Below are positions 1 to 64,000 of a stretch of DNA of 64,000 bases, piece by piece (the stretch's first letter is position 1; each line of letters opens with the position of its first letter). Where the stretch lies: the NCBI GenBank assembly GCA_040752895.1, contig JBFMHN010000001.1, forward strand, positions 1 through 64,000, given 5' to 3'. The position numbers were made by a program, and so were the translations under genes. The stretch is from Pseudomonadota bacterium (GTDB taxonomy: Bacteria > Pseudomonadota > Alphaproteobacteria > GCA-2746255). Under the pieces are notes generated by a model that saw nothing but the letters and a program-made list of their open reading frames with translations, made no database searches and was not told the DNA's origin.

Positions 1-1
1 C

Positions 2-64
2 AACCCGATCGGGGTGACCGAGAACGACATCTCGGTGGCGCGCCTCGAGAAGGGCGGCGACTAA
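2..64 (+). CDS. C-terminal end of an unidentified protein (partial)
   Basis: Frame 2 is open from the window edge to TAA at 62-64 and encodes about 20 residues, starting NPIGVTENDI and ending RLEKGGD. A strong intrinsic terminator 27 bases downstream supports this as a true gene end. The fragment is too short for me to assign to a family. Confidence 0.6.
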   Translation, partial: NPIGVTENDISVARLEKGGD

Positions 65-90
65 AGCCTACTCGTTGCGTTTAAATACCG

Positions 91-124
91 CTGGCGGAGC
101 CCAAAAGGCTCCGCCAGTTTTTTT
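91..124 (+). terminator. Rho-independent terminator
   Basis: Perfect 11-bp stem CTGGCGGAGCC / GGCTCCGCCAG (91-101 with 107-117), a 5-base loop, then seven T residues (118-124). It ends the gene that enters from the left edge. Confidence 0.93.
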
Positions 125-439
125 GTGGCGTATCTCAAGCGGGGCCGCACGCCGCGGATCACAAACGAACGCATGGGAACGCAGGGTTGGGCTTTTTGGT
201 TGTCACCACATTCTCGGATGGATGCGGGGCCTCTGGGGAAAGACTGGCTATTAAGGTGCCAGAGGTCGCGTGAGCAAGGGCTTGCGTGTCGGGGCTTGTT
301 GGAAAAAACCAGCCGTTTTCAGAGGGGTGGTGCATAACCTGGAATCGAAAAATTTCTTGATTTTGCCGGGTGAAAATGGCCCCTTAAGGTTGAGCGTGAG
401 CGCTGAAAAAATCGGCGAGCGAGGAGGAGAGAGAACAGC
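125..439. other. Intergenic region before the first AttH-like gene
   Basis: No convincing gene lies here; the short open frames on both strands lack ribosome sites and family features. A purine-rich ribosome-binding stretch (GAGGAGGAGAG, about 421-431) lies just before the ATG at 440. No convincing promoter could be assigned. Confidence 0.5.
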
Positions 440-1444
440 ATGATTACTGCAAAAGACGTAATGGAATTTCATACGCCTTCGCCAGAAGAGAACAACATGC
501 ACTGGGCGGAGACCAACTTCTTCGGGTTCTATATTTCGAAGGAGAAACTCACGATCGGCGTTTACAATATTTTTCGCAAGCCCTTGGGCGTCGTTCTTTC
601 GAACGTCTTCGTTGCCAAGGGGTTCGGAAAAGACCCAACCGAATGCCTATTTAACGATTTTCGTGTGCATCTGCCTATCCCGCAGGATGCCAGGCTCGGC
701 AATTACAGCTTGGCGAATGGCCTTCAGGTAAAGGCCCTCAATGCGCCGATGGACTACGATATCCAGTACCGCAGTGAAGACGGCGAGATGGAGCTGGATG
801 TCCATTATGAAGGGCTGATGCCCCCTTATGATATTACGGACCCCAAGATGGACCCGATCACCGCCAAGCGGACGAAGGATCATCTGGCGAAAGCGCAAGG
901 CTTCGGCACGGCCTACAACAAACATTTCGACCAGTCCGGCCGCTATACCGGCACGATGAAGCTTCGCGGCAAGAAGTATGCGATTTCCGAAATCTCGACC
1001 ATGGACCACAGCTGGGGTCCCCGGCCGGAATTCAACTCCCATAACATGACCTGGGGTCATGTTCACGCCGAGCCGGACTTCGCCATCCACACGATTTTTC
1101 AGATCGATCCGAACAAGGACCCGGTCAATTACGGCGAGCTTGCCCATGGCTACGTGATGGAAGGGGGTAAATGTTACGGTCTGGTAAGTGGCAAGGGCCG
1201 TGCGCTGAAGCGCGAGGGCTATCAGCAGAAGGAGATCGAGGTCGAGGTTACGGACGTTCGCCAGAAAACCTTCAGCTACAAGGGCAAGGCCTTGACCGGC
1301 TATCCTTGGCTTGCCTGGCCGAGCGTGTGCGGGTTTCAGTCGTTGAACGAGGTGACGCTGAACGACGGCCGGAAGGCCTATGGCGAATGCCAGGATTTCA
1401 TGAGCATGCCATACATGACGCTGCCGAGCCGGCCAAAATACTAG
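440..1444 (+). CDS. AttH/CrtC-like (DUF7064-type) protein, copy 1
   Basis: 334 residues, no signal peptide or membrane segment. The central motif DHSWG (about 189-193) and the surrounding beta-rich pattern recall the AttH / carotenoid 1,2-hydratase-like fold that includes the DUF7064 group. The block YEGLMPPYDI..P.MDPITA (about 123-142) is shared almost unchanged with the next gene, so the two are paralogs from duplication. Members of this fold are thought to act on hydrophobic substrates such as isoprenoids, but the substrate here is unknown. The start is supported by a strong GAGGAGGAG ribosome site. Its position before a phosphotransfer cluster suggests, without proving, a shared pathway. 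Confidence 0.8.
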   Translation: MITAKDVMEFHTPSPEENNMHWAETNFFGFYISKEKLTIGVYNIFRKPLGVVLSNVFVAKGFGKDPTECLFNDFRVHLPIPQDARLGNYSLANGLQVKALNAPMDYDIQYRSEDGEMELDVHYEGLMPPYDITDPKMDPITAKRTKDHLAKAQGFGTAYNKHFDQSGRYTGTMKLRGKKYAISEISTMDHSWGPRPEFNSHNMTWGHVHAEPDFAIHTIFQIDPNKDPVNYGELAHGYVMEGGKCYGLVSGKGRALKREGYQQKEIEVEVTDVRQKTFSYKGKALTGYPWLAWPSVCGFQSLNEVTLNDGRKAYGECQDFMSMPYMTLPSRPKY

Positions 1445-1498
1445 ACCGCTCGTTCCCGGCGGCTATGCCGTTCGGGTGAAAGATCAGCCTTTGCGAAG

Positions 1499-1530
1499 CC
1501 CCCGTCGGTTGAGTCCGGCGGGGGTTTTTT
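1499..1530 (+). terminator. Rho-independent terminator after AttH-like copy 1
   Basis: Ten-base-pair stem CCCCCGTCGG / CCGGCGGGGG (one T-G wobble; 1499-1508 with 1515-1524), six-base loop and six T residues. It implies that the second AttH-like gene has its own promoter. Confidence 0.9.
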
Positions 1531-1551
1531 CTTTGCGCCGTCGTCAAGGCG

Positions 1552-1567
1552 GGGCACATCTATTGCA
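1552..1567 (+). promoter_or_regulatory. Candidate sigma-54 promoter of AttH-like copy 2
   Basis: GGGCACATCTATTGCA carries the invariant GG (1553-1554) and GC (1565-1566) separated by exactly 10 bases, and matches the consensus TGGCAC-N5-TTGCA except at the first base. It lies between a terminator and the gene starting at 1658, giving a leader of about 80 bases. Confidence 0.55.
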
Positions 1568-1587
1568 AATCGCCTATTGCAAATAGC
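1560..1587 (+). repeat. Tandem 14-bp repeat overlapping the promoter
   Basis: Two adjacent copies of CTATTGCAAATNGC (1560-1573 and 1574-1587) differ only at base 12. The first contains the -12 element of the proposed sigma-54 promoter and the second lies at the predicted start of transcription. It could be an operator or a chance duplication. Confidence 0.6.
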
Positions 1588-1657
1588 CAGGACAGGGGCT
1601 TGGAAGCGAGTTACATTTTTTCTCAAACGGTAAAAAGGCAAAGTCGGGAGGTACGCG

Positions 1658-2644
1658 ATGATTACCGAGCGGGATGCCCTGTTTTTCCATGCGCCGACCT
1701 CGAAGGAGGATGCCCTTTACTGGGCGGAAACGAACGCCTGGACCTTCTATCTGCCGGAAGAGGAGATGATGGTCATTGTCTATGCGCTTTTCCGTAAGCC
1801 ACACGGGATCGTACTGACGAACGTCTATGTCGTGAAGGGCTTCTGCCGCTACCCCTACGAGGCGCTGCATAATGACTTTTATGTTCATCTCCCAATTCCG
1901 GCGGGTATCGAGATCGGAAAATACCAGTTAGCCAACGGGCTATCGGTCGAGGTTACGAAGGCTCCGATGGATTACAAAGTGGATTACGTCGCCCGCGACG
2001 GAACGGAGCTGCATTTTACCTATGAAGGACTGATGCCGCCCTACGACATTCAGGATCCCAGGATGGACCCGATCACCGCCGTGCGTAGCAAGGAAGCGCT
2101 CGCTGAGCATCAGGGTTTCGGGACGGCGTATAACGGCCATTTTGACCACACGGGTCATTACGTCGGCGTGCTCAAGCTTCGCGGCAAGACCTACCCGATC
2201 GACAACGTCTCCACCATGGATCACAGTTGGGGTGTCCGCCCCGAATCGCGTTCCGGAAACATGGCTTGGGGAAATATCCATTTCGGCCGCGATCTTGCCA
2301 TCCATTCGATTTTTACGATTGATCCCCGCGCCGGCGGGGCCTACGGCCCGCTCGCCCACGGCTATGTGATGGAGAATGGCAAATGCTATGGCTTGGTGAG
2401 TGGCAAGGGTGAGGTCACCGAGCGGGATGGTTTCTACTCCCGCAGCATCGCGGTCGAGGCCGAAGACGTCCGCGGTAAAACGTACCATTATACCGGCCGC
2501 GCGATGGCGGCCTTTCCTTGGTATTACCTTCCGAACGTCTGCGGCTTCCACACCATGCTGGAATACGAGATGGGTGGCCGGAAGGCCTATGGCGGCGTCA
2601 TGGATTTTCTGCACATGGACTACATGATTGAGGGCCGCCTTTAA
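1658..2644 (+). CDS. AttH/CrtC-like (DUF7064-type) protein, copy 2
   Basis: 328 residues, alignable over its full length with the protein at 440-1444. Shared blocks include YEGLMPPYD, GFGTAYN, LRGK and the DHSWG motif (about 188-192). A ribosome site GGGAGG (1646-1651) sits at good spacing from the ATG. The fold resembles AttH/carotenoid hydratase-like proteins; the reaction is unknown. The separate promoter and preceding terminator suggest the two copies are expressed under different conditions. Keeping two intact, diverged copies implies different substrates or heterodimer formation. Confidence 0.8.
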   Translation: MITERDALFFHAPTSKEDALYWAETNAWTFYLPEEEMMVIVYALFRKPHGIVLTNVYVVKGFCRYPYEALHNDFYVHLPIPAGIEIGKYQLANGLSVEVTKAPMDYKVDYVARDGTELHFTYEGLMPPYDIQDPRMDPITAVRSKEALAEHQGFGTAYNGHFDHTGHYVGVLKLRGKTYPIDNVSTMDHSWGVRPESRSGNMAWGNIHFGRDLAIHSIFTIDPRAGGAYGPLAHGYVMENGKCYGLVSGKGEVTERDGFYSRSIAVEAEDVRGKTYHYTGRAMAAFPWYYLPNVCGFHTMLEYEMGGRKAYGGVMDFLHMDYMIEGRL

Positions 2645-3117
2645 CTATCGGAAGATGTCTTTTCGAGCCAAGGCCTTAAGCGATGCGACAACGCGGGAAT
2701 CCAAGGCCGAATCCAAGCTCCTAACTATCCGTTCCATATATCGAATCGCGCAATACTGACCTTGAGTTTCCGGCAAAAGATGGCTAGCTTTTTTGTGAAA
2801 AAAAATATAAAAAAGTTATCGAAACCTCGGGTTCCAAAGGAGCCGCCCATAGGGGGTAAAGGGGTACGATACAACTTGTAAATACTAGAGGGGGGAGGCG
2901 TCTGTGTCCTTGCCGACTCGAAATGCATGCCCAATCCACCCGGTTTCATGGTGGGGGTTTTGCCGCGGCCGTTGTTCGGGTCCCGTCCTTCAGGCGGGGT
3001 CTCGCATAGTTGAATATTTATCCTCTCGGCGGCCTTCCCCATAAGGATGGGAGGAAGCCCTTCGAGTGCGCAAAAATTCTTTGGGTAAGGTTATTAAAGA
3101 AACAAGGATCATGAAAG
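2645..3117. other. 473-bp intergenic leader of the phosphotransfer cluster
   Basis: No gene is supported. The stretch has an A/T-rich segment at about 2788-2818, a G-rich segment at 2852-2898, a possible sigma-54 promoter (listed separately) and an imperfect hairpin at about 3034-3057 (CTTCC/GGAAG and CCAT/ATGG arms with a two-base bulge). A 105-codon frame on the opposite strand is low-complexity and lacks a ribosome site, so it is probably not a gene. Confidence 0.5.
2949..2964 (+). promoter_or_regulatory. Possible sigma-54 promoter of the phosphotransfer cluster
   Basis: TGGTGGGGGTTTTGCC has GG and GC 10 bases apart and an intact TTGC -12 box, but the spacer is G-rich and CAC is missing after the GG. 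It would give a leader of about 140 bases before the ATG at 3118. Weak on its own. Confidence 0.28.
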
Positions 3118-3528
3118 ATGACAGTCATAGCCGAAGGATATAACACCTTCAATACCAACAAAAAACCAAGCGGCACGGTGAAATACCTGGCTAGCCCGCA
3201 GGATGTGATTAAGCTTATTCAGGGCGGCAAGCTGAAGGAGCATATCCTGCTGGTTCGGGGCGGGACGACGACGTTCCTGGCACCCGCGCTCAGCATGGGC
3301 GCCATTGGGGTGATCACGATGTCCGGGGCGCCGGAATCGCATCTCGGAATTCTGACCCGCGAATTCCAGATCCCCTGCGTCATGACGGTTAACCTGAACG
3401 ACAGCAAATCCAAATACGTTCCTGGCGAGACGCCGGATTCTCACTTTCAGGAAATCATTCAGACGCTGGAAGGAAAGAAGGTCACCTTGGACTGCAGCGA
3501 TCACGATAAGGGCAGAATTTCTGCCTAG
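3118..3528 (+). CDS. Stand-alone phosphohistidine swivelling-domain protein
   Basis: 136 residues, essentially one PEP-utilising-enzyme mobile domain. The stretch from about residue 44 to 91 aligns with the TSG..SHAA..AR.....V core of PEP synthase, PPDK and enzyme I; His75 in GAPESHLGILTR matches the phosphorylated histidine. In these enzymes the domain carries phosphate between an ATP-grasp domain and an acceptor-binding domain. Here it has neither, so it presumably works with proteins encoded beside it. The familiar TSH.A signature has diverged to APESHLG, so this is a distinct subgroup. Phenylphosphate synthase also splits such domains between polypeptides, but I see no basis to assign that substrate. 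Confidence 0.78.
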   Translation: MTVIAEGYNTFNTNKKPSGTVKYLASPQDVIKLIQGGKLKEHILLVRGGTTTFLAPALSMGAIGVITMSGAPESHLGILTREFQIPCVMTVNLNDSKSKYVPGETPDSHFQEIIQTLEGKKVTLDCSDHDKGRISA

Positions 3529-3605
3529 GGTTGGTTGCCGGGCGTGAAGGGCGTAAACACGAACAGGTAATTCTGAACGCAAAGATAAGCTTGAGGAGGC
3601 ATACA

Positions 3606-5039
3606 ATGGCTGTCACCGCCAAGGCGGGTAGTGAAAAATCCGAGTGGAAGAAACGGTATGAGCCCAACGACACGGGCCTTCGTTTCCAGGATTTGAAATA
3701 CACCGGTAACTTTACGGATCTTGAGCCGGTTCCCGACGGGATTCTCGGCGACCGCATGATGAAGGCGCGCATGCGGAGCAAGGTCATCGAGAAGGTCACC
3801 AAACAAGACGTCCTCAAGGGCGAATTCACGGTCGACGAACTCAACGACCTTAACGATTATCTGGCGTGGAACATCTGGGACGTTCTCGTCATGCGGGCGA
3901 CGGAAGGCGTCTCCGGCATGATCCCGCGGCAGGAATATGAAATGTTGTCCTTCATGCAGGAATTCTACCGTTATCCGGAATTCATGCGGCGGATAACGGA
4001 CGAGGTGGGCGCACAAGGTGTCATGGACATCGGAGCCTCAGCGCGGCGCGAAATCGGCACGAAGGTCAATTGCGTGCACGACTGGTGCCTCGGCGCGGTC
4101 GCTTTTGCCATGGGTCGCTGTGGCCTGCTTGCCTTGGAGGTCATCAAACCGGACGATTATGTCGAGGAGAGCAATACCATCCTCAAGTTCATGCAGCGGG
4201 TCCTGTGGGGCAAGCGGCAGGACGGCTGGATTTTGAACTCCCAAGACCGCTATCGCTGCACAATCCACGAAAAAGACTTTCTCGAATCGCTGGTTACCCA
4301 CTGTGAGAATTTCGAGCCCGGCTCGGAGAAACACGACAAATTCGTCGCCTTCAACGCGGCAGCGGAACTGCTGGCTTTCTTCGACCATTACGATTGCCGG
4401 CTTGGGCTGGGCGATACGGGCCCTTACCAGATGCCGGATGGCCGGATTCTGATCGTTCGCGATCTCTTCGTGAACGAAGATATCTATCATTGGAGCGACG
4501 TCTGCGAAGGCTTGCCGCATTGCTTTACGATGCTGGTGCTGGTTGATCCGGAACTCATGGGGCTTAAGGAAATCCGGGTGAACGATATCTCGACGAGCTT
4601 CACGATCCCGAAGAACTACATCGAGGCGATCACTGGCGGCGCGGTCTTGGTGCGGGAACAGCACGACACGCCAATGGGCGAGGTGTATGCGGTCGGTATC
4701 AACGACATCGCAAAGCATCTCGAGAAAATCCAGCAGGCCACCTTCAACATGTACAAGAAGACGGCGAAGATGTCCCGGCACGAGCTCTGCCTGAACGGCA
4801 TCTACAGCTACTACATCGAAATGATCCTGCCGCATATGCGCAAGGCGGGCATGTACGACTATTTCAACAAGGAACACGATTTCTGGGAAATTGATCAACG
4901 GGTTGCGAATTACTATTACGAAATCAACAAACGCAACTTCGCCCAGGCGACCGTGCCTTTGAAGGTTTTCTCCGGCGCTGGCTATCTGCCGTTCTCGAAG
5001 AAGGCGGATCTTCGGCAGTCGAAGTATTTCTGGTCCTGA
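3606..5039 (+). CDS. 477-residue protein of unrecognised family, phosphotransfer cluster
   Basis: I do not recognise the family. The ATG at 3606 is preferred because GAGGAGG lies 5-11 bases upstream; an upstream frame extension has no such signal. The protein looks soluble: no signal peptide or hydrophobic segment, rich in aromatic and acidic residues. Notable stretches are an HDWC motif near residue 160, FDHYDCRLGLGDTGPYQMPDG near 260-280 and a Tyr-rich C-terminal third (NYYYEINKRNF) ending SKYFWS. It lies 77 bases after the swivelling-domain gene and upstream of the dikinase-like gene, so it may be the acceptor-binding or catalytic partner. A decayed copy exists at 8377-8681. Confidence 0.8.
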   Translation: MAVTAKAGSEKSEWKKRYEPNDTGLRFQDLKYTGNFTDLEPVPDGILGDRMMKARMRSKVIEKVTKQDVLKGEFTVDELNDLNDYLAWNIWDVLVMRATEGVSGMIPRQEYEMLSFMQEFYRYPEFMRRITDEVGAQGVMDIGASARREIGTKVNCVHDWCLGAVAFAMGRCGLLALEVIKPDDYVEESNTILKFMQRVLWGKRQDGWILNSQDRYRCTIHEKDFLESLVTHCENFEPGSEKHDKFVAFNAAAELLAFFDHYDCRLGLGDTGPYQMPDGRILIVRDLFVNEDIYHWSDVCEGLPHCFTMLVLVDPELMGLKEIRVNDISTSFTIPKNYIEAITGGAVLVREQHDTPMGEVYAVGINDIAKHLEKIQQATFNMYKKTAKMSRHELCLNGIYSYYIEMILPHMRKAGMYDYFNKEHDFWEIDQRVANYYYEINKRNFAQATVPLKVFSGAGYLPFSKKADLRQSKYFWS

Positions 5040-5080
5040 CGCGTTACGGGACGGTCGAGAAATAGGGGATGGATCAAAAA

Positions 5081-5113
5081 TGCGCACCGGAGGTCGTCTC
5101 CGGGCGCACTTTT
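5081..5113. terminator. Intergenic hairpin with A/T flanks (attenuator or bidirectional terminator)
   Basis: TGCGC-A-CCGGAG pairs with CTCCGG-GCGCA (5081-5092 with 5098-5108; one bulged A, five-base loop). The stem is preceded by AAAAA and followed closely by TTTT. It could reduce transcription from the 477-residue gene into the downstream pair. Confidence 0.5.
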
Positions 5114-5226
5114 GATAAAGTGCCTCTTGTATTAGATTTTGGTATCCGCTTGGAGACACCGCGGTTGACCATGAAGCTGGCCGCGGCGTTTGTGTTTGAT
5201 AGAGGCAAAAAAGAGAAGTCGGTGAG

Positions 5227-5805
5227 ATGATCAGTGATGAAATCTTTCGAGTACTGAATGCGGTTTACCTTCGGAAAATGGCAAACGTCGAGGCTATTTC
5301 CGAATGTTCCGGTCTTAAGGCCGATGCGGCGCGCACCCTCGTCGAGGGTGCGGTCGGGAAAAGCCTTCTGCTGGATATGGGCGGGCAATATATGCTGCCG
5401 GAGGATGGAACGCGAGCCGTTCTCGAGTATTACGACAAGACCTACGCCCAAGAACGCCAAAACCAAGAGCTGGTGGCTTGGTATGACCGCTTCGAGACGA
5501 TAAACACCCAGTTTCTAGGCTTGGTTAGCGCCTGGCAGTCTGAACAGGGCGGAGACGAAGGTACCCTCGGTAAGCTGACGCGGAGTGTCGAGCGTCTGAT
5601 CAAGGCGCTGCCGAAGGCGGTTGTATTTGTTCCGCGCTATCAGGTCTATGCCGACCGGTTCGCAGCGGCGCTCGCGAAGGTGGACCAGGGCGATCATAGC
5701 TACGTCAGCAGCCCGACGACCGATTCCATTCACAACGTCTGGTTCGAGTTCCACGAGGATATCTTAGCCGTTCTTGGGAAACCTCGCGATACAGTGGAAA
5801 AATAA
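5227..5805 (+). CDS. Small helical protein with winged-helix-like N-terminus
   Basis: 192 residues. Residues 1-65 look like a winged-helix unit (helix, helix containing GLKADAARTLVEGA, then a short beta wing GGQYMLPEDG); the rest is mostly helical with a Gln/Glu-rich segment near 75-85. No nucleotide-binding or catalytic motif is visible. Only three bases separate its stop from the dikinase-like ATG, so the two are almost certainly co-translated. It could be a regulator, an adaptor to the dikinase-like protein or a small subunit; the fold suggests DNA or protein binding, but this is inference. Confidence 0.72.
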   Translation: MISDEIFRVLNAVYLRKMANVEAISECSGLKADAARTLVEGAVGKSLLLDMGGQYMLPEDGTRAVLEYYDKTYAQERQNQELVAWYDRFETINTQFLGLVSAWQSEQGGDEGTLGKLTRSVERLIKALPKAVVFVPRYQVYADRFAAALAKVDQGDHSYVSSPTTDSIHNVWFEFHEDILAVLGKPRDTVEK

Positions 5806-5808
5806 TAC

Positions 5809-8316
5809 ATGAAACCTACCAGCCAGTTTGTTTGGGATATCGCCGACTTAGACGCGGACGATTTGACTCGCTTCGGAGGCAAGGGGGCCGGCCTTGGCCG
5901 GATGGTCGCCCAGAGGCTGCCCGTGCCGCCGGCCTTTGTCATCTCGACGGACGCCTACCGGGCCCACCGGGATGGCGGCAGCGGTTTGCCGGCGGGATTG
6001 GCGGAACAGGTCAACGCAGCGCTTGGCCGTCTGGAGAAGGCATCCGGGAAAAGCTTTGGGGGAAAGGAGGGGGCGCCATTGCTTATCTCCGTCCGCTCCG
6101 GTGCCAAGATCAGCATGCCGGGGATGATGGATACGATCCTCAACCTTGGCTTGGACGCGCATTCCGTTTCCAGGCTTGCTGCGATTTCAGACGATATGGC
6201 CTTCGCCGTCGACAGCTGGGCCCGCTTCTGGAGCATGTACGCGGATATCGTCCTTGGCTTGGATGCGCTTCTGCTTGAGGAGGAGACAGAGACCGCCCGC
6301 AAGGAAGCGGTCGCGAAAGGCACGCCGGAAGCCTTGAAGGCGTTTGAGGCGGCCCTGCTTGCTGCCATCGAGAACCAGGGCGAGGAAGCACCGCCGACCG
6401 AGCCAAGGCTGCAGCTTGACCATGCCATTATGGCCGTATTCAATTCTTGGGATTCCCCACGGGCAAAAACCTATCGCGAGCATCACGGCATTCCCGACGA
6501 TCTCGGCACGGCGGTCGTCGTCCAGACGATGGTGTTTGGGAACCTGAATCAGGACTCCGGCTCCGGGGTTTGCTTCACGCGGAACCCGATTACCGGTGCG
6601 CATGAGCTTTATGGAGAATATCTGCGCGGCGGGCAGGGCGAAGAAGTGGTGGCTGGAACGACAACGGCGGACTCGCTTGCCGATCCAAAAACGCTTGGAG
6701 AAAAACTTACAAAGGAATTGATCGGCTACGGCGCGGCGTTGGAAGATTTGTATCGCGATGCGCTCGATATTGAGTTCACGGTCGAAAACGACAAGCTTTA
6801 CTTGTTGCAAGTCCGGACGGCGAAACGAACGGCGGAGGCCGCCGTGTCGATTGCAACGCAGCTCGTTGCCGATAAGGTTATTGATGAACGCGAAGCGCTC
6901 GAACGTGTCACGGTTGACCAGATAAAACGCCTGCTTAGGCCGAAATTCGATCCCGACGCTCTTGAGGCAGCCCTTAAGAAGGGCGACAGGTTGGCAAAAG
7001 GCATCGGCGCTTCGCCCGGCCACGTGAGTGGCGCCGGCGTGTTGGATTCGGACCGGGCGGCCGATCGGGCCGCGACCGGTGAAAACGTTATTCTCCTTCG
7101 TCCAACCACCAGTCCCCTGGACGTTCGTGGCATGTTGGCCTCTCAGGGTATCGTCACGGGGCGCGGTGGCTCGGCCAGTCACGCCGCCGTGGTGTCTCGG
7201 GCATTGGACAAGCCTTGCGTCGTGGGATGCTCGGATATCGAGATCAATCCGGACGCAAGAACCTTCCAAGTAGCCAGCCGGAAGTTTTCGGAAGGCGATC
7301 CGGTTTCCATTGACGGGGAAACGGGGGATGTATTTTCGGGAATACTGCCGCTGCGTCCCGTGGACGTGGAAGGGGGCGCTCTTGCCCAGCTTCTTGCCTG
7401 GGCGGACAAAGCCTCTGGTGCCCATGTCTGGGTGGCGGCGCGTAACAGCACCGAAATCGGTATTGCCGCGCGGCGCAAGGTTGCCGGTATCGGCGTGATC
7501 CCCTTGACGGATCTTCTCGTCGCGACGGGCGCCATCGCGGGCTTTATTGAAGGCCTTTCCGCCTTTAGCGCAGATGGCTCGGCACCCTCCGACAAGGTGG
7601 AAAAACGGTTTGAGGAAACGGTTTACAAGGCCTGTGTGGCGCTCTTCAAGGCGGCCAACGGGTCGCCGATCGATATACGCCTCCCGAATCTTTCTAATAC
7701 CAAGGCGCGCCGTTTGATTCCGGACTGGTCATCTTTGTCACCGCACCTTCTTTTGCCGCTGGGCGCTCCGAGGTTTGTCGAGGCGTTCTTGCGTATCATC
7801 GCCGCCGCCGCCAAGGACAGTGGGCACAAGCAGGTCACGGCTCTGGTTGGCGGCATCACCGACCCTGGCGAACTACAGGCGTTCCGTGATATCGCCAAGC
7901 GTGTGGGCGGCCTTCACACCGGGGCGGAGCTTCAAAATCCGGCGATTCTGCATTCAGCGCCCGACCTGCTACGGGAAGGTTCCGTATTTTGGGTAGATGT
8001 TTATGCGCTCATCCGTGCGGTGCGCGGCTATCCGGAAGAAATTCTCTATTCGGATGAAGTTTTGGAAGAATACGTGGCCAGTGGCCACCTGAGTCACCAC
8101 CCAAGGTCCGCGCTCGATACGCTAAGCCGGGAACTGGTGCAGGGGCTGTTCGCGGCGGCGCAAAAACATCCCGGTTGTCGGCTCGGCATCGATCTGGGCG
8201 GGACACCTGGGCTTTCCGTCGTGACGGAGCTTTATCGGCTCGGGTTCCGCAACTTTACATGCCCGCTCGATCATTACGAAGGCATCCGGTTATTGCTTGG
8301 CCAAAGTCCAGAGTAG
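5809..8316 (+). CDS. PPDK-like dikinase with a divergent acceptor domain
   Basis: 835 residues, close to the usual length of pyruvate,phosphate dikinase. Residues 1-340 are a PPDK-type ATP-grasp region: GGKGAGLG (23-30), SVRSGAKISMPGMMDTILNLG (about 94-114) and a DSGSGVCFTRNP motif (249-260). Residues about 400-515 are the swivelling domain with His458 in GRGGSASHAAVV. The C-terminal barrel has changed: the GLCRTEHMF-type motif is replaced by GVIPLTDLL, and the catalytic CGEHGG loop near the C-terminus reads GIDLGG, so the proton-transfer Cys of PPDK is gone. Activation of the His by ATP and Pi is therefore plausible, while pyruvate/PEP chemistry is doubtful. Calling it simply ppdK would be risky. 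Confidence 0.85.
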   Translation: MKPTSQFVWDIADLDADDLTRFGGKGAGLGRMVAQRLPVPPAFVISTDAYRAHRDGGSGLPAGLAEQVNAALGRLEKASGKSFGGKEGAPLLISVRSGAKISMPGMMDTILNLGLDAHSVSRLAAISDDMAFAVDSWARFWSMYADIVLGLDALLLEEETETARKEAVAKGTPEALKAFEAALLAAIENQGEEAPPTEPRLQLDHAIMAVFNSWDSPRAKTYREHHGIPDDLGTAVVVQTMVFGNLNQDSGSGVCFTRNPITGAHELYGEYLRGGQGEEVVAGTTTADSLADPKTLGEKLTKELIGYGAALEDLYRDALDIEFTVENDKLYLLQVRTAKRTAEAAVSIATQLVADKVIDEREALERVTVDQIKRLLRPKFDPDALEAALKKGDRLAKGIGASPGHVSGAGVLDSDRAADRAATGENVILLRPTTSPLDVRGMLASQGIVTGRGGSASHAAVVSRALDKPCVVGCSDIEINPDARTFQVASRKFSEGDPVSIDGETGDVFSGILPLRPVDVEGGALAQLLAWADKASGAHVWVAARNSTEIGIAARRKVAGIGVIPLTDLLVATGAIAGFIEGLSAFSADGSAPSDKVEKRFEETVYKACVALFKAANGSPIDIRLPNLSNTKARRLIPDWSSLSPHLLLPLGAPRFVEAFLRIIAAAAKDSGHKQVTALVGGITDPGELQAFRDIAKRVGGLHTGAELQNPAILHSAPDLLREGSVFWVDVYALIRAVRGYPEEILYSDEVLEEYVASGHLSHHPRSALDTLSRELVQGLFAAAQKHPGCRLGIDLGGTPGLSVVTELYRLGFRNFTCPLDHYEGIRLLLGQSPE

Positions 8317-8376
8317 CGAATTATAACCCATTGATTATATGTGTAAATAATTCGAAAAAACGTGAGGCGGCAACGG

Positions 8377-8681
8377 ATGGGCGGCAAAGCTTCAAAGGCC
8401 GAATGGTAGAAGCGGTACGAGCCTGACGACCAGGGGTTCCGCTTCATCGGCCCGACCTACACGGGAAGCTATACGGATTTACCGCCGGTGCCGGACGGCA
8501 TTCTCATGGGCCGTCTGATAAATGCAACGCGAGGTGGACGTCCTGAAGGACGAGTTCGCTATTGCCGGTCTGAACGGCTCGAACAATGACATGGCCTGAA
8601 ACACTTGGGACATTTTTGTCGTGCGGACGACAGGGGAGCGTTTCCGGCATGATCCCGCGGTCGAAATATTTCTGGTATTGA
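8377..8681 (+). pseudogene. Decayed, internally deleted copy of the 477-residue gene
   Basis: From ATG 8377 the sequence follows the start of the gene at 3606 (EW-KRYEP.D.G.RF, YTG.YTDL.PVPDGIL, DVLK.EF, N.WD, SGMIPR). It has an in-frame TAG at 8407 (AAG to TAG), a TGA at 8597 (where the intact gene has Trp) and at least two frameshifts. Straight after GMIPR it jumps to the last codons of the family, SKYFWY-stop, so about 1.1 kb of middle sequence is missing. In the intact paralog both edges of the missing part carry the hexamer CGGCAG (about 3925-3930 and 5012-5018), consistent with deletion between short repeats. Confidence 0.88.
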
Positions 8682-8770
8682 TCCGAAAAGGGACCTTTTC
8701 TTGGGGGGGGCGGATCTTGACCGGGGGCTAATTTTTTTAGATAATTATTGGTTAACTTGAGGAATTTCCA

Positions 8771-10012
8771 ATGCATTTAACGGCGAATGCGGAACGTCAA
8801 TACCGCGACGAATGGCTTCTAAAGATTCGGACCTATGACAGCCTCGAGAAGCTGACGGAGATTCTCGTGGACTGGCGTTACAACGCGCGCCCCCCGAAGG
8901 AGCTGAGCGGGGACTACCGCTGGGTGGAGGCAAAACTCGAGGAGCAGCTCGCCAAACTGAAGTCGGAGAAGATGGAAGCCGCTGATCTGCTCACGCGGAC
9001 AACGCGCGGGGAAGCGCTTGATCCGGTCCGCGAAGACTATATGAAGAAAGCGAGCGAGGCGGCCGACATCATTAAGCTCGAGGGTATCGTCGAAGAATTC
9101 CGCGAACGCTATCGTCCGCCGATCATGCCGGTTCATGACTACTTACAGGTCGAGCGAGAACTTTGCGAGATTCTGCTCCGCTTCCGTGGTGATCGCTGGT
9201 GGGACATGAGCGAGGAAGAATTGCGTGCCTACCGGGGCGCGAAGACCATCAAGAAGGAGAACCAATTTGCCCATTCTCTAATGGTCTTTTACCCGGCACC
9301 CAAGGATGTGCCACAGTTTGAGAGGCAATATCTGGAAGAACATGTGCCTCTGGCGCAGAAATTGGGCGCGAAGCTCTTGCGGGTTAATCGCGTTGCCGTA
9401 ACGGTGCCGCGCAACCTGTTGCGGCCGGTTCTCGTCTTCGCCCTGCGCAACCGTCTCGTGCCTGGCAAGCTCATTTCCTTCTTGTTGCCGCGTGTTAACC
9501 CCCTCCGCGCCGCGACCGGCGAGAAGGCGCCCTACCACTTGATTGCCGAGTTGCATTTTAACGATCTGGAAAGCCTTGAGACCGCCGCCGGATCGGAGGA
9601 AGCGAAGACGGCTGTCGCGCACGCCATGAAGATTTCCACGGGCGGAGCGCCCGGTCTCATGATTGTCGAGTCGGACCTAGCCCTGGATGAGGTGTCGGGA
9701 GAGGCAAGGCCGCCGGTGAAATTGATGATCGCCTATCCGCGCCAACTGGACGAAGCGGCCTTCGAGAAACTTTGGGTGAACGAGATCGTGCCGTCTGCCC
9801 TGGCGGTGCCTTGCGAATGCCTAAAGGCCTATAAGGTCGTGGGTATGGCGGATGGCTCGCCGGCGCCGTTCCACCGTATCGCGGAACTTTACTTCAAGGA
9901 CCACGCCCAGTTATTGGCGGTGGCCGGGACGCAAAAAGTCCGCGATGTCGTGGCGCGCAATCTTGGCTTCTCGCCGCCCCCGTTGATCCTTGTGATGGAC
10001 AGCGTCACCTGA
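8771..10012 (+). CDS. Tandem EthD-like (dimeric alpha/beta barrel) protein with helical extension
   Basis: 413 residues. The first ~160 are strongly helical and charged, with no family I recognise. They are followed by two ferredoxin-like alpha/beta-barrel repeats of EthD type: about 168-305 (HSLMVFYPAP...FERQYLEEHVPLAQKLG) and about 310-413 (VKLMIAYPRQ..EAAFEKLWVNEIVPSAL), each ending in a strand with RIAELYF or LIAELHF. Two repeats in one chain would form an intramolecular barrel. EthD-like proteins occur in ether and aromatic degradation clusters, often with small catalytic or binding roles. It lies on the same strand after the phosphotransfer genes and the decayed copy, and probably belongs to the same accessory cluster. 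Confidence 0.72.
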   Translation: MHLTANAERQYRDEWLLKIRTYDSLEKLTEILVDWRYNARPPKELSGDYRWVEAKLEEQLAKLKSEKMEAADLLTRTTRGEALDPVREDYMKKASEAADIIKLEGIVEEFRERYRPPIMPVHDYLQVERELCEILLRFRGDRWWDMSEEELRAYRGAKTIKKENQFAHSLMVFYPAPKDVPQFERQYLEEHVPLAQKLGAKLLRVNRVAVTVPRNLLRPVLVFALRNRLVPGKLISFLLPRVNPLRAATGEKAPYHLIAELHFNDLESLETAAGSEEAKTAVAHAMKISTGGAPGLMIVESDLALDEVSGEARPPVKLMIAYPRQLDEAAFEKLWVNEIVPSALAVPCECLKAYKVVGMADGSPAPFHRIAELYFKDHAQLLAVAGTQKVRDVVARNLGFSPPPLILVMDSVT

Positions 10013-10040
10013 TCCAAGGCGAGGAAGGTCTGGTTGCCGC

Positions 10041-11195
10041 TTACGGCTGAAGGAGGCCGACGAAACGGCGGAGAAAAGCTTCGGCGCGGTGAAGCTGATC
10101 CACCGTCACGTATTCGTTTGGCTTGTGGGCCTGTTCGATGCTTCCCGGGCCGCAGATGATGGTGGGAACGCCGGCTTTCTGAAGGACGCCGCCTTCCGTG
10201 CAGAAGCTTATTTTGGTGGTTGCGTTTTCACCACTTGCGTTTTTTGCCAGCGCCACGAGATCGGCGTCTTCCGGCGCCTTGAGGCATGGGATGTCGGAGA
10301 TCACTTCCAGAAGAACGCCCGTTTCTATGGACCGGGCATGCATTCCTGGCAGAAGATCCCGCTCGATATAGGTGCTTATCTCGTCGAGCAGTTCGCGCGC
10401 GTCTTGCTCCGGCAGACAACGGAACTCGAATGCGAACGCGCAATATTTTGGAAGTATGTTAACGGCGGTTCCGCCCTGGATTGTGCCGGTCGCTACGGTC
10501 GTATAGGGGGGGGTAAAGCCGGCGTCGAAAGGACCTGCGCTGCGAAGCCGGCTGCCGATGGCGCGAAGGCGCGCAATGATTTCGGCGGCGATTTCGATAG
10601 CATTTACGCCTTCCTCAAGGGCGGAATGGCACTCAAGCCCTCGGACAGTACCGCGCAGGATCATCTTTCCCTTGTGCGCGATGACCACTTTCATTTCCGT
10701 GGGTTCGCCGATGATGCAAGCCCGAGGCCGCATCGGCAGCTTTTCGATCTCGGGTATTAACCGCTGAATTCCAAGGCAGCCGACTTCCTCATCGTAGGTA
10801 AAGGCCAGGTGAATCGGGATATTCCGGGCGATCTTCTGTAGGTCCGGCACCAGCGCCAAGACAGTTGCCAGGAATCCCTTCATATCGGCCGCGCCGCGAC
10901 CGTAGAATCTACCGTTCCGTTCGGTAAGGAGGAAGGGATCCGTCTTCCATTCCTGCCCCTCGACCGGCACGACATCCGTATGCCCGGCCAGCAGGATGCC
11001 AGGACCGGCGGCAACTCCAAGCGTCGCAAGAAGATTTGCCTTTTGGCGAGTCTCGTCGAAATGTAGGCCGCTCTCGATTCCAAAGCCGGCCAGATAGGTT
11101 CGGATGAAATCGATACAATCAAGATTTGATTTGCTGCTGATCGTGTCGAAAGCGACCAGTTGTTTGAGCAGTTCCATGCTGTTCCCGATAGTCAT
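10041..11195 (-). CDS. argE: Acetylornithine deacetylase (M20 metallopeptidase family)
   Basis: 384 residues, normal for ArgE. Metal-ligand and catalytic signatures are clear: LLAGHTDVVPV (His72, Asp74), RGAADMKG (Asp104) and TYDEEVGCLG (Glu136/137), with the dimerisation domain between about 180 and 290 and a C-terminal GPGSIEQAHKPNEYV containing the last His ligand. The cytoplasmic enzyme removes the acetyl group from N2-acetylornithine in arginine synthesis. Other M20 deacylases are possible, but the overall pattern is ArgE-like. It lies 29 bases after nadK on the same strand and converges with the EthD-like gene. Confidence 0.85.
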   Translation of the reverse strand: MTIGNSMELLKQLVAFDTISSKSNLDCIDFIRTYLAGFGIESGLHFDETRQKANLLATLGVAAGPGILLAGHTDVVPVEGQEWKTDPFLLTERNGRFYGRGAADMKGFLATVLALVPDLQKIARNIPIHLAFTYDEEVGCLGIQRLIPEIEKLPMRPRACIIGEPTEMKVVIAHKGKMILRGTVRGLECHSALEEGVNAIEIAAEIIARLRAIGSRLRSAGPFDAGFTPPYTTVATGTIQGGTAVNILPKYCAFAFEFRCLPEQDARELLDEISTYIERDLLPGMHARSIETGVLLEVISDIPCLKAPEDADLVALAKNASGENATTKISFCTEGGVLQKAGVPTIICGPGSIEQAHKPNEYVTVDQLHRAEAFLRRFVGLLQP

Positions 11196-11224
11196 CGGGT
11201 GTGCAGCGCTCCTTTTTTTTGATG

Positions 11225-12001
11225 TCAGGGGAGAAATTGCTCCTTTAGAATTCGCTCTTCGAGGTTATGCTCCGGGTCGAAGAGAAGGGTTGGCGTCCTT
11301 TTGCGATCTTCGCTCACATGCACGACCGCAACATCACGAATCTCGGTGAAATCGGCAACGGCGCTTACAGGCCGTTTTTCCGGTTCAATCACCTCAAAGA
11401 CAATTTTCGCCGTATGAGGGAGAAGCGCCCCATGCCACCGGCGCGGCCGAAAGGCGCTGATGGGGGTTAAGGCCAGTAGATTGGCGTCGATGGGAATGAT
11501 GGGGCCGCGTGCGGAAAGGTTGTAGGCGGTACTTCCAGCCGGTGTCGAAACGAGAATGCCGTCGCACATCAATTCCTCGATACGGACGATGCCGTCTACC
11601 CGCACGCGGATCTTTGCCGTCTGGCGTGTTTCCCGCAGTAGGGATACCTCGTTGATGGCAAGCGCTTCGTGTTCGATACCTTTGAGATTTTTTGCCATCA
11701 TCCTCAAGGGACGAAGCCGGATGGGTTTCGCGGCGGTAAGTCGCTCCAGCAGGTCTTCTTCTTCATACCCGTTCATCAAGAAGCCGATACTGCCGCGATG
11801 CATGCCATAGATAGATTTGTTTGGCTCGATATATCTATGAAGGGTTTCCAGCATAAACCCATCGCCACCCAATGCGACGATGACGTCCGCTTCCTCCGGC
11901 GGCACGTGATCGTAGCGCTCCTCGAGGCGGGCAAGCGCTTCCTGTGCGGCCGGCGCTTCCGAGGCAACCAAGGCAATCTTCTGAAATTCCGTCTGGCCCA
12001 T
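11225..12001 (-). CDS. nadK: NAD kinase
   Basis: 258 residues from the ATG at 12001; a TTG at 12031 is an alternative in-frame start without a better ribosome site. The phosphate-binding GGDGFML motif (45-51), the NE.SLLRE region and the [13 protein letters not shown] signature identify ATP-NAD kinase, which makes NADP from NAD and ATP in the cytoplasm. It is placed between the repeat-protein gene and argE, all on the - strand; co-transcription with argE is likely from the 29-base gap. Confidence 0.9.
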
Positions 12002-12132
12002 CTGGAATCGGTAGAGCGTCCTCAAGCACAAGGAAAGAGAAACAGTATATCGAAGTAGCGAAGCCGCGCCAGCGTCCTGTGCTTAAGGCTGGGGAACAGA
12101 GCGCCAAACGGGCGTAGAGCGAAGGAAGGGGA

Positions 12133-14007
12133 TCAAGGCGCGCCGCCGGCCTGCAACAATTGCTGAATCGGCTTATGCCCTTCCCGAAGCGCGAAGTCGA
12201 ACGCGGACTTTCCCGAGAAATCGCGGAGCTTTGGATCAGCGCCCGCCGCCAGCAGGGCTGCCACCGCCTTTGCATGGCCGTTCCACGATGCCCGCATAAG
12301 GGGGGTTAGGCCGTCGTTGTCGCGGTTGTTCATATCTAAGCCCGCTTCTGCCAGCATCTGTATTATCTCGCTATACCCATTGACGGCGGCCCAATTGGCC
12401 GCCGTCATCCCATCGTTGTCGCGGACGGTGATATCGGCCCCTTTCTCGAGCAGCAACCGGACGATTTTCGTGCGGCCCCGCCACGCCGCATTTATCAGGG
12501 CGGACCGGCCTGTATTGTCGAGGGCGTTTGGATCCGCCCCACGGATCAACATCAGTTGGACCGTGCTGATATCGCCGTTAGCGGATGCTTCCCGTAGGAT
12601 CTCGTTCGGCTCGCGCTTGTCCTCAACGCCGGAGACAAAAGGGGCGGGGGCCAGTTGGGCTTCGTAGTGCTTAAACTTCTTGGCTAACTGGCGCGCCTTG
12701 ATAATCTCTTCCACCCGCATCAACTTTTCTAACCTTTCTGCTCCGTAAATTGCCGCTTCGTTGCCGCGTTCGGCGGCCAGGCTCCACCAGGCCAGGGCTT
12801 CGGCAAAATTCCTCTCTTTATTTTCGGCGTTTGCAGCGAGGTAGCCAAGCAACACTTGCGCCTCGACATAGCCGGATTGGGCGGCCTGTGTCAGCCACTT
12901 CACGGCTTCCTCCGGCGCTTGCCCGTCGAGGCTGCTTTTCATGAGGACCTCGGCCAGACCGTGCTGGGCATAGGCATAGCCTTGCTCAGCGGCGTCTTGC
13001 AGGCGAAGGATGCTTTGCACCTGCCGCTCGTTCAGCTCGCTCTTCGGCGCTTTGAGAAGGGCGCGGTCGAGGCGTTGGTTGCGTTCGCGCATTCCTTGGA
13101 GCAATTCGCCAAGCTGGCCTTTTGCCGGCATGTCCTGCCCGGGTCGCGTATGAGCAGCCTTGGGCGAGGTCGGCAGCGCTGCCTGCGCAGGCTCTTCCGT
13201 CGCCCGGGCAACGGGCGTTTCCTTCTCTTGATCGGCCGGAGTTTTCCTCAGGGCTGCCGTTGAAGCTGCGGGTGTTTCCTTCCACGCTTCGTCGGTCGGG
13301 GCCGGCGGCTTGGGCCCCGTGGGCCCTACGCCCAGTTCTAGAGCCTCAATATCAATATCTTCTGGCTTGGAAGGCTTCCGTTCTGCTGTGGGGCGCTTGG
13401 GGCTTGACGGCACTTCCGAAGTGACGGTTTCGAAGAAAGGGGTTTCCCTCTTCGTCGTCTCCGGACGCTCCGTAACCTTCTTTTCCTCTTTTCTGATGTC
13501 TTCCGTTGTTCTGGCGTCTTCCGTTTTTTTCAATTTTGTTTCCGGGGATGTTTCTGCGAGTTCCTTTTCCCTCTCCTTTTCCCTCTCCTTTTCCCTCTCC
13601 TTTTCCCTCTCCTTTTCCCTCTCCTTTTCCCTCTCCTTTTCTTGCAGGTTATTTTCTGCAAGCTTCTCAGATTCTTGTCTTGCGCTCTCCTTTAGTTTTT
13701 CGGCCGTCTCTTGTTTGGGCTTGGCCTCTGTCTCCTTCGGCGGGGTTTCCTTCTTGTCCGGTTCGGTGCTTGGCTCAAGCAGGTCGGGAAGCGGCGCGCG
13801 AAATTCTGGAATTTTTTGCTCTTCCGTGAGGTCGATGAAATCGCTGACCGGAAGCGCGGCGGAATCAATCTTGTCGAAGACGACAACGTCCACCCTCAAA
13901 ACGTCGGCTTCTTCTATTGGGATGGTTTTCACGAAACGCAGAATGGGAAAGGTGACGATAATAAACGGAAGAAGTAATGACAGATGGATGAGCGCAGACA
14001 GCGCCAT
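12133..14007 (-). CDS. Membrane-anchored Sel1/ankyrin repeat protein with EKER tract
   Basis: 624 residues from ATG 14007, chosen because GAGGAAGG lies at ideal spacing; an upstream TTG (14052) in frame has no such site. One N-terminal hydrophobic segment (about 2-25) anchors a long, highly charged Pro/Glu/Lys region like the periplasmic linker of TonB or TolA. It includes six to seven EKER tetrapeptides coded by a 12-bp tandem repeat. Then come Sel1-type repeats (about 335-450; AEQGYAYAQHGLAEVL, AQSGYVEAQVLLGYLA, AERGNEAAIYGAERL) and four ankyrin repeats (about 490-620; NALDNTGRSALINAAWRGR and later). The mix suggests a protein-protein interaction scaffold. Function unknown. Confidence 0.85.
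   Translation of the reverse strand: MALSALIHLSLLLPFIIVTFPILRFVKTIPIEEADVLRVDVVVFDKIDSAALPVSDFIDLTEEQKIPEFRAPLPDLLEPSTEPDKKETPPKETEAKPKQETAEKLKESARQESEKLAENNLQEKEREKEREKEREKEREKEREKEREKELAETSPETKLKKTEDARTTEDIRKEEKKVTERPETTKRETPFFETVTSEVPSSPKRPTAERKPSKPEDIDIEALELGVGPTGPKPPAPTDEAWKETPAASTAALRKTPADQEKETPVARATEEPAQAALPTSPKAAHTRPGQDMPAKGQLGELLQGMRERNQRLDRALLKAPKSELNERQVQSILRLQDAAEQGYAYAQHGLAEVLMKSSLDGQAPEEAVKWLTQAAQSGYVEAQVLLGYLAANAENKERNFAEALAWWSLAAERGNEAAIYGAERLEKLMRVEEIIKARQLAKKFKHYEAQLAPAPFVSGVEDKREPNEILREASANGDISTVQLMLIRGADPNALDNTGRSALINAAWRGRTKIVRLLLEKGADITVRDNDGMTAANWAAVNGYSEIIQMLAEAGLDMNNRDNDGLTPLMRASWNGHAKAVAALLAAGADPKLRDFSGKSAFDFALREGHKPIQQLLQAGGAP
13563..13640 (-). repeat. 12-bp tandem repeat encoding EKER units
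   Basis: Six perfect copies of CCTTTTCCCTCT (plus-strand reading, 13563-13634) and a seventh partial copy. Each unit adds four residues without changing frame, so slippage would lengthen or shorten the linker in steps of four residues. Confidence 0.95.
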
Positions 14008-14058
14008 TCCAAGCCTTCCTCTTTCTCCTGCAATTTCAGAAAGAGAGCGCAACTTGTC

Positions 14059-14262
14059 CTATCTCCCGTCCGGGTTCCCTTTCGGGCGCAGGGTTTCCTC
14101 CGTTATGTCGGCCAGATCGACGACCGCAGCATTGATAAGCACTTTGCCAGCGTGCTCAAAATTAACGGTGATTCGATCTTTGATCACGGATTGTACCTGA
14201 CCGATGCCCCAGTCCGGCCGGCTTGGGTGGCGGACAAAGGCTCCCGGTAGTATGTGTTGCAT
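14059..14262 (-). CDS. DUF3553 family protein
   Basis: 67 residues, the full family length. The pattern PGAFVRHPSRPDWGIGQVQS then VTVNFEHAGK-type strands (here ITVNFEHAGKVLIN) is typical of DUF3553, a small SH3-like or CarD-like beta-barrel domain common in Alphaproteobacteria. Function is not established; similarity to the RNA-polymerase-binding domains of CarD and Mfd suggests nucleic-acid or polymerase contacts. It lies just upstream of the Sel1/ankyrin gene, whose start is about 50 bases beyond its stop, and is divergent from chpT. Confidence 0.8.
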   Translation of the reverse strand: MQHILPGAFVRHPSRPDWGIGQVQSVIKDRITVNFEHAGKVLINAAVVDLADITEETLRPKGNPDGR

Positions 14263-14294
14263 TTCCGAGGCATCTCGTTAGCTTTTGGCTTTAC

Positions 14295-14307
14295 GATTAT
14301 AATAATC
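14295..14307. promoter_or_regulatory. A/T palindrome with a TATAAT box between DUF3553 and chpT
   Basis: GATTAT-A-ATAATC is a perfect inverted repeat in the divergent region. It contains TATAAT (14298-14303) in the chpT direction, 31 bases before that ATG, but no good -35 box sits 17 bases upstream. It could be a -10 element, a regulator site or both. Confidence 0.35.
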
Positions 14308-14333
14308 ATACACCGCACGGGACCGGGGTTGCG

Positions 14334-14993
14334 ATGAGAAATGAGGGCGTGGACACCGACATCGAAATTCATTTAGCGGAACTTCTCTGCTCTCGCCTTT
14401 GCCACGATCTTGTAAGCCCGGTCGGGGCAATCCATAACGGCCTCGAGCTTCTCGCGCAGGACGGTTCCGAGATGGAGGCTGAGGTTCTCGGTCTCCTACA
14501 CAGAAGTTCAGACGAAGCGTCCCGCCGGTTGCGCTTCTTCCGCGCGGCGTTCGGACAGGGGGGTGGCGCTGCTGAAACGCTTCCACTGGGCGAGGGGCGG
14601 GCGCTGCTGGAAGGCTATTTGGGAGGGGGGCGTATCCATCTCGGTTGGCGGGAAGAAGTGGACCCGTTGGCGTCCTTGGCGAATGGTTCCGTGAAGCTGC
14701 TCTTGAACATGGCGCTGCTTGCATCCGAAGCGCTTCCGCAAGGTGGTGATCTCATCGTCGCCGTCGCCTGCCAGGCCGACAAAACAATTCTCGAAGTTGC
14801 GGCGAAAGGAAAAAGCGTTTTTTTCAAGAATGAAACTGTCGAAGCTCTTCGCCTTTCTCTTCCTGTCGAAAAATTGAATCCGCGTAACGTGCCCGCCTAT
14901 TTTCTAGCGCGCCTCCTTGGCAGGTTTGGCTTCACCCTCACGATCGATTTGCATACGGACGCCATCACGTTAAAGGTCGTACACCAACGTTAA
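14334..14993 (+). CDS. chpT: Histidine phosphotransferase ChpT
   Basis: 219 residues from ATG 14334; a longer frame from 14223 would overlap the DUF3553 gene and add non-conserved sequence. LAELLCSRLCHDLVSPVGAI near residue 15 matches the ChpT DHp-like helix with phospho-acceptor His in CHDLVSP, followed by a degenerate ATPase-like domain. ChpT carries phosphate from CckA to CtrA and CpdR in the alphaproteobacterial cell-cycle relay. Its place between the general genes and the chemotaxis operon, and 6 kb from ctrA, fits a motility and cell-cycle control locus. Confidence 0.88.
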   Translation: MRNEGVDTDIEIHLAELLCSRLCHDLVSPVGAIHNGLELLAQDGSEMEAEVLGLLHRSSDEASRRLRFFRAAFGQGGGAAETLPLGEGRALLEGYLGGGRIHLGWREEVDPLASLANGSVKLLLNMALLASEALPQGGDLIVAVACQADKTILEVAAKGKSVFFKNETVEALRLSLPVEKLNPRNVPAYFLARLLGRFGFTLTIDLHTDAITLKVVHQR

Positions 14994-15137
14994 TCGCCGA
15001 TTCGTTACCTTCCCGCGCCTTCCCGCGCTTTACAGCTTTTTAACCTCTATTTGCGAGCGTTAGGGGACACATAAAAAAAGCATCGGGGAGGGGAACTAGG
15101 CCGTTCCATCCTCTTCGAGCAGGACAGGAAATGAATC

Positions 15138-17792
15138 ATGGATGACCTACTCAGAGAATTTTTAACGGAAACGGCAGAGAGCCTTTCCGAGTTGGACGCC
15201 GATCTTGTTGAGCTTGAAAAGAATCCGAACGATCCAAAACTTCTGAGCGGTATTTTTCGTCTCGTTCACACGATCAAGGGAACATGCGGCTTCTTGGGAC
15301 TTCCCAGACTCGAGCGGGTTGCTCATGCTTCCGAAGACGTATTTGGGCAATTTCGGGAAGGTAAATTGGAAGTCACGGCGGAAGCCGTAACCCTAATCTT
15401 TGAATCCCTGGATATGATCAAAGAGCTGCTGATGACTCTCGAAGGAACGGGGGCCGAACCGGAGGGCGACGATTCGGATCTAATCCGTCGTCTCCATGCC
15501 GTGATGGAAGGCGGCGGGGTGCATCCCGAGAAGGCGCTCGAAGAAACCACAGCCGTATTAGAGACGGAATCTGATGACGATGGCGAACTGGCTAAAGAGT
15601 TTGCGGAGGATACCGTAGAGGATATCCATGACGTCTCTCAAGCAGCCGTCTCGCTGGCTGCGCTGCCGCCGAGCGCAGCAAAGCAACCAAGTATTGCCAC
15701 CCAAAACATTCGGGTCAACGTAGCCCTGCTTGAAAATCTCATGAACATCGTAAGCGAGCTGGTTCTGACGCGTAACCAATTGCTCCAGATGGTGCGGGGA
15801 AAAAGCGACAGTGAATTCATCGTGCCTCTTCAGCGGCTCAACCACGTTACGAGCGAACTGCAGGAAGAAGTGATGAAGACCAGGATGCAGCCGGTCGGCA
15901 ACGCCTGGTCGAAACTTCCAAGAATCGTCCGCGATCTGGCCATGGAACTTGGTAAAAAAATCGAACTCGAGATGATCGGGGCGGATACCGAGCTCGACCG
16001 TCAGGTTCTTGAACTCATCAAGGATCCTCTGACGCATATGGTGCGGAACTCGGCCGATCACGGTATTGAAGTTCCAAAGGAACGGGAAAAAGCCGCCAAG
16101 CCCCTAACGGGCCAGATCATCCTGAACGCCTACCACGAGGGTGGTCACATTATCATTGAGATTTCCGATGATGGCCGCGGCATTTCGGTCGAGAAGATAA
16201 AGAAGAAGGCGTTGACCAATGGTCTGGCGACTCAGGCCGAGCTGGATGCGAAGACCGATCAGCAGATTTTACAATATATCTTCCAGCCTGGCTTCTCGAC
16301 CGCAGAGGCCGTCACGAACATATCGGGCCGCGGGGTCGGCCTCGACGTCGTCCGCACGAATATTGAACGAATCAACGGCACGATCGAGATGCGAGCGAAA
16401 GAAGGCAAGGGCACGGCCTTCACCATTAAGATTCCTCTGACGCTTGCAATTGTTTCGGCGTTGATCGTGGAATGCCGCGGCGAGCGTTTTGCGATTCCCC
16501 AGATCAGCGTGCTTGAGCTTGTGCGTTCCTCTGCCGGGTCCGAGCATCGAATCGAGCGGATTCACGAAACGCCAGTTTTGCGTCTTCGGGATCGCCTGCT
16601 GCCTCTCGTCATGCTCGGAGATTTGCTGAATCCGGGTGTCCAGAACGCATCGGAAAACAAGGAAATTCCCTCTGTTGATAAGGACATCCATAAACGAGAA
16701 GGCAAGGAACGCTTTGTCATCATTACCCAGGTTGGTACCTACAAATTCGGGATTGCCGTTGATAGGGTCTTCGATACGGAAGAAATCGTGGTCAAGCCGG
16801 TGGCGCCAATTCTCCGCGATATCGGCATGTTTTCCGGCAACACAATTCTTGGAGACGGCAGCGTTGTAATGATCCTGGATCCGAACGGGATTGCTTCCGC
16901 CGCGGGCGATTCGCGGATCGGAGACGCACCGGAAGCCGAAAACAATGCGGCGGTGGAGACGATCCGGAACGAAGAACGTATGTCGCTGCTTTTGTTCCGG
17001 GCCGGCGGAGAAGAACCGAAAGCGGTTCCGTTAGAGCTGGTTGCGCGGCTGGAAGAGATCGGCTGTGACAAGATTGAATATTCGAACGGCATGCCAATGG
17101 TCCAGTACCGAGAGCAGCTCATGCTGCTCGTCCCGCTAAGCGGGATGCTTGAGAACGAACGGTCCGGTCATCGGCCAGTTCTCGTTTTTTCCGACCGTAA
17201 CCGTACGATTGGACTGGTCGTGGATGAGATACTAGATATTGTCGAAAGTCACCTCAAAATCGAGCATGTCGGCACCCATAAGGGCACGCTCGGTAGCGCC
17301 ATCATCGCTGGCAAGGCAACGGATATTCTTGATGTCGCCTATTATCTTACGCAGGCTTGTGGAAACTGGTTCGCGAGCGGGGAGGATGCATCTTACGACA
17401 ACACCGCCACGCCTCGTCGTCTTCTGCTCGTGGACGACAGCCCATTTTTCCGCAATCTATTGATGCCGTTGCTTTCTGTATCTGGCTATCAGGTTACGTC
17501 CGTCGCAAGCGCGGATGAGGCCCTTCGCCTGCGGGAAACCGGTGCGGCCTTCGATGCCATTCTAAGCGACATAGAAATGCCGGGCATGAACGGGTTCGAG
17601 TTTGCGAAAGCTGTGCAGAACGATGGTCTTTGGCAGAATACGCCGCTGGTGGCGCTGTCGTCTCACACCTCTCAGCGCGACGTGGAACGCGGAAAAGCGG
17701 CCGGCTTTTCCAATTACGTGGCAAAATCCGATCGCGATACCTTGCTGCATACACTGGCTCAAACCCTAGACACGACACGAGGCGCGGCATGA
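15138..17792 (+). CDS. cheA: Chemotaxis histidine kinase CheA with C-terminal receiver
   Basis: 884 residues. Order: HPt domain (1-110, His44 in FRLVHTIKGTCGFLGL), linker, dimerisation domain (about 185-255), HATPase domain with the N box HMVRNSADHGIE (near 300) and G1 ISDDGRGIS, a CheW-like domain (about 430-570), a second CheW-like stretch (about 610-740), and a receiver domain (about 755-880) with LSDIEMPGMNGF. The hybrid CheA-REC layout is longer than enteric CheA (about 650) and is found in several alphaproteobacteria; the receiver may act as a phosphate sink. It overlaps cheW by ATGA and heads the che operon. Confidence 0.95.
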   Translation: MDDLLREFLTETAESLSELDADLVELEKNPNDPKLLSGIFRLVHTIKGTCGFLGLPRLERVAHASEDVFGQFREGKLEVTAEAVTLIFESLDMIKELLMTLEGTGAEPEGDDSDLIRRLHAVMEGGGVHPEKALEETTAVLETESDDDGELAKEFAEDTVEDIHDVSQAAVSLAALPPSAAKQPSIATQNIRVNVALLENLMNIVSELVLTRNQLLQMVRGKSDSEFIVPLQRLNHVTSELQEEVMKTRMQPVGNAWSKLPRIVRDLAMELGKKIELEMIGADTELDRQVLELIKDPLTHMVRNSADHGIEVPKEREKAAKPLTGQIILNAYHEGGHIIIEISDDGRGISVEKIKKKALTNGLATQAELDAKTDQQILQYIFQPGFSTAEAVTNISGRGVGLDVVRTNIERINGTIEMRAKEGKGTAFTIKIPLTLAIVSALIVECRGERFAIPQISVLELVRSSAGSEHRIERIHETPVLRLRDRLLPLVMLGDLLNPGVQNASENKEIPSVDKDIHKREGKERFVIITQVGTYKFGIAVDRVFDTEEIVVKPVAPILRDIGMFSGNTILGDGSVVMILDPNGIASAAGDSRIGDAPEAENNAAVETIRNEERMSLLLFRAGGEEPKAVPLELVARLEEIGCDKIEYSNGMPMVQYREQLMLLVPLSGMLENERSGHRPVLVFSDRNRTIGLVVDEILDIVESHLKIEHVGTHKGTLGSAIIAGKATDILDVAYYLTQACGNWFASGEDASYDNTATPRRLLLVDDSPFFRNLLMPLLSVSGYQVTSVASADEALRLRETGAAFDAILSDIEMPGMNGFEFAKAVQNDGLWQNTPLVALSSHTSQRDVERGKAAGFSNYVAKSDRDTLLHTLAQTLDTTRGAA

Positions 17793-18280
17793 CGGAGCCA
17801 AAACAAATTTTAAACGTCTCCGATGAATTTGATCGGACCCGCGAGCGACGGGAATTCGTCACGATGCTTGTCGACGATCAAATGTTCGGTATTCCGGTTT
17901 TGGATGTTCAAGACGTACTGGGGCCGCAGAAATTGACGTGGGTGCCGCTTGCCTCGAAGGAAGTCGCGGGCGTACTAAATTTGCGCGGGCGTATCGTTAC
18001 AGCGATCGACGTGCGAAAGCGGCTTGGCCTCCCGGCGTCGAAGGAAAAACAAAGCGGCATGAGCATCGTTGTCGCCCGTGGTGAGGAACTCTATAGCCTG
18101 GTCGTCGATTCCGTAGGCGAGGTCCTAAATTTGCCGCCCGATGCCCATGAACGCCCGCCGGCCACTCTCGATCCCCTGTGGAGCGAGATTTCTTCTGGTG
18201 TCTATCGTCTGGATAAGACGCTCCTCATCGTTCTGGACGTGAGCCGGCTTCTTGATTTTGCCACCCCAAAGGCAGCTTAA
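17789..18280 (+). CDS. cheW: Chemotaxis adaptor CheW
   Basis: 163 residues from ATG 17789, which overlaps the cheA stop (ATGA); a longer upstream frame lies within cheA. The single CheW domain (about 20-160) shows REFVTMLVDDQMFGIPVLDVQDVLGPQ and the hallmark AGVLNLRGRIVTAIDVRKRLGL. It couples chemoreceptors to CheA at the inner membrane. It is translationally coupled in the che operon. Confidence 0.95.
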   Translation: MTEPKQILNVSDEFDRTRERREFVTMLVDDQMFGIPVLDVQDVLGPQKLTWVPLASKEVAGVLNLRGRIVTAIDVRKRLGLPASKEKQSGMSIVVARGEELYSLVVDSVGEVLNLPPDAHERPPATLDPLWSEISSGVYRLDKTLLIVLDVSRLLDFATPKAA

Positions 18281-18326
18281 TGGGAAAAGGAAAGGCCGTA
18301 CCGCAACCTATCGGCGGGAAATAACG

Positions 18327-18692
18327 ATGAAATATTGTCTCATTGTCGATGATTCAAAAGTAATACGGACGATCGCTAGGCGCATTCTGGAAGAGTTAAG
18401 CTTCCGGACTGAAGAGGCGACGAACGGCATTGAGGCGTTGGCAGTCTGTAGAAAAGAAATGCCGGACGTCATTCTGTTGGACTGGAACATGCCGGTCATG
18501 AGCGGCATCGATTTTCTGAAGGAACTTCGTAAACTTACCGGAGGGGAGCGGCCCGTCGTCGTTTTCTGCACTACAGAAAACGACCTGAAGCATATTCAGG
18601 AGGCTATTCAGGCTGGCGCGAACGAATATATCATGAAGCCGTTCGACAGCGAGATTCTTCAGGCGAAGTTCGAGCAGGTAGGAGTGCTTTGA
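18327..18692 (+). CDS. cheY: CheY-like response regulator, che operon
   Basis: 121 residues, one receiver domain. The acidic pair (VDDS, 8-10), phospho-acceptor Asp52 in LLDWNMPVMSG, Thr at CTTE and the Lys in MKPFD are all present. It has no output domain, so it should act as a diffusible signal to the motor or a phosphate sink. Its stop overlaps the cheB ATG (TGATG). A second cheY lies at 59576-59962. Confidence 0.93.
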   Translation: MKYCLIVDDSKVIRTIARRILEELSFRTEEATNGIEALAVCRKEMPDVILLDWNMPVMSGIDFLKELRKLTGGERPVVVFCTTENDLKHIQEAIQAGANEYIMKPFDSEILQAKFEQVGVL

Positions 18693-19849
18693 TGTCAGCG
18701 GCGGCTGATGTCAGACCAGACAAAGCTTCCGCCATCGGTTCCGTCACCGATCCTTATCGGGTGATGGTGGTTGAGGATTCCGCTGTCATTCGCGGTTTTC
18801 TGACGCGAATCCTTGAAGAAGACGGAGATATCGCCGTCGTGGCGTCCGTCGCCAATGGCAAGATCGCGGTCGGTACGGCGTTGCGTCATGACGTTGAAGT
18901 CATCGTGCTCGATATTGAAATGCCGGTCATGGATGGCATGACAGCGCTCGAGCTTCTCCTGAAACAGGACCCCAAGGTTCAGGTGATCATGGCTTCGACC
19001 TTAACGTTGAAGAACGCCGAGGTAAGCCTGCGCGCACTTTCCCTGGGAGCCGCGGACTATATCCCGAAACCAACCTCGGCAAGGGAGGTTGGCGGATCGC
19101 GCGACTTCCGCCATATGTTGATCGAAAAGGTCCGTAATCTCGGTGCCCGCCGCCGGGGAGCCTCCGTGGTTACATCGAACATAGACCGCACGATTCCCGA
19201 CATGGTGGCGAAGGCGAGGGAGGGACGCCGTGGTGTTTTACCCATACTCCGCAAGCCATCCCTTCATTTGCCGAAGGTCATCGCCATCGGCAGTTCGACG
19301 GGAGGCCCCCAGGCCCTGCTCGCTCTGTTAAAGCAGGTGGGGGAAGGCTTCCCCCTTCCGATTCTCATTACGCAGCACATGCCGCCGACCTTCACGACCA
19401 TCCTTGCGGAACATATCAGCCGGGTCTGTCAGATTCCTTGCGCGGAGGCCATGGATGGGGAGCCGATAAAGGCCGGTAGCGCTCGCTTGGCGCCAGGCGA
19501 CTTTCACATGGTTGTCGAGAAAGGGGAGCCGACAAACACCTTGCGTCTTCTTCAAACGCCGCCTGAAAATTTTTGCCGGCCAGCCGTCGATCCAATGCTT
19601 CGAAGCGTCGCCGAAACCTATGGGGCCCACGCGCTTGCCGTGATTCTAACGGGCATGGGGCAGGATGGCCTCAAGGGCAGCGATGAAATCGTTGTCGCCG
19701 GGGGCACCGTCATCGCACAGGACGAGGAATCGAGCGTTGTCTGGGGCATGCCAGGGGCCGTTGCGATGGCCGGCTTGTGCAGCGCGATCTTGCCCTTGCA
19801 GAAGATTCCGGCCTATGTCCACGAACGAATTAGCGGAAAAGCACCATGA
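18692..19849 (+). CDS. cheB: Chemoreceptor glutamate methylesterase CheB
   Basis: 385 residues from ATG 18692, overlapping the cheY stop. N-terminal receiver with Asp74 in VLDIEMPVMDG, then the methylesterase domain (about 190-380) with the catalytic triad motifs GSSTGGP, QHMP and LTGMGQDG. It removes methyl groups from receptors, and phosphorylation by CheA activates it. It overlaps cheR by ATGA, which keeps the adaptation enzymes coupled. Confidence 0.95.
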   Translation: MSAAADVRPDKASAIGSVTDPYRVMVVEDSAVIRGFLTRILEEDGDIAVVASVANGKIAVGTALRHDVEVIVLDIEMPVMDGMTALELLLKQDPKVQVIMASTLTLKNAEVSLRALSLGAADYIPKPTSAREVGGSRDFRHMLIEKVRNLGARRRGASVVTSNIDRTIPDMVAKAREGRRGVLPILRKPSLHLPKVIAIGSSTGGPQALLALLKQVGEGFPLPILITQHMPPTFTTILAEHISRVCQIPCAEAMDGEPIKAGSARLAPGDFHMVVEKGEPTNTLRLLQTPPENFCRPAVDPMLRSVAETYGAHALAVILTGMGQDGLKGSDEIVVAGGTVIAQDEESSVVWGMPGAVAMAGLCSAILPLQKIPAYVHERISGKAP

Positions 19850-20733
19850 CGCCAGACAACTTCCTGTTTCTGTGCGATCTGCTTTATCAACGTTCCGGTC
19901 TCGTGCTTTCCGAGGCGAAGACCTATCTGGTCGAGGCGCGGCTCACGCCTTTTGTTCGGCGTCTGGGCATAGGCGGCCTTGATGAGCTTATTCGGACGGT
20001 CCAGCTCAAGAAAGATGAGAAGCTTATCCGTGAAATTACGGATGCGATGACGACAAACGAGTCTTTCTTTTTTCGCGATGGGACGCCCTTTAAGATTTTT
20101 AAAGAGGATGTTCTTCCGAAGCTGTTGGCAGCTCGTTCGGAAACGAAAAAAATCCGAATTTGGAGCGCCGCCTGCTCGATGGGGCAAGAACCGTACACGA
20201 TCGCAATGCTTCTGAAAGAGGAGGGCGCGAAGGTCCGTGACTACCGGTTCGATATTATCGGTACCGATATTTCTGACGAGGTATTAAAAAAAGCAAGAGA
20301 TGGATTTTATACCCAGTTCGAGGTCCAGCGAGGCCTTCCCATCCAACTTCTTGTCAAATACTTCACAAAGGAAGGCGAAAATCGGTGGCAGATCTGTCGG
20401 GAAATTCGGGAGATGATAACCTACCGTTACCTGAATCTACTCGACGATTTTTCCGCCCTTGGACCATTCGACGTTGTTTTCTGCCGGAACGTGCTGATCT
20501 ACTTTGACCAGCCGACGAAAGTGCGGGTGCTTGAGCGCATCAGCAAAATCATGGCAAACGACAGCGTGCTTTTTCTTGGCGGCGCCGAGACGGTGATCGG
20601 CGTTACGGACACCTTCAAGCCCGTTCCGGGTGCTCGTGGCACCTATGGGCTGGCAAAAGAGGGAGGCGCGGTCCACACGAAGGCAATCGGAACTTCGGTT
20701 GCGCGCCCGCCGACGCAACCTTCTGCCTCGTAA
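19846..20733 (+). CDS. cheR: Chemoreceptor methyltransferase CheR
   Basis: 295 residues. N-terminal helical domain, the TTNESFFFRD region near residue 67, the SAM-binding IWSAACSMGQEPYTIAM (near 105-121) and CRNVLIYFDQ (near 210-220). It transfers methyl groups from S-adenosylmethionine to receptor glutamates. Last gene of the che operon, convergent with ctrA. Confidence 0.95.
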   Translation: MTPDNFLFLCDLLYQRSGLVLSEAKTYLVEARLTPFVRRLGIGGLDELIRTVQLKKDEKLIREITDAMTTNESFFFRDGTPFKIFKEDVLPKLLAARSETKKIRIWSAACSMGQEPYTIAMLLKEEGAKVRDYRFDIIGTDISDEVLKKARDGFYTQFEVQRGLPIQLLVKYFTKEGENRWQICREIREMITYRYLNLLDDFSALGPFDVVFCRNVLIYFDQPTKVRVLERISKIMANDSVLFLGGAETVIGVTDTFKPVPGARGTYGLAKEGGAVHTKAIGTSVARPPTQPSAS

Positions 20734-20805
20734 TCTGCGATTCAAAAACTTGGCTTTTCGCTCGCGAACGTTTTGGCGCTTGCTTGGCGCGAGGGAGCAG
20801 CCTCG

Positions 20806-21558
20806 TCAGGCGCTGGCCGTCCTTGCCTGCCGTTCGGGTTGCGGGGGGGAGGCGAGAGGTGTTGGCTCTCCTTCTATGTCACCGGCCGGATCTCGGAGAA
20901 CATAGCCGCGTCCCCAAACCGTCTCGATATAGTTTTCGCCGCCGAGGGCCGCGGAAAGCTTCTTGCGCAGTTTGCAGATGAACACGTCGATAATCTTGAG
21001 TTCCGGTTCATCCATCCCTCCGTAAAGATGGTTGAGGAACATCTCTTTCGTCAGGGTTGTTCCTTTGCGAAGGGAGAGCAGCTCAAGAATCCCGTATTCT
21101 TTTCCGGTAAGATGGATCGGTTTTGAATCAACCTCGACCATCCGCGTGTCCAGGTTGACGGAAAGCCGCCCGGTATTAATGATAGAATTTGCGTGCCCCT
21201 TCGATCGCCGGACGATTGCGTGAATCCTTGCAATCAACTCGCCTTTGTCGAAGGGTTTCGTGAGGTAATCGTCGGCGCCGATGCCAAATCCCTTGATTTT
21301 GTTGTCAGGTTCTGTGAGGCCGGAAAGGATGAGGATGGGGGTTTCGATTCGTGAGGAGCGGAGGTGTCTTAGTACGTCGTAACCGTCCATGTCGGGAAGC
21401 ATTAAATCGAGAACAATAATGTCGTAATCATAAAGCTTGCCGATTTCCAAACCGTCTTCGCCGAGATCCGTCGTGTCGCAGACGATGTTTTCGGACCGCA
21501 GCATCATTTCAATGTTGGATGCCATCGTTGGGTCATCTTCGATCAGAAGCGCACGCAT
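20806..21558 (-). CDS. ctrA: Cell-cycle master response regulator CtrA
   Basis: 250 residues from ATG 21558, supported by AGGGAGGA just upstream; an upstream frame to 21663 is not conserved in style. Receiver with [10 protein letters not shown] and Asp51 in [13 protein letters not shown], and an OmpR-type winged helix (about 130-228) with the highly conserved [16 protein letters not shown]. The C-terminal tail after YVLRDPAG is poor in conservation and ends RQARTASA, unlike an obvious AA degron but Ala-rich. CtrA controls cell division and flagellar genes and receives phosphate via ChpT. Its own promoter contains a CtrA box. Confidence 0.95.
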
Positions 21559-21604
21559 ACGGTCCTCCCTAAAGACAGGCGCTAAACTAAACTCTGATAG
21601 CCCT

Positions 21605-21609
21605 GACTC
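21605..21609. promoter_or_regulatory. GANTC site in the ctrA-fliI control region
   Basis: GACTC fits the recognition sequence of the cell-cycle methylase CcrM and sits 14 bases from the CtrA box. In Caulobacter a GANTC site in the ctrA promoter links expression to replication. A single site can occur by chance. Confidence 0.45.
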
Positions 21610-21623
21610 TGACACTGCAGGGG

Positions 21624-21639
21624 TTAATATGATCTTAAC
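21624..21639. promoter_or_regulatory. Perfect CtrA box between ctrA and fliI
   Basis: TTAATATGATCTTAAC is TTAA-N7-TTAAC with no mismatch, in the divergent region between ctrA (start 21558) and fliI (start 21746). It could serve autoregulation of ctrA and class II activation of fliI. Confidence 0.8.
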
Positions 21640-21745
21640 TATGGCGATCGAGATGGCATCCAACCCGGCCGCCCTTCACAGAACCTTAAGCCTTAGCCCC
21701 TAGGATTTCTCTCGGAAGGCTCAAGGAACCTAATTTACATATCAT

Positions 21746-23119
21746 ATGAATCCCGGCACGTTAACCATTCCTTCGCGAAACGAGAATTTCACCGGTCTCG
21801 ACCGGATTCCCCCCTATCGATTCTATGGACGGGTAACCGCCGTCCTCGGCATGATGATCGAAATTGGCGGCATTCAGAGCGCCATTTCGATCGGGGATCG
21901 GTGCCGTATCCTGGGTCGCGGCAAGCGGCCCGTCCTAGGTGAGGTAGTGGGCTTTCGCGATGGGCGGGCCCTTCTCATGCCCTTCGGCTCGCTGGAAGGG
22001 GTTGGCCTTGGCTGCAAGACCGAGCTGGTGGATACCGAGCCAGTCGTCTACCCAACGGCCAGCTGGCTCGGCCGCGTCGTGAACGCGATGGCCGAACCGG
22101 TCGATGGCCGGGGGCCTTTATCCCAAGGCAATCTGGCCTACCGTTTGCGCGCCGCCCCGCCTCACGCAAACGAACGGCAGCGGATTGGCAGCAAGATTGA
22201 TCTTGGTGTTCGCTCCATCAACACCTTCCTCACCTGTTGCCGTGGCCAGCGCGTGGGGATTTTTTCCGGTTCCGGTATCGGGAAATCTGTCCTTTTGTCG
22301 ATGATGGCGCGGTTCTCGACGGCCGACGTCAACGTTATCGGGCTTATTGGGGAGCGCGGGCGGGAAGTGCAGGAGTTCATCGAGGATTACTTGGGTCCGG
22401 AAGGGCTTGCCCGCAGCATCGTCGTGGTTGCAACCTCGGACGAATCGCCGCTTCTGCGTCGCCAGGCCGCCTATCTGACGCTCGCCCTTTCGGAATATTT
22501 CCGGGATCGCGGTAAGGATGTTCTTTGCCTGATAGACAGCATCACGCGCATCGCAACGGCCCAACGCGAGATCGGTCTTTCGGCCGGCGAGCCGCCGGCA
22601 AGCAAAGGCTATACGCCAAGCGTCTTTGCAGAGTTGCCGAAACTTCTCGAACGCGCCGGACCTGGGCGCCGGGGAGAAGGCACCATCAGCGGGATCTTTA
22701 CTGTCCTCGTCGAGGGAGACGATCATAACGAACCGGTGGCGGACACCGTTCGCGGAATCCTTGACGGGCATATCGTGCTCGATCGTGCGATCGCCGAACG
22801 GGGCCGGTTTCCACCGGTCAACGTTCTGCGAAGCGTCTCCCGAACGATGCCGGCATGCAATAGCCAGGAAGAAAACGCGCTCGTGAGCCGAGCGAGGGCG
22901 CTCATTTCCGCTTATGAGGACATGGCCGACATGATTCGGATCGGTGCCTATCGCAAAGGCAGCGATGCGAAAACGGACGAAGCGCTCCACTACCACCCGC
23001 TGCTGGAAACGTTCCTGCATCAAAGCCATAACGAATGTTCAAGTCTGCAGGAAGGGTACGAGCGACTTGCCAAGATTATGAACGACGCGCCGGCAGCGTC
23101 CGAAGGTAATGCGGCATGA
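21746..23119 (+). CDS. fliI: Flagellar export ATPase FliI
   Basis: 457 residues. F1/Rho-type ATPase with Walker A in FSGSGIGKSVLL (about 173-184), the family segment IGERGREVQEFIEDYLG and Walker B VLCLIDSITRIATAQREIGLS (near 250-275). The C-terminal helical domain contacts FliJ. It powers substrate unfolding and export at the flagellar type III gate in the cytoplasm. Ends with an ATGA overlap into fliJ. Confidence 0.95.
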   Translation: MNPGTLTIPSRNENFTGLDRIPPYRFYGRVTAVLGMMIEIGGIQSAISIGDRCRILGRGKRPVLGEVVGFRDGRALLMPFGSLEGVGLGCKTELVDTEPVVYPTASWLGRVVNAMAEPVDGRGPLSQGNLAYRLRAAPPHANERQRIGSKIDLGVRSINTFLTCCRGQRVGIFSGSGIGKSVLLSMMARFSTADVNVIGLIGERGREVQEFIEDYLGPEGLARSIVVVATSDESPLLRRQAAYLTLALSEYFRDRGKDVLCLIDSITRIATAQREIGLSAGEPPASKGYTPSVFAELPKLLERAGPGRRGEGTISGIFTVLVEGDDHNEPVADTVRGILDGHIVLDRAIAERGRFPPVNVLRSVSRTMPACNSQEENALVSRARALISAYEDMADMIRIGAYRKGSDAKTDEALHYHPLLETFLHQSHNECSSLQEGYERLAKIMNDAPAASEGNAA

Positions 23120-23541
23120 GCCGCCTCAAAAGTCTTATCCGGCTTCACCAATGGAAGTTGGACGAAAAACTTCGTGATCTGCGAGAGCTGGAACGCCTGC
23201 ACAGTCAGTTACAGGATCGCTCCACCAAACTCAATCTGGAACTCGCTGCAGAACAAGCGATTGCGGAAAAATCCCGAGAGGCCAGTTATACCTACGCCAA
23301 TTATGTGGAAAGCGTTTTCGAACAGCAGCGAAACCTGAAACAATCCATTTATGAAACCATCAGCCAAATTCAGGATTTGGAGGAGGCGGTAGCCAAGGCA
23401 TATCGCGAATTAAAGAAATACGAGCTGACCGAAGCGAATCGACGGCAACGCCAGAAGCAAATACTGGAGCGTCATCAGCAGAATGACCTTGACGAAGTTG
23501 CGCTGAATCTTCATCGGCGCCGACCCGCGGGGCTAGCCTAG
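23116..23541 (+). CDS. fliJ: Flagellar export chaperone/stalk FliJ
   Basis: 141 residues, almost entirely charged antiparallel coiled coil (heptad-like pattern throughout), typical FliJ length and position. FliJ forms the central stalk of the FliI ring and binds FlhA. The start overlaps the fliI stop. Confidence 0.85.
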   Translation: MSRLKSLIRLHQWKLDEKLRDLRELERLHSQLQDRSTKLNLELAAEQAIAEKSREASYTYANYVESVFEQQRNLKQSIYETISQIQDLEEAVAKAYRELKKYELTEANRRQRQKQILERHQQNDLDEVALNLHRRRPAGLA

Positions 23542-23569
23542 GCGCAGTGTTTTTCGGATTTTCAACCGG

Positions 23570-25075
23570 CTAGACTTCGAGGCCAAGCCCCGCCGTAGGG
23601 CTTTCGCGAAGCGGGGTCGTCACGAAGGGCTCGTTGGCGCGAAACATAAGATTGCCTTGAAGAGCCGAATTTTCGCAGCAACTCCCAAAAATTGAGCGGA
23701 TTTCCGTCGTCATGAAGACGGGCAGTGGATGGCGCGTTCGCAAAATCAGATCGAAATGTCGCCCATGGTAAAGGCCATCCAGTTGCAGGTCGCCAAGACG
23801 GCTTAGGCTTACCTCGACGATGATCCGTGTGCCGCCGTTTCTTTCCTCGCCGCCATGACGGCTGTCATGGTGGCGGAGAAAGAGCTTCGCTTGGTGGAGG
23901 TTGTTCCCGTAAAGAATCGGGAACAGCATCGTTCGCCAATCCTCCTCGCCGCGCAAGGCCAAACGGCTAATTTGTAGAAACTCATCGGAAAGTCGCTGGG
24001 CCAACGCTCCCTTGTTGACCTGCTCGAGATCGTGCAGCAGGCGTTCGCCGAGCCAGTCCCGGATGTTGCCTTTCACCAAGGCGGAGAAATAATGCAGGAG
24101 CTTCGCAGCCATGTCCGTGCCGATCCGCGGTATCGTTATGTTCAGCAGGGTTGCCTGAAGTGCCGGGTTTGTTTTTCCGAGTATTTGTAGCGTTTCTTTC
24201 AGCGCCGCCCATTCCGCCGCGAGGGGAATGGCGATCCGTGAGATGGCTTCGGCGGCGGGCCGTGACGATGGCGGCTCGAGCAGCTCGAAGGTCAATACCA
24301 CACCGATCGGTAATTCGGCCCGGATAGGCAGCGTCAGCTGACCGAGGGGCGTTTGCAGGATGGGCTGTCCTTGGCTGTTGGTTCCGAGAACGGTTCCGGA
24401 AAGAATCGTTCCGCCGGAGGCTGCCGTCGTTAACGGGACGGCAGGCATTGGTGCAACTGCCCCCCCGCCCGGCATCTGGAGAGAAAGAATGGCGAGGCGG
24501 ACCGGGATTTCCTGCCGTGCCGCCGTTTTTAGCAAAGAGACGGCGGCCGAGGGGGTGTTGGATTTGGCTGTCTCCGACACAAGAGTTGCGACGATGGCTA
24601 CCCTTTCGGTGTTCCGGCCTATTCCTACGCTGGCGCCGCCGGGCGGGCCCGGCTGGGCAAGGAGAGGGACTTGCGGCTGGGGTATGCCGGAGGCGGGTGG
24701 CGAACCCCCGCCGCCTCCCACCGGGAGTGGCGGCTGCGCTGCGGCTGATAGGGGAGCGGCGCCACCGCTTACCGGTTGTCTCCCCTCAACCGATAGGACG
24801 ATTGCCTGCAGCCGGGCACCGACCGCCCGCACCTCAAGCTTGACCTCGGCCCCTGCCGGCAAAATCAGCCGGGTCGTCAGGGCAAGCTGCCCGTGCTCGG
24901 TGCGAAGCAGCGTCTGGCCGCTTTGATCCTGTCGCAGCACCGTACCGACGATCATCGTCCCGGAGGCCAGCTTGGCGATAGCCGGTGGCGAACTGGTGAT
25001 GGTGGCCAGCGAAGTGGGACCTGCTTTCGGCGGCACCGAGGTGGGAATCGAGGAAGGTGGTTTGACGTCGCTCAT
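23570..25075 (-). CDS. FliK-like protein, last gene of the fliF-flhA operon
   Basis: 501 residues from ATG 25075, which overlaps the flhG stop (ATGA). Residues about 45-110 and 205-265 are two beta-rich repeats of similar pattern (SGT..VGTVL..D.SGQTLL.TE.GQL.L and SGTVLGTNSQGQPILQTPLGQL), separated by a Pro/Gly/Ala-rich linker. The C-terminal 200 residues contain a FliK-C-like beta/alpha unit (VEVSLSRLGDLQLDGLYHG, then LILRTRHPLP). It lacks a signal peptide. A canonical fliK is at 38120-39580, so this is a second, divergent relative, perhaps an export-control or ruler protein. Function inferred from context. Confidence 0.65.
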   Translation of the reverse strand: MSDVKPPSSIPTSVPPKAGPTSLATITSSPPAIAKLASGTMIVGTVLRQDQSGQTLLRTEHGQLALTTRLILPAGAEVKLEVRAVGARLQAIVLSVEGRQPVSGGAAPLSAAAQPPLPVGGGGGSPPASGIPQPQVPLLAQPGPPGGASVGIGRNTERVAIVATLVSETAKSNTPSAAVSLLKTAARQEIPVRLAILSLQMPGGGAVAPMPAVPLTTAASGGTILSGTVLGTNSQGQPILQTPLGQLTLPIRAELPIGVVLTFELLEPPSSRPAAEAISRIAIPLAAEWAALKETLQILGKTNPALQATLLNITIPRIGTDMAAKLLHYFSALVKGNIRDWLGERLLHDLEQVNKGALAQRLSDEFLQISRLALRGEEDWRTMLFPILYGNNLHQAKLFLRHHDSRHGGEERNGGTRIIVEVSLSRLGDLQLDGLYHGRHFDLILRTRHPLPVFMTTEIRSIFGSCCENSALQGNLMFRANEPFVTTPLRESPTAGLGLEV

Positions 25076-25860
25076 TTTCTCTCGACAAGGCGTCTCGCCA
25101 GCGCCTCTACGTCCTGGGCGGCGTCGCAATTCGGATAGCGGGTTAGAAGCGGGGTCTGGGTGCGAATGCTGGCCTCGACGTGCGGGTCCCGGCGGACGAT
25201 GCCGGCCAATGGCAAGGCAAGCGAGAGGAAACTTTCACAAGCGCGCCGGAGGACGGCGAAGGTACGCTCGCCGTCCGACGCGCTTTTCGCTTGGTTTACG
25301 ACGATCCGTATGTCCGCGTCGCGATGCTGCGTCGCTCGCAGTTTAATATAGGCGTAGGCATCAACAAGCGAGGTTGGCTCATCGGTCAGCACGACAAGCG
25401 TTGTGCCGAAACTCTCGGAAAATATTTGAACACTGGAGGAAAGGCCTGCCCCAAGGTCGACGACGACATCGTCGTAGTGCTCGGAAAGCGCTGTCAACTC
25501 GCTTCGCAGAAAATGCAACTTCGGTCTTCCGAGAGCGGCGAGATTTCCAGCTCCGGAACGGCCTGAAAGGACGTCGAATCCACCATCTGGGTACGAAACG
25601 GTTGCCTGCCGAAGCCCGATTTTTCCTTCGATGACGTCCGCAATATCCCGTTCCGGCATCAGGCCGAGTTGGACGTCCACGTTTGCGAGACCAAAATCGC
25701 CATCGAAAAGAAGGGCGCGCCGTCCGGCTTTGGCGAAGGCGTGGATTAGGCTGATAGCAAGCCACGTCTTGCCGACGCCACCCTTCCCGGAAGCGATAGC
25801 GATGATGTTTTGACCGGCGGATCGAGGGGTTTGCGCCCCAAGGGCGGCAGTTTCCAACAT
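25072..25860 (-). CDS. flhG: FlhG/FleN-type MinD-like ATPase
   Basis: 262 residues. Deviant Walker A SGKGGVGKTW (24-33), DGDFGLANVDVQLGL switch region and VVDLGAGLS (Walker B region), as in the MinD/FleN group. FlhG works with FlhF to set the number and place of flagella; it sits directly after flhF (3 bases). There is no strong C-terminal amphipathic helix visible, unlike cell-division MinD. Confidence 0.88.
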   Translation of the reverse strand: MLETAALGAQTPRSAGQNIIAIASGKGGVGKTWLAISLIHAFAKAGRRALLFDGDFGLANVDVQLGLMPERDIADVIEGKIGLRQATVSYPDGGFDVLSGRSGAGNLAALGRPKLHFLRSELTALSEHYDDVVVDLGAGLSSSVQIFSESFGTTLVVLTDEPTSLVDAYAYIKLRATQHRDADIRIVVNQAKSASDGERTFAVLRRACESFLSLALPLAGIVRRDPHVEASIRTQTPLLTRYPNCDAAQDVEALARRLVERK

Positions 25861-25863
25861 GAT

Positions 25864-26832
25864 TTATGTCATTTCTTTTCGCGAAATTGCACGTGCCGCT
25901 ACATAGGCCGGCATCATGAAGCGCGCCAATGAGACGGGATTGATCGGGTGTAAGCTTTCCGAGATTTTCGGTGTCACGCTGACGTTTGAGAGATTCAAGC
26001 GCGCACGCTCCGCCGCTGCCAGCACGCCGCCAAGGCGCCGCGCCATGTCGAGGCGGGTGATCAGAAGTCGCCGAACCCCGAGGCGGCCGAAGATATCGCC
26101 GACCTCCTCCATCTCGTGCAGGTCGCCGCCGGCGGACAGAACGAGAACCGGTTCCCCACCGCTAGCCTCGATGAAGGCTTTCAGGGTAGCGATGTCCTCC
26201 TCGTCGTAAGGGTTGGTGCCGGCGCTGTCGATATAGGTGAAGCCGTGACTTCTTTCCAGCGCCAGCAAATCCCGAAGCGCGCCCGGGTCTTGGGCAACAT
26301 GCAGCCGCGTGCCAAGGATCTTCGTGAAGGACTCGAGTTGTTCGATGGCGCCGGCGCGCTTGGTATCCGTCGTGATGACTGTGACGGGCTGTTTTTTTAT
26401 GGTGGCGCTTGCGGCAAGTTTGGCGATGGCGGTCGTCTTGCCCATGCCGGGCGGGCCGATCAGCAAAAGAGGCACACTCACTGTCCGGTCTGAAAGAGGG
26501 AGAAAATGAAAATGCGAATCGAGGCCGGCCGCAAGTCGGAGTATTGGGTCGTCTTCTTGGATGGTTTCGGCGATCGCCAAAAGCTCAGAGGCCAGATTCT
26601 CCGAGACCCCGTGATAGGCTAACGCCTCTTCAATAGGTTGAAGGGTGGCGCGGCTATTTCCCCTCGGCGGGCGCGCTAGGATCTCCTCCGTCTCGATGGC
26701 GACGCTCACCCGAAAGCCGCCCGCCTCGGGGTCTTCCGTCGTGGCGACGATCACCGTATCGTCGCCCTGGTCCTGCCGGGCCAGATTCAAGGCGGCCGCC
26801 ATCGTCGGTGCTGTGAACGACTTCAAGCGCAT
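25864..26832 (-). CDS. flhF: Flagellar SRP-like GTPase FlhF
   Basis: 322 residues, short for the family. N-terminal MRLKSFTAPTMAAAL as in FlhF, a short middle domain, then an SRP-type NG domain with P-loop GPPGMGKTTAIAKLA (126-140), TTDTKRAGAIEQLESF and a weak G4/G5 region; the expected DTAGR (G3) reads DSAGTNP and the TKLD guanine motif reads TRLD. FlhF marks the cell pole for flagellar assembly. Between flhA and flhG in the operon, the usual order. Confidence 0.9.
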   Translation of the reverse strand: MRLKSFTAPTMAAALNLARQDQGDDTVIVATTEDPEAGGFRVSVAIETEEILARPPRGNSRATLQPIEEALAYHGVSENLASELLAIAETIQEDDPILRLAAGLDSHFHFLPLSDRTVSVPLLLIGPPGMGKTTAIAKLAASATIKKQPVTVITTDTKRAGAIEQLESFTKILGTRLHVAQDPGALRDLLALERSHGFTYIDSAGTNPYDEEDIATLKAFIEASGGEPVLVLSAGGDLHEMEEVGDIFGRLGVRRLLITRLDMARRLGGVLAAAERARLNLSNVSVTPKISESLHPINPVSLARFMMPAYVAARAISRKEMT

Positions 26833-26847
26833 GCCATGGATTTCCCG

Positions 26848-28959
26848 TTAGATCTGGCCAAGCGTCTTGATCCTTGCCTTCGGGTGGATTTCATTTTGGG
26901 AGAGGACGGTCGTCATCGGGCGGAAACGCTCGATGATCGAACGGACATAGGGCCGGATGGCGGGACTGGTCAAAATGACAGGCTCTTCTCCCATCATGAC
27001 ATGCCGCTCGAAGGTTTGGCGGACCTGCTGGATGAAGGCCTGCAGGCGGCTTGGCGCCATGGAAAGCTGTCGCTCCTCGCCTTGGCCGGCGACCGACTCC
27101 ACAAAGGACCTTTCCCATTCAGGACTCAACGTCAGAATCGGGATATAGCCGCTTTCTGTCGCGTGCGTGTCGCTGATTTGTCGGGCGAGACGGGAGCGGA
27201 CGTGCTCGGAAATCGCCGTGATGTTCTGGGTAAAGCCACAGGCTTCCGAAACGCCCTCTAGGATGGCCGGAAGATCGCGAATGGATATGCGTTCCCGAAG
27301 CAGGTTCTGGAGAACGCGCTGAACACCTCCCAGCGATATTTGGCTGGGGATCATATCCGCCAGGAGCTTCTGCTGCTCTGCATCGAGGTCGTCCACCAGC
27401 TTTTTTGTTTCGCTGTAAGACAGCATCTCCGCCATGTTGTCCTTTACGACCTCAACCAGATGCGTCGTAATGACGGTGGTAGGCTCGACAACCGTGTAGC
27501 CGCGGAAGGACGCTTCCTCGCGATAGTTTTCCGTTACCCACATGGCGGGCAGACCGAACGTCGGCTCAACCGTTTCTTCGCCAGCCAGAGGGATCTTGTC
27601 GCCGCGCGGGTCCATGACGAGGAGCAGATTCGGCCGAATCTCTCCACGGCCGGCGCGAACCTCCTTGACGCGAATGGTGTATTCGTTCGCCGTGAGCTGC
27701 ATATTGTCCTGGATGCGCACGGACGGCATGACGAATCCCATTTCGCTGGCCAGCTGCCGGCGAATGGCCTTGATCTGCTCGGTGAGCCTCGGGCCTCGTT
27801 CGTCGTTGATCAGCGGCAGCAGCCCGTAGCCAAGTTCAAGGCGAATGTTATCGATGTGCAGGATCTTCGCGATCGGCTCTTCCGCCACCGGCGCGGGCAG
27901 GGCCGCGGCCTGGTCGGCTTCGGCAGCTTCCGCCGTTATCTGGCGCTGTGAGAGACGCCAGGCGGCCCCGCCGGTAATACCGGCAAGCAGCAGGAAGGGC
28001 AGCATCGGTATGCCGGGAAGGAGTGCGAGCGCCACCATCAGCGAGGCGCTTAGGCCCAGTGCTCGCGGGTAAGTAGCCAGTTCCCCGAAAATAGCCTTGT
28101 CCGTCGAGCCGACGACGGCTGACTTCGACACCAAGAGACCGGCCGCGGTCGAAACGATGAGGGCCGGGATCTGAGTCACGAGGCCATCGCCCACCGTCAG
28201 AATCATGTACGTCTCGCTTGCGTCGGCAAGCGTCATGCCTTGTTGGGCGGTTCCGATGATAATGCCGCCCACAATATTGATGAAAGTTATGAGAATTCCG
28301 GCGATTGCATCGCCGCGAACGAACTTTGCAGCGCCGTCCATAGCGCCATAGAAGGTGGTCTCGTTCTCCAGCGACTTCCGTCTTGTCTTCGCTTCCTCTT
28401 CGTTTACAAGTCCGGAGGACAGGTCCGCATCAATGGCCATCTGTTTGCCCGGCATGGCGTCCAGGCTAAAGCGGGCGGCGACTTCCGCGATCCGTCCGGA
28501 TCCCTTCGTGATGACAACAAAATTCACGATGATGAGGATGGCAAACACGATCATTCCGATGACAAAATTTCCGCTCATGACGAAACCGCCAAAGGCCTGG
28601 ATAACCTTGCCGGCGGCATGCGTTCCTTCGTGGCCATGCGCCAGAATCAGGCGTGTCGAGGCGAGGTTGAGGGAAAGACGCAGGATGGTTGCAATCAGAA
28701 GAATCGTCGGGAACGAGCTGAATTCCAGCGGTTTTGCGATGAACAGCGTCGTCATCAGGACTAGGACGGAGAACGTGATGGAAATCGCGAGCGAAATATC
28801 GAGAAGCCAAGGCGGCATCGGCAGGACGAGGACAACCAGGATACATACGATGCCAATGGCAAGGGCAACGTCGCCGCGCCGCAGCGTGCTGCTCAGGCGG
28901 TCCAGCGGGTTCCCGGCCATGAGCGTCGTTTTGGTCGTTATCTCTGCCATATTCGCCAA
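26848..28959 (-). CDS. flhA: Flagellar export gate protein FlhA
   Basis: 703 residues, normal length. N-terminal half (about 25-330) has eight hydrophobic helices and the FHIPEP signature region (LEFSSFPTILLIATILRLSLN; ATRFSLDAMPGKQMAIDADL-like segment reading ARFSLDAMPGKQMAIDADLS), and the C-terminal half is the cytoplasmic domain that receives export substrates and chaperones. Integral inner-membrane part of the export gate. It lies between flbD and flhF. Confidence 0.96.
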   Translation of the reverse strand: MANMAEITTKTTLMAGNPLDRLSSTLRRGDVALAIGIVCILVVLVLPMPPWLLDISLAISITFSVLVLMTTLFIAKPLEFSSFPTILLIATILRLSLNLASTRLILAHGHEGTHAAGKVIQAFGGFVMSGNFVIGMIVFAILIIVNFVVITKGSGRIAEVAARFSLDAMPGKQMAIDADLSSGLVNEEEAKTRRKSLENETTFYGAMDGAAKFVRGDAIAGILITFINIVGGIIIGTAQQGMTLADASETYMILTVGDGLVTQIPALIVSTAAGLLVSKSAVVGSTDKAIFGELATYPRALGLSASLMVALALLPGIPMLPFLLLAGITGGAAWRLSQRQITAEAAEADQAAALPAPVAEEPIAKILHIDNIRLELGYGLLPLINDERGPRLTEQIKAIRRQLASEMGFVMPSVRIQDNMQLTANEYTIRVKEVRAGRGEIRPNLLLVMDPRGDKIPLAGEETVEPTFGLPAMWVTENYREEASFRGYTVVEPTTVITTHLVEVVKDNMAEMLSYSETKKLVDDLDAEQQKLLADMIPSQISLGGVQRVLQNLLRERISIRDLPAILEGVSEACGFTQNITAISEHVRSRLARQISDTHATESGYIPILTLSPEWERSFVESVAGQGEERQLSMAPSRLQAFIQQVRQTFERHVMMGEEPVILTSPAIRPYVRSIIERFRPMTTVLSQNEIHPKARIKTLGQI

Positions 28960-28999
28960 TTTCCGAGCGGCCTAGCCGCTCAAGTAAACAAAGCCTTAT

Positions 29000-30358
29000 C
29001 TATGTGAGCAGCGAGTCAAGGCCGCCAGGCATCGGCACAGCTGCCCCTTCCTCGCTGTACTGCTTTAACTTGTTGCGGAGTGTCCGGATCGAGATACCAA
29101 GAATGCCGGCTGCGCGGGTGCGGTTGCCAAGGCAATGGTGCAACGTATCGAGGATCAGTTCGCGCTCGACATCGGCAACCGTACGGCCAACGAGCTGCGC
29201 CGCCTTGCTCTGCTCACTGGATTCTTCGACCGCTTCCGCATCCCCATCTCCATGGATCGAGCGGGCGTTCAACAAGATTGCTTCCGATTCGAGTTCGCTT
29301 TGCTTGGCGATCAAAACCGCCCGATGAATCGTGTTCTCAAGCTCGCGCACGTTTCCGGGCCAGGTATGTTCAAGCAATCGGTTAAGGGCCGCCAAGGCAA
29401 GATGTCGCCTAGGGATATCGTTGAGGTCGGCGTATTTTTCCGCGAAATGTTCCGCAAGTGCCGCGATGTCTTTTGGCCGGCTGCGAAGAGGTGGAATAAC
29501 TAAGTTCATGACATTTATGCGGAAATAAAGGTCTTCACGGAAATTGCCCTTACGAACTTCTTCCTCCAGGTCGCGGTTGCTGGTTGCGAGAAGTCGGATA
29601 TCAACCTTCACCGGATCGCCGCCGCCGACGCGGTCGATTTCTTGTTCCTGAATTGCGCGCAGCAATTTTGCCTGGAGGTGGAAGGCAAGTTCGCTGATTT
29701 CGTCAAGGAGCAGAGTGCCGCCGTTTGCTTCCTCGAATTTTCCGATACGCCGCGCGATGGCCCCCGTAAAGGCGCCTTTTTCATGACCGAAAAGTTCCGA
29801 TTCAAGGAGATTTTCCGGAATCGCCGCGCAATTTACGGAAACAAATTTCTTTTTCGCCCGGCGGCTTTTATGGTGAATAAAACGCGCCAGAAGTTCCTTG
29901 CCGGTGCCGGACTCCCCAGTAATCAGTACGCTTGCATGGCTGGGCGCGATCCGTTCGGCAAACTTCAGGGTCTTTTGCATTATTGGATCATTGCAGACGA
30001 TGGCGTTGTTCTCTTCCGTCACCGCTTCGATGACGGCGGCAATCAACTCGGCGTTCGGAGGAAGTGGAACGTATTCCTTGGCGCCGGCTCGGATGGCTTG
30101 GACGGCGGCCTCCGTATCCGAACCGACACCACAAGCCACGACAGGCACGTTGATGTGCTCAGATTCCAGGCGCTTGATCAACGAGCCAATATCCAGTGTG
30201 ACATCCACCATGACCAGTTCCGCCCCGCGGCCGGAGCGAAGGGCGTCGAGGGCCGCGTCAATCGTACCGGCATGATCCACCGACGCGCCGCGTTCGATGG
30301 CGATTTTACTGGCAGCGCCAATCTGGCCGTTTAGCGAGCCAATGATAAGAAGTCTCAT
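29000..30358 (-). CDS. flbD: Sigma-54 activator FlbD with degenerate receiver
   Basis: 452 residues from ATG 30358, with GGAAAGGA at good spacing; a TTG six codons upstream is less likely. The N-terminal domain (1-115) is receiver-like but lacks the acidic pair of a true receiver (LLIIGSLNGQ in that place). The AAA+ domain has Walker A GESGTGKE (148-155) and the sigma-54 loop GAFTGA (195-200), and the C-terminus a Fis-type helix-turn-helix (GNRTRAAGILGISIRTLRNKL). In Caulobacter FlbD activates late sigma-54 flagellar promoters and represses fliF. Palindromes fitting its sites occur in this window. Confidence 0.93.
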   Translation of the reverse strand: MRLLIIGSLNGQIGAASKIAIERGASVDHAGTIDAALDALRSGRGAELVMVDVTLDIGSLIKRLESEHINVPVVACGVGSDTEAAVQAIRAGAKEYVPLPPNAELIAAVIEAVTEENNAIVCNDPIMQKTLKFAERIAPSHASVLITGESGTGKELLARFIHHKSRRAKKKFVSVNCAAIPENLLESELFGHEKGAFTGAIARRIGKFEEANGGTLLLDEISELAFHLQAKLLRAIQEQEIDRVGGGDPVKVDIRLLATSNRDLEEEVRKGNFREDLYFRINVMNLVIPPLRSRPKDIAALAEHFAEKYADLNDIPRRHLALAALNRLLEHTWPGNVRELENTIHRAVLIAKQSELESEAILLNARSIHGDGDAEAVEESSEQSKAAQLVGRTVADVERELILDTLHHCLGNRTRAAGILGISIRTLRNKLKQYSEEGAAVPMPGGLDSLLT

Positions 30359-30378
30359 GCCGTTGTTCCTTTCCAAAC

Positions 30379-31146
30379 CTAGTCAAAGAATTGTACGCGC
30401 TTTGCCGGCGGTAGAACCGTGTTGATCTGCGTTTCCAAACGGCGGGGATTTTCTTGTCGGCAGATCGAAGTCGTGCCAAGCAGGTACACGCTGCGCGTCA
30501 ATAGCTCTTCCGTGGAATTTCGCTCCAGTTTTGAGGCCAGCGGCGAAAAGACGACGTTTGCCAGGATTGCGCCATAAAAAGTCGTCAGCAGTGCAACCGC
30601 CATGCTTGGCCCGATCGAGGATGGATCGTCCAGGTTTCCGAGCATTTGGACCAGCCCGACAAGCGTCCCAATAAGTCCCATCGCCGGTGAGACTTCGGCC
30701 GCCTTGCGCAGAATGCTTGTGCTCTGGGAATGGCGGGATGCGGTCGCCTGAATGTCTTGACGCATGATCTTCTCGACTTCTTCACCTGGCGTACCGTCAA
30801 TGACCATCGTCAGCCCTTTGTGAAGGAAGGGCTCGCTCTCCAATTCATCGAGGGACGACTGAAGATTGAGCAGGCCCTGTTTGCGGGCCATATCGGCGAA
30901 TTCAAGAATGCGATTCGCGGCGTCGGTGGGGTTCTGGCCAGGTTTGAACATGGCTTTCATGATGACCTTGCCGGCGCCCAGCATTTCGGGCAGGGAAAAA
31001 CAGGCCATCGTTACGGCGAAAGTGCCGCCAAGGACGATGCAGATCGACGGGACGTCAACGAAAGCCAGAGGGGATCCACCAAGCACCATCGCGATCGCGA
31101 TAAGGGCAAAAGCGCCCACGATGCCACCGACTGTCGCAATATCCAT
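30379..31146 (-). CDS. motA: Motor stator subunit MotA (PomA-like)
   Basis: 255 residues, nearer in length to PomA/MotP than to enteric MotA (295). Four hydrophobic helices (about 1-25, 28-50, 150-172, 182-205), with SPAMGLIGTLVGLVQML and AVALLTTFYGAILANVVF as in MotA/PomA, and a cytoplasmic loop holding the charged residues that contact FliG. With MotB it forms the ion-driven stator. The motB genes lie 30 kb away at the far end of the locus. Confidence 0.9.
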   Translation of the reverse strand: MDIATVGGIVGAFALIAIAMVLGGSPLAFVDVPSICIVLGGTFAVTMACFSLPEMLGAGKVIMKAMFKPGQNPTDAANRILEFADMARKQGLLNLQSSLDELESEPFLHKGLTMVIDGTPGEEVEKIMRQDIQATASRHSQSTSILRKAAEVSPAMGLIGTLVGLVQMLGNLDDPSSIGPSMAVALLTTFYGAILANVVFSPLASKLERNSTEELLTRSVYLLGTTSICRQENPRRLETQINTVLPPAKRVQFFD

Positions 31147-31188
31147 TGGGTCTGTTTCTTTCCGGCTTTTCTTTGCGCAAACCGTCGT

Positions 31189-31569
31189 CTAGCGGTCGGA
31201 CTTGATGATCTCCGTCATAGTCACGCCAAGCCGCTCATCCAGAACGACGACTTCGCCGCGAGCCACAAGACGGTCGTTGACATAGATGTCGATTGCTTCG
31301 CCGACTTTGCGATCGAGTTCAACGACGGCCCCCCGCCCAAGCTTCAAGAGCTGGCTCACCTGCATCGTCGAGCGACCGAGCACAGCCGAGACCTGCACGG
31401 GGATGTCGTAAACCGCCTCAAGCCCGGAGAGGATGGCGGCGGCGTCGTCTCCCTCGTCCGAATCCGCTTTTTGGGATGCCTTTGGCTTCGCCCTCGAGTT
31501 GGTCTTGTCATCCGGCGGCGGCGCTTCTTCTTTCAGCTCTTCCAGATTTAGATTCTCTTCATTGCTCAT
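31189..31569 (-). CDS. fliN: Flagellar switch protein FliN
   Basis: 126 residues from ATG 31569; an ATG directly upstream (31572) is possible but too close to AGGAG. The C-terminal 80 residues are the SpoA domain (YDIPVQVSAVLGRSTMQVSQLL, then RGAVVELDR and ARGEVVVLDERLGVTM). The acidic N-terminal extension is low-complexity. It forms the C ring with FliM and FliG. The start overlaps the end of fliH. Confidence 0.93.
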   Translation of the reverse strand: MSNEENLNLEELKEEAPPPDDKTNSRAKPKASQKADSDEGDDAAAILSGLEAVYDIPVQVSAVLGRSTMQVSQLLKLGRGAVVELDRKVGEAIDIYVNDRLVARGEVVVLDERLGVTMTEIIKSDR

Positions 31570-32341
31570 CATTCTCTCCTGGGTCTTGGCTTACCCGAAA
31601 GGCTTCCGGTTTCTCACCGGGGACGGCTTCCGGCTCCGTTTTTTTGGATTTCCCGGCGATTGGGATGACAGGCTCCGCCCTTTGGGTGGCGGTAGGGGGT
31701 TTTTCGGCGGCCGGCAATGCTACTTTTTCGAGTTGGTCGGTGAACCGACGCGCGGCCTCCTCGATTTCCTTCCAGAGGCGCACCTCGTCCTTTTCGGCGC
31801 CGCCGTCCGCCCACTCGATTCGGCAGTCCGTGAGATTGAGAGAGTCGTCGGCCAGCAGGACAAGCTTGCCGGCAAAACCAGCCATAGCCGCCGTCGAGTC
31901 GATACGCGCGCGCAAACCGTCCAGCAAGCTATCGTGAACGCGAACCACAACCCGCGGCTCGTCGAAACGGTCCGCGAGGCACTTTCGGACCATCGCCTCG
32001 ATTTCCGTAAGCGCGCCGCGTTCAGAGATTTCCGGAATGATTTTTCGCGCGACTGTCATGGCAAGTTCGGCTGCGTCGCGGGCGTTGGATTTGCTAGCTT
32101 CGGATTGGACAGCCTCGAGTTTGGCCATGCGATCGCCAACAACATTTAAAGCCTTGGCGGCAAGACGCTCCGTATCCGCTTCCGCCTCTTTGCGTCCGGC
32201 CGCTTTCCCATCCTCGAAACTTTTCCGACGGGCTTCCTCGATCTCGGCTTCCGTGTAGGTAGGAACGGCTTGTCCTATACGCTTGAGAGCGGCCGGATCC
32301 GCGAAATCTATTTCAAACAGGAATTTTTTTGTCGGCTGCAT
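31559..32341 (-). CDS. fliH: Flagellar assembly protein FliH-like
   Basis: 260 residues from ATG 32341, with GGTGGA just upstream; an in-frame GTG at 32350 is an alternative. N-terminal FLFEIDF segment, Ala/Glu-rich helix (about 30-95), and a FliH/V-ATPase-E-like C-terminal domain (VARKIIPEI...VVRVHDSLLDGLR). About 75 C-terminal residues are Pro/Lys/Glu-rich and unusual. FliH regulates FliI and tethers it to the C ring. Identification rests on position between fliG and fliN plus the pattern. Confidence 0.8.
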   Translation of the reverse strand: MQPTKKFLFEIDFADPAALKRIGQAVPTYTEAEIEEARRKSFEDGKAAGRKEAEADTERLAAKALNVVGDRMAKLEAVQSEASKSNARDAAELAMTVARKIIPEISERGALTEIEAMVRKCLADRFDEPRVVVRVHDSLLDGLRARIDSTAAMAGFAGKLVLLADDSLNLTDCRIEWADGGAEKDEVRLWKEIEEAARRFTDQLEKVALPAAEKPPTATQRAEPVIPIAGKSKKTEPEAVPGEKPEAFRVSQDPGENDEQ

Positions 32342-32353
32342 TCCGTCCACCGC

Positions 32354-33382
32354 TTAGTACACAAGCTCGTCATCGCCACCGCTCTCGCTGATGACAAGTT
32401 CGCCGCGCGCCGCCAGATCCTTCGCCGTGTTGACCATGTAAGATTGTGCTTCGTCGACTTCCCGCAGGCGAACCGGTCCCATCGCCTCCATGTCTTCGCG
32501 CAGAATTTTTCCTGCGCGTTCGGACATGTTTTGAAAGAAAAGATTTCGAATCACTTCGGAGGCGCCTTTCAGAGCCAAGGCAAGCCGGTCTTTTTCCACG
32601 TTGCGCAATAGGGTCTGGACACCGCTTGCATCAAGTTTGCCCAGGTCTTCAAAGGTGAACATCAGCGCTTTGATCCGCTCCGCGGAATCACGGTTGCGCT
32701 CTTCGAGCGAGGACATAATTCGCGCCTCGGTGGCACGGTCAAAGTTGTTGAAGATTTCTGCCATCATCTCATGGGCATCGCGACGGTTCGTGCGGGCCAA
32801 GTTGCTCATGAACTCGGTTCGCAGGGTCTTCTCGATACCGTCCAGGATGTCTTTCTGGACGACTTCCATCCGAAGCATTCGCAGGACGACTTCCATTGCG
32901 AATTCCTCAGGCAGGATTGACAGCACCCTTGCCGAGTGGTCCGCCCGAATTTTTGAAAGAACGACGGCGACGGTTTGCGGGTATTCGTTCTTGAGGTAGT
33001 TCGCGAGGACTTCCTCGCTCACGTTTCCCAGCTTATCCCACATGGTCCGGCCGGCCGGTCCACGGATCTCGTCCATGATGCCGTCGACGCGATCCTTGCC
33101 GAGTGTCTTTGTCAGGAACCGCTCGGCGCTTTCATAACTCCCGACGAGGGAACCGGTGGCGGACATTTGGTCAAGAAAATCATTGAAAAGGCGTTCGATA
33201 ACCGTCGAGCTGACGGAACCAAGGTTCGCCATCGCCTGGGAGATGTCCTTGATCTCCTCGTCGTCCATGAGCGAAAAAACGCTTGAGGCCTGTGCCTCAC
33301 TGAGCGACATCATAAGGATTGCCGCTTTCTGTGGCCCGTTTATGCTCTGGAAGTCGTCTTTTACGCTACTTGGATTCGCCAT
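32354..33382 (-). CDS. fliG: Flagellar switch protein FliG
   Basis: 342 residues. Contains the N-terminal FliF-binding domain, the middle domain with EHPQT-like segment reading [11 protein letters not shown], and the C-terminal torque domain with charged helix ([14 protein letters not shown]-like: [19 protein letters not shown]). FliG sits on the MS ring and meets the stator. Three bases separate it from fliF. Confidence 0.96.
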
Positions 33383-33385
33383 CGG

Positions 33386-35062
33386 CTATCCCCGTTCCTG
33401 AGCCATCCAACTGCGGACGACGCCGACCGTTTCTTCCGGATGCTTGTCCACGATTTCTCCGATCCGCTTCACGGTGGAAGCGCGGACCCGGCCTTCAACC
33501 TTCTCCATATCGATCATCGATTCCGGTTCTTCTCCTCCTTCATGCCCCATCGTGCCTGACCCGGCGGCAAACGCCTGCCTGGGCGCCCCCAAGGCGGGCG
33601 TTTCAAGTTCCCGCTGATCGGCCAGAAGCCGCTGCCCTTCCGCCATGGCTTCGGGGATCACGCGAATGGCATGGGTGATCAGTGGCCGCACGACGAGAAG
33701 AAGCACGAGCACCGCCACCACCGTCAGCACCATGATTTCAGCCATCCGGAAATAATCCGACTTCGTCAGGCCAAGAAACTCCAATTTCGGAATTTCTTCC
33801 GGCATGACTTCCGGACGGACAAACGCCATATTGACAACCTCTACCTTGTCGCCGCGCTCGACGTCATAGCCGATTGCCGTGCGGACTAGGGAGGTGAGCT
33901 TTTCCAGTTCCTCCGCGCCACGCGGTTGATAGACCTGGTTGCCAGCGGCGTCGTTTACGTAAGTTCCGTCAACCAATACGGCGACGGCAATCTGCTTGAT
34001 CGTGCCGCTCTCTTGCGTGTGGGTTTCGATCGTCTTGGTAATTTCATAATTGACCGTTTCTTCAACGCGCGAAGACTGGCTGGAGTTTGTAGGCCCGTTT
34101 TCCGCGCCGATGGCTTCCGCTCCAGGCAGGTTTCCGGCAATCGTGACAGGCGCTTCGGTCTTGTCTTCGAGGTTGGACGCTTTTTCTTCGACCGTTTGGG
34201 TCGAACGAACGACTTGGCCGTCCGGGTCATAGCTTTCGGAATTCGTGATGGTGCGGTCAAAATTCATATTGACGGAGACACGCGCCTGCACCTTTCCGTC
34301 TCCGACAGAGCGCTCAAGAAGGTCAATGATCGAGGCGGCCAGGCGGGTTTCATAGGCTTGACGCGCTTCCGACGCAGATGTTGCCGTGAAGCCGGCCTCG
34401 TTTTCGCCTTCGGTAATGCCCCGGGCAAGCAGCGTCCCGCTGTCATCCACGATCGAGATATTTGTCGGCTTCAGCCCGGGAACGGCGGCAGCCACCAACT
34501 GCTGGATCGCAAACACTTGTGCCTTGTCGAGACGGCGCCCGCCCTGCATTTTCAGGATAATCGAGGCGCGAGGTTCCATTTTCTCGTGGCTGAACAATTC
34601 GCGCTTTGGGATGACAAGGTGCACCCTGGCCGAACGAATTGACGCAATGGCACCAATGGTTCGGGCAAGCTCACCTTCCAGCGCGCGCAGCAAATTGACA
34701 TTCTGGACGAAATTCGTGACGCCCAGCGATTCGGAACGGTCAAAAATTTCATAACCAATTGACCCGCCCCGGGGGAGGCCTTGCTCGGCGAGTCCGATCC
34801 GCAGGCGAAGCACCTTGTCCGAAGGCACCATGACCTGCGTGCCGCCGCCGTTAAGCTGGTAGGGCACCGACATGCCTTCAAGCTTCGTGACAATCTGATT
34901 GCTGTCCTCCGGGCTGAGATCTCCATAGAGGAGGACCATGTTCGGAGAATTAAGGTGTGTCGTGAGGAAGAAAAAGAACCCAATGAGGGAAAGGCCCACG
35001 ACGGCGAAGATGAGCAACCGTCCCATCCCGATTTTTTGGAGCGTTAGGTGCAACCCATTCAC
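33386..35062 (-). CDS. fliF: Flagellar MS-ring protein FliF
   Basis: 558 residues, starting with GTG. Two transmembrane helices (about 15-35 and 440-465) flank a large periplasmic part with the PrgK/YscJ-like domain (NLLRALEGELARTI, ARVHLVIPKRELF), and a C-terminal tail binds FliG. It forms the first-built ring of the basal body. It heads the long operon through flhG; the upstream region has a FlbD-like palindrome flanked by CtrA-like motifs. Confidence 0.96.
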   Translation of the reverse strand: MNGLHLTLQKIGMGRLLIFAVVGLSLIGFFFFLTTHLNSPNMVLLYGDLSPEDSNQIVTKLEGMSVPYQLNGGGTQVMVPSDKVLRLRIGLAEQGLPRGGSIGYEIFDRSESLGVTNFVQNVNLLRALEGELARTIGAIASIRSARVHLVIPKRELFSHEKMEPRASIILKMQGGRRLDKAQVFAIQQLVAAAVPGLKPTNISIVDDSGTLLARGITEGENEAGFTATSASEARQAYETRLAASIIDLLERSVGDGKVQARVSVNMNFDRTITNSESYDPDGQVVRSTQTVEEKASNLEDKTEAPVTIAGNLPGAEAIGAENGPTNSSQSSRVEETVNYEITKTIETHTQESGTIKQIAVAVLVDGTYVNDAAGNQVYQPRGAEELEKLTSLVRTAIGYDVERGDKVEVVNMAFVRPEVMPEEIPKLEFLGLTKSDYFRMAEIMVLTVVAVLVLLLVVRPLITHAIRVIPEAMAEGQRLLADQRELETPALGAPRQAFAAGSGTMGHEGGEEPESMIDMEKVEGRVRASTVKRIGEIVDKHPEETVGVVRSWMAQERG

Positions 35063-35144
35063 AGTGGCGTCTCTTAAGTATGTTTTTGGACTATACGAGC
35101 GTGAGGCCGATGACGACCACGCTCGAAACGCTACCGTTCATAGG

Positions 35145-35159
35145 TGAATAGGAAGTTAA
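35145..35159 (-). promoter_or_regulatory. Degenerate CtrA box, fliF proximal
   Basis: Reading the - strand, TTAACTTCCTATTCA is TTAA-N7-TTCA, one half intact and one with a single change. It lies on the gene side of the central palindrome, about 85 bases before fliF. Confidence 0.4.
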
Positions 35160-35163
35160 CCGC

Positions 35164-35178
35164 AGGCAAAATTTGCCT
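35164..35178. promoter_or_regulatory. FlbD (ftr)-like palindrome before fliF
   Basis: AGGCAAA-A-TTTGCCT is a perfect inverted repeat. It matches the GGCAR...TTGCC elements found upstream of the four sigma-54 promoters in this window. At fliF in Caulobacter FlbD is a repressor, which would fit a site within the promoter region. Confidence 0.6.
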
Positions 35179-35188
35179 ACTTGAGGCA

Positions 35189-35203
35189 GCAACCGAAAAT
35201 TAA
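35189..35203 (-). promoter_or_regulatory. Degenerate CtrA box, fliF distal
   Basis: On the - strand, TTAATTTTCGGTTGC is TTAA-N7-TTGC with one intact half. With the box at 35145-35159 it brackets the palindrome. Confidence 0.38.
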
Positions 35204-35249
35204 CCGTGGGACATGCGCCGATCTGAAAAATCGGGGACAGTGCAAAAAA

Positions 35250-35549
35250 TTACAGGGGCCCGCCGGTAGATCCCGGGTTGGAATTTCGGTATTCTTGAAG
35301 CCGTGTCACGCGAAGACCGTGGACACCATGGCTGTCAAACAAGCGCTGCCAGGAGAGAAATTCCTCGATCGACAGGGTATAGCGCTGGCAAGCCTCGTCC
35401 AGGCTCAACACGCCGGTTCGAACGGCTTCGACCACTTGCGCCTTGCGACGGACGACCCACCGCCGAGTATTGGGTGGGGGCAGATCATCCAGCGTCATCC
35501 GCTTGATAACAGGTCTCATCTTGGCCGCGTCGCCGTTCCTGTCCTTCAT
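35250..35549 (-). CDS. sciP: CtrA inhibitor SciP (DUF1153)
   Basis: 99 residues, with GAGAGG before the ATG. The core LPPPNTRRWVVRRKAQVVEA followed by LSLDEACQRYTLSIEEFLSWQ and GLRVTRLQEYR is the DUF1153 signature; it is a helix-turn-helix protein. SciP in Caulobacter binds CtrA and blocks activation of CtrA targets. Here it sits as a single gene between flgE and fliF, about 190 bases from the fliF start, and a CtrA-like box lies upstream of it. Confidence 0.88.
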   Translation of the reverse strand: MKDRNGDAAKMRPVIKRMTLDDLPPPNTRRWVVRRKAQVVEAVRTGVLSLDEACQRYTLSIEEFLSWQRLFDSHGVHGLRVTRLQEYRNSNPGSTGGPL

Positions 35550-35616
35550 TCGCCTCTCGCCGTTTTGTGCTTCATCTGGCTCATTACTCCTAAGGCGGAG
35601 TTGTACCCGTCCCAGC

Positions 35617-35631
35617 TTAAAAAACCGCTAA
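35617..35631 (-). promoter_or_regulatory. CtrA-like box upstream of sciP
   Basis: On the - strand TTAGCGGTTTTTTAA is TTAG-N7-TTAA, a single mismatch to the CtrA consensus, about 70 bases before the sciP ATG. This fits feedback control of sciP by CtrA. Confidence 0.5.
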
Positions 35632-35655
35632 AGGATAGATCGGATTTTAGAAGTT

Positions 35656-35696
35656 GGCGGCCCCGGCTACGGCGAGGGACCAAAGCCGGGGCCGCC
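35656..35696. terminator. Strong GC hairpin after flgE
   Basis: GGCGGCCCCGGCT pairs perfectly with AGCCGGGGCCGCC (13 bp, 15-base loop), 16 bases past the flgE stop. There is no T run after it in the flgE direction, so it may be a transcript-end stabiliser or Rho-assisted terminator rather than a classical one. Confidence 0.6.
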
Positions 35697-35711
35697 CAGG
35701 GGAAAGATTGC

Positions 35712-37376
35712 CTACCGCTTAACGCGAATCAGTTCGTCCAGCATGTCGTCGGCGGTCGTGATGATCTTCGCGTTTGCTGAGTAAGCGCGTTGGGCAATGA
35801 TCATGCTCGTGAACTCCTCTGCGAGGTCCACGGTTGAAGCCTCAAGGGCGGAGGCCGCAACTTTCCCGGCTGTACCCGTGTTGGCGAAGTTTAGGAAGAA
35901 GTTGCCGGAAGCGTCCGTCTGGCCATAAACGTTGCCGTTCTTCGGCTCCAGCCCGTTTGGGTTGGCGAAGGTCGCCAGTGGGATTCGGAAGATCGCCCGC
36001 GAGTCCCCGTTATCGAACTGAGCTGTCACGACTCCTTGATCGTTGATATTGACGCCGGTGAAACTGCCGAAGCTGACGCCGTTCTGATTAACGAAAGAGA
36101 CGAAGAAGTCGCTCGAGAACTGCGTTACGCCATCGGTCTGGCCGGTGCCAATTGGCCCAGCCGTGCCTAGGTTGAGCGCAATCGTGCTGTTGGTGGCACC
36201 GTTTGCCCAGTCGATGTTGGCCGTGGCCACGTTGAAGCTGTTCGGCGTTCCATCTCCGTTGAAGGTGGCGCCCGGCCCGCTTGCCGTCAAGGCTGCGACC
36301 GTAAACGGGTCAACCTGCGACACGAAAGGCGAGGAGGAAACAACCGGGCCGTCCGCAACCGCGACGGCAGCCCCGGCTGCAGCCTGGGTGATAAACATGG
36401 AATTGATGTTCTGACCCGTCCCGCCCGTAAAGCGTCCGGTTCCCGGCACGGCCGAGCCGTCGATGGCCGTCTTCAGGGCGCTGATCGCTTGTGCGATCGT
36501 CACCGCGGCGCTGATATCTACTTCGACGTTGCCGGCACCAACGACGCCGGCTCCGTCCGTAAATTCGAAGGTCGTTCCGGCAAGCGTGATCGTATCGCCA
36601 AGGACTGCGCCGCCGGTGCTTGCCGTCGGAAGGCGGGTAAAGTCAAGACGCCCGCTGGAGGCGTATGTCTGACCGGACGCGTTGAGGAGAGTCACGACAG
36701 ACGTGTCCGGTATTGCGGTTGCTGAAATATCCCACACGTTGGGCGTCGCTTGCTTCGTCCAGGTCATTTGCAGGTTGTGGTCAACGCCAAGCGAGTCGAA
36801 AGCAAGGACATTCATGACATGAGCATCGCCAGCCGTGGCTTCAGCCGGCACGTTGGCGCCGACCGTGACGGCGGTTGTTCCTGAGGCACTGCCGGCCAAG
36901 CTCGAAATATTCACGGTTGTGAGGTCCGTCAGAAGGTTATTATTGACCGTCGTCGGAGTCCCGACCGTGTCCGTGACCCAACCCTGAAGGTAGAAGCCGG
37001 CGGCGTTCCGGAGCGAACCGGTTTCGTCCACCGAAAATTGGCCGGCGCGTGTGAAGAAACGTTGGTCGTTCGCACCCGGGGTTCGGTTCGCGGTGACGAC
37101 GAAAAGGCCGTTTCCGGAGACGGCAAGATCCGTTGCCGAGGCCGAGTTCTGCAACAAACCCTGCCGCTCGATCTGGAAGAAGGGTCTGGTGCTGACGCCT
37201 CCCGGTGCGTAGGACGATTGCAGGGATTGCTGAACGACCAGGGTATGAAACCGCGGCGAAACGGCCTTGTAGCCCACCGTGTTCATGTTCGAGATATTAT
37301 CTGCAATCATTCCAAGCGCCTGACCTTGTGCGTTCAGGCCGGAAACGCTCGAGAACATTGCTCCAAAAACGCTCAT
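35712..37376 (-). CDS. flgE: Flagellar hook protein FlgE
   Basis: 554 residues. N-terminal SVFGAMFSSVSGLNAQGQALGMIADNISNMNTVGYKA and C-terminal ASALEASTVDLAEEFTSMI..QRAYSANAKII are the rod/hook family ends that make the coiled-coil core; the long middle is the variable hook domain. The length exceeds enteric FlgE (about 400) but is usual in alphaproteobacteria. Last gene of the fliS-fliK-flgD-flgE unit. Confidence 0.95.
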   Translation of the reverse strand: MSVFGAMFSSVSGLNAQGQALGMIADNISNMNTVGYKAVSPRFHTLVVQQSLQSSYAPGGVSTRPFFQIERQGLLQNSASATDLAVSGNGLFVVTANRTPGANDQRFFTRAGQFSVDETGSLRNAAGFYLQGWVTDTVGTPTTVNNNLLTDLTTVNISSLAGSASGTTAVTVGANVPAEATAGDAHVMNVLAFDSLGVDHNLQMTWTKQATPNVWDISATAIPDTSVVTLLNASGQTYASSGRLDFTRLPTASTGGAVLGDTITLAGTTFEFTDGAGVVGAGNVEVDISAAVTIAQAISALKTAIDGSAVPGTGRFTGGTGQNINSMFITQAAAGAAVAVADGPVVSSSPFVSQVDPFTVAALTASGPGATFNGDGTPNSFNVATANIDWANGATNSTIALNLGTAGPIGTGQTDGVTQFSSDFFVSFVNQNGVSFGSFTGVNINDQGVVTAQFDNGDSRAIFRIPLATFANPNGLEPKNGNVYGQTDASGNFFLNFANTGTAGKVAASALEASTVDLAEEFTSMIIAQRAYSANAKIITTADDMLDELIRVKR

Positions 37377-37427
37377 TTTCCTTCTCCTATGTCTATCCCT
37401 TGTCGCGAGATGATCCTCAAAAGTCCC

Positions 37428-38108
37428 TTACACACCGTTTGCTTGCGAGCCTTTCGGCTTTACCGATACGACGTCTGTCATCGGCACGCCGATGCCGTTG
37501 AGAGAAAGCAGGACAGAACCATCCACCGTCGTCTCGAAGCCGGTAACCGTGCCGATGATTCCGGTTTCGACGGCGACCGGCTTGTTGTTTGCGTCAATGG
37601 CGGTCACGACAATGGAATATTTGCCATCCGGCTGGGCTATGCCATTGCTATCCAGGCCATTCCAGGTAAAGGTGTGACGGCCGGCTGCCGTCGCGCCGGA
37701 GGTGGTGTGGACGAGCTGGCCAACCTCGTTGAAAACCGAAATTTTTGTCGAGGAAGCAGTGCCGGCGAGGCCATAGCTGAATTCGGCAGTGCCGTTCGTC
37801 AGCATGTTCAATTTTCCAAAGGCTTCGATCTGCATGCCGATGAAGCCGACCGCGTTGGATATCTGGCTCGCCTTCTGAAGATCGATCAAGGACGCCAGAT
37901 TGCTGTTCGTATTGATGGCCTGCTCCACGGCGCTGAATTGGACGAGTTGCGTCGTAAACTCCTTCGCATCCATCGGCGAGAGCGGATCCTGATTCTGCAT
38001 TTGCGCCGTAAGTAGCTTTAGGAAGTCGTCAAAGTTTTCCGCAAGCGCGGCGCCGGCTCCCGCGGCCTTAAGGCCGGCTGTGGACGTTCCAATTCCTCCG
38101 ATTTGCAT
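37428..38108 (-). CDS. flgD: Hook cap/assembly protein FlgD
   Basis: 226 residues. N-terminal FLKLLTAQMQNQDPLSPMDAKEFTTQLVQFSAVEQ is the FlgD signature; the C-terminal half is the FlgD tandem Ig-like/Tudor-like part (GRHTFTWNGLDSNG). It is needed for hook polymerisation and then discarded. Between fliK and flgE. Confidence 0.95.
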   Translation of the reverse strand: MQIGGIGTSTAGLKAAGAGAALAENFDDFLKLLTAQMQNQDPLSPMDAKEFTTQLVQFSAVEQAINTNSNLASLIDLQKASQISNAVGFIGMQIEAFGKLNMLTNGTAEFSYGLAGTASSTKISVFNEVGQLVHTTSGATAAGRHTFTWNGLDSNGIAQPDGKYSIVVTAIDANNKPVAVETGIIGTVTGFETTVDGSVLLSLNGIGVPMTDVVSVKPKGSQANGV

Positions 38109-38119
38109 GTTCCGCTCTC

Positions 38120-39580
38120 CTATACCCGGATATCGACGAAACCATCGCCGACGACCCAGTAGTTGTAATTTTCCAAAGCCGTTGTTTCCGTATCGGTCAC
38201 CGCTGGATCGGAATCCTTCACCGAAGAAGAATCAGCACCTTCCGCGCCAGTCGGCGTTCGGCCGTTCCCTTCGCCGCGCAGCTGGAAGTGCAGGCTATTC
38301 GAATCCGCGCGCAGGCCGGAATCCTGAAGCGCGCGCTCCAGCGTGCGCGCGTCCCGTTGCAAAAGGTCCAGCGTCTCCGGTCGCTCGACGGAAACGACAG
38401 CCGTTACCTTGCCGTCCTTGCCCACTTCCATCTTGACGTCGATATGGCCGAGAGAAGCCGGTTTCAGTTGAATGCGAATCCGGTCCAGGCCGTCCGCCGC
38501 TGCCCGCTTCAAATGAAGGGCTATCTGATCGGTCATCACCGGCGGCGGGGTTGCCGTTCGCTCTGCCGTGGCCGTGGCCGCGATGGCGATCGGCCGTCTC
38601 GCCGCTTCGCTTGTCATGTTCGGGGGCAAAAGACTTTCGGTTGAAGTCTCCGTCATTACCGATGCGGCGACGTTCGTAGGGACGGCGTGCATGCCGGCCG
38701 CCAGCGGAATCGGGCCGTTTGGATTTGCCGGAATAGGATGAAAAAGCGTCTTGGCGGCGTCGAAGGCCGGTTGGCCGATTAGCACTTTCTCCTGCCGGAA
38801 TTTGGCGAGAACGTCTGGTTTCCCGTTGCCGGTGAAGGCGAAGGCGTTGTCCGGCAAGCCGTCCTCCCCGTCCTGTGGCAGCATGGCCTCCTTGCCGGTG
38901 AGGCGGGGGTCCGCGGCGGCTACCGTGCTCGGCAGTGCGGCACCTTCGGCCATCAAGCGCTGCAGGCCCAATGGCGTCTGGATATCGCCTGTGGCACGGA
39001 TGGCCTGAGCCAACGGATTGGCCTTCCCATGACCCTCGATTGCCTCCGCAATGCCTTGGAGGCGATCCGCCGCCGGCGGCCAATTCGTCAGAATCAGTCC
39101 GGCCGGGATGGCGGGTGCGTCCGGGTGTTCGGGGTGCGCCTCGCTAGGTGTCGCGGCCAGGCCAGATAGGTTTATGTCGCCGTCCGGCGTCGTGCTCTGT
39201 TCAATTGGCGCCTCTACATCCATCGGATTATTGATTTTTGCCTTGTTCTCGGCTGCCCCCGTCTCTTCCACCTCGTCGAGGGAGGCGGGTTTGCTTTCGG
39301 CCGCGACAAAAGCGTTCCCTTCATCGCTGTCCTTTGCTTTTTCCTTGCGCTCTTGGCTGTCGGCCGTCCTTGTCGGACGGTCGGTTTTTGTTTTCACCGG
39401 ACGGTCGCTGCCATGATCGGCCTTTGCGGTCTCAGTCTTTGCGGTCTCGATCGGCGGGCGCTTGTCGCTCTCCAGTTGCAGGAGCTGATCGAACGGAACG
39501 AGCGGAGCCGCGCCTTCGCCGACCCGCTTGGAAACCTGCGCCAAATTCGACGCAATCTGCTTTACCGATACGAATTCCAT
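38120..39580 (-). CDS. fliK: Hook-length control protein FliK
   Basis: 486 residues. The N-terminal two thirds are low-complexity Pro/Ala/Glu/Lys-rich sequence expected of the molecular ruler. The C-terminal domain (about 370-455) shows RIQLKPASLGHIDVKMEVG..GKVTAVVSVERPETLDLLQRD, the Flg_hook domain that switches export specificity through FlhB. Followed by flgD after 11 bases. Confidence 0.92.
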   Translation of the reverse strand: MEFVSVKQIASNLAQVSKRVGEGAAPLVPFDQLLQLESDKRPPIETAKTETAKADHGSDRPVKTKTDRPTRTADSQERKEKAKDSDEGNAFVAAESKPASLDEVEETGAAENKAKINNPMDVEAPIEQSTTPDGDINLSGLAATPSEAHPEHPDAPAIPAGLILTNWPPAADRLQGIAEAIEGHGKANPLAQAIRATGDIQTPLGLQRLMAEGAALPSTVAAADPRLTGKEAMLPQDGEDGLPDNAFAFTGNGKPDVLAKFRQEKVLIGQPAFDAAKTLFHPIPANPNGPIPLAAGMHAVPTNVAASVMTETSTESLLPPNMTSEAARRPIAIAATATAERTATPPPVMTDQIALHLKRAAADGLDRIRIQLKPASLGHIDVKMEVGKDGKVTAVVSVERPETLDLLQRDARTLERALQDSGLRADSNSLHFQLRGEGNGRTPTGAEGADSSSVKDSDPAVTDTETTALENYNYWVVGDGFVDIRV

Positions 39581-39625
39581 TTACCGTCTTCCTGACTTTA
39601 CGTTTTGTCTTCCTGACCGCTAGCT

Positions 39626-40012
39626 TCAATAGATCAAAAACTCACCTTCGCTTGGCCTGGAAATTTGCATGTCGAGATTTTCCCAGGAATTTAACAAGGA
39701 CTCGAGAAGGCGCGCGCCTTCCAGGGCCGGTTGCGGATCGTTCTTGAGATTGACGTCCGGCAAACGCCGCAGGAGGTATTTGTAGATCTGGCCCAGATTC
39801 TTTGCGATATCGCCTCCGCGTTCGAGGTCCAATGTCAGATAGAGGTGGGCGAGGATATTTGTCGCCTTGGCGCTTGTCTTGTAGCGCATCTCAATATTCC
39901 CGCGCTCGATGGCGACCAGGCTTGCCTTCAACGCAACCAGGGCCTCTCGGTAAAGCATGACGATCAAATGGGATTGGGACGCACCCATGATCTCGTCGTA
40001 GCTGTAGTTCAT
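39626..40012 (-). CDS. fliS: Flagellin export chaperone FliS, copy 1
   Basis: 128 residues from ATG 40012, chosen because GAAGG precedes it and because the longer frame from 40081 would begin at the predicted transcription start of the sigma-54 promoter at 40094-40109. SYDEIMGASQSHLIVMLYREALVALKAS and LTLDLERGGDIAKNLGQIYKYLLRRL are FliS hallmarks. FliS binds flagellin in the cytoplasm and delivers it to FlhA. First gene of the fliS-fliK-flgD-flgE unit, an unusual partner set for a flagellin chaperone. Confidence 0.88.
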   Translation of the reverse strand: MNYSYDEIMGASQSHLIVMLYREALVALKASLVAIERGNIEMRYKTSAKATNILAHLYLTLDLERGGDIAKNLGQIYKYLLRRLPDVNLKNDPQPALEGARLLESLLNSWENLDMQISRPSEGEFLIY

Positions 40013-40093
40013 GCTGCCTTCGAAAGGCGCGATTGTTTTTTCGCCTTTCTTGCATTGGGACGTTGGATGCAGTTTGTTCATGGCAAGAAGGAG

Positions 40094-40109
40094 AGCAAAT
40101 GGCGGGCCA
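40094..40109 (-). promoter_or_regulatory. Sigma-54 promoter of fliS-fliK-flgD-flgE
   Basis: On the - strand TGGCCCGCCATTTGCT carries GG and GC with 10 bases between. The predicted start is near 40083, about 70 bases before the fliS ATG at 40012. Confidence 0.78.
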
Positions 40110-40118
40110 ACTCCTATG

Positions 40119-40143
40119 CTTATTTATCTATATGATAAATAAG
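40119..40143. repeat. A/T-rich inverted repeat upstream of the fliS promoter
   Basis: CTTATTTATC and GATAAATAAG are perfect 10-base arms around TATAT. It lies between the sigma-54 promoter and the FlbD-like site, where a DNA-bending protein or operator would fit. It lacks a T run after it in the fliS direction. Confidence 0.6.
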
Positions 40144-40215
40144 GAAAAAATTGGGATTTTCTTGGCCGATGTCCGGACCGGCGGCGAAACCGGGAAAAAG
40201 CTGCTGGGCCGGTAT

Positions 40216-40228
40216 GGCAATTTCTGCC
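40216..40228. promoter_or_regulatory. FlbD (ftr)-like site for the fliS promoter
   Basis: GGCAATTTCTGCC is a near-palindrome about 107 bases upstream of the -24 GG of the fliS sigma-54 promoter, a typical enhancer distance. Confidence 0.58.
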
Positions 40229-40305
40229 CAGCTAACAAGCATCAATGATGAAAAGATGGCGCCATCGGCAGCGATGGCGGGGCGAGGGAAGTGGCCTTGT
40301 GATCT

Positions 40306-40776
40306 TCAGGCCGAAACGGCGATGTTTTTCTTGGAAAGCGCGTCTGAGGCTGTCGGCGCCTCGGCGATGGGGGCAGGCCCTTGATTGGCGAGCTCATGCC
40401 AGGAGGCGCGAAGAGGCTCGAGCAGGGCGATGACATCGAGGGCTGGCTTGGGGTCGTTGTTGACATCTACCAAGAAAAGCCGGGCAAGCATAAAACGGTA
40501 GAGGCGATCTAGGTTCTCGGCAATCTCGCCGCCACGGCTGTGATCGAGCGTGGCGGAAAGATGCGTGAGGATTTCCTGGGCGCGCAGGTTTGCATTCCAC
40601 CGCGCCTGGATATTCCCGACCTCAATTGCGTGAACGGCGTCCTTCAGACTGTCGATCGCCTTGTCGTAGAGCATGGCGACCAGCTTCACGCCCGGCGCCG
40701 TCAGGATGCGCTGCATCTTGTAGATATTCGAGGCCTTGTGTTCCACGCGCTGTTCCTTGGTTGATGCCCTTACCAT
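40306..40776 (-). CDS. fliS: FliS-like chaperone, copy 2
   Basis: 156 residues. The helical pattern YKMQRILTAPGVKLVAMLYDKAIDSLKDAVHAI and ATLDHSRGGEIAENLDRLYRFMLARL matches FliS but is clearly diverged from copy 1; both end with a Pro/Ala-rich tail here. Two FliS proteins in a locus with one flagellin suggest distinct clients, perhaps FliD or another export substrate. A 12-bp palindrome precedes its start. Confidence 0.82.
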   Translation of the reverse strand: MVRASTKEQRVEHKASNIYKMQRILTAPGVKLVAMLYDKAIDSLKDAVHAIEVGNIQARWNANLRAQEILTHLSATLDHSRGGEIAENLDRLYRFMLARLFLVDVNNDPKPALDVIALLEPLRASWHELANQGPAPIAEAPTASDALSKKNIAVSA

Positions 40777-40784
40777 CGCATGCC

Positions 40785-40796
40785 GTAGTTAACTAC
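40785..40796. promoter_or_regulatory. Palindrome just upstream of fliS copy 2
   Basis: GTAGTTAACTAC is a perfect 12-bp palindrome 9 bases before the ATG, overlapping where the ribosome site should be. It contains a TTAAC half-site. Binding by a regulator or translational effect is possible. Confidence 0.45.
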
Positions 40797-40897
40797 TTGT
40801 GAAAAAAAGATAATATTTTCGTATTTTTTATTCGAATTCAAAATTTTCGACCGTCCTGCGGCGCCTACGGCTGCGACGTCAGCGGCGCGTCTTTCCG

Positions 40898-43800
40898 TCA
40901 ATTCTGGTTTTTCGAACGAAGATCGGTCGAGAGTTTCAGATTGTCGAGAATGCGTTGCATCGAGGAAAGAGCCTGTTCCATGGCGATGAACTTGGCGAGA
41001 AGAGATTGGCGTTCCCGCTCGAGGCGCCCAAGCTGTTCCGTGATTCGGCGGGCCGTCAGCGTGTTCTGATCCTTCAAGGCGTTCGTTTCCGTCCGGATGG
41101 TGCCGTTTGTCAAATTCAACGTCGAATCCAAGACGGCGTACATCTGGGCGCCGAGTCCAACCGTATAGTTGACCGAAACGTTACTGGCGTCTTTCGTGCC
41201 CGAGTATAAAAGTTTGAGGCCGTTCGCGCCGGTTAAGTTCGTCGCCGTGATCGTCTTGCCGCTGACCGTCGCCGAACCGGCAACCCCGTTGATGGTAGCG
41301 CTTAGAATGCTGGCGTTGAGATCTTTCGCGACGCCGAGCTGGCTGATCAGGTCGCCGCTGTCGGTGAAGCCAAGCTCGGTGCTGTCGTCGGCGACGATGT
41401 CGATATGGAATTCGCCATTTTGCTCGAGGATAAGGGCGGAAACACCGGCAACGGCGTTGATGGCGTTCGCGATAGCCTGAAGGCTGTCGGTCGCGGCGTA
41501 GTTGATCGTCCCGCCCGGGATCGGTGTGCCCGTGGCATCAAGGATCTGGAACGAGCTGTTGAGATTGCCGGCGAGGTAATTGCCGATCCCGGAAGTCTTG
41601 CTAGTGACAACCGAGGTTTCGGCGAACAGGCCGGCCCCGATGTTAATCGTAATCGCGGCCGTGCCTGGCCCCGTCGAGGTGAGTGGGTTCAGCGTGAGGA
41701 CGGCGATCTCCTGGCCGTTCACGACGATGCCGACGGTATGCGGATTGCCATCCTCGAGGTCGGCCGTCGTCGCCGTATCGTTCGAGCCGTTGAAGGCGGC
41801 GTCCAGCACGAAGGTGACGCCGGCGGTCGCGTCGAAGAGCGTGCTTCCCAAGCCATCCGACGTAAGGTTTAGGCTAAGCCGCCCGGTCGCCGCGCTGTAG
41901 ACCGACGAGGCGGCGCCCGTAAGCAGGGCTTGAAGCGTGGGCTCCGTGAAACCGCCGTTTGCGTCGTTTGCGTTCGTTACGTTTCCGAAAGTAACAAAAC
42001 CGACGGCGGAAGTGTCCGCGTTGGGGTTGGCGGTAATATTCTGGGTCCGGTCGAAGGCGGTGCCGTTGCCGGTCAGCGTCAGCGTGATGAAGGCTTCCGG
42101 GAAGGTGATATCCACCGTTTGCCCGGCGCCAAGATTGTTGCCGACGCCGGCCGCCGCGTTGAGGGCGGCGGTGATGTTGACGGTGCTGGCAATGCCGGTC
42201 GCCAGGTTGACGATGGTGAAGTTTTCCATTGCCGCGTCGTAGCTATAGCGGAAGGATTCGCCGGAAAACACTTGGTCGCCGAACTGGATCTGGCTGATGC
42301 CATTGCTGGCCGGCATGCCGGTCATGGCATAGCTTGGCGTAAACACCGTGTCGTTGGCGATCGAATTGCTGATATAGCGATCGTCGAAATCAACGTTAAG
42401 CGTGTAGCCGGAGGCGTTGAAGGACGTCGCGCCGGTGAAGCTAAGCAATGAGACGTTTGGGTTCGACGAGGTAAGGTCAAAAGCGAAAAGCCGCCGGACG
42501 TCTTCCGGGTTGTTGAGAAGGGCGGTATCCAGCGCCTCCTCGTTGAGGACGAGCTTGTTCGCGTCCAGCGGGTTATCGGGGTTCAACTGCTTGAACGTGA
42601 TCCCGATTTGGCGAAGGACGCTGAATTGGCTGTTTACGCCCTGGACGCCTCGCCCGAGGATCCCGCCGAGCTGGGCGGAGAGCTGTGAGAGCGTCGTGGA
42701 GCCGAAAAGGATCGCGTCCTTGGCCGGGGCGCCGGTCGTTGGATCGACCTGGAAATGCTTGTTAATGAACTCCCGGCCGGCGTTGTAGGTATCAACGAAA
42801 CTCTGAACGTTCGTCTTGACGGCGCTCAGGTTCCGCTCGACGTCGATTTTAACCGTCGTGCCGGCCTCGGCCTGGAAAAGGGTGATCGTCATGCCCGTGA
42901 AAAGGTCTTTGATCGTGTTGGTGTCCCGTTCGATCACCTTCAAATTCGGCTTTGTGAAATTCAACGAAGTCAGCAAGTTGTTGGTGTCGTTCCCAAGCGT
43001 GATGGCGGCGCCGTCGTCCTTCGTGATCCGCAGGCGGAACTGGCCGGAATCGGCGACGACCTGGGCCGATATCCCGCCGATGGCGTCGATCGTCGCCGCC
43101 AGGGTGGTGAGACTGTCCGTATCCGCATAGTTGACGGTTCCGAGCAGCACCCCGTTTGCGTTACGAATTTGAAAACTGTGGGCGCCGGCGGTTACCGAAG
43201 TATAGCCGCTGAAGGGCGCCGCGCTGTTTGCCACCAGGGCGGACTGGTAGAACGACGAATCGAGAATGCCATCTGCCGTGAAGCGCGCCTTCTGGGCCGC
43301 CTGAAGCTCTGTCTTGACGCCGGTACCGGAGAGAATGCCTAGCGTGTTCAGGGGCGAACCCGCGCCATCCGTAAGCACCAGGGCCTTTCCCGTTTCGGCG
43401 GCCGTAACAACGAGGTAGTTTTCCGTCGCGCTTACCGAAACGACGCTTGCGGACACCTTCGTCGCATTCGTTCCCGTGTTCGCGTTGTTGATCTTGTCGC
43501 GGACATCCAGCAGCGTATCCGAGCTGGAAAGGTTGATCGTCGCCGAATTACCGCCGGCAAGCCCGATCGTGAACGAGGAATTGTCCGCGATCCCGGCGAT
43601 GGCCGTCGTCGCGCTTGTGAAGGCATTGCTGCTCACCTTATGGGCGGTGGCGATCTGCTGAATCGCGATCGTGTGGCTTCCAATGGGGGCCGAACTGGTT
43701 ACGCTGACGCCCAGCAAATTGGCGGCGGCCGAAGGCGTGCCGGCGTCGATGCGCGAGGTCGAGGCGAAGGCCTGTTTCAATGCGAAAGCGTTGGTGATGC

Positions 43801-44056
43801 CGTCCACGCTCACGGCGCCGCGGAGCGTATTCAGGGCAAGACGAAATTGTCCGAGAAGCCCTTCAAATTCCTGAAGGGCCGCGATTCGCGTTTCGTTGTT
43901 GGTGGTCTTTGTTTGAAGCTTGTCGATGGGAATTTTTCGGGCCGCGATCAACTGATCAACGATGCCGACGAAATCAATGCCGGAGGTGAGGCCGGAGAAC
44001 CGCGTCAAACCGTTCTGTCCAACGGAAAAATTATTCAGATTTATAGGGTTTTCCAT
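40898..44056 (-). CDS. fliD: Filament cap protein FliD, unusually long
   Basis: 1052 residues, roughly twice the common 450-650. The N-terminal FSGLTSGIDFVGIVDQLIAARKIPIDKLQTK and the C-terminal coiled coil (TARRITEQLGRLERERQSLLAKFIAMEQALSSMQ) are the FliD_N and FliD_C ends. The middle contains several IMFG-like flagellin hook repeats and an extra 400-500-residue beta-rich insertion (about 540-860). FliD caps the filament and folds flagellin outside the cell. It lies between the flagellin gene and fliS copy 2. Confidence 0.93.
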   Translation of the reverse strand: MENPINLNNFSVGQNGLTRFSGLTSGIDFVGIVDQLIAARKIPIDKLQTKTTNNETRIAALQEFEGLLGQFRLALNTLRGAVSVDGITNAFALKQAFASTSRIDAGTPSAAANLLGVSVTSSAPIGSHTIAIQQIATAHKVSSNAFTSATTAIAGIADNSSFTIGLAGGNSATINLSSSDTLLDVRDKINNANTGTNATKVSASVVSVSATENYLVVTAAETGKALVLTDGAGSPLNTLGILSGTGVKTELQAAQKARFTADGILDSSFYQSALVANSAAPFSGYTSVTAGAHSFQIRNANGVLLGTVNYADTDSLTTLAATIDAIGGISAQVVADSGQFRLRITKDDGAAITLGNDTNNLLTSLNFTKPNLKVIERDTNTIKDLFTGMTITLFQAEAGTTVKIDVERNLSAVKTNVQSFVDTYNAGREFINKHFQVDPTTGAPAKDAILFGSTTLSQLSAQLGGILGRGVQGVNSQFSVLRQIGITFKQLNPDNPLDANKLVLNEEALDTALLNNPEDVRRLFAFDLTSSNPNVSLLSFTGATSFNASGYTLNVDFDDRYISNSIANDTVFTPSYAMTGMPASNGISQIQFGDQVFSGESFRYSYDAAMENFTIVNLATGIASTVNITAALNAAAGVGNNLGAGQTVDITFPEAFITLTLTGNGTAFDRTQNITANPNADTSAVGFVTFGNVTNANDANGGFTEPTLQALLTGAASSVYSAATGRLSLNLTSDGLGSTLFDATAGVTFVLDAAFNGSNDTATTADLEDGNPHTVGIVVNGQEIAVLTLNPLTSTGPGTAAITINIGAGLFAETSVVTSKTSGIGNYLAGNLNSSFQILDATGTPIPGGTINYAATDSLQAIANAINAVAGVSALILEQNGEFHIDIVADDSTELGFTDSGDLISQLGVAKDLNASILSATINGVAGSATVSGKTITATNLTGANGLKLLYSGTKDASNVSVNYTVGLGAQMYAVLDSTLNLTNGTIRTETNALKDQNTLTARRITEQLGRLERERQSLLAKFIAMEQALSSMQRILDNLKLSTDLRSKNQN

Positions 44057-44139
44057 ATCGGCTTTCGAAAAATACCCCTTGGATTATGCCTTCCCGAACT
44101 TCTTGGAATTTGCATTCCACCCCTGGAAGAGAAGGACGA

Positions 44140-44165
44140 GGGAGAGGGGATTTTTCCCCTCTCCC
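44140..44165. terminator. Hairpin after the flagellin gene
   Basis: GGGAGAGGGG pairs perfectly with CCCCTCTCCC around a six-base loop, 13 bases past the flagellin stop (which ends at 44178). In the flagellin direction the following bases are T/C-rich (TCGTCCTTCT) but not a T run. Likely a terminator or mRNA 3' stabiliser. Confidence 0.65.
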
Positions 44166-44177
44166 AAGCCTTTGGGC

Positions 44178-45764
44178 TTACTGGAACAACCGCAACAGGT
44201 TCTGCGGCAGCTGGTTGGCTTGCGCCAGCATGGCCACACCAGCCTGAAGCAGGACTTGCTTGCTGGTAAAGGCCGTCATTTCGGCGGCCACATCCAGATC
44301 CAACAGTTGGCTCCGGGCAGCTTCCGCGTTCTCGATCGCCGACGCGAGGTTCGCGGAGGCAAAGGAGAGTCGGTTCTGCGCCGCACCGATCGAAGACCGG
44401 CCGGTGTTCAGCGTGGTGATCGCAGCCGAGACCGCAGTCGAAGCGGTTTCTGCGTTCGCCCCGGTCGCGCCATCGATCTGGATCGTTGCGCTGTCAACGC
44501 CCAGTACCTGACCCGTCGCCGACGCGACGCTGAAGGTCAGATCGTCTTCCGTGGAAACGTTACCGGTACCAATCTTGAAGGTGAAAGACGTCGATCCGCC
44601 AGACGCGGTGTAGTCGTTGTAGATCATCGCCTGACCGAGATTGATCTCGATGAAGCCACCGGTCGCAGCCGTCGTCGTAGACGTCACGCCGGAAAGCGTC
44701 AACGTGGCGAGCACTTGACCACCGACCGTGATGTTGACGGCTGCGCCGCCCGCTGCGAGCGTGTGCAGGGTGTTGACGCCAGAACCAAAGTTAACCCCGG
44801 CAAGCGCCAGGAAGTCGATCTGGTTTGCACCGGCGTTGTTCCCCACCGCGATGCGGAGGACACCGGTTGTCGCATCATAACCGGCACCGTTCGCATCCAA
44901 CGCCGTGAGCCCGGCCAAAGCCGTCACCGCACCCGCGACCGTCACGCCGGTCGTCGCGAATGAAGCAGCAGCCGTCAAGGCCGAAATCTGGGCGTTCGCC
45001 GCAACCACGTTGTTCGTGGTCGTGGGGGCGATCGCCGCCGTCCGATCGAACTGGTCGTTGATCGTGAGCGTAACCCCCAGGTTGGTCAGCGTGATCTTGC
45101 CCGTTTGGCCGGCGGTAAGCGTGTTGCCGGTCATGAGCGCGTCAAGCTGGCTCTGGATGTTGACGGTCGCCGTGTTCGGCCCGGAACCGGCCGCGTCGAG
45201 CTTGGTGAGCGTCAACTGGTTCGCCCCATCGTAGGTAACCCGATAAAGGTTATTGTCCTGCGCATGGAGCGACGTGCTGAAGTCCACCGACTGGATGCCG
45301 ACGGCGGAAAGGGCCGACGTCGAGCTGGTGGCGTTGGTCGAAGAACCCGAAATCAGCTTCACCCCGTTGAACTCCGTATCGTTCGCGATACGAGAGACTT
45401 CGTTCTGAAGTGACAGGAACTCCGTCTGCAGGATCGAACGCTCGGTCGAAGAAAGCTGACCCGAAGCCGATTGAACCGCCAGCGCTTTCATCCGGATGAG
45501 GATGTCGTTGATAGCGGTGTAGGCACCGTCCGCGATCTGCAACAGAGAGCCAGCCTGACCGGCGTTGACGCCCGCCTGACGCTGGGCCGCGACTTCCGCC
45601 GCAAGACGGGAACCAATAGCCAGCGACGCGGCGTCGTCGGCGGCGGAAAGCACCCGCGTACCGGACGACAGCTTTGCCAGCGAGTTTGACGCCGCCATGT
45701 CGGTCCGCATCAAATTGCGGTGGGCGACGTTGGCAGCAAAGTTAGAGATTAGATTGAGAGCCAT
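44178..45764 (-). CDS. fliC: Flagellin
   Basis: 528 residues. Conserved N-terminal domain (MALNLISNFAANVAHRNL, LSSGTRVLSAADDAASLAIGSRL) and C-terminal domain (AQNRLSFASANLASAIENAEAARSQLLDLDVAAEM.., ending LPQNLLRLFQ), with a surface-exposed variable middle (about 150-430). Long for an alphaproteobacterial flagellin. It is the only flagellin gene in the window. It has its own sigma-54 promoter with three FlbD-like sites upstream. Confidence 0.96.
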   Translation of the reverse strand: MALNLISNFAANVAHRNLMRTDMAASNSLAKLSSGTRVLSAADDAASLAIGSRLAAEVAAQRQAGVNAGQAGSLLQIADGAYTAINDILIRMKALAVQSASGQLSSTERSILQTEFLSLQNEVSRIANDTEFNGVKLISGSSTNATSSTSALSAVGIQSVDFSTSLHAQDNNLYRVTYDGANQLTLTKLDAAGSGPNTATVNIQSQLDALMTGNTLTAGQTGKITLTNLGVTLTINDQFDRTAAIAPTTTNNVVAANAQISALTAAASFATTGVTVAGAVTALAGLTALDANGAGYDATTGVLRIAVGNNAGANQIDFLALAGVNFGSGVNTLHTLAAGGAAVNITVGGQVLATLTLSGVTSTTTAATGGFIEINLGQAMIYNDYTASGGSTSFTFKIGTGNVSTEDDLTFSVASATGQVLGVDSATIQIDGATGANAETASTAVSAAITTLNTGRSSIGAAQNRLSFASANLASAIENAEAARSQLLDLDVAAEMTAFTSKQVLLQAGVAMLAQANQLPQNLLRLFQ

Positions 45765-45865
45765 TTTAGTCTCCTACTTGGATTGTCAAAGTTAGCTTCC
45801 TGCTAACCAGGGGATGCTTAACGCACCACGACCGCGCGCAACGCACGAAGCCGCAGTCTTTCAAA

Positions 45866-45881
45866 AGCAATTCCAATGCCA
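45866..45881 (-). promoter_or_regulatory. Sigma-54 promoter of flagellin
   Basis: On the - strand TGGCATTGGAATTGCT has GG and GC with 10 bases between and an intact TTGC. The leader to the ATG is about 90 bases. Confidence 0.85.
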
Positions 45882-45946
45882 ATTCTATATTTTCCAAAAT
45901 TCGTTGGAAACACTCGGAAAATTTTCGATAGATTATTTGAATAACC

Positions 45947-45959
45947 GGCAATTTTTGCC
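45947..45959. promoter_or_regulatory. FlbD (ftr)-like site 1 of flagellin
   Basis: GGCAATTTTTGCC, arms GGCAA/TTGCC, about 66 bases upstream of the -24 GG. It is the same 13-mer as site 3. Confidence 0.65.
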
Positions 45960-45965
45960 CAGGGC

Positions 45966-45978
45966 GGCAAAATTTACC
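45966..45978. promoter_or_regulatory. FlbD (ftr)-like site 2 of flagellin
   Basis: GGCAAAATTTACC differs from the palindrome by one base in the right arm; 19 bases centre to centre from site 1, close to two helical turns. Confidence 0.5.
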
Positions 45979-45997
45979 GGAACGAGGACCGGAAGGT

Positions 45998-46010
45998 GGC
46001 AATTTTTGCC
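45998..46010. promoter_or_regulatory. FlbD (ftr)-like site 3 of flagellin
   Basis: GGCAATTTTTGCC, identical to site 1 and 51 bases from it, about 117 bases upstream of the -24 GG. Confidence 0.65.
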
Positions 46011-46042
46011 GAAGAATCCGAAACGGTTTCTGATCAAAAGAA

Positions 46043-46534
46043 TCAAAGAACATGACGAATCGCATAGTCCGGGTTGGCGAGCACGCATTGGCGGCCAACA
46101 TGCCGCCGGGTGTCCACGAAGATCGGCGCCCGCAGATTGGCCGAGATCACGGATTTTCCATCTTCCTGGCGGGCCGTGAGAATGAGTAGGACAGCCCCGT
46201 CTTCTTTCTGGATGGCGAGCTGTTCGTAGATTTCCTCCATGTCCTTTCTGGCGATCAGCCCCGCATCCAAGTCGAGTGGCGATACCAGGAAGGAAAGCGC
46301 CGGGTCCTCCAGGCATTGCAGAATCTTGAAATGGGAGAATTCCCGCTTCGGGAAATTCGCCAGACCAAAATTGTGATAAGCGGTAAACCCGAGAAGCCCC
46401 TTCGGCAGGCGCACCAGATTGTTCGGGCCGAACCGAAGTTCGCCGAACCGGCTGGGAATCGTCATCTTGCCGGCGGCATCCTCACTCCCCATCGGGGACG
46501 GCAAATCCGCCTGATATTTATTCTGAAGTATCAT
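46043..46534 (-). CDS. fliW: Flagellar assembly factor FliW
   Basis: 163 residues from ATG 46534, chosen for the GGAGG 8 bases upstream; an ATG nine codons earlier lacks one. IPSRFGELRFGPNNLVRLPKGLLGFTAYHNFGL and FLVSPLDLDAG are FliW signatures. In other bacteria FliW binds flagellin and CsrA to tune flagellin translation. No csrA is seen beside it. Last gene of the flgI-flgL unit, facing the flagellin regulatory region. Confidence 0.9.
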   Translation of the reverse strand: MILQNKYQADLPSPMGSEDAAGKMTIPSRFGELRFGPNNLVRLPKGLLGFTAYHNFGLANFPKREFSHFKILQCLEDPALSFLVSPLDLDAGLIARKDMEEIYEQLAIQKEDGAVLLILTARQEDGKSVISANLRAPIFVDTRRHVGRQCVLANPDYAIRHVL

Positions 46535-46575
46535 GGTGTTGTCCTCCGTTTCCACTCGCATTCGGTTGCTTCCCG

Positions 46576-47505
46576 CTAACGCAGGAAATTCAGCAGGGAC
46601 AGCGACGACAGCCTGGCCAGCACCATGAACGAGGCCTCCAGGTGCAACTGGTCGTTTGACAATTTCGTCATCGCCGCCGCAACGTCCACGTTCTCGATGT
46701 CGCCCACGGTTTCCTGCGCTTTGAGCAGGGCATCCGTATGGATCGTGTTAGCCAACTCCAACGTCTTGATCGAAGCACCTATGCCGGTGCGGATGTCGGG
46801 AATTTCATTGACGGCTTCCTCGGCAAGTCTCAGGGCTTCCTCCAGCCGAGTCCGATCCAGCGGCGAGGTGACCGTCGTCTGGGCAAGGCGGAGGGATCGG
46901 ATCAATTTTTCGAAACCGGATGCATTCGCCCGAACGCCGTAGGTTACATCCAAATCGTCGTCGGCATGGGCGGTCAAGGTGGCGTCGTTACCCTGGTAAT
47001 AGTCCGTATCTGCGAGCGAGGGGTAAGCGGGCGGAGGCGCCGGAAAATTCGGGTCATTCAAATCAACGGGCGGGGTGTCCGTTTTGGTGCCGGAAAAAAG
47101 ATAGCGGCCCTCTATATCGACGTTTAGAAGGCCCGATACCATTTGCAGGCGATTCGTCGCCTCGGTATTGATGGCGATGTTGGTGGCGTTATTGTCCGTG
47201 TTGAGCGCGCTGATCAAAAGGGTGCGGAAATCCGTCGCGATATCGAAGATCTGCGACGTGTGCGTCTCCATCGTTTGCAGACGTTGAACGACCTGCTGGT
47301 TGTTGAGCAGAAAACGGTCCATGCGCTTTTGTGCCGACTTCAGGTTGACGAGCCGGTTTGCGTCAGGTGCAATTTGCCAATAACGCTCCGCGACTTTCTG
47401 GGTCGAGATTTGGTTTTGGGTCTCCAGGATCTGCTTCTGCGTATCAAAAATGCGCTTCAGAAGCTTCGTTTCTTGGGCAAGATTGGCGATTGTCGAAGAG
47501 ATCAT
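46576..47505 (-). CDS. flgL: Hook-filament junction protein FlgL
   Basis: 309 residues with flagellin-like ends: N-terminal helix bundle (TQKQILETQNQISTQKVAERYWQ) and C-terminal VDVAAAMTKLSNDQLHLEASFMVLARLSSLSLLNFL, and the GRYLFSGTKTDTPPVD segment typical for FlgL. It joins FlgK to the filament. Ten bases after flgK. Confidence 0.93.
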   Translation of the reverse strand: MISSTIANLAQETKLLKRIFDTQKQILETQNQISTQKVAERYWQIAPDANRLVNLKSAQKRMDRFLLNNQQVVQRLQTMETHTSQIFDIATDFRTLLISALNTDNNATNIAINTEATNRLQMVSGLLNVDIEGRYLFSGTKTDTPPVDLNDPNFPAPPPAYPSLADTDYYQGNDATLTAHADDDLDVTYGVRANASGFEKLIRSLRLAQTTVTSPLDRTRLEEALRLAEEAVNEIPDIRTGIGASIKTLELANTIHTDALLKAQETVGDIENVDVAAAMTKLSNDQLHLEASFMVLARLSSLSLLNFLR

Positions 47506-47514
47506 GTTTTTCTC

Positions 47515-49629
47515 CTACGAGCCTAGATTGACCAAGATCTCAAGCATCTCGGAAATCGTCGTTATCATGCGCGCCGAGGCGTTGTAGGAATTCTGAATCA
47601 GCACCATGCGCGCCATTTCCTCGTCGATATTGACCCCACTAACGGACGTTGCCTGAAAGGAGATTTCGTCAACGAGGTTTTGTCGAAACTCCAGATTGTT
47701 CACGACGTTATTTGCTTCCGTGGCGTTCACCGACAGGATTGAGGTGGCGTATTCGATCAAGGTGTTGGCAAGAGGCGGCAGCCCGCCGGCCGAAACAAAA
47801 TCCAGCTTTTCGGAAAACTTGTTAGCGAGCAACTGCGCGATCGTACCGTCGCCGTTGGCTACGCCCGTATCGCCGAGCGCGGGCGCACCCGTCAGGCTCA
47901 AGGCGCCGCGGGAAAGTTTCGCCGGGTCGCTTGCGATGTTGCTTCGAACGGCAAGGACGGCGGATTCTCCGGTGCGGTCCGGCGCGATACCCAGCGAGGA
48001 AACAAGCGTTCCCCCGCCGCCGTCGGACAGGAAAAAGTTATCGCCATTCGAATCCGTGATTTTCAAGCGATAGCCACCCCCCTCCTGAACGACCTGCGCC
48101 GTGATGTTGACGCCAGCGCCGGAAAGGGTTCCGTTCTGGTTTATCTTGGTTGCGAGGCTATCGAGGGTATCTCCCGCTACGTAGGCGACGGTGGCGGTGA
48201 AGGGGGCGGGCCCAGCCGAATTGTAGCCGGAGAAAAGGAGATTACCGCTCAACTGAAGAGGGGCCGTGTTCGAGGTTTGTTGGGCCGTCGAGTAGCCGTC
48301 GTAGTTGGCTCCCGTCGTGAATAAATCATTGAGCCCGAAGAAATGGGAGAAGCCCATCGTGTCGTTGCCGACGGCGATGGCGCTGGTGTTTTCGTTGATC
48401 GCCACGCGGTTGGCCGGGTTCGTCGCCTGGATGACGAGGCGGCCATTTGCGTTAATGCTTGCCTGGGCGACGGCGGGGGCGAACGCGGCGTTGATCGCAT
48501 CGACGACGTCCTGCACGTTTGCCGGACTGGGAAGAGAAGCAAGGTCCAGGTCGAAGGCGGCGGCGCCGCCGGAGCCATCATCGGCGAAGTTGCCGTTGGT
48601 ATCGAGAACAGCGATCCGGACGACGCCGGTGCCGAGGAAGGGATCGGTTCCAGCTACGGTCCGGCTGCCCGTAAGGGCGTTCTGCCCCGGCAGCCCAACG
48701 CCCTGGTTGTGCAGCTTGTCGAGCTCGAAGCGAAGCCGAACGGCGAGCGAATCCGCTTCCGCCTGAAGCTGGGGCAGGGAAATGTCGCGAAGGTCGAGGA
48801 GCCCTCGCAATTTACCCCCGCGCAAACGGTCCGTAATATCAATGCCGTTCAGGTTGATGGGGCCGAAGGTATTGTTGGCGGAACTGACCAAGGAAGAGGG
48901 CGTGAAGCTAAGCGGCATCGCCTGCCGGTCCACCAGCGCGTCTCCCGCGCCGATGGAGACGACGACTTCTCGATTCCCACGGAAGTAATAAGAAATATCG
49001 AGATGTTCCGACAGTCGGCTAAGCGCGATATCCCGCTGGTCCTCCAGCTCTGTGGCCTGTTTTCCGGAGCCGACGAGTTTCGAGATGCGCAGGTTCAAAT
49101 CGGCAATCGTCGAAAGTTGCAAGTTTATCTCTTGAACTTCCGCCGCTATACCGGTTTCCGCCTCAAGCCTTAGCTTCTGAATGTTCGATGAGAGCGCGTT
49201 GAAGCGCTGCGCCATCGTCACGGCGGCATTCACGACATCAAGGCGCTGAGAAACGCCCTCTGGGGCGACCGCAAGCGCCTCGAACGTCGTGGCAAGGCTT
49301 GTGATCTGGGTGGTGAGCGAGGAGCTTGATCCGAGCGAGCCGAAAAGGTCCTGCATCCGGTCAAAGAATTCTTTCTGGACCGTATGCATACCAAGCGAAG
49401 CTGTTTGAGCCCGCAAATCCCGCAACAGAAATTCATCGACTTGGCGTGTGATGCTAGAAACGCGGACACCGGCGCCCATACCTAGGATATTTTGGGCCTC
49501 TAGGTTAACGACCTTCCGCGAATAACCTTCCGTGTTTGCATTTGCGACGTTCTGCGTCACAACGTCGATGGCGGTGCGCGTGACGTTGAGGCCGCTGATC
49601 GCAGTGAGAAGGGAGATGTTGAGGGACAT
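47515..49629 (-). CDS. flgK: Hook-filament junction protein FlgK
   Basis: 704 residues. N-terminal SLLTAISGLNVTRTAIDVVTQNVANANTEGYSRK and C-terminal SGVNIDEEMARMVLIQNSYNASARMITTISEMLE are the FlgK ends; the middle carries extra beta domains, so it is longer than enteric FlgK (about 550). It is exported with FlgL and FlgN as its chaperone. Confidence 0.95.
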   Translation of the reverse strand: MSLNISLLTAISGLNVTRTAIDVVTQNVANANTEGYSRKVVNLEAQNILGMGAGVRVSSITRQVDEFLLRDLRAQTASLGMHTVQKEFFDRMQDLFGSLGSSSSLTTQITSLATTFEALAVAPEGVSQRLDVVNAAVTMAQRFNALSSNIQKLRLEAETGIAAEVQEINLQLSTIADLNLRISKLVGSGKQATELEDQRDIALSRLSEHLDISYYFRGNREVVVSIGAGDALVDRQAMPLSFTPSSLVSSANNTFGPINLNGIDITDRLRGGKLRGLLDLRDISLPQLQAEADSLAVRLRFELDKLHNQGVGLPGQNALTGSRTVAGTDPFLGTGVVRIAVLDTNGNFADDGSGGAAAFDLDLASLPSPANVQDVVDAINAAFAPAVAQASINANGRLVIQATNPANRVAINENTSAIAVGNDTMGFSHFFGLNDLFTTGANYDGYSTAQQTSNTAPLQLSGNLLFSGYNSAGPAPFTATVAYVAGDTLDSLATKINQNGTLSGAGVNITAQVVQEGGGYRLKITDSNGDNFFLSDGGGGTLVSSLGIAPDRTGESAVLAVRSNIASDPAKLSRGALSLTGAPALGDTGVANGDGTIAQLLANKFSEKLDFVSAGGLPPLANTLIEYATSILSVNATEANNVVNNLEFRQNLVDEISFQATSVSGVNIDEEMARMVLIQNSYNASARMITTISEMLEILVNLGS

Positions 49630-49648
49630 AAGAAGCTTTCCGCGCTCT

Positions 49649-50086
49649 CTATAGGTTCTGGTCGAGGGCGATCGAGATGCCTGGCTTCCGCGTGCCTGCC
49701 GCCTGGCCGTTGCGGCTGTAGTGGTTTTCCTTTGCGTTCAGCTCGGCAACGGCCCGGGCAATGGCGCGCAGCACGTGGTTGTTTGCCTCCATCGCCGCTT
49801 GCAGAGCCAGCGCATTTGACTGGGTGGTTTTCCGAAAGGCGATCTGCCGGTCCTTCAGGCGCTCGACCGCTTCCGGCACAACGTTGCGAAGGTTCTCCGG
49901 CCGCTCGCGCAGGCCCCGAAGGTGTTTTTCGTAAACGTGGGCAAGCTCGGCCTTTTCCACCTGTAGGCCGCGAATATCCTCATGTCGGTGTTGACGAAGG
50001 AAGGAGGTTTCCCGGTCCATCAGGACGATCAATTGGTCGGTGACCGTCACTAGATCCTCAATTTGGGCTGTCATGTTCATGTCCAT
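49649..50086 (-). CDS. flgN: FlgN-like export chaperone
   Basis: 145 residues, helical, with a FlgN-type pattern (LIVLMDRETSFLRQHRHEDIRGLQVEKAELAHVYEKHL). FlgN binds FlgK and FlgL in the cytoplasm. AGGAGG lies only three bases before the first ATG and nine before the next in-frame ATG at 50080, which may be the real start. It overlaps the flgJ end by 29 bases. Confidence 0.8.
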   Translation of the reverse strand: MDMNMTAQIEDLVTVTDQLIVLMDRETSFLRQHRHEDIRGLQVEKAELAHVYEKHLRGLRERPENLRNVVPEAVERLKDRQIAFRKTTQSNALALQAAMEANNHVLRAIARAVAELNAKENHYSRNGQAAGTRKPGISIALDQNL

Positions 50087-50402
50087 TCACCTCCTGCAGT
50101 TTCAGGATTTCCGCCATCACCGCATCGGCAACGCCCACACCTCCGCGTTTGGCCATCACTTTTCCGTATTGTTCCGTCAGCATGGATTGGTAGATGGTTT
50201 CGCTGAAACCACCGCCGAACGGCCCGTCGGTCTGGATGTTGGCAAACATCGGCGTCAGCATCTGGGCGAGAAAGAGGGCCTCGAACTCCTCCGCCACCTG
50301 GCGCGCCTGCTCGGCGCTGCGGGCCGCCTTGGTGTTCGGCTCCGTACTTCGTTGCAACGCCAGAAGCGCAGGGTCAACCGGGGATCGCAGGCCATCCATC
50401 AC
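50058..50402 (-). CDS. flgJ: Rod-binding protein FlgJ (N-terminal domain only)
   Basis: 114 residues with the rod-binding motif QVAEEFEALFLAQMLTPMFANIQTDGPFGGGFSETIYQSMLTEQYGK. The peptidoglycan hydrolase domain of enteric FlgJ is absent, as is usual in alphaproteobacteria, where a separate hydrolase is used. Its ATG overlaps the flgI stop (ATGA). Confidence 0.9.
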   Translation of the reverse strand: MMDGLRSPVDPALLALQRSTEPNTKAARSAEQARQVAEEFEALFLAQMLTPMFANIQTDGPFGGGFSETIYQSMLTEQYGKVMAKRGGVGVADAVMAEILKLQEVNGHEHDSPN

Positions 50403-51559
50403 ATCACCTCGATTTCGGCCTGGAGCGCACCCGCTGCCTTGATCGTTTGCAGGATGGTGATCAGGTCACGGGGGCCTAGGCCAAGCGCGTTCAGCCCGTT
50501 CACGAGTTCCTGCAAGTTCACGCCGCCGCTGAAAACGGCCATTTGTTTGCCGGTGTCTTCGTCGACGGTGATATCCGTTCGCGGTACCGTCGTCGTCGTG
50601 CCGGTGGCGGAGAAAGCGGTCGGTTGCGAGACCTGCGGTGTTTCCGTGATGCGAATGGTGAGGTTGCCCTGGGCGATCGCGACGGTGCTAATACGCACGT
50701 TTTCGCCCATGACGATCGTGCCGGATTGTTCATCGATGACGACACGCGCCGATTGGTCCGGATCGACGGTTAATTGCTCGATGTCCGTGATCAGGGAAAC
50801 GATATTTTCCGCGTAGGCCTCCGGCACCTGCAGCGTCACGGTTGCCGAGTCCATGGTCCGCGCGGCAGGCGTATTCAAATGGCCGTTGATGACCTGTGCG
50901 ATTCGGCTTGCTGTCGTGAAATCGGGATTACGAAGCGAAAGATTGACGCTCTGAAGATTCCCCATATTGAAATCGACTTCGCGTTCAACGATGCCCCCAT
51001 TGGGGATGCGCCCGTTCGTCGGCACCCCCTTCGTGACGCTGCCGGCGTCGCCCTTCGCGGCAAACCCGCCGACCGCCACTTGGCCTTGCGCGACGGAATA
51101 AATTTCACCGTCAGCACCCAGCATGGGTGTAACCAGAAGCGTTCCGCCGAGAAGACTTTCCGCATCGCCCATGGCGCTTACGGAGACGTCGATGCGCCCC
51201 CCATGCCGTGCGAAGGGCGGCAGCGTGCCGGTCACCATGACGGCCGCCACGTTGTCCGTTTTGATGTTCTCGTCCCGGACGTTGATGCCGAGCCGCTCGA
51301 GCATGCCGATCAGGCTTTGTTTCGTGAAAATCGCGTTCGTGAGCGAATCCCCCGTGCCATTGAGCCCAACGACGAGGCCGTAGCCGACCAACAGGTTTTC
51401 GCGAACGCCCTGGAAATCGGCGATGTCTTTGATGCGGGCGGCGGCGTTTCCCGGGCTTGAAGGCAAGGAGCTCGCAAGAAGACAGACGCTGCTGAAAAGC
51501 GCGACCAGCCGTTTTCGCGAGCGCTTGCCGAAAACCCTACCGCTTTTTTTCCCCTGCAT
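50399..51559 (-). CDS. flgI: Flagellar P-ring protein FlgI
   Basis: 386 residues from ATG 51559. This start has AGAAGG upstream and gives a clean signal peptide (basic stretch, LVALFSSVCLLASSLP, cleavage near NAA/ARIKDIADF); upstream ATGs would precede the predicted sigma-54 start site. IKDIADFQGVRENLLVGYGLVVGLNGTGDSL and the following pattern identify FlgI, which builds the periplasmic P ring around the rod. First gene of flgI-flgJ-flgN-flgK-flgL-fliW. Confidence 0.94.
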   Translation of the reverse strand: MQGKKSGRVFGKRSRKRLVALFSSVCLLASSLPSSPGNAAARIKDIADFQGVRENLLVGYGLVVGLNGTGDSLTNAIFTKQSLIGMLERLGINVRDENIKTDNVAAVMVTGTLPPFARHGGRIDVSVSAMGDAESLLGGTLLVTPMLGADGEIYSVAQGQVAVGGFAAKGDAGSVTKGVPTNGRIPNGGIVEREVDFNMGNLQSVNLSLRNPDFTTASRIAQVINGHLNTPAARTMDSATVTLQVPEAYAENIVSLITDIEQLTVDPDQSARVVIDEQSGTIVMGENVRISTVAIAQGNLTIRITETPQVSQPTAFSATGTTTTVPRTDITVDEDTGKQMAVFSGGVNLQELVNGLNALGLGPRDLITILQTIKAAGALQAEIEVM

Positions 51560-51601
51560 AGGCCTTCTATCCCTCGCTGGTGTTCTTCGCATGGCCTTCG
51601 C

Positions 51602-51617
51602 TGCGAAAGGCGTGCCA
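51602..51617 (-). promoter_or_regulatory. Sigma-54 promoter of the flgI operon
   Basis: On the - strand TGGCACGCCTTTCGCA matches TGGCACG at -24 and GC at -12 with 10-base spacing. The leader to the ATG at 51559 is about 30 bases. Confidence 0.82.
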
Positions 51618-51719
51618 GCTTTTGAAAGAGGTAACGCCTTGATTTTAAAGTTGATTATTTGAGGCCTTTCGTCGGAGTGGCAGGAAAGACCCGACGGCAA
51701 GACCGATGTGATCAAGAAA

Positions 51720-51733
51720 GGGAAAAATTTGCC
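51720..51733. promoter_or_regulatory. FlbD (ftr)-like site for flgI
   Basis: GGGAAAAATTTGCC is a one-mismatch variant of the GGCAA...TTGCC palindrome with a central spacer one base longer, about 103 bases upstream of the -24 GG of the flgI promoter. Confidence 0.42.
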
Positions 51734-51796
51734 GCCTTGGCATAGCGGCGGTTTTCCGTCGCTTGCGTCGAGCGGTGGCGCTGGCGCGCCCCTCGC

Positions 51797-51811
51797 TTAA
51801 CGACTTTTTAA
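51797..51811. promoter_or_regulatory. CtrA box upstream of fliX
   Basis: TTAACGACTTTTTAA is TTAA-N7-TTAA, 63 bases before the fliX ATG and on the opposite side of the region from the flgI promoter. CtrA controls fliX in Caulobacter. Confidence 0.72.
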
Positions 51812-51873
51812 GAGCAATCGCCGATCCTCGTGTAACGCATGTTTAAGAAGCCGATGTAAGGCCATATTTTTGA

Positions 51874-52293
51874 ATGAAGATTCACGTTACTGGCCCAGGT
51901 CGCGCCGGCCAGATCAGGCGCAGCGGAAAAACGACGCGAACGAAGGGCGGTGGGGAATTCATCTCGCATCTGCAGCCATCGTTGCCGGCAGGTCCCGCAG
52001 CCGCCACAACGATGCCGACGGCGGTGGAGGGTATCTTCGCGTTGCAAGAAGTTCGCGACGCAACCAGCGAGGCTTCGCAAGCCAAGGCGTTTGCCGAAGG
52101 GCTGCTTGACCAGCTCGATGATCTCCGGCACGCTCTCTTGACGGGCAGGGTATCGCCGGAAAAGCTCCGCGGCCTTCAAGAATTCGTGCGCCGGAAGCGA
52201 GTCCATGCGGCTGATCCGCGGCTAGCCGAAATCCTGAATGAAATCGAACTCCGCGCCGCCGTCGAACTCGCGAAATATCGCAAGGCGTTGTAA
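51874..52293 (+). CDS. fliX: Flagellar assembly regulator FliX
   Basis: 139 residues. The first 45 are basic and low in conservation; the rest is helical with SQAKAFAEGLLDQLDDLRHALLTGRVSPEKL and DPRLAEILNEIELRAAVELAKY, typical of FliX. In Caulobacter FliX binds FlbD and couples its activity to early flagellar assembly. Divergent from flgI, preceded by a CtrA box. A ribosome site is weak. Confidence 0.85.
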   Translation: MKIHVTGPGRAGQIRRSGKTTRTKGGGEFISHLQPSLPAGPAAATTMPTAVEGIFALQEVRDATSEASQAKAFAEGLLDQLDDLRHALLTGRVSPEKLRGLQEFVRRKRVHAADPRLAEILNEIELRAAVELAKYRKAL

Positions 52294-52303
52294 GGCGTTC
52301 GAT

Positions 52304-52321
52304 TTGTTCCGCTGGGAACAA
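52304..52321. repeat. Inverted repeat between fliX and dksA
   Basis: TTGTTCC-GCTG-GGAACAA, 7-base perfect arms, directly after the fliX stop. No T run follows, so it may be an operator or a weak terminator. Confidence 0.45.
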
Positions 52322-52388
52322 TGTAACTATCTGAAAATAATTATGTTTTAGGCCGCCCCCCGTCGGCCATGGCGGGTAGCCGCAAGCC

Positions 52389-52417
52389 TTGCGGTAGGGG
52401 GGTTGCTTACCTATACT
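52389..52417 (+). promoter_or_regulatory. Sigma-70-type promoter of dksA
   Basis: TTGCGG (52389-52394) and TATACT (52412-52417) separated by exactly 17 bases, 45 bases before the dksA ATG. The -35 lies in a perfect CCGCAAG-C-CTTGCGG hairpin (52380-52394). Confidence 0.6.
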
Positions 52418-52461
52418 CCGCACCCGCATTTTTGACCATTCGCGCCACGACGGGCCATCTG

Positions 52462-52878
52462 ATGAAGGTTGAGCTTTCCAAAGACTACCGCCCATCCGAA
52501 GACGAACCGTTCATGAATCCCCGCCAGAGGGAATATTTCCGCCGTAAGCTCTTGCAGTGGCGAGAGGATCTCCTGAAGGAATCGAAGGAGACTCTTGAGC
52601 ATTTGCGGATCGAAAACGGTCAGGAAGCCGATATTGCGGACCGCGCCTCCCTTGAAACGGACCGTTCGATCGAACTGCGGACCCGAGATCGCGAGCGTAA
52701 GCTGATCGCAAAGATCGATGAAGCGCTTCTCCGGATCGAAACTGGCACCTATGGCTATTGCGTCGAGACGCGGGAGCCGATCAGCCTCAGTCGACTGGAG
52801 GCGCGCCCAATTGCCACGCTTGGTCTTGATGCTCAGGAACGTCACGAAAGAATGGAAAAGACCCACCGGGACGATTAG
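52462..52878 (+). CDS. dksA: RNA polymerase-binding factor DksA
   Basis: 138 residues from ATG 52462; the frame is open further upstream but would run over the promoter. Coiled-coil region (about 20-90) with MNPRQREYFRRKLLQWREDLL and the acidic coil tip with DRASLETDR, then TYGYCVETREPISLSRLEARP. Only one of the four Cys of a classical zinc finger is left, as in the Cys-poor DksA forms of many alphaproteobacteria. DksA inserts into the polymerase secondary channel and works with ppGpp. Confidence 0.92.
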   Translation: MKVELSKDYRPSEDEPFMNPRQREYFRRKLLQWREDLLKESKETLEHLRIENGQEADIADRASLETDRSIELRTRDRERKLIAKIDEALLRIETGTYGYCVETREPISLSRLEARPIATLGLDAQERHERMEKTHRDD

Positions 52879-52908
52879 CGGGCAATTTGGCGGACAACCA
52901 AGGAATCA

Positions 52909-52941
52909 AAACAAGGCCGATGGCGTGTATCGGCCTTGTTT
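52909..52941. terminator. Bidirectional terminator between dksA and flgH
   Basis: AAACAAGGCCGAT pairs with ATCGGCCTTGTTT (13 bp, 7-base loop). The outer A-T pairs give a T-rich end in both directions, so it can end both convergent genes. Confidence 0.85.
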
Positions 52942-52959
52942 CGTTTCGGGTGATCCCAT

Positions 52960-52992
52960 CCCATCCTCAGAAGGGCCCCATCCTCAGAAGGG
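52960..52992. repeat. 17-bp-period direct repeat at the flgH stop
   Basis: CCCATCCTCAGAAGGG occurs twice (52960-52975 and 52977-52992). The second copy contains the flgH stop and last codons, so the first is a duplicated copy beyond the gene end. Confidence 0.85.
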
Positions 52993-53742
52993 GAAGAGAA
53001 CGTCGTATACCTGTGTTCCGTAGCGCGGCTGCTGGACATCGGAGAGATGCCCGCGGCCGCCATAGGTGATGCGCGCCTCGGCGACTTTTTCATAGCTGAT
53101 CGTATTCGAGGCGGTAATGTCCTCCGGGCGCACGACTCCGTTGATCAAGAGTTCACGGACTTCGTAATTGATCCGAATCTCCTGGCGCCCTTGAATCACG
53201 AGGTTCCCGTTCGGAAGCACTTGATTCACGACGGCGGCAACCTTGAGATTGATCGTTTCGCTACGGTTGACGGAACCGGTGCCCGAAGAAGTTGACGAGC
53301 TGTCGGCCTCGACGAGTTTCGTGGGGTCTACCGTTTCCGGCAGTATTTTGCTCAGGCTGTTCTCATAGCCGAGGATTTTCGGAAGGGATGCATCCTCCGC
53401 TGTCGTGCGACTGCGCGATGTCGTGTTGGAAACGTTAGCGTTGTCGGCAATCGTGATTGTGACGGTCAGGATATCGCCGGTCCGTGCCGCCCGCTGGTCC
53501 TTGAAAAAGGCGCGCGCGCCTGGTCGCCAGAGGGAATTTTCGTGCCGGCTGATTTCCACCGCCGGCATCGGCAGACTCACCGGCTGGTAGTTCGGTTGCT
53601 GAACCGGGTTCTGGATTTCGGTAAGCCTTGGTTCTTCGCCGACCTCCGACAATCGCGTCAGCGTCTTGCAGCCGGCAAGCGCCAGGGCCACCGGCAGGAC
53701 ACCAAGAAGCCGGAAGAACCGCACTCGTCCCTTAGCGCACAT
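52984..53742 (-). CDS. flgH: Flagellar L-ring lipoprotein FlgH
   Basis: 252 residues from ATG 53742. A lipoprotein signal with LALAGC lipobox (Cys near 24), then RPGARAFFKDQRAARTGDILTVTI and ILPNGNLVIQGRQEIRINYE-like strands (VLPNGNLVIQGRQEI) that identify FlgH. It forms the outer-membrane L ring. The start overlaps the flgA end by 11 bases. Confidence 0.94.
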   Translation of the reverse strand: MCAKGRVRFFRLLGVLPVALALAGCKTLTRLSEVGEEPRLTEIQNPVQQPNYQPVSLPMPAVEISRHENSLWRPGARAFFKDQRAARTGDILTVTITIADNANVSNTTSRSRTTAEDASLPKILGYENSLSKILPETVDPTKLVEADSSSTSSGTGSVNRSETINLKVAAVVNQVLPNGNLVIQGRQEIRINYEVRELLINGVVRPEDITASNTISYEKVAEARITYGGRGHLSDVQQPRYGTQVYDVLFPF

Positions 53743-54709
53743 AACCCGTTCCCCCGCTTGTTGCGATCGGTCCGCGGCTATCGACGCTGACCATATTCCG
53801 CCCCGTGACGGTTGCATCGACGATAAATTTGCTCTGCGTATTCATGACGCGAATCGTATCGTTCTGGCCGCCGACGTCCATCGCGCGCCCTTTCGTTCTC
53901 AAGGTCATGGAGGGCGTCTCATAGGTTATGGTCACGGTATCACCCTTGGCGACAAGAACTGGCGGGCGAACGTCGTTTCTGGGAATCGATTTTCCGGCCA
54001 TGATCACCCGCCGCGGCGTGTTTCCGATGAGACCCTCCGCCGACGTCACGGCGTTCGAACTAACCCGGTCCGCCCGCATCTGAATCCATTTGATGTCTTC
54101 CTTGCGGATGATATCCCCGGCGTTGGCGTGCTCGCGTAAGACCGGAATAGGTATGGTGGCATAGGCGCGACCGCTTACCTGGAATTCTTTCGCCAGAGGG
54201 TCGTTTGCCGGGGAGACCATGAGCGCCGAGAAATACTGAGTCCGTTTGTCGTATTGAAGGTATTTCACGGCAATGGTCGCCGGTTGGTTGGCCGGAACGT
54301 GGATCTGCAGGTTCGCGTTCGCGATCTCGATCTTTGCCTCTTCCGGAAGGCCTTGTGCGTTGAGGCTGTCGCGGAGGGCTTCCAGGATTTCCTCTCGGGG
54401 TACGGCAGTGCTGGTGCGTTCGATAACGATGCGATCGAAGCGCGACTGCATCTGCCAAGGCAGCCGATAGGCCTTCGCGATACGGTAGAGCCGATCGGCA
54501 TCGAGGACGATCTGCGCACCTGGTGCGGGCGCCTTGGCGATCGTGATTTCCCCTTTCTCGCCGGCGTCGGTGAAAAGATCGCCGAGCCGGATAACGTCCT
54601 CTTCGATGAAGACGTGATCCCGCAACAGGGGTTGGCTCCAGGCCGCGCTTGCCAGCATCGCGCCGACTGCTAAGAAAAAAGCGGTTACCGTAAATTGCTT
54701 CATCTTCAC
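53732..54709 (-). CDS. flgA: P-ring assembly chaperone FlgA
   Basis: 325 residues with a signal peptide (cleavage near ASA/AWS). The C-terminal SAF-like part shows GDIIRKEDIKWIQ, GNTPRRVIMAGKSI and VAKGDTVTITYETPSM..TKGRAMDVGGQNDTIRVMN, the FlgA pattern. It is periplasmic and helps FlgI assemble. The N-terminal domain is longer than in enteric FlgA (219). Confidence 0.92.
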   Translation of the reverse strand: MKMKQFTVTAFFLAVGAMLASAAWSQPLLRDHVFIEEDVIRLGDLFTDAGEKGEITIAKAPAPGAQIVLDADRLYRIAKAYRLPWQMQSRFDRIVIERTSTAVPREEILEALRDSLNAQGLPEEAKIEIANANLQIHVPANQPATIAVKYLQYDKRTQYFSALMVSPANDPLAKEFQVSGRAYATIPIPVLREHANAGDIIRKEDIKWIQMRADRVSSNAVTSAEGLIGNTPRRVIMAGKSIPRNDVRPPVLVAKGDTVTITYETPSMTLRTKGRAMDVGGQNDTIRVMNTQSKFIVDATVTGRNMVSVDSRGPIATSGGTGYVR

Positions 54710-54716
54710 TCGCTTT

Positions 54717-55502
54717 CTAGGTCACCTGGTTGGCCGCCTGCATCATCTCGTCGGCCGTCTGGATAACTTTTGAGTTCATTTCATAGGCGCGTTGAGCCGC
54801 AATCAGGGTGGTGATTTCCGTCACCATGTTGACGTTCGAGGATTCGAGAAAACCCTGAAGAACGGTTCCAAAGCCGGTGGAACCGGGCGTGCCGGTGGTG
54901 GGACTGCCCGAGGACGCGCTTTCAAGAAACAGATTTCCGCCGACGGCTTGAAGGCCGGCCTCGTTCGGAAAAGTGGCTAGTTCAAGCTGACCGACGTTCT
55001 GTGGGCTTGTCTGCCCCGACACCTGAACCAACACTTCGCCGCTCGCGTTGACGGTTACTTGCATCACGTCGGAGGCGATCGTAATACCGGGCAACACCCG
55101 GAAGCCATCCGCGTTCACGATCTCGCGACTCGGACTAAGCTGTAGGGACCCCGCCCGGGTATAGGCGATCGCGCCGCTCGGCAGTTCGATCTGGAAATAA
55201 CCTTTCCCTTCGATCGCTAGATCGAGCGTGTTCTCTGTGCTGACCATATTGCCTTGGCTTGTGATTCGGTAGACGGTGCCGGTCTTCACGCCGGTACCAA
55301 GCTGAATGCCGGAGGCATCGATCGTTCCATTATCGCTCGAACTTGAACCGACGAGCTTCAGGTCCTGGTAAAGCAGATCCTGGAATTCCGGGCGTTGGCG
55401 CTTGTAGGCCGTCGTATTGAGGTTGGCGATGTTGTTCGCTATTACCTCAACGTTGAGCTGTTGCGCCAGCATCCCGGTTGCTGCAATGTCAAGAGCGCTC
55501 AT
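54717..55502 (-). CDS. flgG: Distal rod protein FlgG
   Basis: 261 residues, canonical length. LDIAATGMLAQQLNVEVIANNIANLNTTAYKRQRPEFQDLLYQ at the start and GFLESSNVNMVTEITTLIAAQRAYEMNSKVIQTADEM at the end are FlgG hallmarks. It builds the distal rod. Seven bases before flgA. Confidence 0.96.
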   Translation of the reverse strand: MSALDIAATGMLAQQLNVEVIANNIANLNTTAYKRQRPEFQDLLYQDLKLVGSSSSDNGTIDASGIQLGTGVKTGTVYRITSQGNMVSTENTLDLAIEGKGYFQIELPSGAIAYTRAGSLQLSPSREIVNADGFRVLPGITIASDVMQVTVNASGEVLVQVSGQTSPQNVGQLELATFPNEAGLQAVGGNLFLESASSGSPTTGTPGSTGFGTVLQGFLESSNVNMVTEITTLIAAQRAYEMNSKVIQTADEMMQAANQVT

Positions 55503-55543
55503 TCCTCATATCCTCTTCTTGTAGGGCACTTGCGTCGCGACGC

Positions 55544-56263
55544 CTAGTTCGTCTGGGTCAGAGTCTGGATGGCGCGGCGCTTGCGATCGTTTTCGCTTTC
55601 AATGAGTTTGTTGGCGGATTCGTAGGCGCGGGCGATCTCAATCATCTTTGTAACTTCCGAAATGGGCTCGACGTTCGACTGCTCGAGCTTGCCTTGTAAA
55701 ATTTTTGCCTGGTCGGCGGGTTTGGGTTGAAGCGGTGCGCTGAAAAGGCCGTTTTCGGTTCGGCGAAGCTGGTTTTCGTCGTCGAACTGGAACGTCTGGA
55801 CCTTTCCGATCAGGCCGCTTTCCGTTGAAATCTCGCCTGTGTGGGCGATCGTGATTTCGCGGTCGTTTGGCCCGAGCACAATCGGCCGATTGCTGCTGGA
55901 AAGAAGCGGATAGCCATCGGAGGTAACGATTTGTCGCAGTTCGTTCAGCTGAAAATGTCCGTTCCGCGTATAGCGGGTTCCGAGGGGTGTCTCGACGGCG
56001 AAATACCCCCTGCCTTCGATAGCCATGTCCAGCGAGTTCGTCGTATCGATCAATTGCCCCATCGCATAGTTGCTGACGATGCCGGTCCCCTGGACAAAGG
56101 AAATTTTTTCGTTCTGGCCAGCCTTCGATAGATATTCGGCAAACAGCATCTGTTCGCCCTTGAAGCCCACCGTCGATACGTTCGCGATGTTGTTGGCGAT
56201 GACGGAAAGCTGCTGCTTCATGAGCACTTGTTTCGATAGGCCGATTAAAGCCGGCGTATCCAT
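55544..56263 (-). CDS. flgF: Proximal rod protein FlgF
   Basis: 239 residues. Rod-type N-terminus (QQLSVIANNIANVSTVGFKGEQMLF) and C-terminus (EQSNVEPISEVTKMIEIARAYESANKLI) with the central FlgF/G beta domain (GYFAVETPLGTRYTRNGHFQLNE). First gene of flgF-flgG-flgA-flgH, with a sigma-54 promoter upstream. Confidence 0.94.
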   Translation of the reverse strand: MDTPALIGLSKQVLMKQQLSVIANNIANVSTVGFKGEQMLFAEYLSKAGQNEKISFVQGTGIVSNYAMGQLIDTTNSLDMAIEGRGYFAVETPLGTRYTRNGHFQLNELRQIVTSDGYPLLSSSNRPIVLGPNDREITIAHTGEISTESGLIGKVQTFQFDDENQLRRTENGLFSAPLQPKPADQAKILQGKLEQSNVEPISEVTKMIEIARAYESANKLIESENDRKRRAIQTLTQTN

Positions 56264-56310
56264 ATCCTTATCCCTCGCTAGGTGGCGTGGCTGTCCCCGC
56301 CCGAAGGAAA

Positions 56311-56326
56311 TGCACGGGGCGTGCCA
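56311..56326 (-). promoter_or_regulatory. Sigma-54 promoter of the flgF operon
   Basis: On the - strand TGGCACGCCCCGTGCA has TGGCACG and TGCA with exact 10-base GG-GC spacing. The leader is about 35 bases. Confidence 0.83.
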
Positions 56327-56412
56327 AAAAATAATGCATTGTTTTCAAGTGGTTAAGTAAAAGCCGGGTGGTCTTTTCCGAGGCTGGACACGCCCATCGG
56401 AAAGAGCTGCCC

Positions 56413-56425
56413 GGCAGTTCTTGCC
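56413..56425. promoter_or_regulatory. FlbD (ftr)-like site for flgF
   Basis: GGCAGTTCTTGCC, a GGCAR...TTGCC near-palindrome, about 87 bases upstream of the -24 GG of the flgF promoter. Confidence 0.58.
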
Positions 56426-56568
56426 GTGAACGGAGGCAATAGCGACAGAAGGGGTCTGGATTTCAATCACCTGTTAACCCTTCTTTTCTAGGCTTTGGCG
56501 GTTAGGTAGCCCCGCCGCAAGCCGATGCTGCCGCGGAGGCGCCGCCGTTACGAACGAGGGACTCGAGG

Positions 56569-57162
56569 ATGGCAAAGCCCGAAAAGGGAAAAAAGGAGAT
56601 CGAGGCGGTCGAAGAGGCCGAAGCGGAGGCTTCGGAGGAAGCCAAGGGAGAAGAGGGCGAGCAGGCAGAGGGGGAAAAGGAAAAGAAACGCCTGCCCGGC
56701 AAGAAGCTCATTCTCTTTTATGCCCTGCCGGCCGTGCTGGCGATCAGCATCGGGGCGGCGTTGGCGATTATCCTTTTTGATGGCCCCCTCTCCGGCGGGG
56801 AAGCAGGCTCGGAAAAAATTGCGGAAAAAACGGCTGGCGAGAGCGAGCCGTTGAAGCCAGCCGTCTTTTACGAGGTCCCGGAAATCCTCGTGAACCTGAA
56901 TGCGAAGGGGAGAAAGGCCAGCTATCTGAAGATTAGCGTGAGTTTGGAACTCGAGAGCTCGAACGACATTCCGCAAATCGAAGCGGTCTTGCCGCGGATC
57001 GTCGACAAGTTCCAGGTTTACCTTCGGGAATTGCGCGTCGAAGACTTGAGCGGTTCGGCTGGCATGTATCGGCTGCGCGAGGAATTGCTGCGCAGGGTGG
57101 TTATCGCCGCCGAGCCGGCAAAGGTGAAGGACATTCTATTCAAAGAAATGTTGATTCAATAG
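56569..57162 (+). CDS. fliL: Stator-associated membrane protein FliL
   Basis: 197 residues. An acidic, Glu/Ala/Lys-rich N-terminal tail (1-45), one transmembrane helix (about 46-69, LILFYALPAVLAISIGAALA) and a periplasmic FliL domain (about 98-197; FYEVPEILVNLN, YLKISVSLELE). FliL associates with the stator and basal body at the inner membrane. First gene of the fliL-fliM-...-motB unit. Confidence 0.92.
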   Translation: MAKPEKGKKEIEAVEEAEAEASEEAKGEEGEQAEGEKEKKRLPGKKLILFYALPAVLAISIGAALAIILFDGPLSGGEAGSEKIAEKTAGESEPLKPAVFYEVPEILVNLNAKGRKASYLKISVSLELESSNDIPQIEAVLPRIVDKFQVYLRELRVEDLSGSAGMYRLREELLRRVVIAAEPAKVKDILFKEMLIQ

Positions 57163-57182
57163 GTTCGATAGGAAGGGCGCGA

Positions 57183-58364
57183 ATGGCAGAATCGACCGAT
57201 TCCGGGTCAATGGGAAACGAGACGAAACCCGCCGAAGCAGGCGCATCCGCCGAGGAGCAGGAACGCCTCGCGGCCGAATGGGAAGCCATGGCAGAGGGGG
57301 ACGATGCGGGCCAGGCGGATGCAACGGGCGGAGAGGCGATTTCGGAGCAGGAGCGGGAGCAGGAGACGGCCGCCAAGACCAAGGCGCGCGTTCTCAACCA
57401 GGAAGAAATCGATTCGCTTCTTGGTTTCGATGAAAGGGACAGCGAATCCGGTGATACCGGCATCAAGGCAATTATCAATAGTGCGCTCGTTTCCTATGAG
57501 CGCCTGCCTATGCTGGAAGTCGTTTATGACCGGCTGATCCGGATGCTGTCGACGAGCCTTCGCAACTTCACATCCGACAACGTCGAAGTCACTATTGAAA
57601 ACATCACGTCCGTTCGCTTCGGGGATTATTTGAATTCCATTCCCTTGCCGGCGATGATGGGCGTCTACAAGGCCGAGGAATGGGATGGCTATGGGCTGCT
57701 GACGATCGACAGCGCCCTGATCTATTCGATCGTAGATGTGCTTCTCGGCGGCCGGCGGGGGACGACGATTCTGCGGGTCGAGGGGCGCCCCTATACGACG
57801 ATTGAGCGGGAGTTGGTCCAGCGCATGGTCTCCATTGTGCTGGCGGATTTGGGCGCCGCTTTCGAGCCTTTGAATCCAGTCACTTTTCAATTCGAACGGC
57901 TGGAAACCAATCCCCGATTCGCCACAATCTGCCGCAATTCCAACGCCGCCATTCTGGCGGTTCTCCGCGTGGATATGGAGGACCGCGGCGGGCAGATGGA
58001 ACTCGTCATGCCCTATGCGACGCTGGAACCGATACGCGAACTGCTTCTGCAAATGTTTCTCGGCGAGAAATTTGGGCGTGACACGATCTGGGAGGAACAC
58101 CTTGCCGGCGAATTATGGCGCACGGACGTGCAAATCGAGGCGGTCTTGGATGAAATCCAGCTTTCCTTGAGGGACGTCCTAAACCTGAAGGTCGGCGAGC
58201 AGATTCTTCTGAATGCGACTCCGGAAAGCAACGTGCGGGTGCGGTGCGGGGACGTCCAGCTCTTTGATGGAAAGATCGGTCGCAAGGGCGGCCACATCGC
58301 CGTTCAGATCGGCGCCTCCAAAATCCTGAAAAACAACGTTCACGCAAATGGAGAGAAAAATTGA
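57183..58364 (+). CDS. fliM: Flagellar switch protein FliM
   Basis: 393 residues. The CheY-binding peptide LNQEEIDSLLGF, normally at the very N-terminus, starts near residue 71 after an acidic Glu/Ala-rich extension. The middle CheC-like domain and the C-terminal SpoA domain (about 305-375; LNLKVGEQILLN, RCGDVQLFDGKIGRKGG) are typical. It forms the C ring with FliG and FliN. The stop overlaps the next start. Confidence 0.95.
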   Translation: MAESTDSGSMGNETKPAEAGASAEEQERLAAEWEAMAEGDDAGQADATGGEAISEQEREQETAAKTKARVLNQEEIDSLLGFDERDSESGDTGIKAIINSALVSYERLPMLEVVYDRLIRMLSTSLRNFTSDNVEVTIENITSVRFGDYLNSIPLPAMMGVYKAEEWDGYGLLTIDSALIYSIVDVLLGGRRGTTILRVEGRPYTTIERELVQRMVSIVLADLGAAFEPLNPVTFQFERLETNPRFATICRNSNAAILAVLRVDMEDRGGQMELVMPYATLEPIRELLLQMFLGEKFGRDTIWEEHLAGELWRTDVQIEAVLDEIQLSLRDVLNLKVGEQILLNATPESNVRVRCGDVQLFDGKIGRKGGHIAVQIGASKILKNNVHANGEKN

Positions 58365-58816
58365 CGATTTCCCTGTTACTTGACGGGTTTCTGATCCTCC
58401 TCCTTGGCGCGACTCTTGTGTACGCCGCTCGGCTGAGCCGACGTTTGTCCGGGCTACGGAAGGATAGAGAAGTTCTCGAGAAGGTGCTTTCCGACTTTAG
58501 CGCCGCCACGCAACGGGCAGAGGAAAGCGTATACCGTCTCAAGACGATTGCTGACGTGTCGTCGAAGGAACTGCAACGGCAGACAGATCTTGCGCGCTCC
58601 TTACGAGATGATCTCGCTTTTTTGAGCGATCGCGGCGAAATTATCGCCGACCGCCTGACCGATTCGGTGCGGTCCGGCGGCAAAGGCAAGGCCGGCGAAA
58701 CGGCGGAGATGAAGATAAAGCCCGTTACCTCGGTGCCTGGGCATCGCCTGCCGCGTGGCCAGATGAGATCCAAGGCCGAGCGGGAATTAATCGAAGCCCT
58801 TCAAGCCGTTCGTTAG
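58361..58816 (+). CDS. DUF6468 membrane protein of flagellar operons
   Basis: 151 residues from a TTG start that overlaps the fliM stop, with GGAGAG upstream. One N-terminal hydrophobic segment (about 4-22) followed by a long charged coiled coil (RRLSGLRKDREVLEKVLSDF...). Matches the DUF6468 pattern, seen mainly in alphaproteobacterial flagellar operons between fliM and motE. Probably an inner-membrane coiled-coil accessory of the motor; function not established. Confidence 0.78.
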   Translation: MTISLLLDGFLILLLGATLVYAARLSRRLSGLRKDREVLEKVLSDFSAATQRAEESVYRLKTIADVSSKELQRQTDLARSLRDDLAFLSDRGEIIADRLTDSVRSGGKGKAGETAEMKIKPVTSVPGHRLPRGQMRSKAERELIEALQAVR

Positions 58817-58826
58817 GAAGCACCCC

Positions 58827-59480
58827 ATGTTTAAACCGCGTCTCCTTCCCGTCACGATCTTCACCCTCGTGCTGATACTGGGCATTAAAACGGGGGGGGT
58901 TTGGGAAGGGCTTTCGCTAAGTGGTACGTCGGTTTCCGCGGCGGAAGCGGAGACGGAAGAGAAAGCGCCGGAAGGCCAGCCGGTCGTTCCGGCGGCGGCG
59001 GAAAAAGTAAGCGTGGAATCGGATGCGGTCGCTTCCAAGGAGCCTGCTCAGGACCCGGCCGAGCTGAGCCAAGCCGAAATTGACGTTCTCCAACAACTTC
59101 TCGACCGTCGCAAGGAGCTTGACGCGCGGGCCCAGCAGTTGAATACCCGGGAAGAACTGCTGATGGCGACCGAGCAGCGAATCGACAAGAAAATCACCGA
59201 ACTCAAGACGATTCAAGGAACCATCGCCAGCTATCTAAAGCAGCATGACGAAGAAGAAGAGGCAAAGCTCAAAAGCCTGGTCAAGATTTACGAACAGATG
59301 AAGCCAAAAAACGCCGCGCAGATCTTCGAGCGACTGGAAATGCCCATTCTTCTCGATGTCGTCGAGCGCATGAAAGAATCAAAGGTTTCCCCAATCATCG
59401 CGCAGATGGACCCCGTGAAAGCCGAGAGCGTGACAAGCGAGCTTGCGCTTCGCCGCCAATTGCCACCCCCTGGCAAGTAA
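58827..59480 (+). CDS. motE: MotE-like stator chaperone / MgtE-N domain protein
   Basis: 217 residues with a signal sequence or anchor (about 5-35), a Glu/Ala-rich stretch, a coiled coil (about 85-140; LLDRRKELDARAQQLNTREE) and an MgtE-N-like domain (about 145-205; YEQMKPKNAAQIFERLEMPILLDVVERMKESKVSPIIAQMDP). Similar proteins act as MotC chaperones (MotE) in rhizobia, or in flagellar assembly. Exact role here is inferred from position. Confidence 0.75.
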   Translation: MFKPRLLPVTIFTLVLILGIKTGGVWEGLSLSGTSVSAAEAETEEKAPEGQPVVPAAAEKVSVESDAVASKEPAQDPAELSQAEIDVLQQLLDRRKELDARAQQLNTREELLMATEQRIDKKITELKTIQGTIASYLKQHDEEEEAKLKSLVKIYEQMKPKNAAQIFERLEMPILLDVVERMKESKVSPIIAQMDPVKAESVTSELALRRQLPPPGK

Positions 59481-59575
59481 CCCCTTTCTTACCCCTATTT
59501 ACTTTAATTTAACCGTCAACGATTAGGGTTTTCGGTGAGGAACGTCCATGCACAACACACTGGATGGAGTAAGAA

Positions 59576-59962
59576 ATGGCCATCGACAGGAACATGCGCA
59601 TCCTGATTGTGGATGACTATAAAACCATGCTCCGAATCATACGCAATCTTCTGAAGCAGCTTAGTTTTAATAATATCGAAGATGCGATGGACGGAGGTGG
59701 CGCCCTGCAGAAATTGCGAGAAAAGGAATTCGGTCTGGTCATCTCCGATTGGAACATGGAGCCAATGACGGGGTTGGAGCTGTTGAAGGAGGTGCGCGCC
59801 GACGACAAGCTCAAAAAAATTCCCTTCATTATGATCACAGCGGAGAGCAAGACCGAGAACGTCATCGTTGCGAAGAAGGCGGGTGTTTCAAACTACATCG
59901 TGAAGCCTTTCAACGCGGAAACCCTGAAAAGCAAACTCGTCAGCGTGTTTGGCGAGTTCTAG
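59576..59962 (+). CDS. cheY: CheY response regulator, motor-linked copy
   Basis: 128 residues. Receiver with VDDYKT, Asp58 in VISDWNMEPMTG, Thr in ITAE and Lys in VKPFNAET. ATG codons at 59576 and 59594 are both possible; the family start favours either. It lies directly before cheZ and close to fliM, so it is a better candidate for the motor-binding CheY than the copy in the che operon. Confidence 0.93.
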   Translation: MAIDRNMRILIVDDYKTMLRIIRNLLKQLSFNNIEDAMDGGGALQKLREKEFGLVISDWNMEPMTGLELLKEVRADDKLKKIPFIMITAESKTENVIVAKKAGVSNYIVKPFNAETLKSKLVSVFGEF

Positions 59963-59971
59963 GAATGGGAA

Positions 59972-60598
59972 ATGACGAAAAACATACGGGTAGCCTCTCA
60001 AAAGACGACCGATTCAGGTCGGACGGATGAGATCGTCCGAGTCGTGGAATCCACCGTCAAAGCAATGCAAGATAACCCATCCGGGTTTGCGGAGAAGCTG
60101 TATCGCGAATTCGAATCTCTAGCCGGTTTTATTCAGAAAGCAAGGACAGAAGTCGCCTCTCTTTGCCCGGAAGAAATTCGCGCCAAGCATATCCCCTCGG
60201 CGACGGACGAGCTGGACGCGATTGTGACGGCGACAGAGCGCGCGACGGGCGAGATTCTCGATTCGACGGAAAAGATCGAGGCCGTTTTTGGAAAAGTGAA
60301 CGACGAGGTTCGGGAAGCATTGAACAGCGCGGTCACGAACATCTACGAGGCGTGCAGCTTCCAGGACATCACCGGCCAACGTGTCAGCAAGATCGTCACG
60401 ACTCTCAAGCAGATCGAGGAAAAACTCCAAGGGCTGGCCGACGTTTTTAGCGGACATCTGCCGATTTCAACGACGGAACAAAAAACAGCGCCGCGCGAGG
60501 ACCCGATGGACGAGAAGGCCCTGCTGCACGGGCCTCAGCTGCCGGGTGCCGCAAAAAGCCAGGAAGAGATTGACGCCTTGCTCCAGAATCTTGATTAG
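59972..60598 (+). CDS. cheZ: CheY-P phosphatase CheZ
   Basis: 208 residues, long helices with the active-site region ACSFQDITGQRVSKIVTTLKQIE, as in CheZ (Asp and Gln of the QD.TGQ motif). The C-terminus KSQEEIDALLQNLD is a CheY-binding peptide and resembles the FliM peptide LNQEEIDSLLGF encoded 3 kb upstream. It removes phosphate from CheY-P. Confidence 0.9.
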   Translation: MTKNIRVASQKTTDSGRTDEIVRVVESTVKAMQDNPSGFAEKLYREFESLAGFIQKARTEVASLCPEEIRAKHIPSATDELDAIVTATERATGEILDSTEKIEAVFGKVNDEVREALNSAVTNIYEACSFQDITGQRVSKIVTTLKQIEEKLQGLADVFSGHLPISTTEQKTAPREDPMDEKALLHGPQLPGAAKSQEEIDALLQNLD

Positions 60599-60613
60599 CG
60601 TGGTCGGTGGACG

Positions 60614-61309
60614 ATGGATGCCTTGGAGGGACTCAAGCCAAAACAACAAAACGACCCGAGCATCGTTCTGTTCGTGGGTCTCTATCTATTACTGCTGGCC
60701 TTCTTCGTTCTGCTGAACGTCATGTCCACGATCGATCAGCAACGCGTGCGCATGGTAATCGACAGCCTTTCCACGACCTTCCGCTCGGATTTTGGGCCAC
60801 TCGCATCGAAACCCGTCTACAGTTCTGCTTCGGAGGCGCCCCTCGTTTCGAACCAGTTTCTGAGCGACATTGAGCAGTTGCTCGAGAACGCCATGCCGGT
60901 AGACCAGGTTGATGTCCTCGTCTATGGGGACATGTTGGAAATTCTACTCGAAGCCGACACGCTGTTCGTTCCCGGCAATGCCGAGATCCGGCCGGAACAC
61001 GCGGATCTTGTTCGCCGGCTTCAGGAAGTCGTGGTCTCTGGTTTGGCGGGCCTTGGTTACAACATGGGAATCCTGATGAGCAGTCCGCCCATTCCCAGGC
61101 ATGCCCTGGCTGCTGGGCAGACACTCGAAATGGCGCGCACGGGCACACTTGCGCGGCGCATGGTCGAATACGGCGCCCGGCCCAGCACAATATACACCGC
61201 CATTGAAACGGTTAAGCCAGGTCAGTTGCGGTTGCTTTTCCGAATTATCGGAGAAGGCGATGGCGAGATTTTGTTTCGGCAATCGGCCGACACGGATAAG
61301 GGCGGATAG
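60614..61309 (+). CDS. MotB-like protein lacking the ion-binding Asp
   Basis: 231 residues. One N-terminal helix (VLFVGLYLLLLAFFVLLNVM, about 18-37) and a C-terminal OmpA/MotB-like domain (LFVPGNAEIRPEHADLVRRLQEVV). When its helix is aligned with that of the next protein (TFADMVSLLLTFFVML), the essential Asp corresponds to Gly. The peptidoglycan-binding signature is weak. It might be a non-conducting partner of MotB, a plug or a stator assembly factor. Confidence 0.72.
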   Translation: MDALEGLKPKQQNDPSIVLFVGLYLLLLAFFVLLNVMSTIDQQRVRMVIDSLSTTFRSDFGPLASKPVYSSASEAPLVSNQFLSDIEQLLENAMPVDQVDVLVYGDMLEILLEADTLFVPGNAEIRPEHADLVRRLQEVVVSGLAGLGYNMGILMSSPPIPRHALAAGQTLEMARTGTLARRMVEYGARPSTIYTAIETVKPGQLRLLFRIIGEGDGEILFRQSADTDKGG

Positions 61310-61322
61310 GACGTAGAGCAAG

Positions 61323-62036
61323 ATGGACGACGCATCCTTTTCCGTAGAACCACCGAAGCAGCCGAACGTCGCCTGGATGCTGACATTCGCGGATATGGTT
61401 TCGCTGCTGCTGACGTTTTTCGTCATGCTGTTCTCGATGTCCACCCTCGCATCGGAAAAGTGGGAGGACGTCGTCCGTGCCCTGGAACAAAGCCTTAACC
61501 CGGGCCGCCAAACCCTCCATGTGGAGCCCACGTCTTCTCACGATATCCGGAATGTGCATGTCGAGCGGACGACGGACCTGGGTTATCTAGGGACCGTCCT
61601 GCGCGAGCAAATGGTCAAGGACCCGACGCTTTCCCGAGGCTTTATCACGGAGCGCGAGAAGTATCTCTTGATTTCCCTGCCGAGCGACATCCTTTTCAAC
61701 CGCGGAACGGCGGAGATTACCCGTTCCTCCAGCCAGGCACTCTTTATCCTTGGCGGCGTCCTCCAGAACTTGCACAACCAGATTGATGTCGTCGGTCACG
61801 CCGATCCCATTCCAACGGTAGGCACGCGCTTTACCTCGAATTGGGAGCTTTCGCTTGCGCGTTCGATCGCCGTCGCGGCAGAACTCCGGCGCTTCGGTTA
61901 TCGCAAAGAGATCGTCGCTTACGGTCAAGGGGACGCGGAATTTACAAACCTTACCTTGGCGATTTCCGATAGCCAACGGTATGAGATGGCGCGGCGGGTG
62001 GATATCATCATTCGCGATTCGAAGGGCGGGACTTAG
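61323..62036 (+). CDS. motB: Motor stator subunit MotB
   Basis: 237 residues. The N-terminal helix AWMLTFADMVSLLLTFFVMLFSM contains the ion-channel Asp24. The C-terminal OmpA-like domain (about 110-230; LPSDILFNRGTAEI, IDVVGHADPIP, NWELSLARSIAVAAELRRFG) binds peptidoglycan. Pairs with MotA encoded at 30379-31146. 13 bases after the MotB-like gene. Confidence 0.92.
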   Translation: MDDASFSVEPPKQPNVAWMLTFADMVSLLLTFFVMLFSMSTLASEKWEDVVRALEQSLNPGRQTLHVEPTSSHDIRNVHVERTTDLGYLGTVLREQMVKDPTLSRGFITEREKYLLISLPSDILFNRGTAEITRSSSQALFILGGVLQNLHNQIDVVGHADPIPTVGTRFTSNWELSLARSIAVAAELRRFGYRKEIVAYGQGDAEFTNLTLAISDSQRYEMARRVDIIIRDSKGGT

Positions 62037-62039
62037 GCG

Positions 62040-64000
62040 GTGCGAAATTCTCCCTTCCTTGTTTTTACCGCCATTCTAGCCATGGCTGCATGCGGCGGCA
62101 CGCCGGCCCGGGCCGAGGAGTCGGCAAAGATTCGCGCCTGGACCCATGAGTCTTTCGGGCGAATCGTATTCGACGTGGACCGGCCGATCGCTCATACCGC
62201 CACGATCGAGGATGGTAAACTCATCGTCGAATTCGATCGGCCAATTCGCGCCGCCTTCGATCCCGTCTTCCAGCGCTTGGGCGCCTATGTGACAGGTGTG
62301 GCAAGTGAGAAGGACGGCAAACGCTTCGTTTTTTCACTCAAGCCCGACGTTGGCTTGCGAAGCTTCCTAGACAATGAAAACGTCGTCATAGACCTTCTGA
62401 AAAACACCGCCCCGCGCGCTACGCCGGCTGAAAAGGTTCGCGTGCGCACCGGGAAACATCCGACCTTTACGCGCCTTGTCTTTGACTGGCCAGAGAAGAT
62501 CGCTTACCGGGTCGAGAGCAAGACCGAAACGGCGACGATACAGTTTGCGAGGCAAGCTGCGTTTGATTTGCCTGAACCGGGAAAAGATCTTCCAAAATAC
62601 GTGCATTCGCTGGACGTGCGTTACAGCGGCCAGACGACAGAAATCGTGATTGCCCACGCGCCGGAGGTGGGCTTGCGTCACTTCCGCGACGGCCCGCGGG
62701 TCGTTATCGATCTTTCGCAACCATCCGCGCAAGCGAGCCCCGCGCCTGCCCATATCGCGCCGAAGCCGGCAACGCCCATCGATCTGCTGCCGGTTCAATC
62801 GGCGAAAACTTTGGCAACCGACGCTCAGGCGCCTGTAAGAACCGAACGCAACGCGAACACCTTGAGCCTAATCTTCGATTGGGACAGTCCTTCGGGGGCG
62901 GCGGTGTTCCTGCGCGCCGGCTACGTATGGGTTGCCTTCGATCGCTTCCGCAACTTCGCTCTTGATGCGGCGCTCGCTAAGGAAAAACCACTGCTGAAGA
63001 GCATGGAATATGTGCCGACGCGGAAGGGTACGGTGATTCGCATCGGACCGGTTGCCGGTCTTTACCCGACGCTGCGTCGCGGCGGCAACGCCTGGGCGGT
63101 GGACATTCGCCCGGAAGCAACGCCCCAGCTCGGCGAAATTTCGATCCGCGCGTTATCGAATGAAGGCGAAGGGCTTGCCTTGCTGTTGCAGGCGGAAGGG
63201 GCCGAACAAGTCCTGCGGGCGACGGACCCGGAAGTTGGGGATGAACTTTTTATAGTACCAATCACCGGTACGAATATCGGCGTTGGCCAAGACCGGGAAT
63301 ACGTTGACTTTTCCTTGTTAGCGGCGACACAAGGGATCGTGATTGAGCCGCGGAAGGATTTGCTCGACGTGCAACCTACCGCGCAAGGGGTGTTGGTTTC
63401 CGCACCAAGAACACTTCGCATATCGAATCCTGGCGCGCCGGTAGAATCGGTTTCGGACGTCCTGTTGACCAGCGTCCGGATGTTCGATTTCGAGGCATGG
63501 AGAGGCTTGCCCGGCGAAACTTTTGTAAAGGCGGAGCAGCGCCTTCATCTCGCCATTGCGCAGGCGGAAGAGAGCCGGCTGGATGACGTGCGCATGAACC
63601 TGGTGCGCTTCTACCTTGCAAGGGAGATGATGCCGGAGGCGCTTGGCGTGCTCGGTATCCTTCTGGAAACGTCGCCCGATATCATCAAAAACATGAACTT
63701 CCGGGCGATCCGCGGCGTTGCCGCCTTCGACACCGGGGACGATGCCCAAGTCGCAGAGGATTTCCATGACAAGGGGCTGGACGGCGATGCCGAGATCGCG
63801 CTCTGGCGCGCCGCCCTTGCTGCGAAACAAGGCGATTGGACGAAGGCCGCCAGAGGGTTCGACGGTGCCGACAGCTTCCTGGTCACCTACCCGGAGGGTC
63901 TTCGCCTGCGGCTCGGCTTCCTTGCCGCCGAGGCGGCCTACCAGGTTGGCAACCTTGCGCTGGCTGAAAATCGGCTTCGCGCGCTCCAACTCCTGAATGC
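62040..64000 (+). CDS. Large exported TPR-like protein of the flagellar locus (partial)
   Basis: The frame opens with GTG 62040, three bases after the motB stop, and is still open at the window end (over 650 residues). N-terminal export signal (FLVFTAILAMAACGG...ARAEE); both a type I site and a lipobox-like MAAC are possible. Residues 30-330 hold repeated beta-rich AMIN-like units (RIVFDVDRPIAHTATIEDGKLIVEFDR; TRLVFDWPEKIAYRV; LSLIFDWDSPSGAAVFL). From about 500 the sequence is helical and TPR-like (RLHLAIAQAEESRLDDVRMNLVRFYLAREMMPEALGVLG). Likely periplasmic and possibly peptidoglycan-linked. Function unknown. Confidence 0.82.
   Translation, partial: MRNSPFLVFTAILAMAACGGTPARAEESAKIRAWTHESFGRIVFDVDRPIAHTATIEDGKLIVEFDRPIRAAFDPVFQRLGAYVTGVASEKDGKRFVFSLKPDVGLRSFLDNENVVIDLLKNTAPRATPAEKVRVRTGKHPTFTRLVFDWPEKIAYRVESKTETATIQFARQAAFDLPEPGKDLPKYVHSLDVRYSGQTTEIVIAHAPEVGLRHFRDGPRVVIDLSQPSAQASPAPAHIAPKPATPIDLLPVQSAKTLATDAQAPVRTERNANTLSLIFDWDSPSGAAVFLRAGYVWVAFDRFRNFALDAALAKEKPLLKSMEYVPTRKGTVIRIGPVAGLYPTLRRGGNAWAVDIRPEATPQLGEISIRALSNEGEGLALLLQAEGAEQVLRATDPEVGDELFIVPITGTNIGVGQDREYVDFSLLAATQGIVIEPRKDLLDVQPTAQGVLVSAPRTLRISNPGAPVESVSDVLLTSVRMFDFEAWRGLPGETFVKAEQRLHLAIAQAEESRLDDVRMNLVRFYLAREMMPEALGVLGILLETSPDIIKNMNFRAIRGVAAFDTGDDAQVAEDFHDKGLDGDAEIALWRAALAAKQGDWTKAARGFDGADSFLVTYPEGLRLRLGFLAAEAAYQVGNLALAENRLRALQLLN

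Follow-up and report, generated by a model that had tools for sequence, protein, structure and literature searches.

Several described systems come close to the one analysed here in one respect or another. In HpeHI, CreHI, and PpsAB (and the single-chain RPH), the functions are assigned to an ATP-grasp part, a swivel carrying the phosphohistidine, and a substrate-binding part, split over polypeptides and encoded in catabolic clusters with carboxylase and phosphatase genes (PMC12167813, PMC9618137). Their ATP-grasp subunit has no swivel, their acceptor combines a homologue of the RPH substrate-binding domain with a C-terminal swivel, and they phosphorylate a phenol with formation of AMP. VadK of Mycobacterium tuberculosis (Rv1127c; partner Rv1126c) is derived from pyruvate phosphate dikinase (PPDK), retaining the ATP-grasp and phosphohistidine domains without the pyruvate domain, and undergoes ATP/Mg-dependent autophosphorylation at His422 (PMC13400623). 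It is reported as regulatory and without a swivel/acceptor pair. Sterolibacterium denitrificans phosphorylates a tertiary alcohol with ATP by 25-hydroxysteroid kinase (25-HSK), after which 25-phosphosteroid lyase (25-PSL) eliminates phosphate from the tertiary phosphoester (PMC8449060, PMC11061730). 25-HSK is one ADP-forming phosphotransferase, belongs to a different family, and retains <0.1% activity when offered small tertiary alcohols (PMC8449060). In the PTS, Enzyme I hands a swivel-borne phosphohistidine, charged from PEP, to the second phosphohistidine protein HPr, serving a sugar transporter. Finally, some metabolosome loci for bacterial microcompartments (BMC; MIC/MUF types) lack an obvious signature enzyme (PMC8217296).

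We analysed a window of 64,000 nucleotides (the whole stretch of DNA), within which an earlier note had proposed a split phosphotransfer system of four co-oriented genes at 3118-8316. All four open reading frames were found there on the + strand, separated in order by 77, 187, and 3 bp. P0002 (SWV, 3118..3528, 136 aa) is a stand-alone phosphohistidine swivel and predicted phosphate carrier, and P0001 (SUB, 3606..5039) is a predicted substrate-binding acceptor subunit of 477 aa from the ATG at 3606, an in-frame TTG at 3531 being an alternative start that would give 502 aa. P0003 (WH, 5227..5805, 192 aa) is winged-helix-like and a predicted kinase-acceptor adaptor, and P0004 (DIK, 5809..8316, 835 aa) is a predicted PPDK-derived, VadK-type ATP-dependent histidine kinase with its own swivel and a non-PPDK C-terminus. 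Unlike HpeHI, CreHI, and PpsAB, this locus therefore has four parts, two swivel domains, and an extra winged-helix part. The four-gene system and its predicted class of chemistry are well supported by genomics. No description of the four-part system was found in the literature searched, which scarcely covered subscription papers. Downstream on the same strand lies a further, decayed SUB gene (8389..8669), of which the N-terminal ~100 residues are left, spread over three frames (tblastn pieces of 59% and 50% identity in different frames). It is followed by a gene (8771..10012, +) whose product joins a hydroxylase gamma chain of the methane-monooxygenase type to two EthD domains (MeMO_Hyd_G 106 bits, EthD). 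This is the sole such gene in the genome, X/Y/B/C-like genes lie on contig 3, and the same neighbour is present in a same-genus genome (G003); its product is a possible upstream hydroxylase subunit.

In Pfam, P0004 scored 152 bits against PPDK_N and, over residues 425-506, 75 bits against PEP-utilizers, bearing out its description as dikinase-like. The ATP-site residues K25, R96, D320, E322, Q334, and R336 were invariant in 15 homologues and aligned with PPDK. His458 (codon 7180..7182, +; GGSASHAAVV) was likewise invariant in 15 homologues, aligned with the PPDK catalytic His, and is the predicted autophosphorylation site. With 620 N-terminal residues highly similar to PPDK, P0004 might be taken for an ordinary PPDK standing among unrelated neighbours. 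However, the PPDK alignment stopped at residue ~625 (model position 613 of 865), and no C-terminal PEP/pyruvate-binding domain was matched in P0004, this domain being absent altogether in four homologues (L017, L018, L037, and L122). The PPDK equivalog score of 567 bits was below the cut-off of 843, whereas P0004 exceeded the cut-off of the truncated PPDK family PRK05878 (511 versus 456 bits), and a separate PPDK candidate was located on contig 4 of the same genome. On domain content and the separate candidate we rejected an ordinary PPDK, an identity that the conserved gene set and the fusions described below also make hardly credible. Like VadK, P0004 combines PPDK-derived ATP-grasp and phosphohistidine domains without the pyruvate domain and has a small partner gene adjacent, and in relatives on mycobacterial plasmids a VadK-like kinase comes together with a protein resembling P0003; P0004 differs from VadK in an extra C-terminus of ~300 residues.

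The assignment of P0002 as a stand-alone swivel was confirmed by the Pfam PEP-utilizers family (PF00391, 36 bits against a cut-off of 23). The profile of its relatives matched the PEP synthase swivel at the latter's catalytic His, and Ser74-His75-Leu76 was invariant in 22 divergent homologues, down to 24% identity. His75 (codon 3340..3342, +; ESHLG motif) is thus a predicted phospho-accepting residue by its invariance, and with His458 it makes up the two sites that had been proposed earlier. P0003 had no Pfam match. Its winged-helix-like character drew indirect support, namely the NCBI annotation of homologues as 'MarR family' and a weak TrmB helix-turn-helix match in a fused homologue. The WH gene adjoins the kinase gene and is fused to SUB in L017, L036, L113, L114, L115, and L117. 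From this arrangement WH is a predicted adaptor between kinase and acceptor, and it could be a regulator instead.

P0001 proved as family-less as had been claimed, its sequence having no match in Pfam, NCBIfam, or PDB; sequence matches to EF-Tu, LCB1, and GORK were dismissed as noise (E > 0.05). Its AF2 model was of high quality (pLDDT 90.5, pTM 0.91), and conserved residues comprised R265, G272-P273-Y274, and R285. With this model Foldseek found nothing in the PDB at E<=0.001, and RPH was absent; run in this way, DUF7065 reached E 3e-13. Since P0001 had no PDB fold match, an RPH/HpeH-type acceptor was ruled out as its identity. We therefore agree with the earlier note that the parts differ from those of phenylphosphate synthase: the acceptor fold is not RPH/HpeH-like, the swivel is N-terminal in fusions, and the kinase part is PPDK-like with a swivel of its own.

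We found 186 relatives of P0001 in several phyla, and the four-gene set occurred in many soil and pollutant-degrading bacteria. Counted over 56 close loci with adequate flank, the SWV-SUB-WH-DIK order and strand were kept in 52, and SWV-SUB-WH was a single protein in five genomes (L036, L113, L114, L115, and L117), so that the co-occurrence of the genes, on which the earlier proposal depended, was observed. This conservation of gene order is far beyond chance. Gene calls in the loci of high-GC relatives were set by cross-locus similarity and codon usage. A viral origin was ruled out, since viral contigs held no relatives and the P0001 model had no viral fold match. Further fusions joined SWV to SUB (L037) and SUB to WH (L017). 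Plasmids of R. oxybenzonivorans and R. pyridinivorans carried three SWV-SUB modules with one WH-DIK pair alongside, and multiple modules with a single pair indicate a shared donor kinase. The window's genome has two SUB genes, the second paralogue lying elsewhere, but one stand-alone SWV.

These arrangements also bear on how phosphate would reach the acceptor. The same dikinase could operate without a relay, the P0004 swivel acting directly on the P0001-bound substrate with P0002 as a regulatory carrier or an alternative one. In another version, P0002 would be charged directly at the ATP site and the P0004 swivel would be vestigial. Direct charging of a swivel is within the capacity of ATP-grasp domains of the PPDK type, and HpeI charges a swivel located on another chain (PMC12167813). 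But His75 and His458 are both invariant across divergent families, and in the fusions the N-terminal swivel is joined to SUB and not to DIK, and we regard operation without a relay as unlikely, though still a serious contender. It is a sub-variant of the four-part dikinase that we favour, and its probability overlaps with that of the latter. Transfer from the His of one swivel domain to that of another is without precedent among the systems checked, which counts against a relay. The proposed handover resembles that from PTS Enzyme I to HPr, but here the donor would be ATP and not PEP, the second carrier is a swivel and not HPr, and no sugar transporter is present.

The conserved unit is wider than the four genes of the earlier note and takes in upstream DUF7065 genes. 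Two copies of DUF7065/DUF7064 precede the block on the + strand, at 440..1444 (over the Pfam cut-off) and 1658..2644 (identified by Pfam; 56% identical to copy 1), with a terminator-like hairpin at 1495-1528 between them. The AF2 model of copy 1 (pLDDT 91.8) contained the beta-barrel fold of 25-PSL, which was the best PDB match in Foldseek (E 3e-13, prob 1.00, TM 0.65); this fold type also covers hydratases and Diels-Alderases. Sequence profiles of DUF7065 and 25-PSL aligned with E 2.1, limited to a D-x-SWG-x-R motif. Because this profile match was not significant, lyase activity rests on the fold, by which DUF7065 is a predicted phosphoester lyase partner. A DUF7065 homologue was near the four-gene system in 49 of the 56 loci and a HAD phosphatase in 50; a search of the window's genome for the phosphatase, run without a positive control, found no homologue. 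Phosphorylation followed by elimination, as predicted here, would parallel 25-HSK and 25-PSL, with a four-part dikinase in place of the single ADP-forming kinase.

Genes for alcohol or aldehyde oxidation, or for microcompartments, also lie next to the system. The L108 operon reads ALDH-ADH-AMP ligase-DUF7065-HAD-SWV-SUB-WH-DIK, followed by 3-methylcrotonyl-CoA carboxylase (MCC) beta, hydratase, biotin carboxylase, and HMG-CoA lyase, and L081 and L028 have similar gene sets. Geranyl-CoA carboxylase was rejected in favour of MCC, the L108 beta chain scoring 1065 bits to MCC (3u9r) versus 480 bits. The window's genome has an MCC-like cluster beside its second SUB gene, with 584 bits for MCC versus 423 for geranyl-CoA carboxylase and a propionyl-CoA carboxylase beta chain (9tps) at 590 bits, close to the MCC score. 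Within the flanks covered, MCC clusters adjoin few loci only. Many relatives adjoin BMC-H, EutN, BMC-T, AldDH, and EutJ-like genes; BMC-H was near 47/69 close relatives, and the AldDH of the BMC loci was of the CoA-acylating type. On the plasmid of Methylibium petroleiphilum PM1, the system genes lie beside microcompartment and 2-hydroxyisobutyryl-CoA-mutase-type genes. The window's genome had no BMC shell genes (PF00936), with controls positive.

In five distant members (L017, L018, L029, L037, and L040), genes for biotin carrier, biotin carboxylase, and carboxyltransferase follow instead, and in some also Y_phosphatase3 genes. This Hpe-like setting (PMC9618137) would fit phenol/ketone activation as in HpeHI, CreHI, and PpsAB, with a phenolic acceptor that is then carboxylated. 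But these carboxylase genes are missing from the window's subfamily, P0001 has another fold, and DUF7065 better suits a tertiary phosphoester, which leaves phenol activation improbable for the system as a whole; it is plausible for the distant subfamily only, whose biotin-carboxylase-type clusters must have another substrate.

The earlier note had left undecided whether a small molecule or a protein is phosphorylated. P0004 might be a VadK-like kinase that modulates or phosphorylates metabolic enzymes, with P0001-P0003 as regulatory adaptors and no small molecule phosphorylated. Its PRK05878 score and resemblance to VadK, a reported regulatory histidine kinase that interacts with methylcitrate-cycle enzymes (PMC13400623), would agree with this, as would the MarR annotation of P0003-like proteins. 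However, the clusters around the set are catabolic and also encode a protein of phosphoester-lyase fold as well as a HAD phosphatase, one kinase is common to multiple acceptor modules, and many loci already have a dedicated PucR/GAF regulator. We consider protein-directed regulation improbable too, if marginally less so than phenol activation. The lyase-fold neighbour, the HAD phosphatase, and the oxidation and microcompartment genes favour a small tertiary alcohol over a protein acceptor, the ATP-driven phosphorylation itself being retained as a prediction.

Together, our results led us to a favoured explanation that we hold with some confidence, in which a four-part His-to-His relay dikinase phosphorylates a small, hard-to-degrade and probably tertiary alcohol and the DUF7065 lyase expels the phosphate. 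ATP would be bound in the ATP-grasp domain of P0004, and His458 of its own swivel would be phosphorylated, as in VadK. The phosphoryl group would pass from His458 to His75 of the separate swivel P0002, which would deliver it to the alcohol bound on P0001, with P0003 joining kinase and acceptor. The phosphoester formed would be a high-energy one, and its alcohol small and tertiary, probably C5 and isoprenoid-like, with 2-methyl-3-buten-2-ol or a related branched alcohol as the candidate substrate. The DUF7065 protein would then expel phosphate to give an alkene and/or an allylic product of rearrangement, which may be oxidised via an aldehyde to 3-methylcrotonyl-CoA or a similar product. We infer the relay and its direction, the adaptor role of WH, the small-molecule acceptor, the lyase activity, and the substrate identity. 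Since the transfer potential of tertiary phosphoesters is slightly above that of the ATP beta,gamma bond (PMC8449060), an AMP-forming dikinase would make sense.

A broader proposal is more tentative, and we rate it somewhat below an even chance. A two-His relay from ATP through the kinase swivel to the free swivel would charge interchangeable new-fold acceptors that phosphorylate tertiary alcohols. With DUF7065 this would form a general ATP-dependent machine for the dehydration or rearrangement of small tertiary alcohols, supplying the missing aldehyde-generating module of a cryptic BMC class and 2-methyl-3-buten-2-ol isomerisation in fuel-ether degraders. The enzymes isomerising this alcohol in M. 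petroleiphilum PM1 were called uncharacterised in 2016 (PMC4791888). For microcompartments without an obvious aldehyde-generating enzyme (PMC8217296), the system suggests a signature module, one that would begin with phosphorylation of a tertiary alcohol. On a mycobacterial plasmid, a VadK-like kinase and its partner, a relative of P0003, are accompanied by a swivel protein and a member of DUF7065, and this pairing offers a new view on VadK. The analysis also gives a function hypothesis for the P0001, P0003, and DUF7065 families, whose members many genomes label 'hypothetical', 'MarR regulator', or similar, the kinase being mislabelled 'pyruvate phosphate dikinase'. The system is a concrete candidate for the bacterial activation of small tertiary alcohols, such as fuel-ether products and plant hemiterpenes.

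Four genes of the window were read in one orientation across 3118-8316. SWV (P0002, 3118-3528, + strand) is a lone PEP-utilizers swivel domain. SUB (P0001, 3606-5039, +) and the winged-helix-like WH (P0003, 5227-5805, +) matched no Pfam or NCBIfam family. DIK (P0004, 5809-8316, +), a PPDK-derived kinase separated from WH by 3 bp, carries PPDK_N and the second PEP-utilizers domain of the set. Upstream of SWV were two DUF7065/DUF7064 genes on the same strand (440-1444 and 1658-2644; 56% identical). A strong terminator-like hairpin of 14 pairs (1495-1528) separated these copies, and the first may therefore be transcribed apart from the remaining genes. Downstream of DIK, on the + strand, was a decayed remnant of another SUB gene (8389-8669). 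This remnant and one in Methylibium PM1 (13639-13953 of its locus) cover the N-terminal ~100 residues, with another SUB copy elsewhere in each, which suggests repeated duplication and loss of the SUB gene. Further along, the long protein encoded at 12133-14052 is, by eye, TonB/TolA-like, has charged repeats, and is Sel1/ankyrin-like at its C-terminus; beyond it, genes of chemotaxis and flagellar type extend to ~62 kb.

A genome scan found 186 SUB relatives, of which 80 were retained; hosts included Pseudonocardia, Amycolatopsis, Actinomycetospora, Rhodococcus, Gordonia, Bradyrhizobium, Paraburkholderia, Methylocella, Xanthobacter, Variovorax, and Pseudomonas. The earlier note had grouped the four co-oriented genes, and this grouping was borne out: the order SWV-SUB-WH-DIK on a single strand was kept in 52 of the 56 close-subfamily loci with sufficient flank, distant SUB subfamilies retained all four parts, and fusions united precisely those parts. 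SWV, SUB, and WH formed a single polypeptide in Rhodococcus opacus B4 and four other loci (L113, L114, L115, and L117), SWV was fused to SUB in R. oxybenzonivorans, and SUB to WH in L017. The four genes are thus a unit. In R. opacus B4 (L036, 6390-11738), two APH/ecdysteroid-kinase-like genes and a tyrosine-phosphatase-like gene flanked the fusion gene; these kinases might have a role in the same pathway. A DUF7065-HAD-SWV-SUB run was also seen on a contig labelled as a Klebsiella pneumoniae MAG (L099), which was probably mis-binned.

The DIK family comprises truncated PPDKs (PRK05878). Alignment of DIK with PPDK was confined to its first ~620 residues, the pyruvate domain being replaced or absent, and a separate PPDK candidate was located on contig 4 of the same genome. 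K25, R96, D320, E322, Q334, R336, and His458 of DIK were invariant in 15 homologues; the first six we take to be the PPDK ATP-site equivalents. His75 of SWV was invariant in 22 homologues and corresponded in the alignment to PEP synthase's catalytic His. Judged by this conservation, the two phospho-accepting His sites proposed earlier are probably correct. VadK of M. tuberculosis, likewise a truncated PPDK, autophosphorylates at His422, and its operon includes a small partner gene, Rv1126c (PMC13400623). DIK is a relative of VadK, and the window's system has additional parts. On a Mycobacterium branderi plasmid (L122, 6298-11282), a VadK-like kinase and a WH relative adjoined a DUF7065 relative and a PEP-utilizing enzyme whose swivel is C-terminal. 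This gene content hints that a small-molecule phosphotransfer chain may be supplied by VadK-type kinases as well.

SUB was modeled with AlphaFold2 from 44 sequences (pLDDT 90.5, pTM 0.91). The model had no PDB match at E<=0.001 (best TM-scores ~0.1) and no match among viral models, while the same library returned E 3e-13 for DUF7065. Since the library demonstrably works, SUB was ruled out as an RPH-type acceptor, the type to which HpeH was matched (PMC12167813), and on the model its fold appears new. Judged from its genes, the system would work like the small-molecule dikinases RPH, PpsAB, and HpeHI. However, SUB does not have the acceptor fold of the two-component dikinases, and their ATP-grasp subunit is swivel-less, whereas DIK has its own swivel. 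The system is therefore outside that family, in line with the earlier claim that its parts differ from those of known multi-part dikinases. A search of open-access papers found no description of the four-part system. WH stays beside DIK, and at other loci it is part of a SUB fusion, which suggests an adaptor role for it.

DUF7065 was near 49 of the 56 loci. The top PDB matches of its model (pLDDT 91.8) were 25-phosphosteroid lyase (25-PSL; 9fzn, 9g4c, and 9g2i; TM 0.65), followed by kievitone hydratase and AttH; the predicted connection is structural, sequence comparison with 25-PSL not being significant. 25-PSL removes phosphate from a kinase-made tertiary steroid phosphoester (PMC8449060, PMC11061730), whose phosphoryl transfer potential slightly exceeds that of the ATP beta,gamma bond (PMC8449060). 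An AMP-forming dikinase would give extra drive for such an ester. The predicted chemistry resembles that of the 25-hydroxysteroid kinase/25-PSL pair, the kinase being of another type. We propose that ATP charges His458 of DIK, that the phosphoryl group would pass to His75 of SWV, most plausibly in this direction, and then to an alcohol held by SUB, and that DUF7065, a predicted lyase, would expel the phosphate. A common charging unit with interchangeable acceptors fits the module counts: R. oxybenzonivorans and R. pyridinivorans each had a single WH-DIK pair next to three SWV-SUB modules, and the window's genome had two SUB genes and one stand-alone SWV. On both Rhodococcus plasmids (L037 and L040), the modules were accompanied by a BCCP/biotin carboxylase/carboxyltransferase set, joined in L037 by a thiolase and Y_phosphatase3; apparently this is a related pathway with a different substrate. 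Clusters of the biotin-carboxylase type also occur in genomes of the class to which the window's organism belongs.

A HAD phosphatase was near in 50 of the 56 loci, comparable to HpeD in the Hpe pathway (PMC9618137). Microcompartment (BMC) genes were near many of the 69 close loci, counted at bit-score thresholds of our choosing: BMC-H in 47, EutN in 44, and a CoA-acylating-type aldehyde dehydrogenase in 40. The window's genome yielded no BMC genes and, in a search without a positive control, no HAD homologue; the pathway in this genome therefore deviates in its details from that of most loci. Besides the BMC type, a second kind of downstream gene set recurred, made up of Zn-alcohol dehydrogenase, aldehyde dehydrogenase, and AMP ligase (L041-L043, L054, L085, L108, and L028). 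In Pseudomonas sp. NFACC02 (L108), the same run extended into 3-methylcrotonyl-CoA carboxylase (MCC), LiuC/AtuE-type hydratase, biotin carboxylase, and HMG-CoA lyase, with comparable gene sets in L081 and L028. The second SUB gene of the window's genome (66% identical) adjoined an MCC-like carboxylase cluster on contig 5, with HMG-CoA lyase encoded elsewhere. This paralogue (within 9691-14373; L014, L132) had no SWV, WH, or DIK of its own, and was flanked by an OYE-like reductase with acyl-CoA dehydrogenases on one side and TetR-MccB-crotonase-MccA on the other. Methylibium petroleiphilum PM1 had a full BMC locus with DUF7065, HAD, DIK, and a truncated SUB, and its plasmid carried DUF7065, SUB, SWV, and WH beside 2-hydroxyisobutyryl-CoA-mutase-type genes. 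In PM1, 2-methyl-3-buten-2-ol is presumed to be isomerised to prenol, the enzymes being uncharacterised (PMC4791888). The lyase-fold neighbour, the phosphatase, the downstream genes, and the PM1 context together make a small tertiary alcohol, probably C5, our best guess for the substrate, and the SUB subfamilies must differ from one another in substrate.

The sole methane-monooxygenase gamma-chain gene of the window's genome, fused to EthD domains (8771-10012, +), adjoined the four-gene set downstream of DIK, far from the X, Y, B, and C-like monooxygenase genes on contig 3 (344406-348908). Two more similar diiron monooxygenase alpha genes were near contig ends (contigs C2 and C6). With the gamma chain beside the set and the other subunits on contig 3, a hydroxylase producing the alcohol may be linked in this organism to the kinase that activates it.
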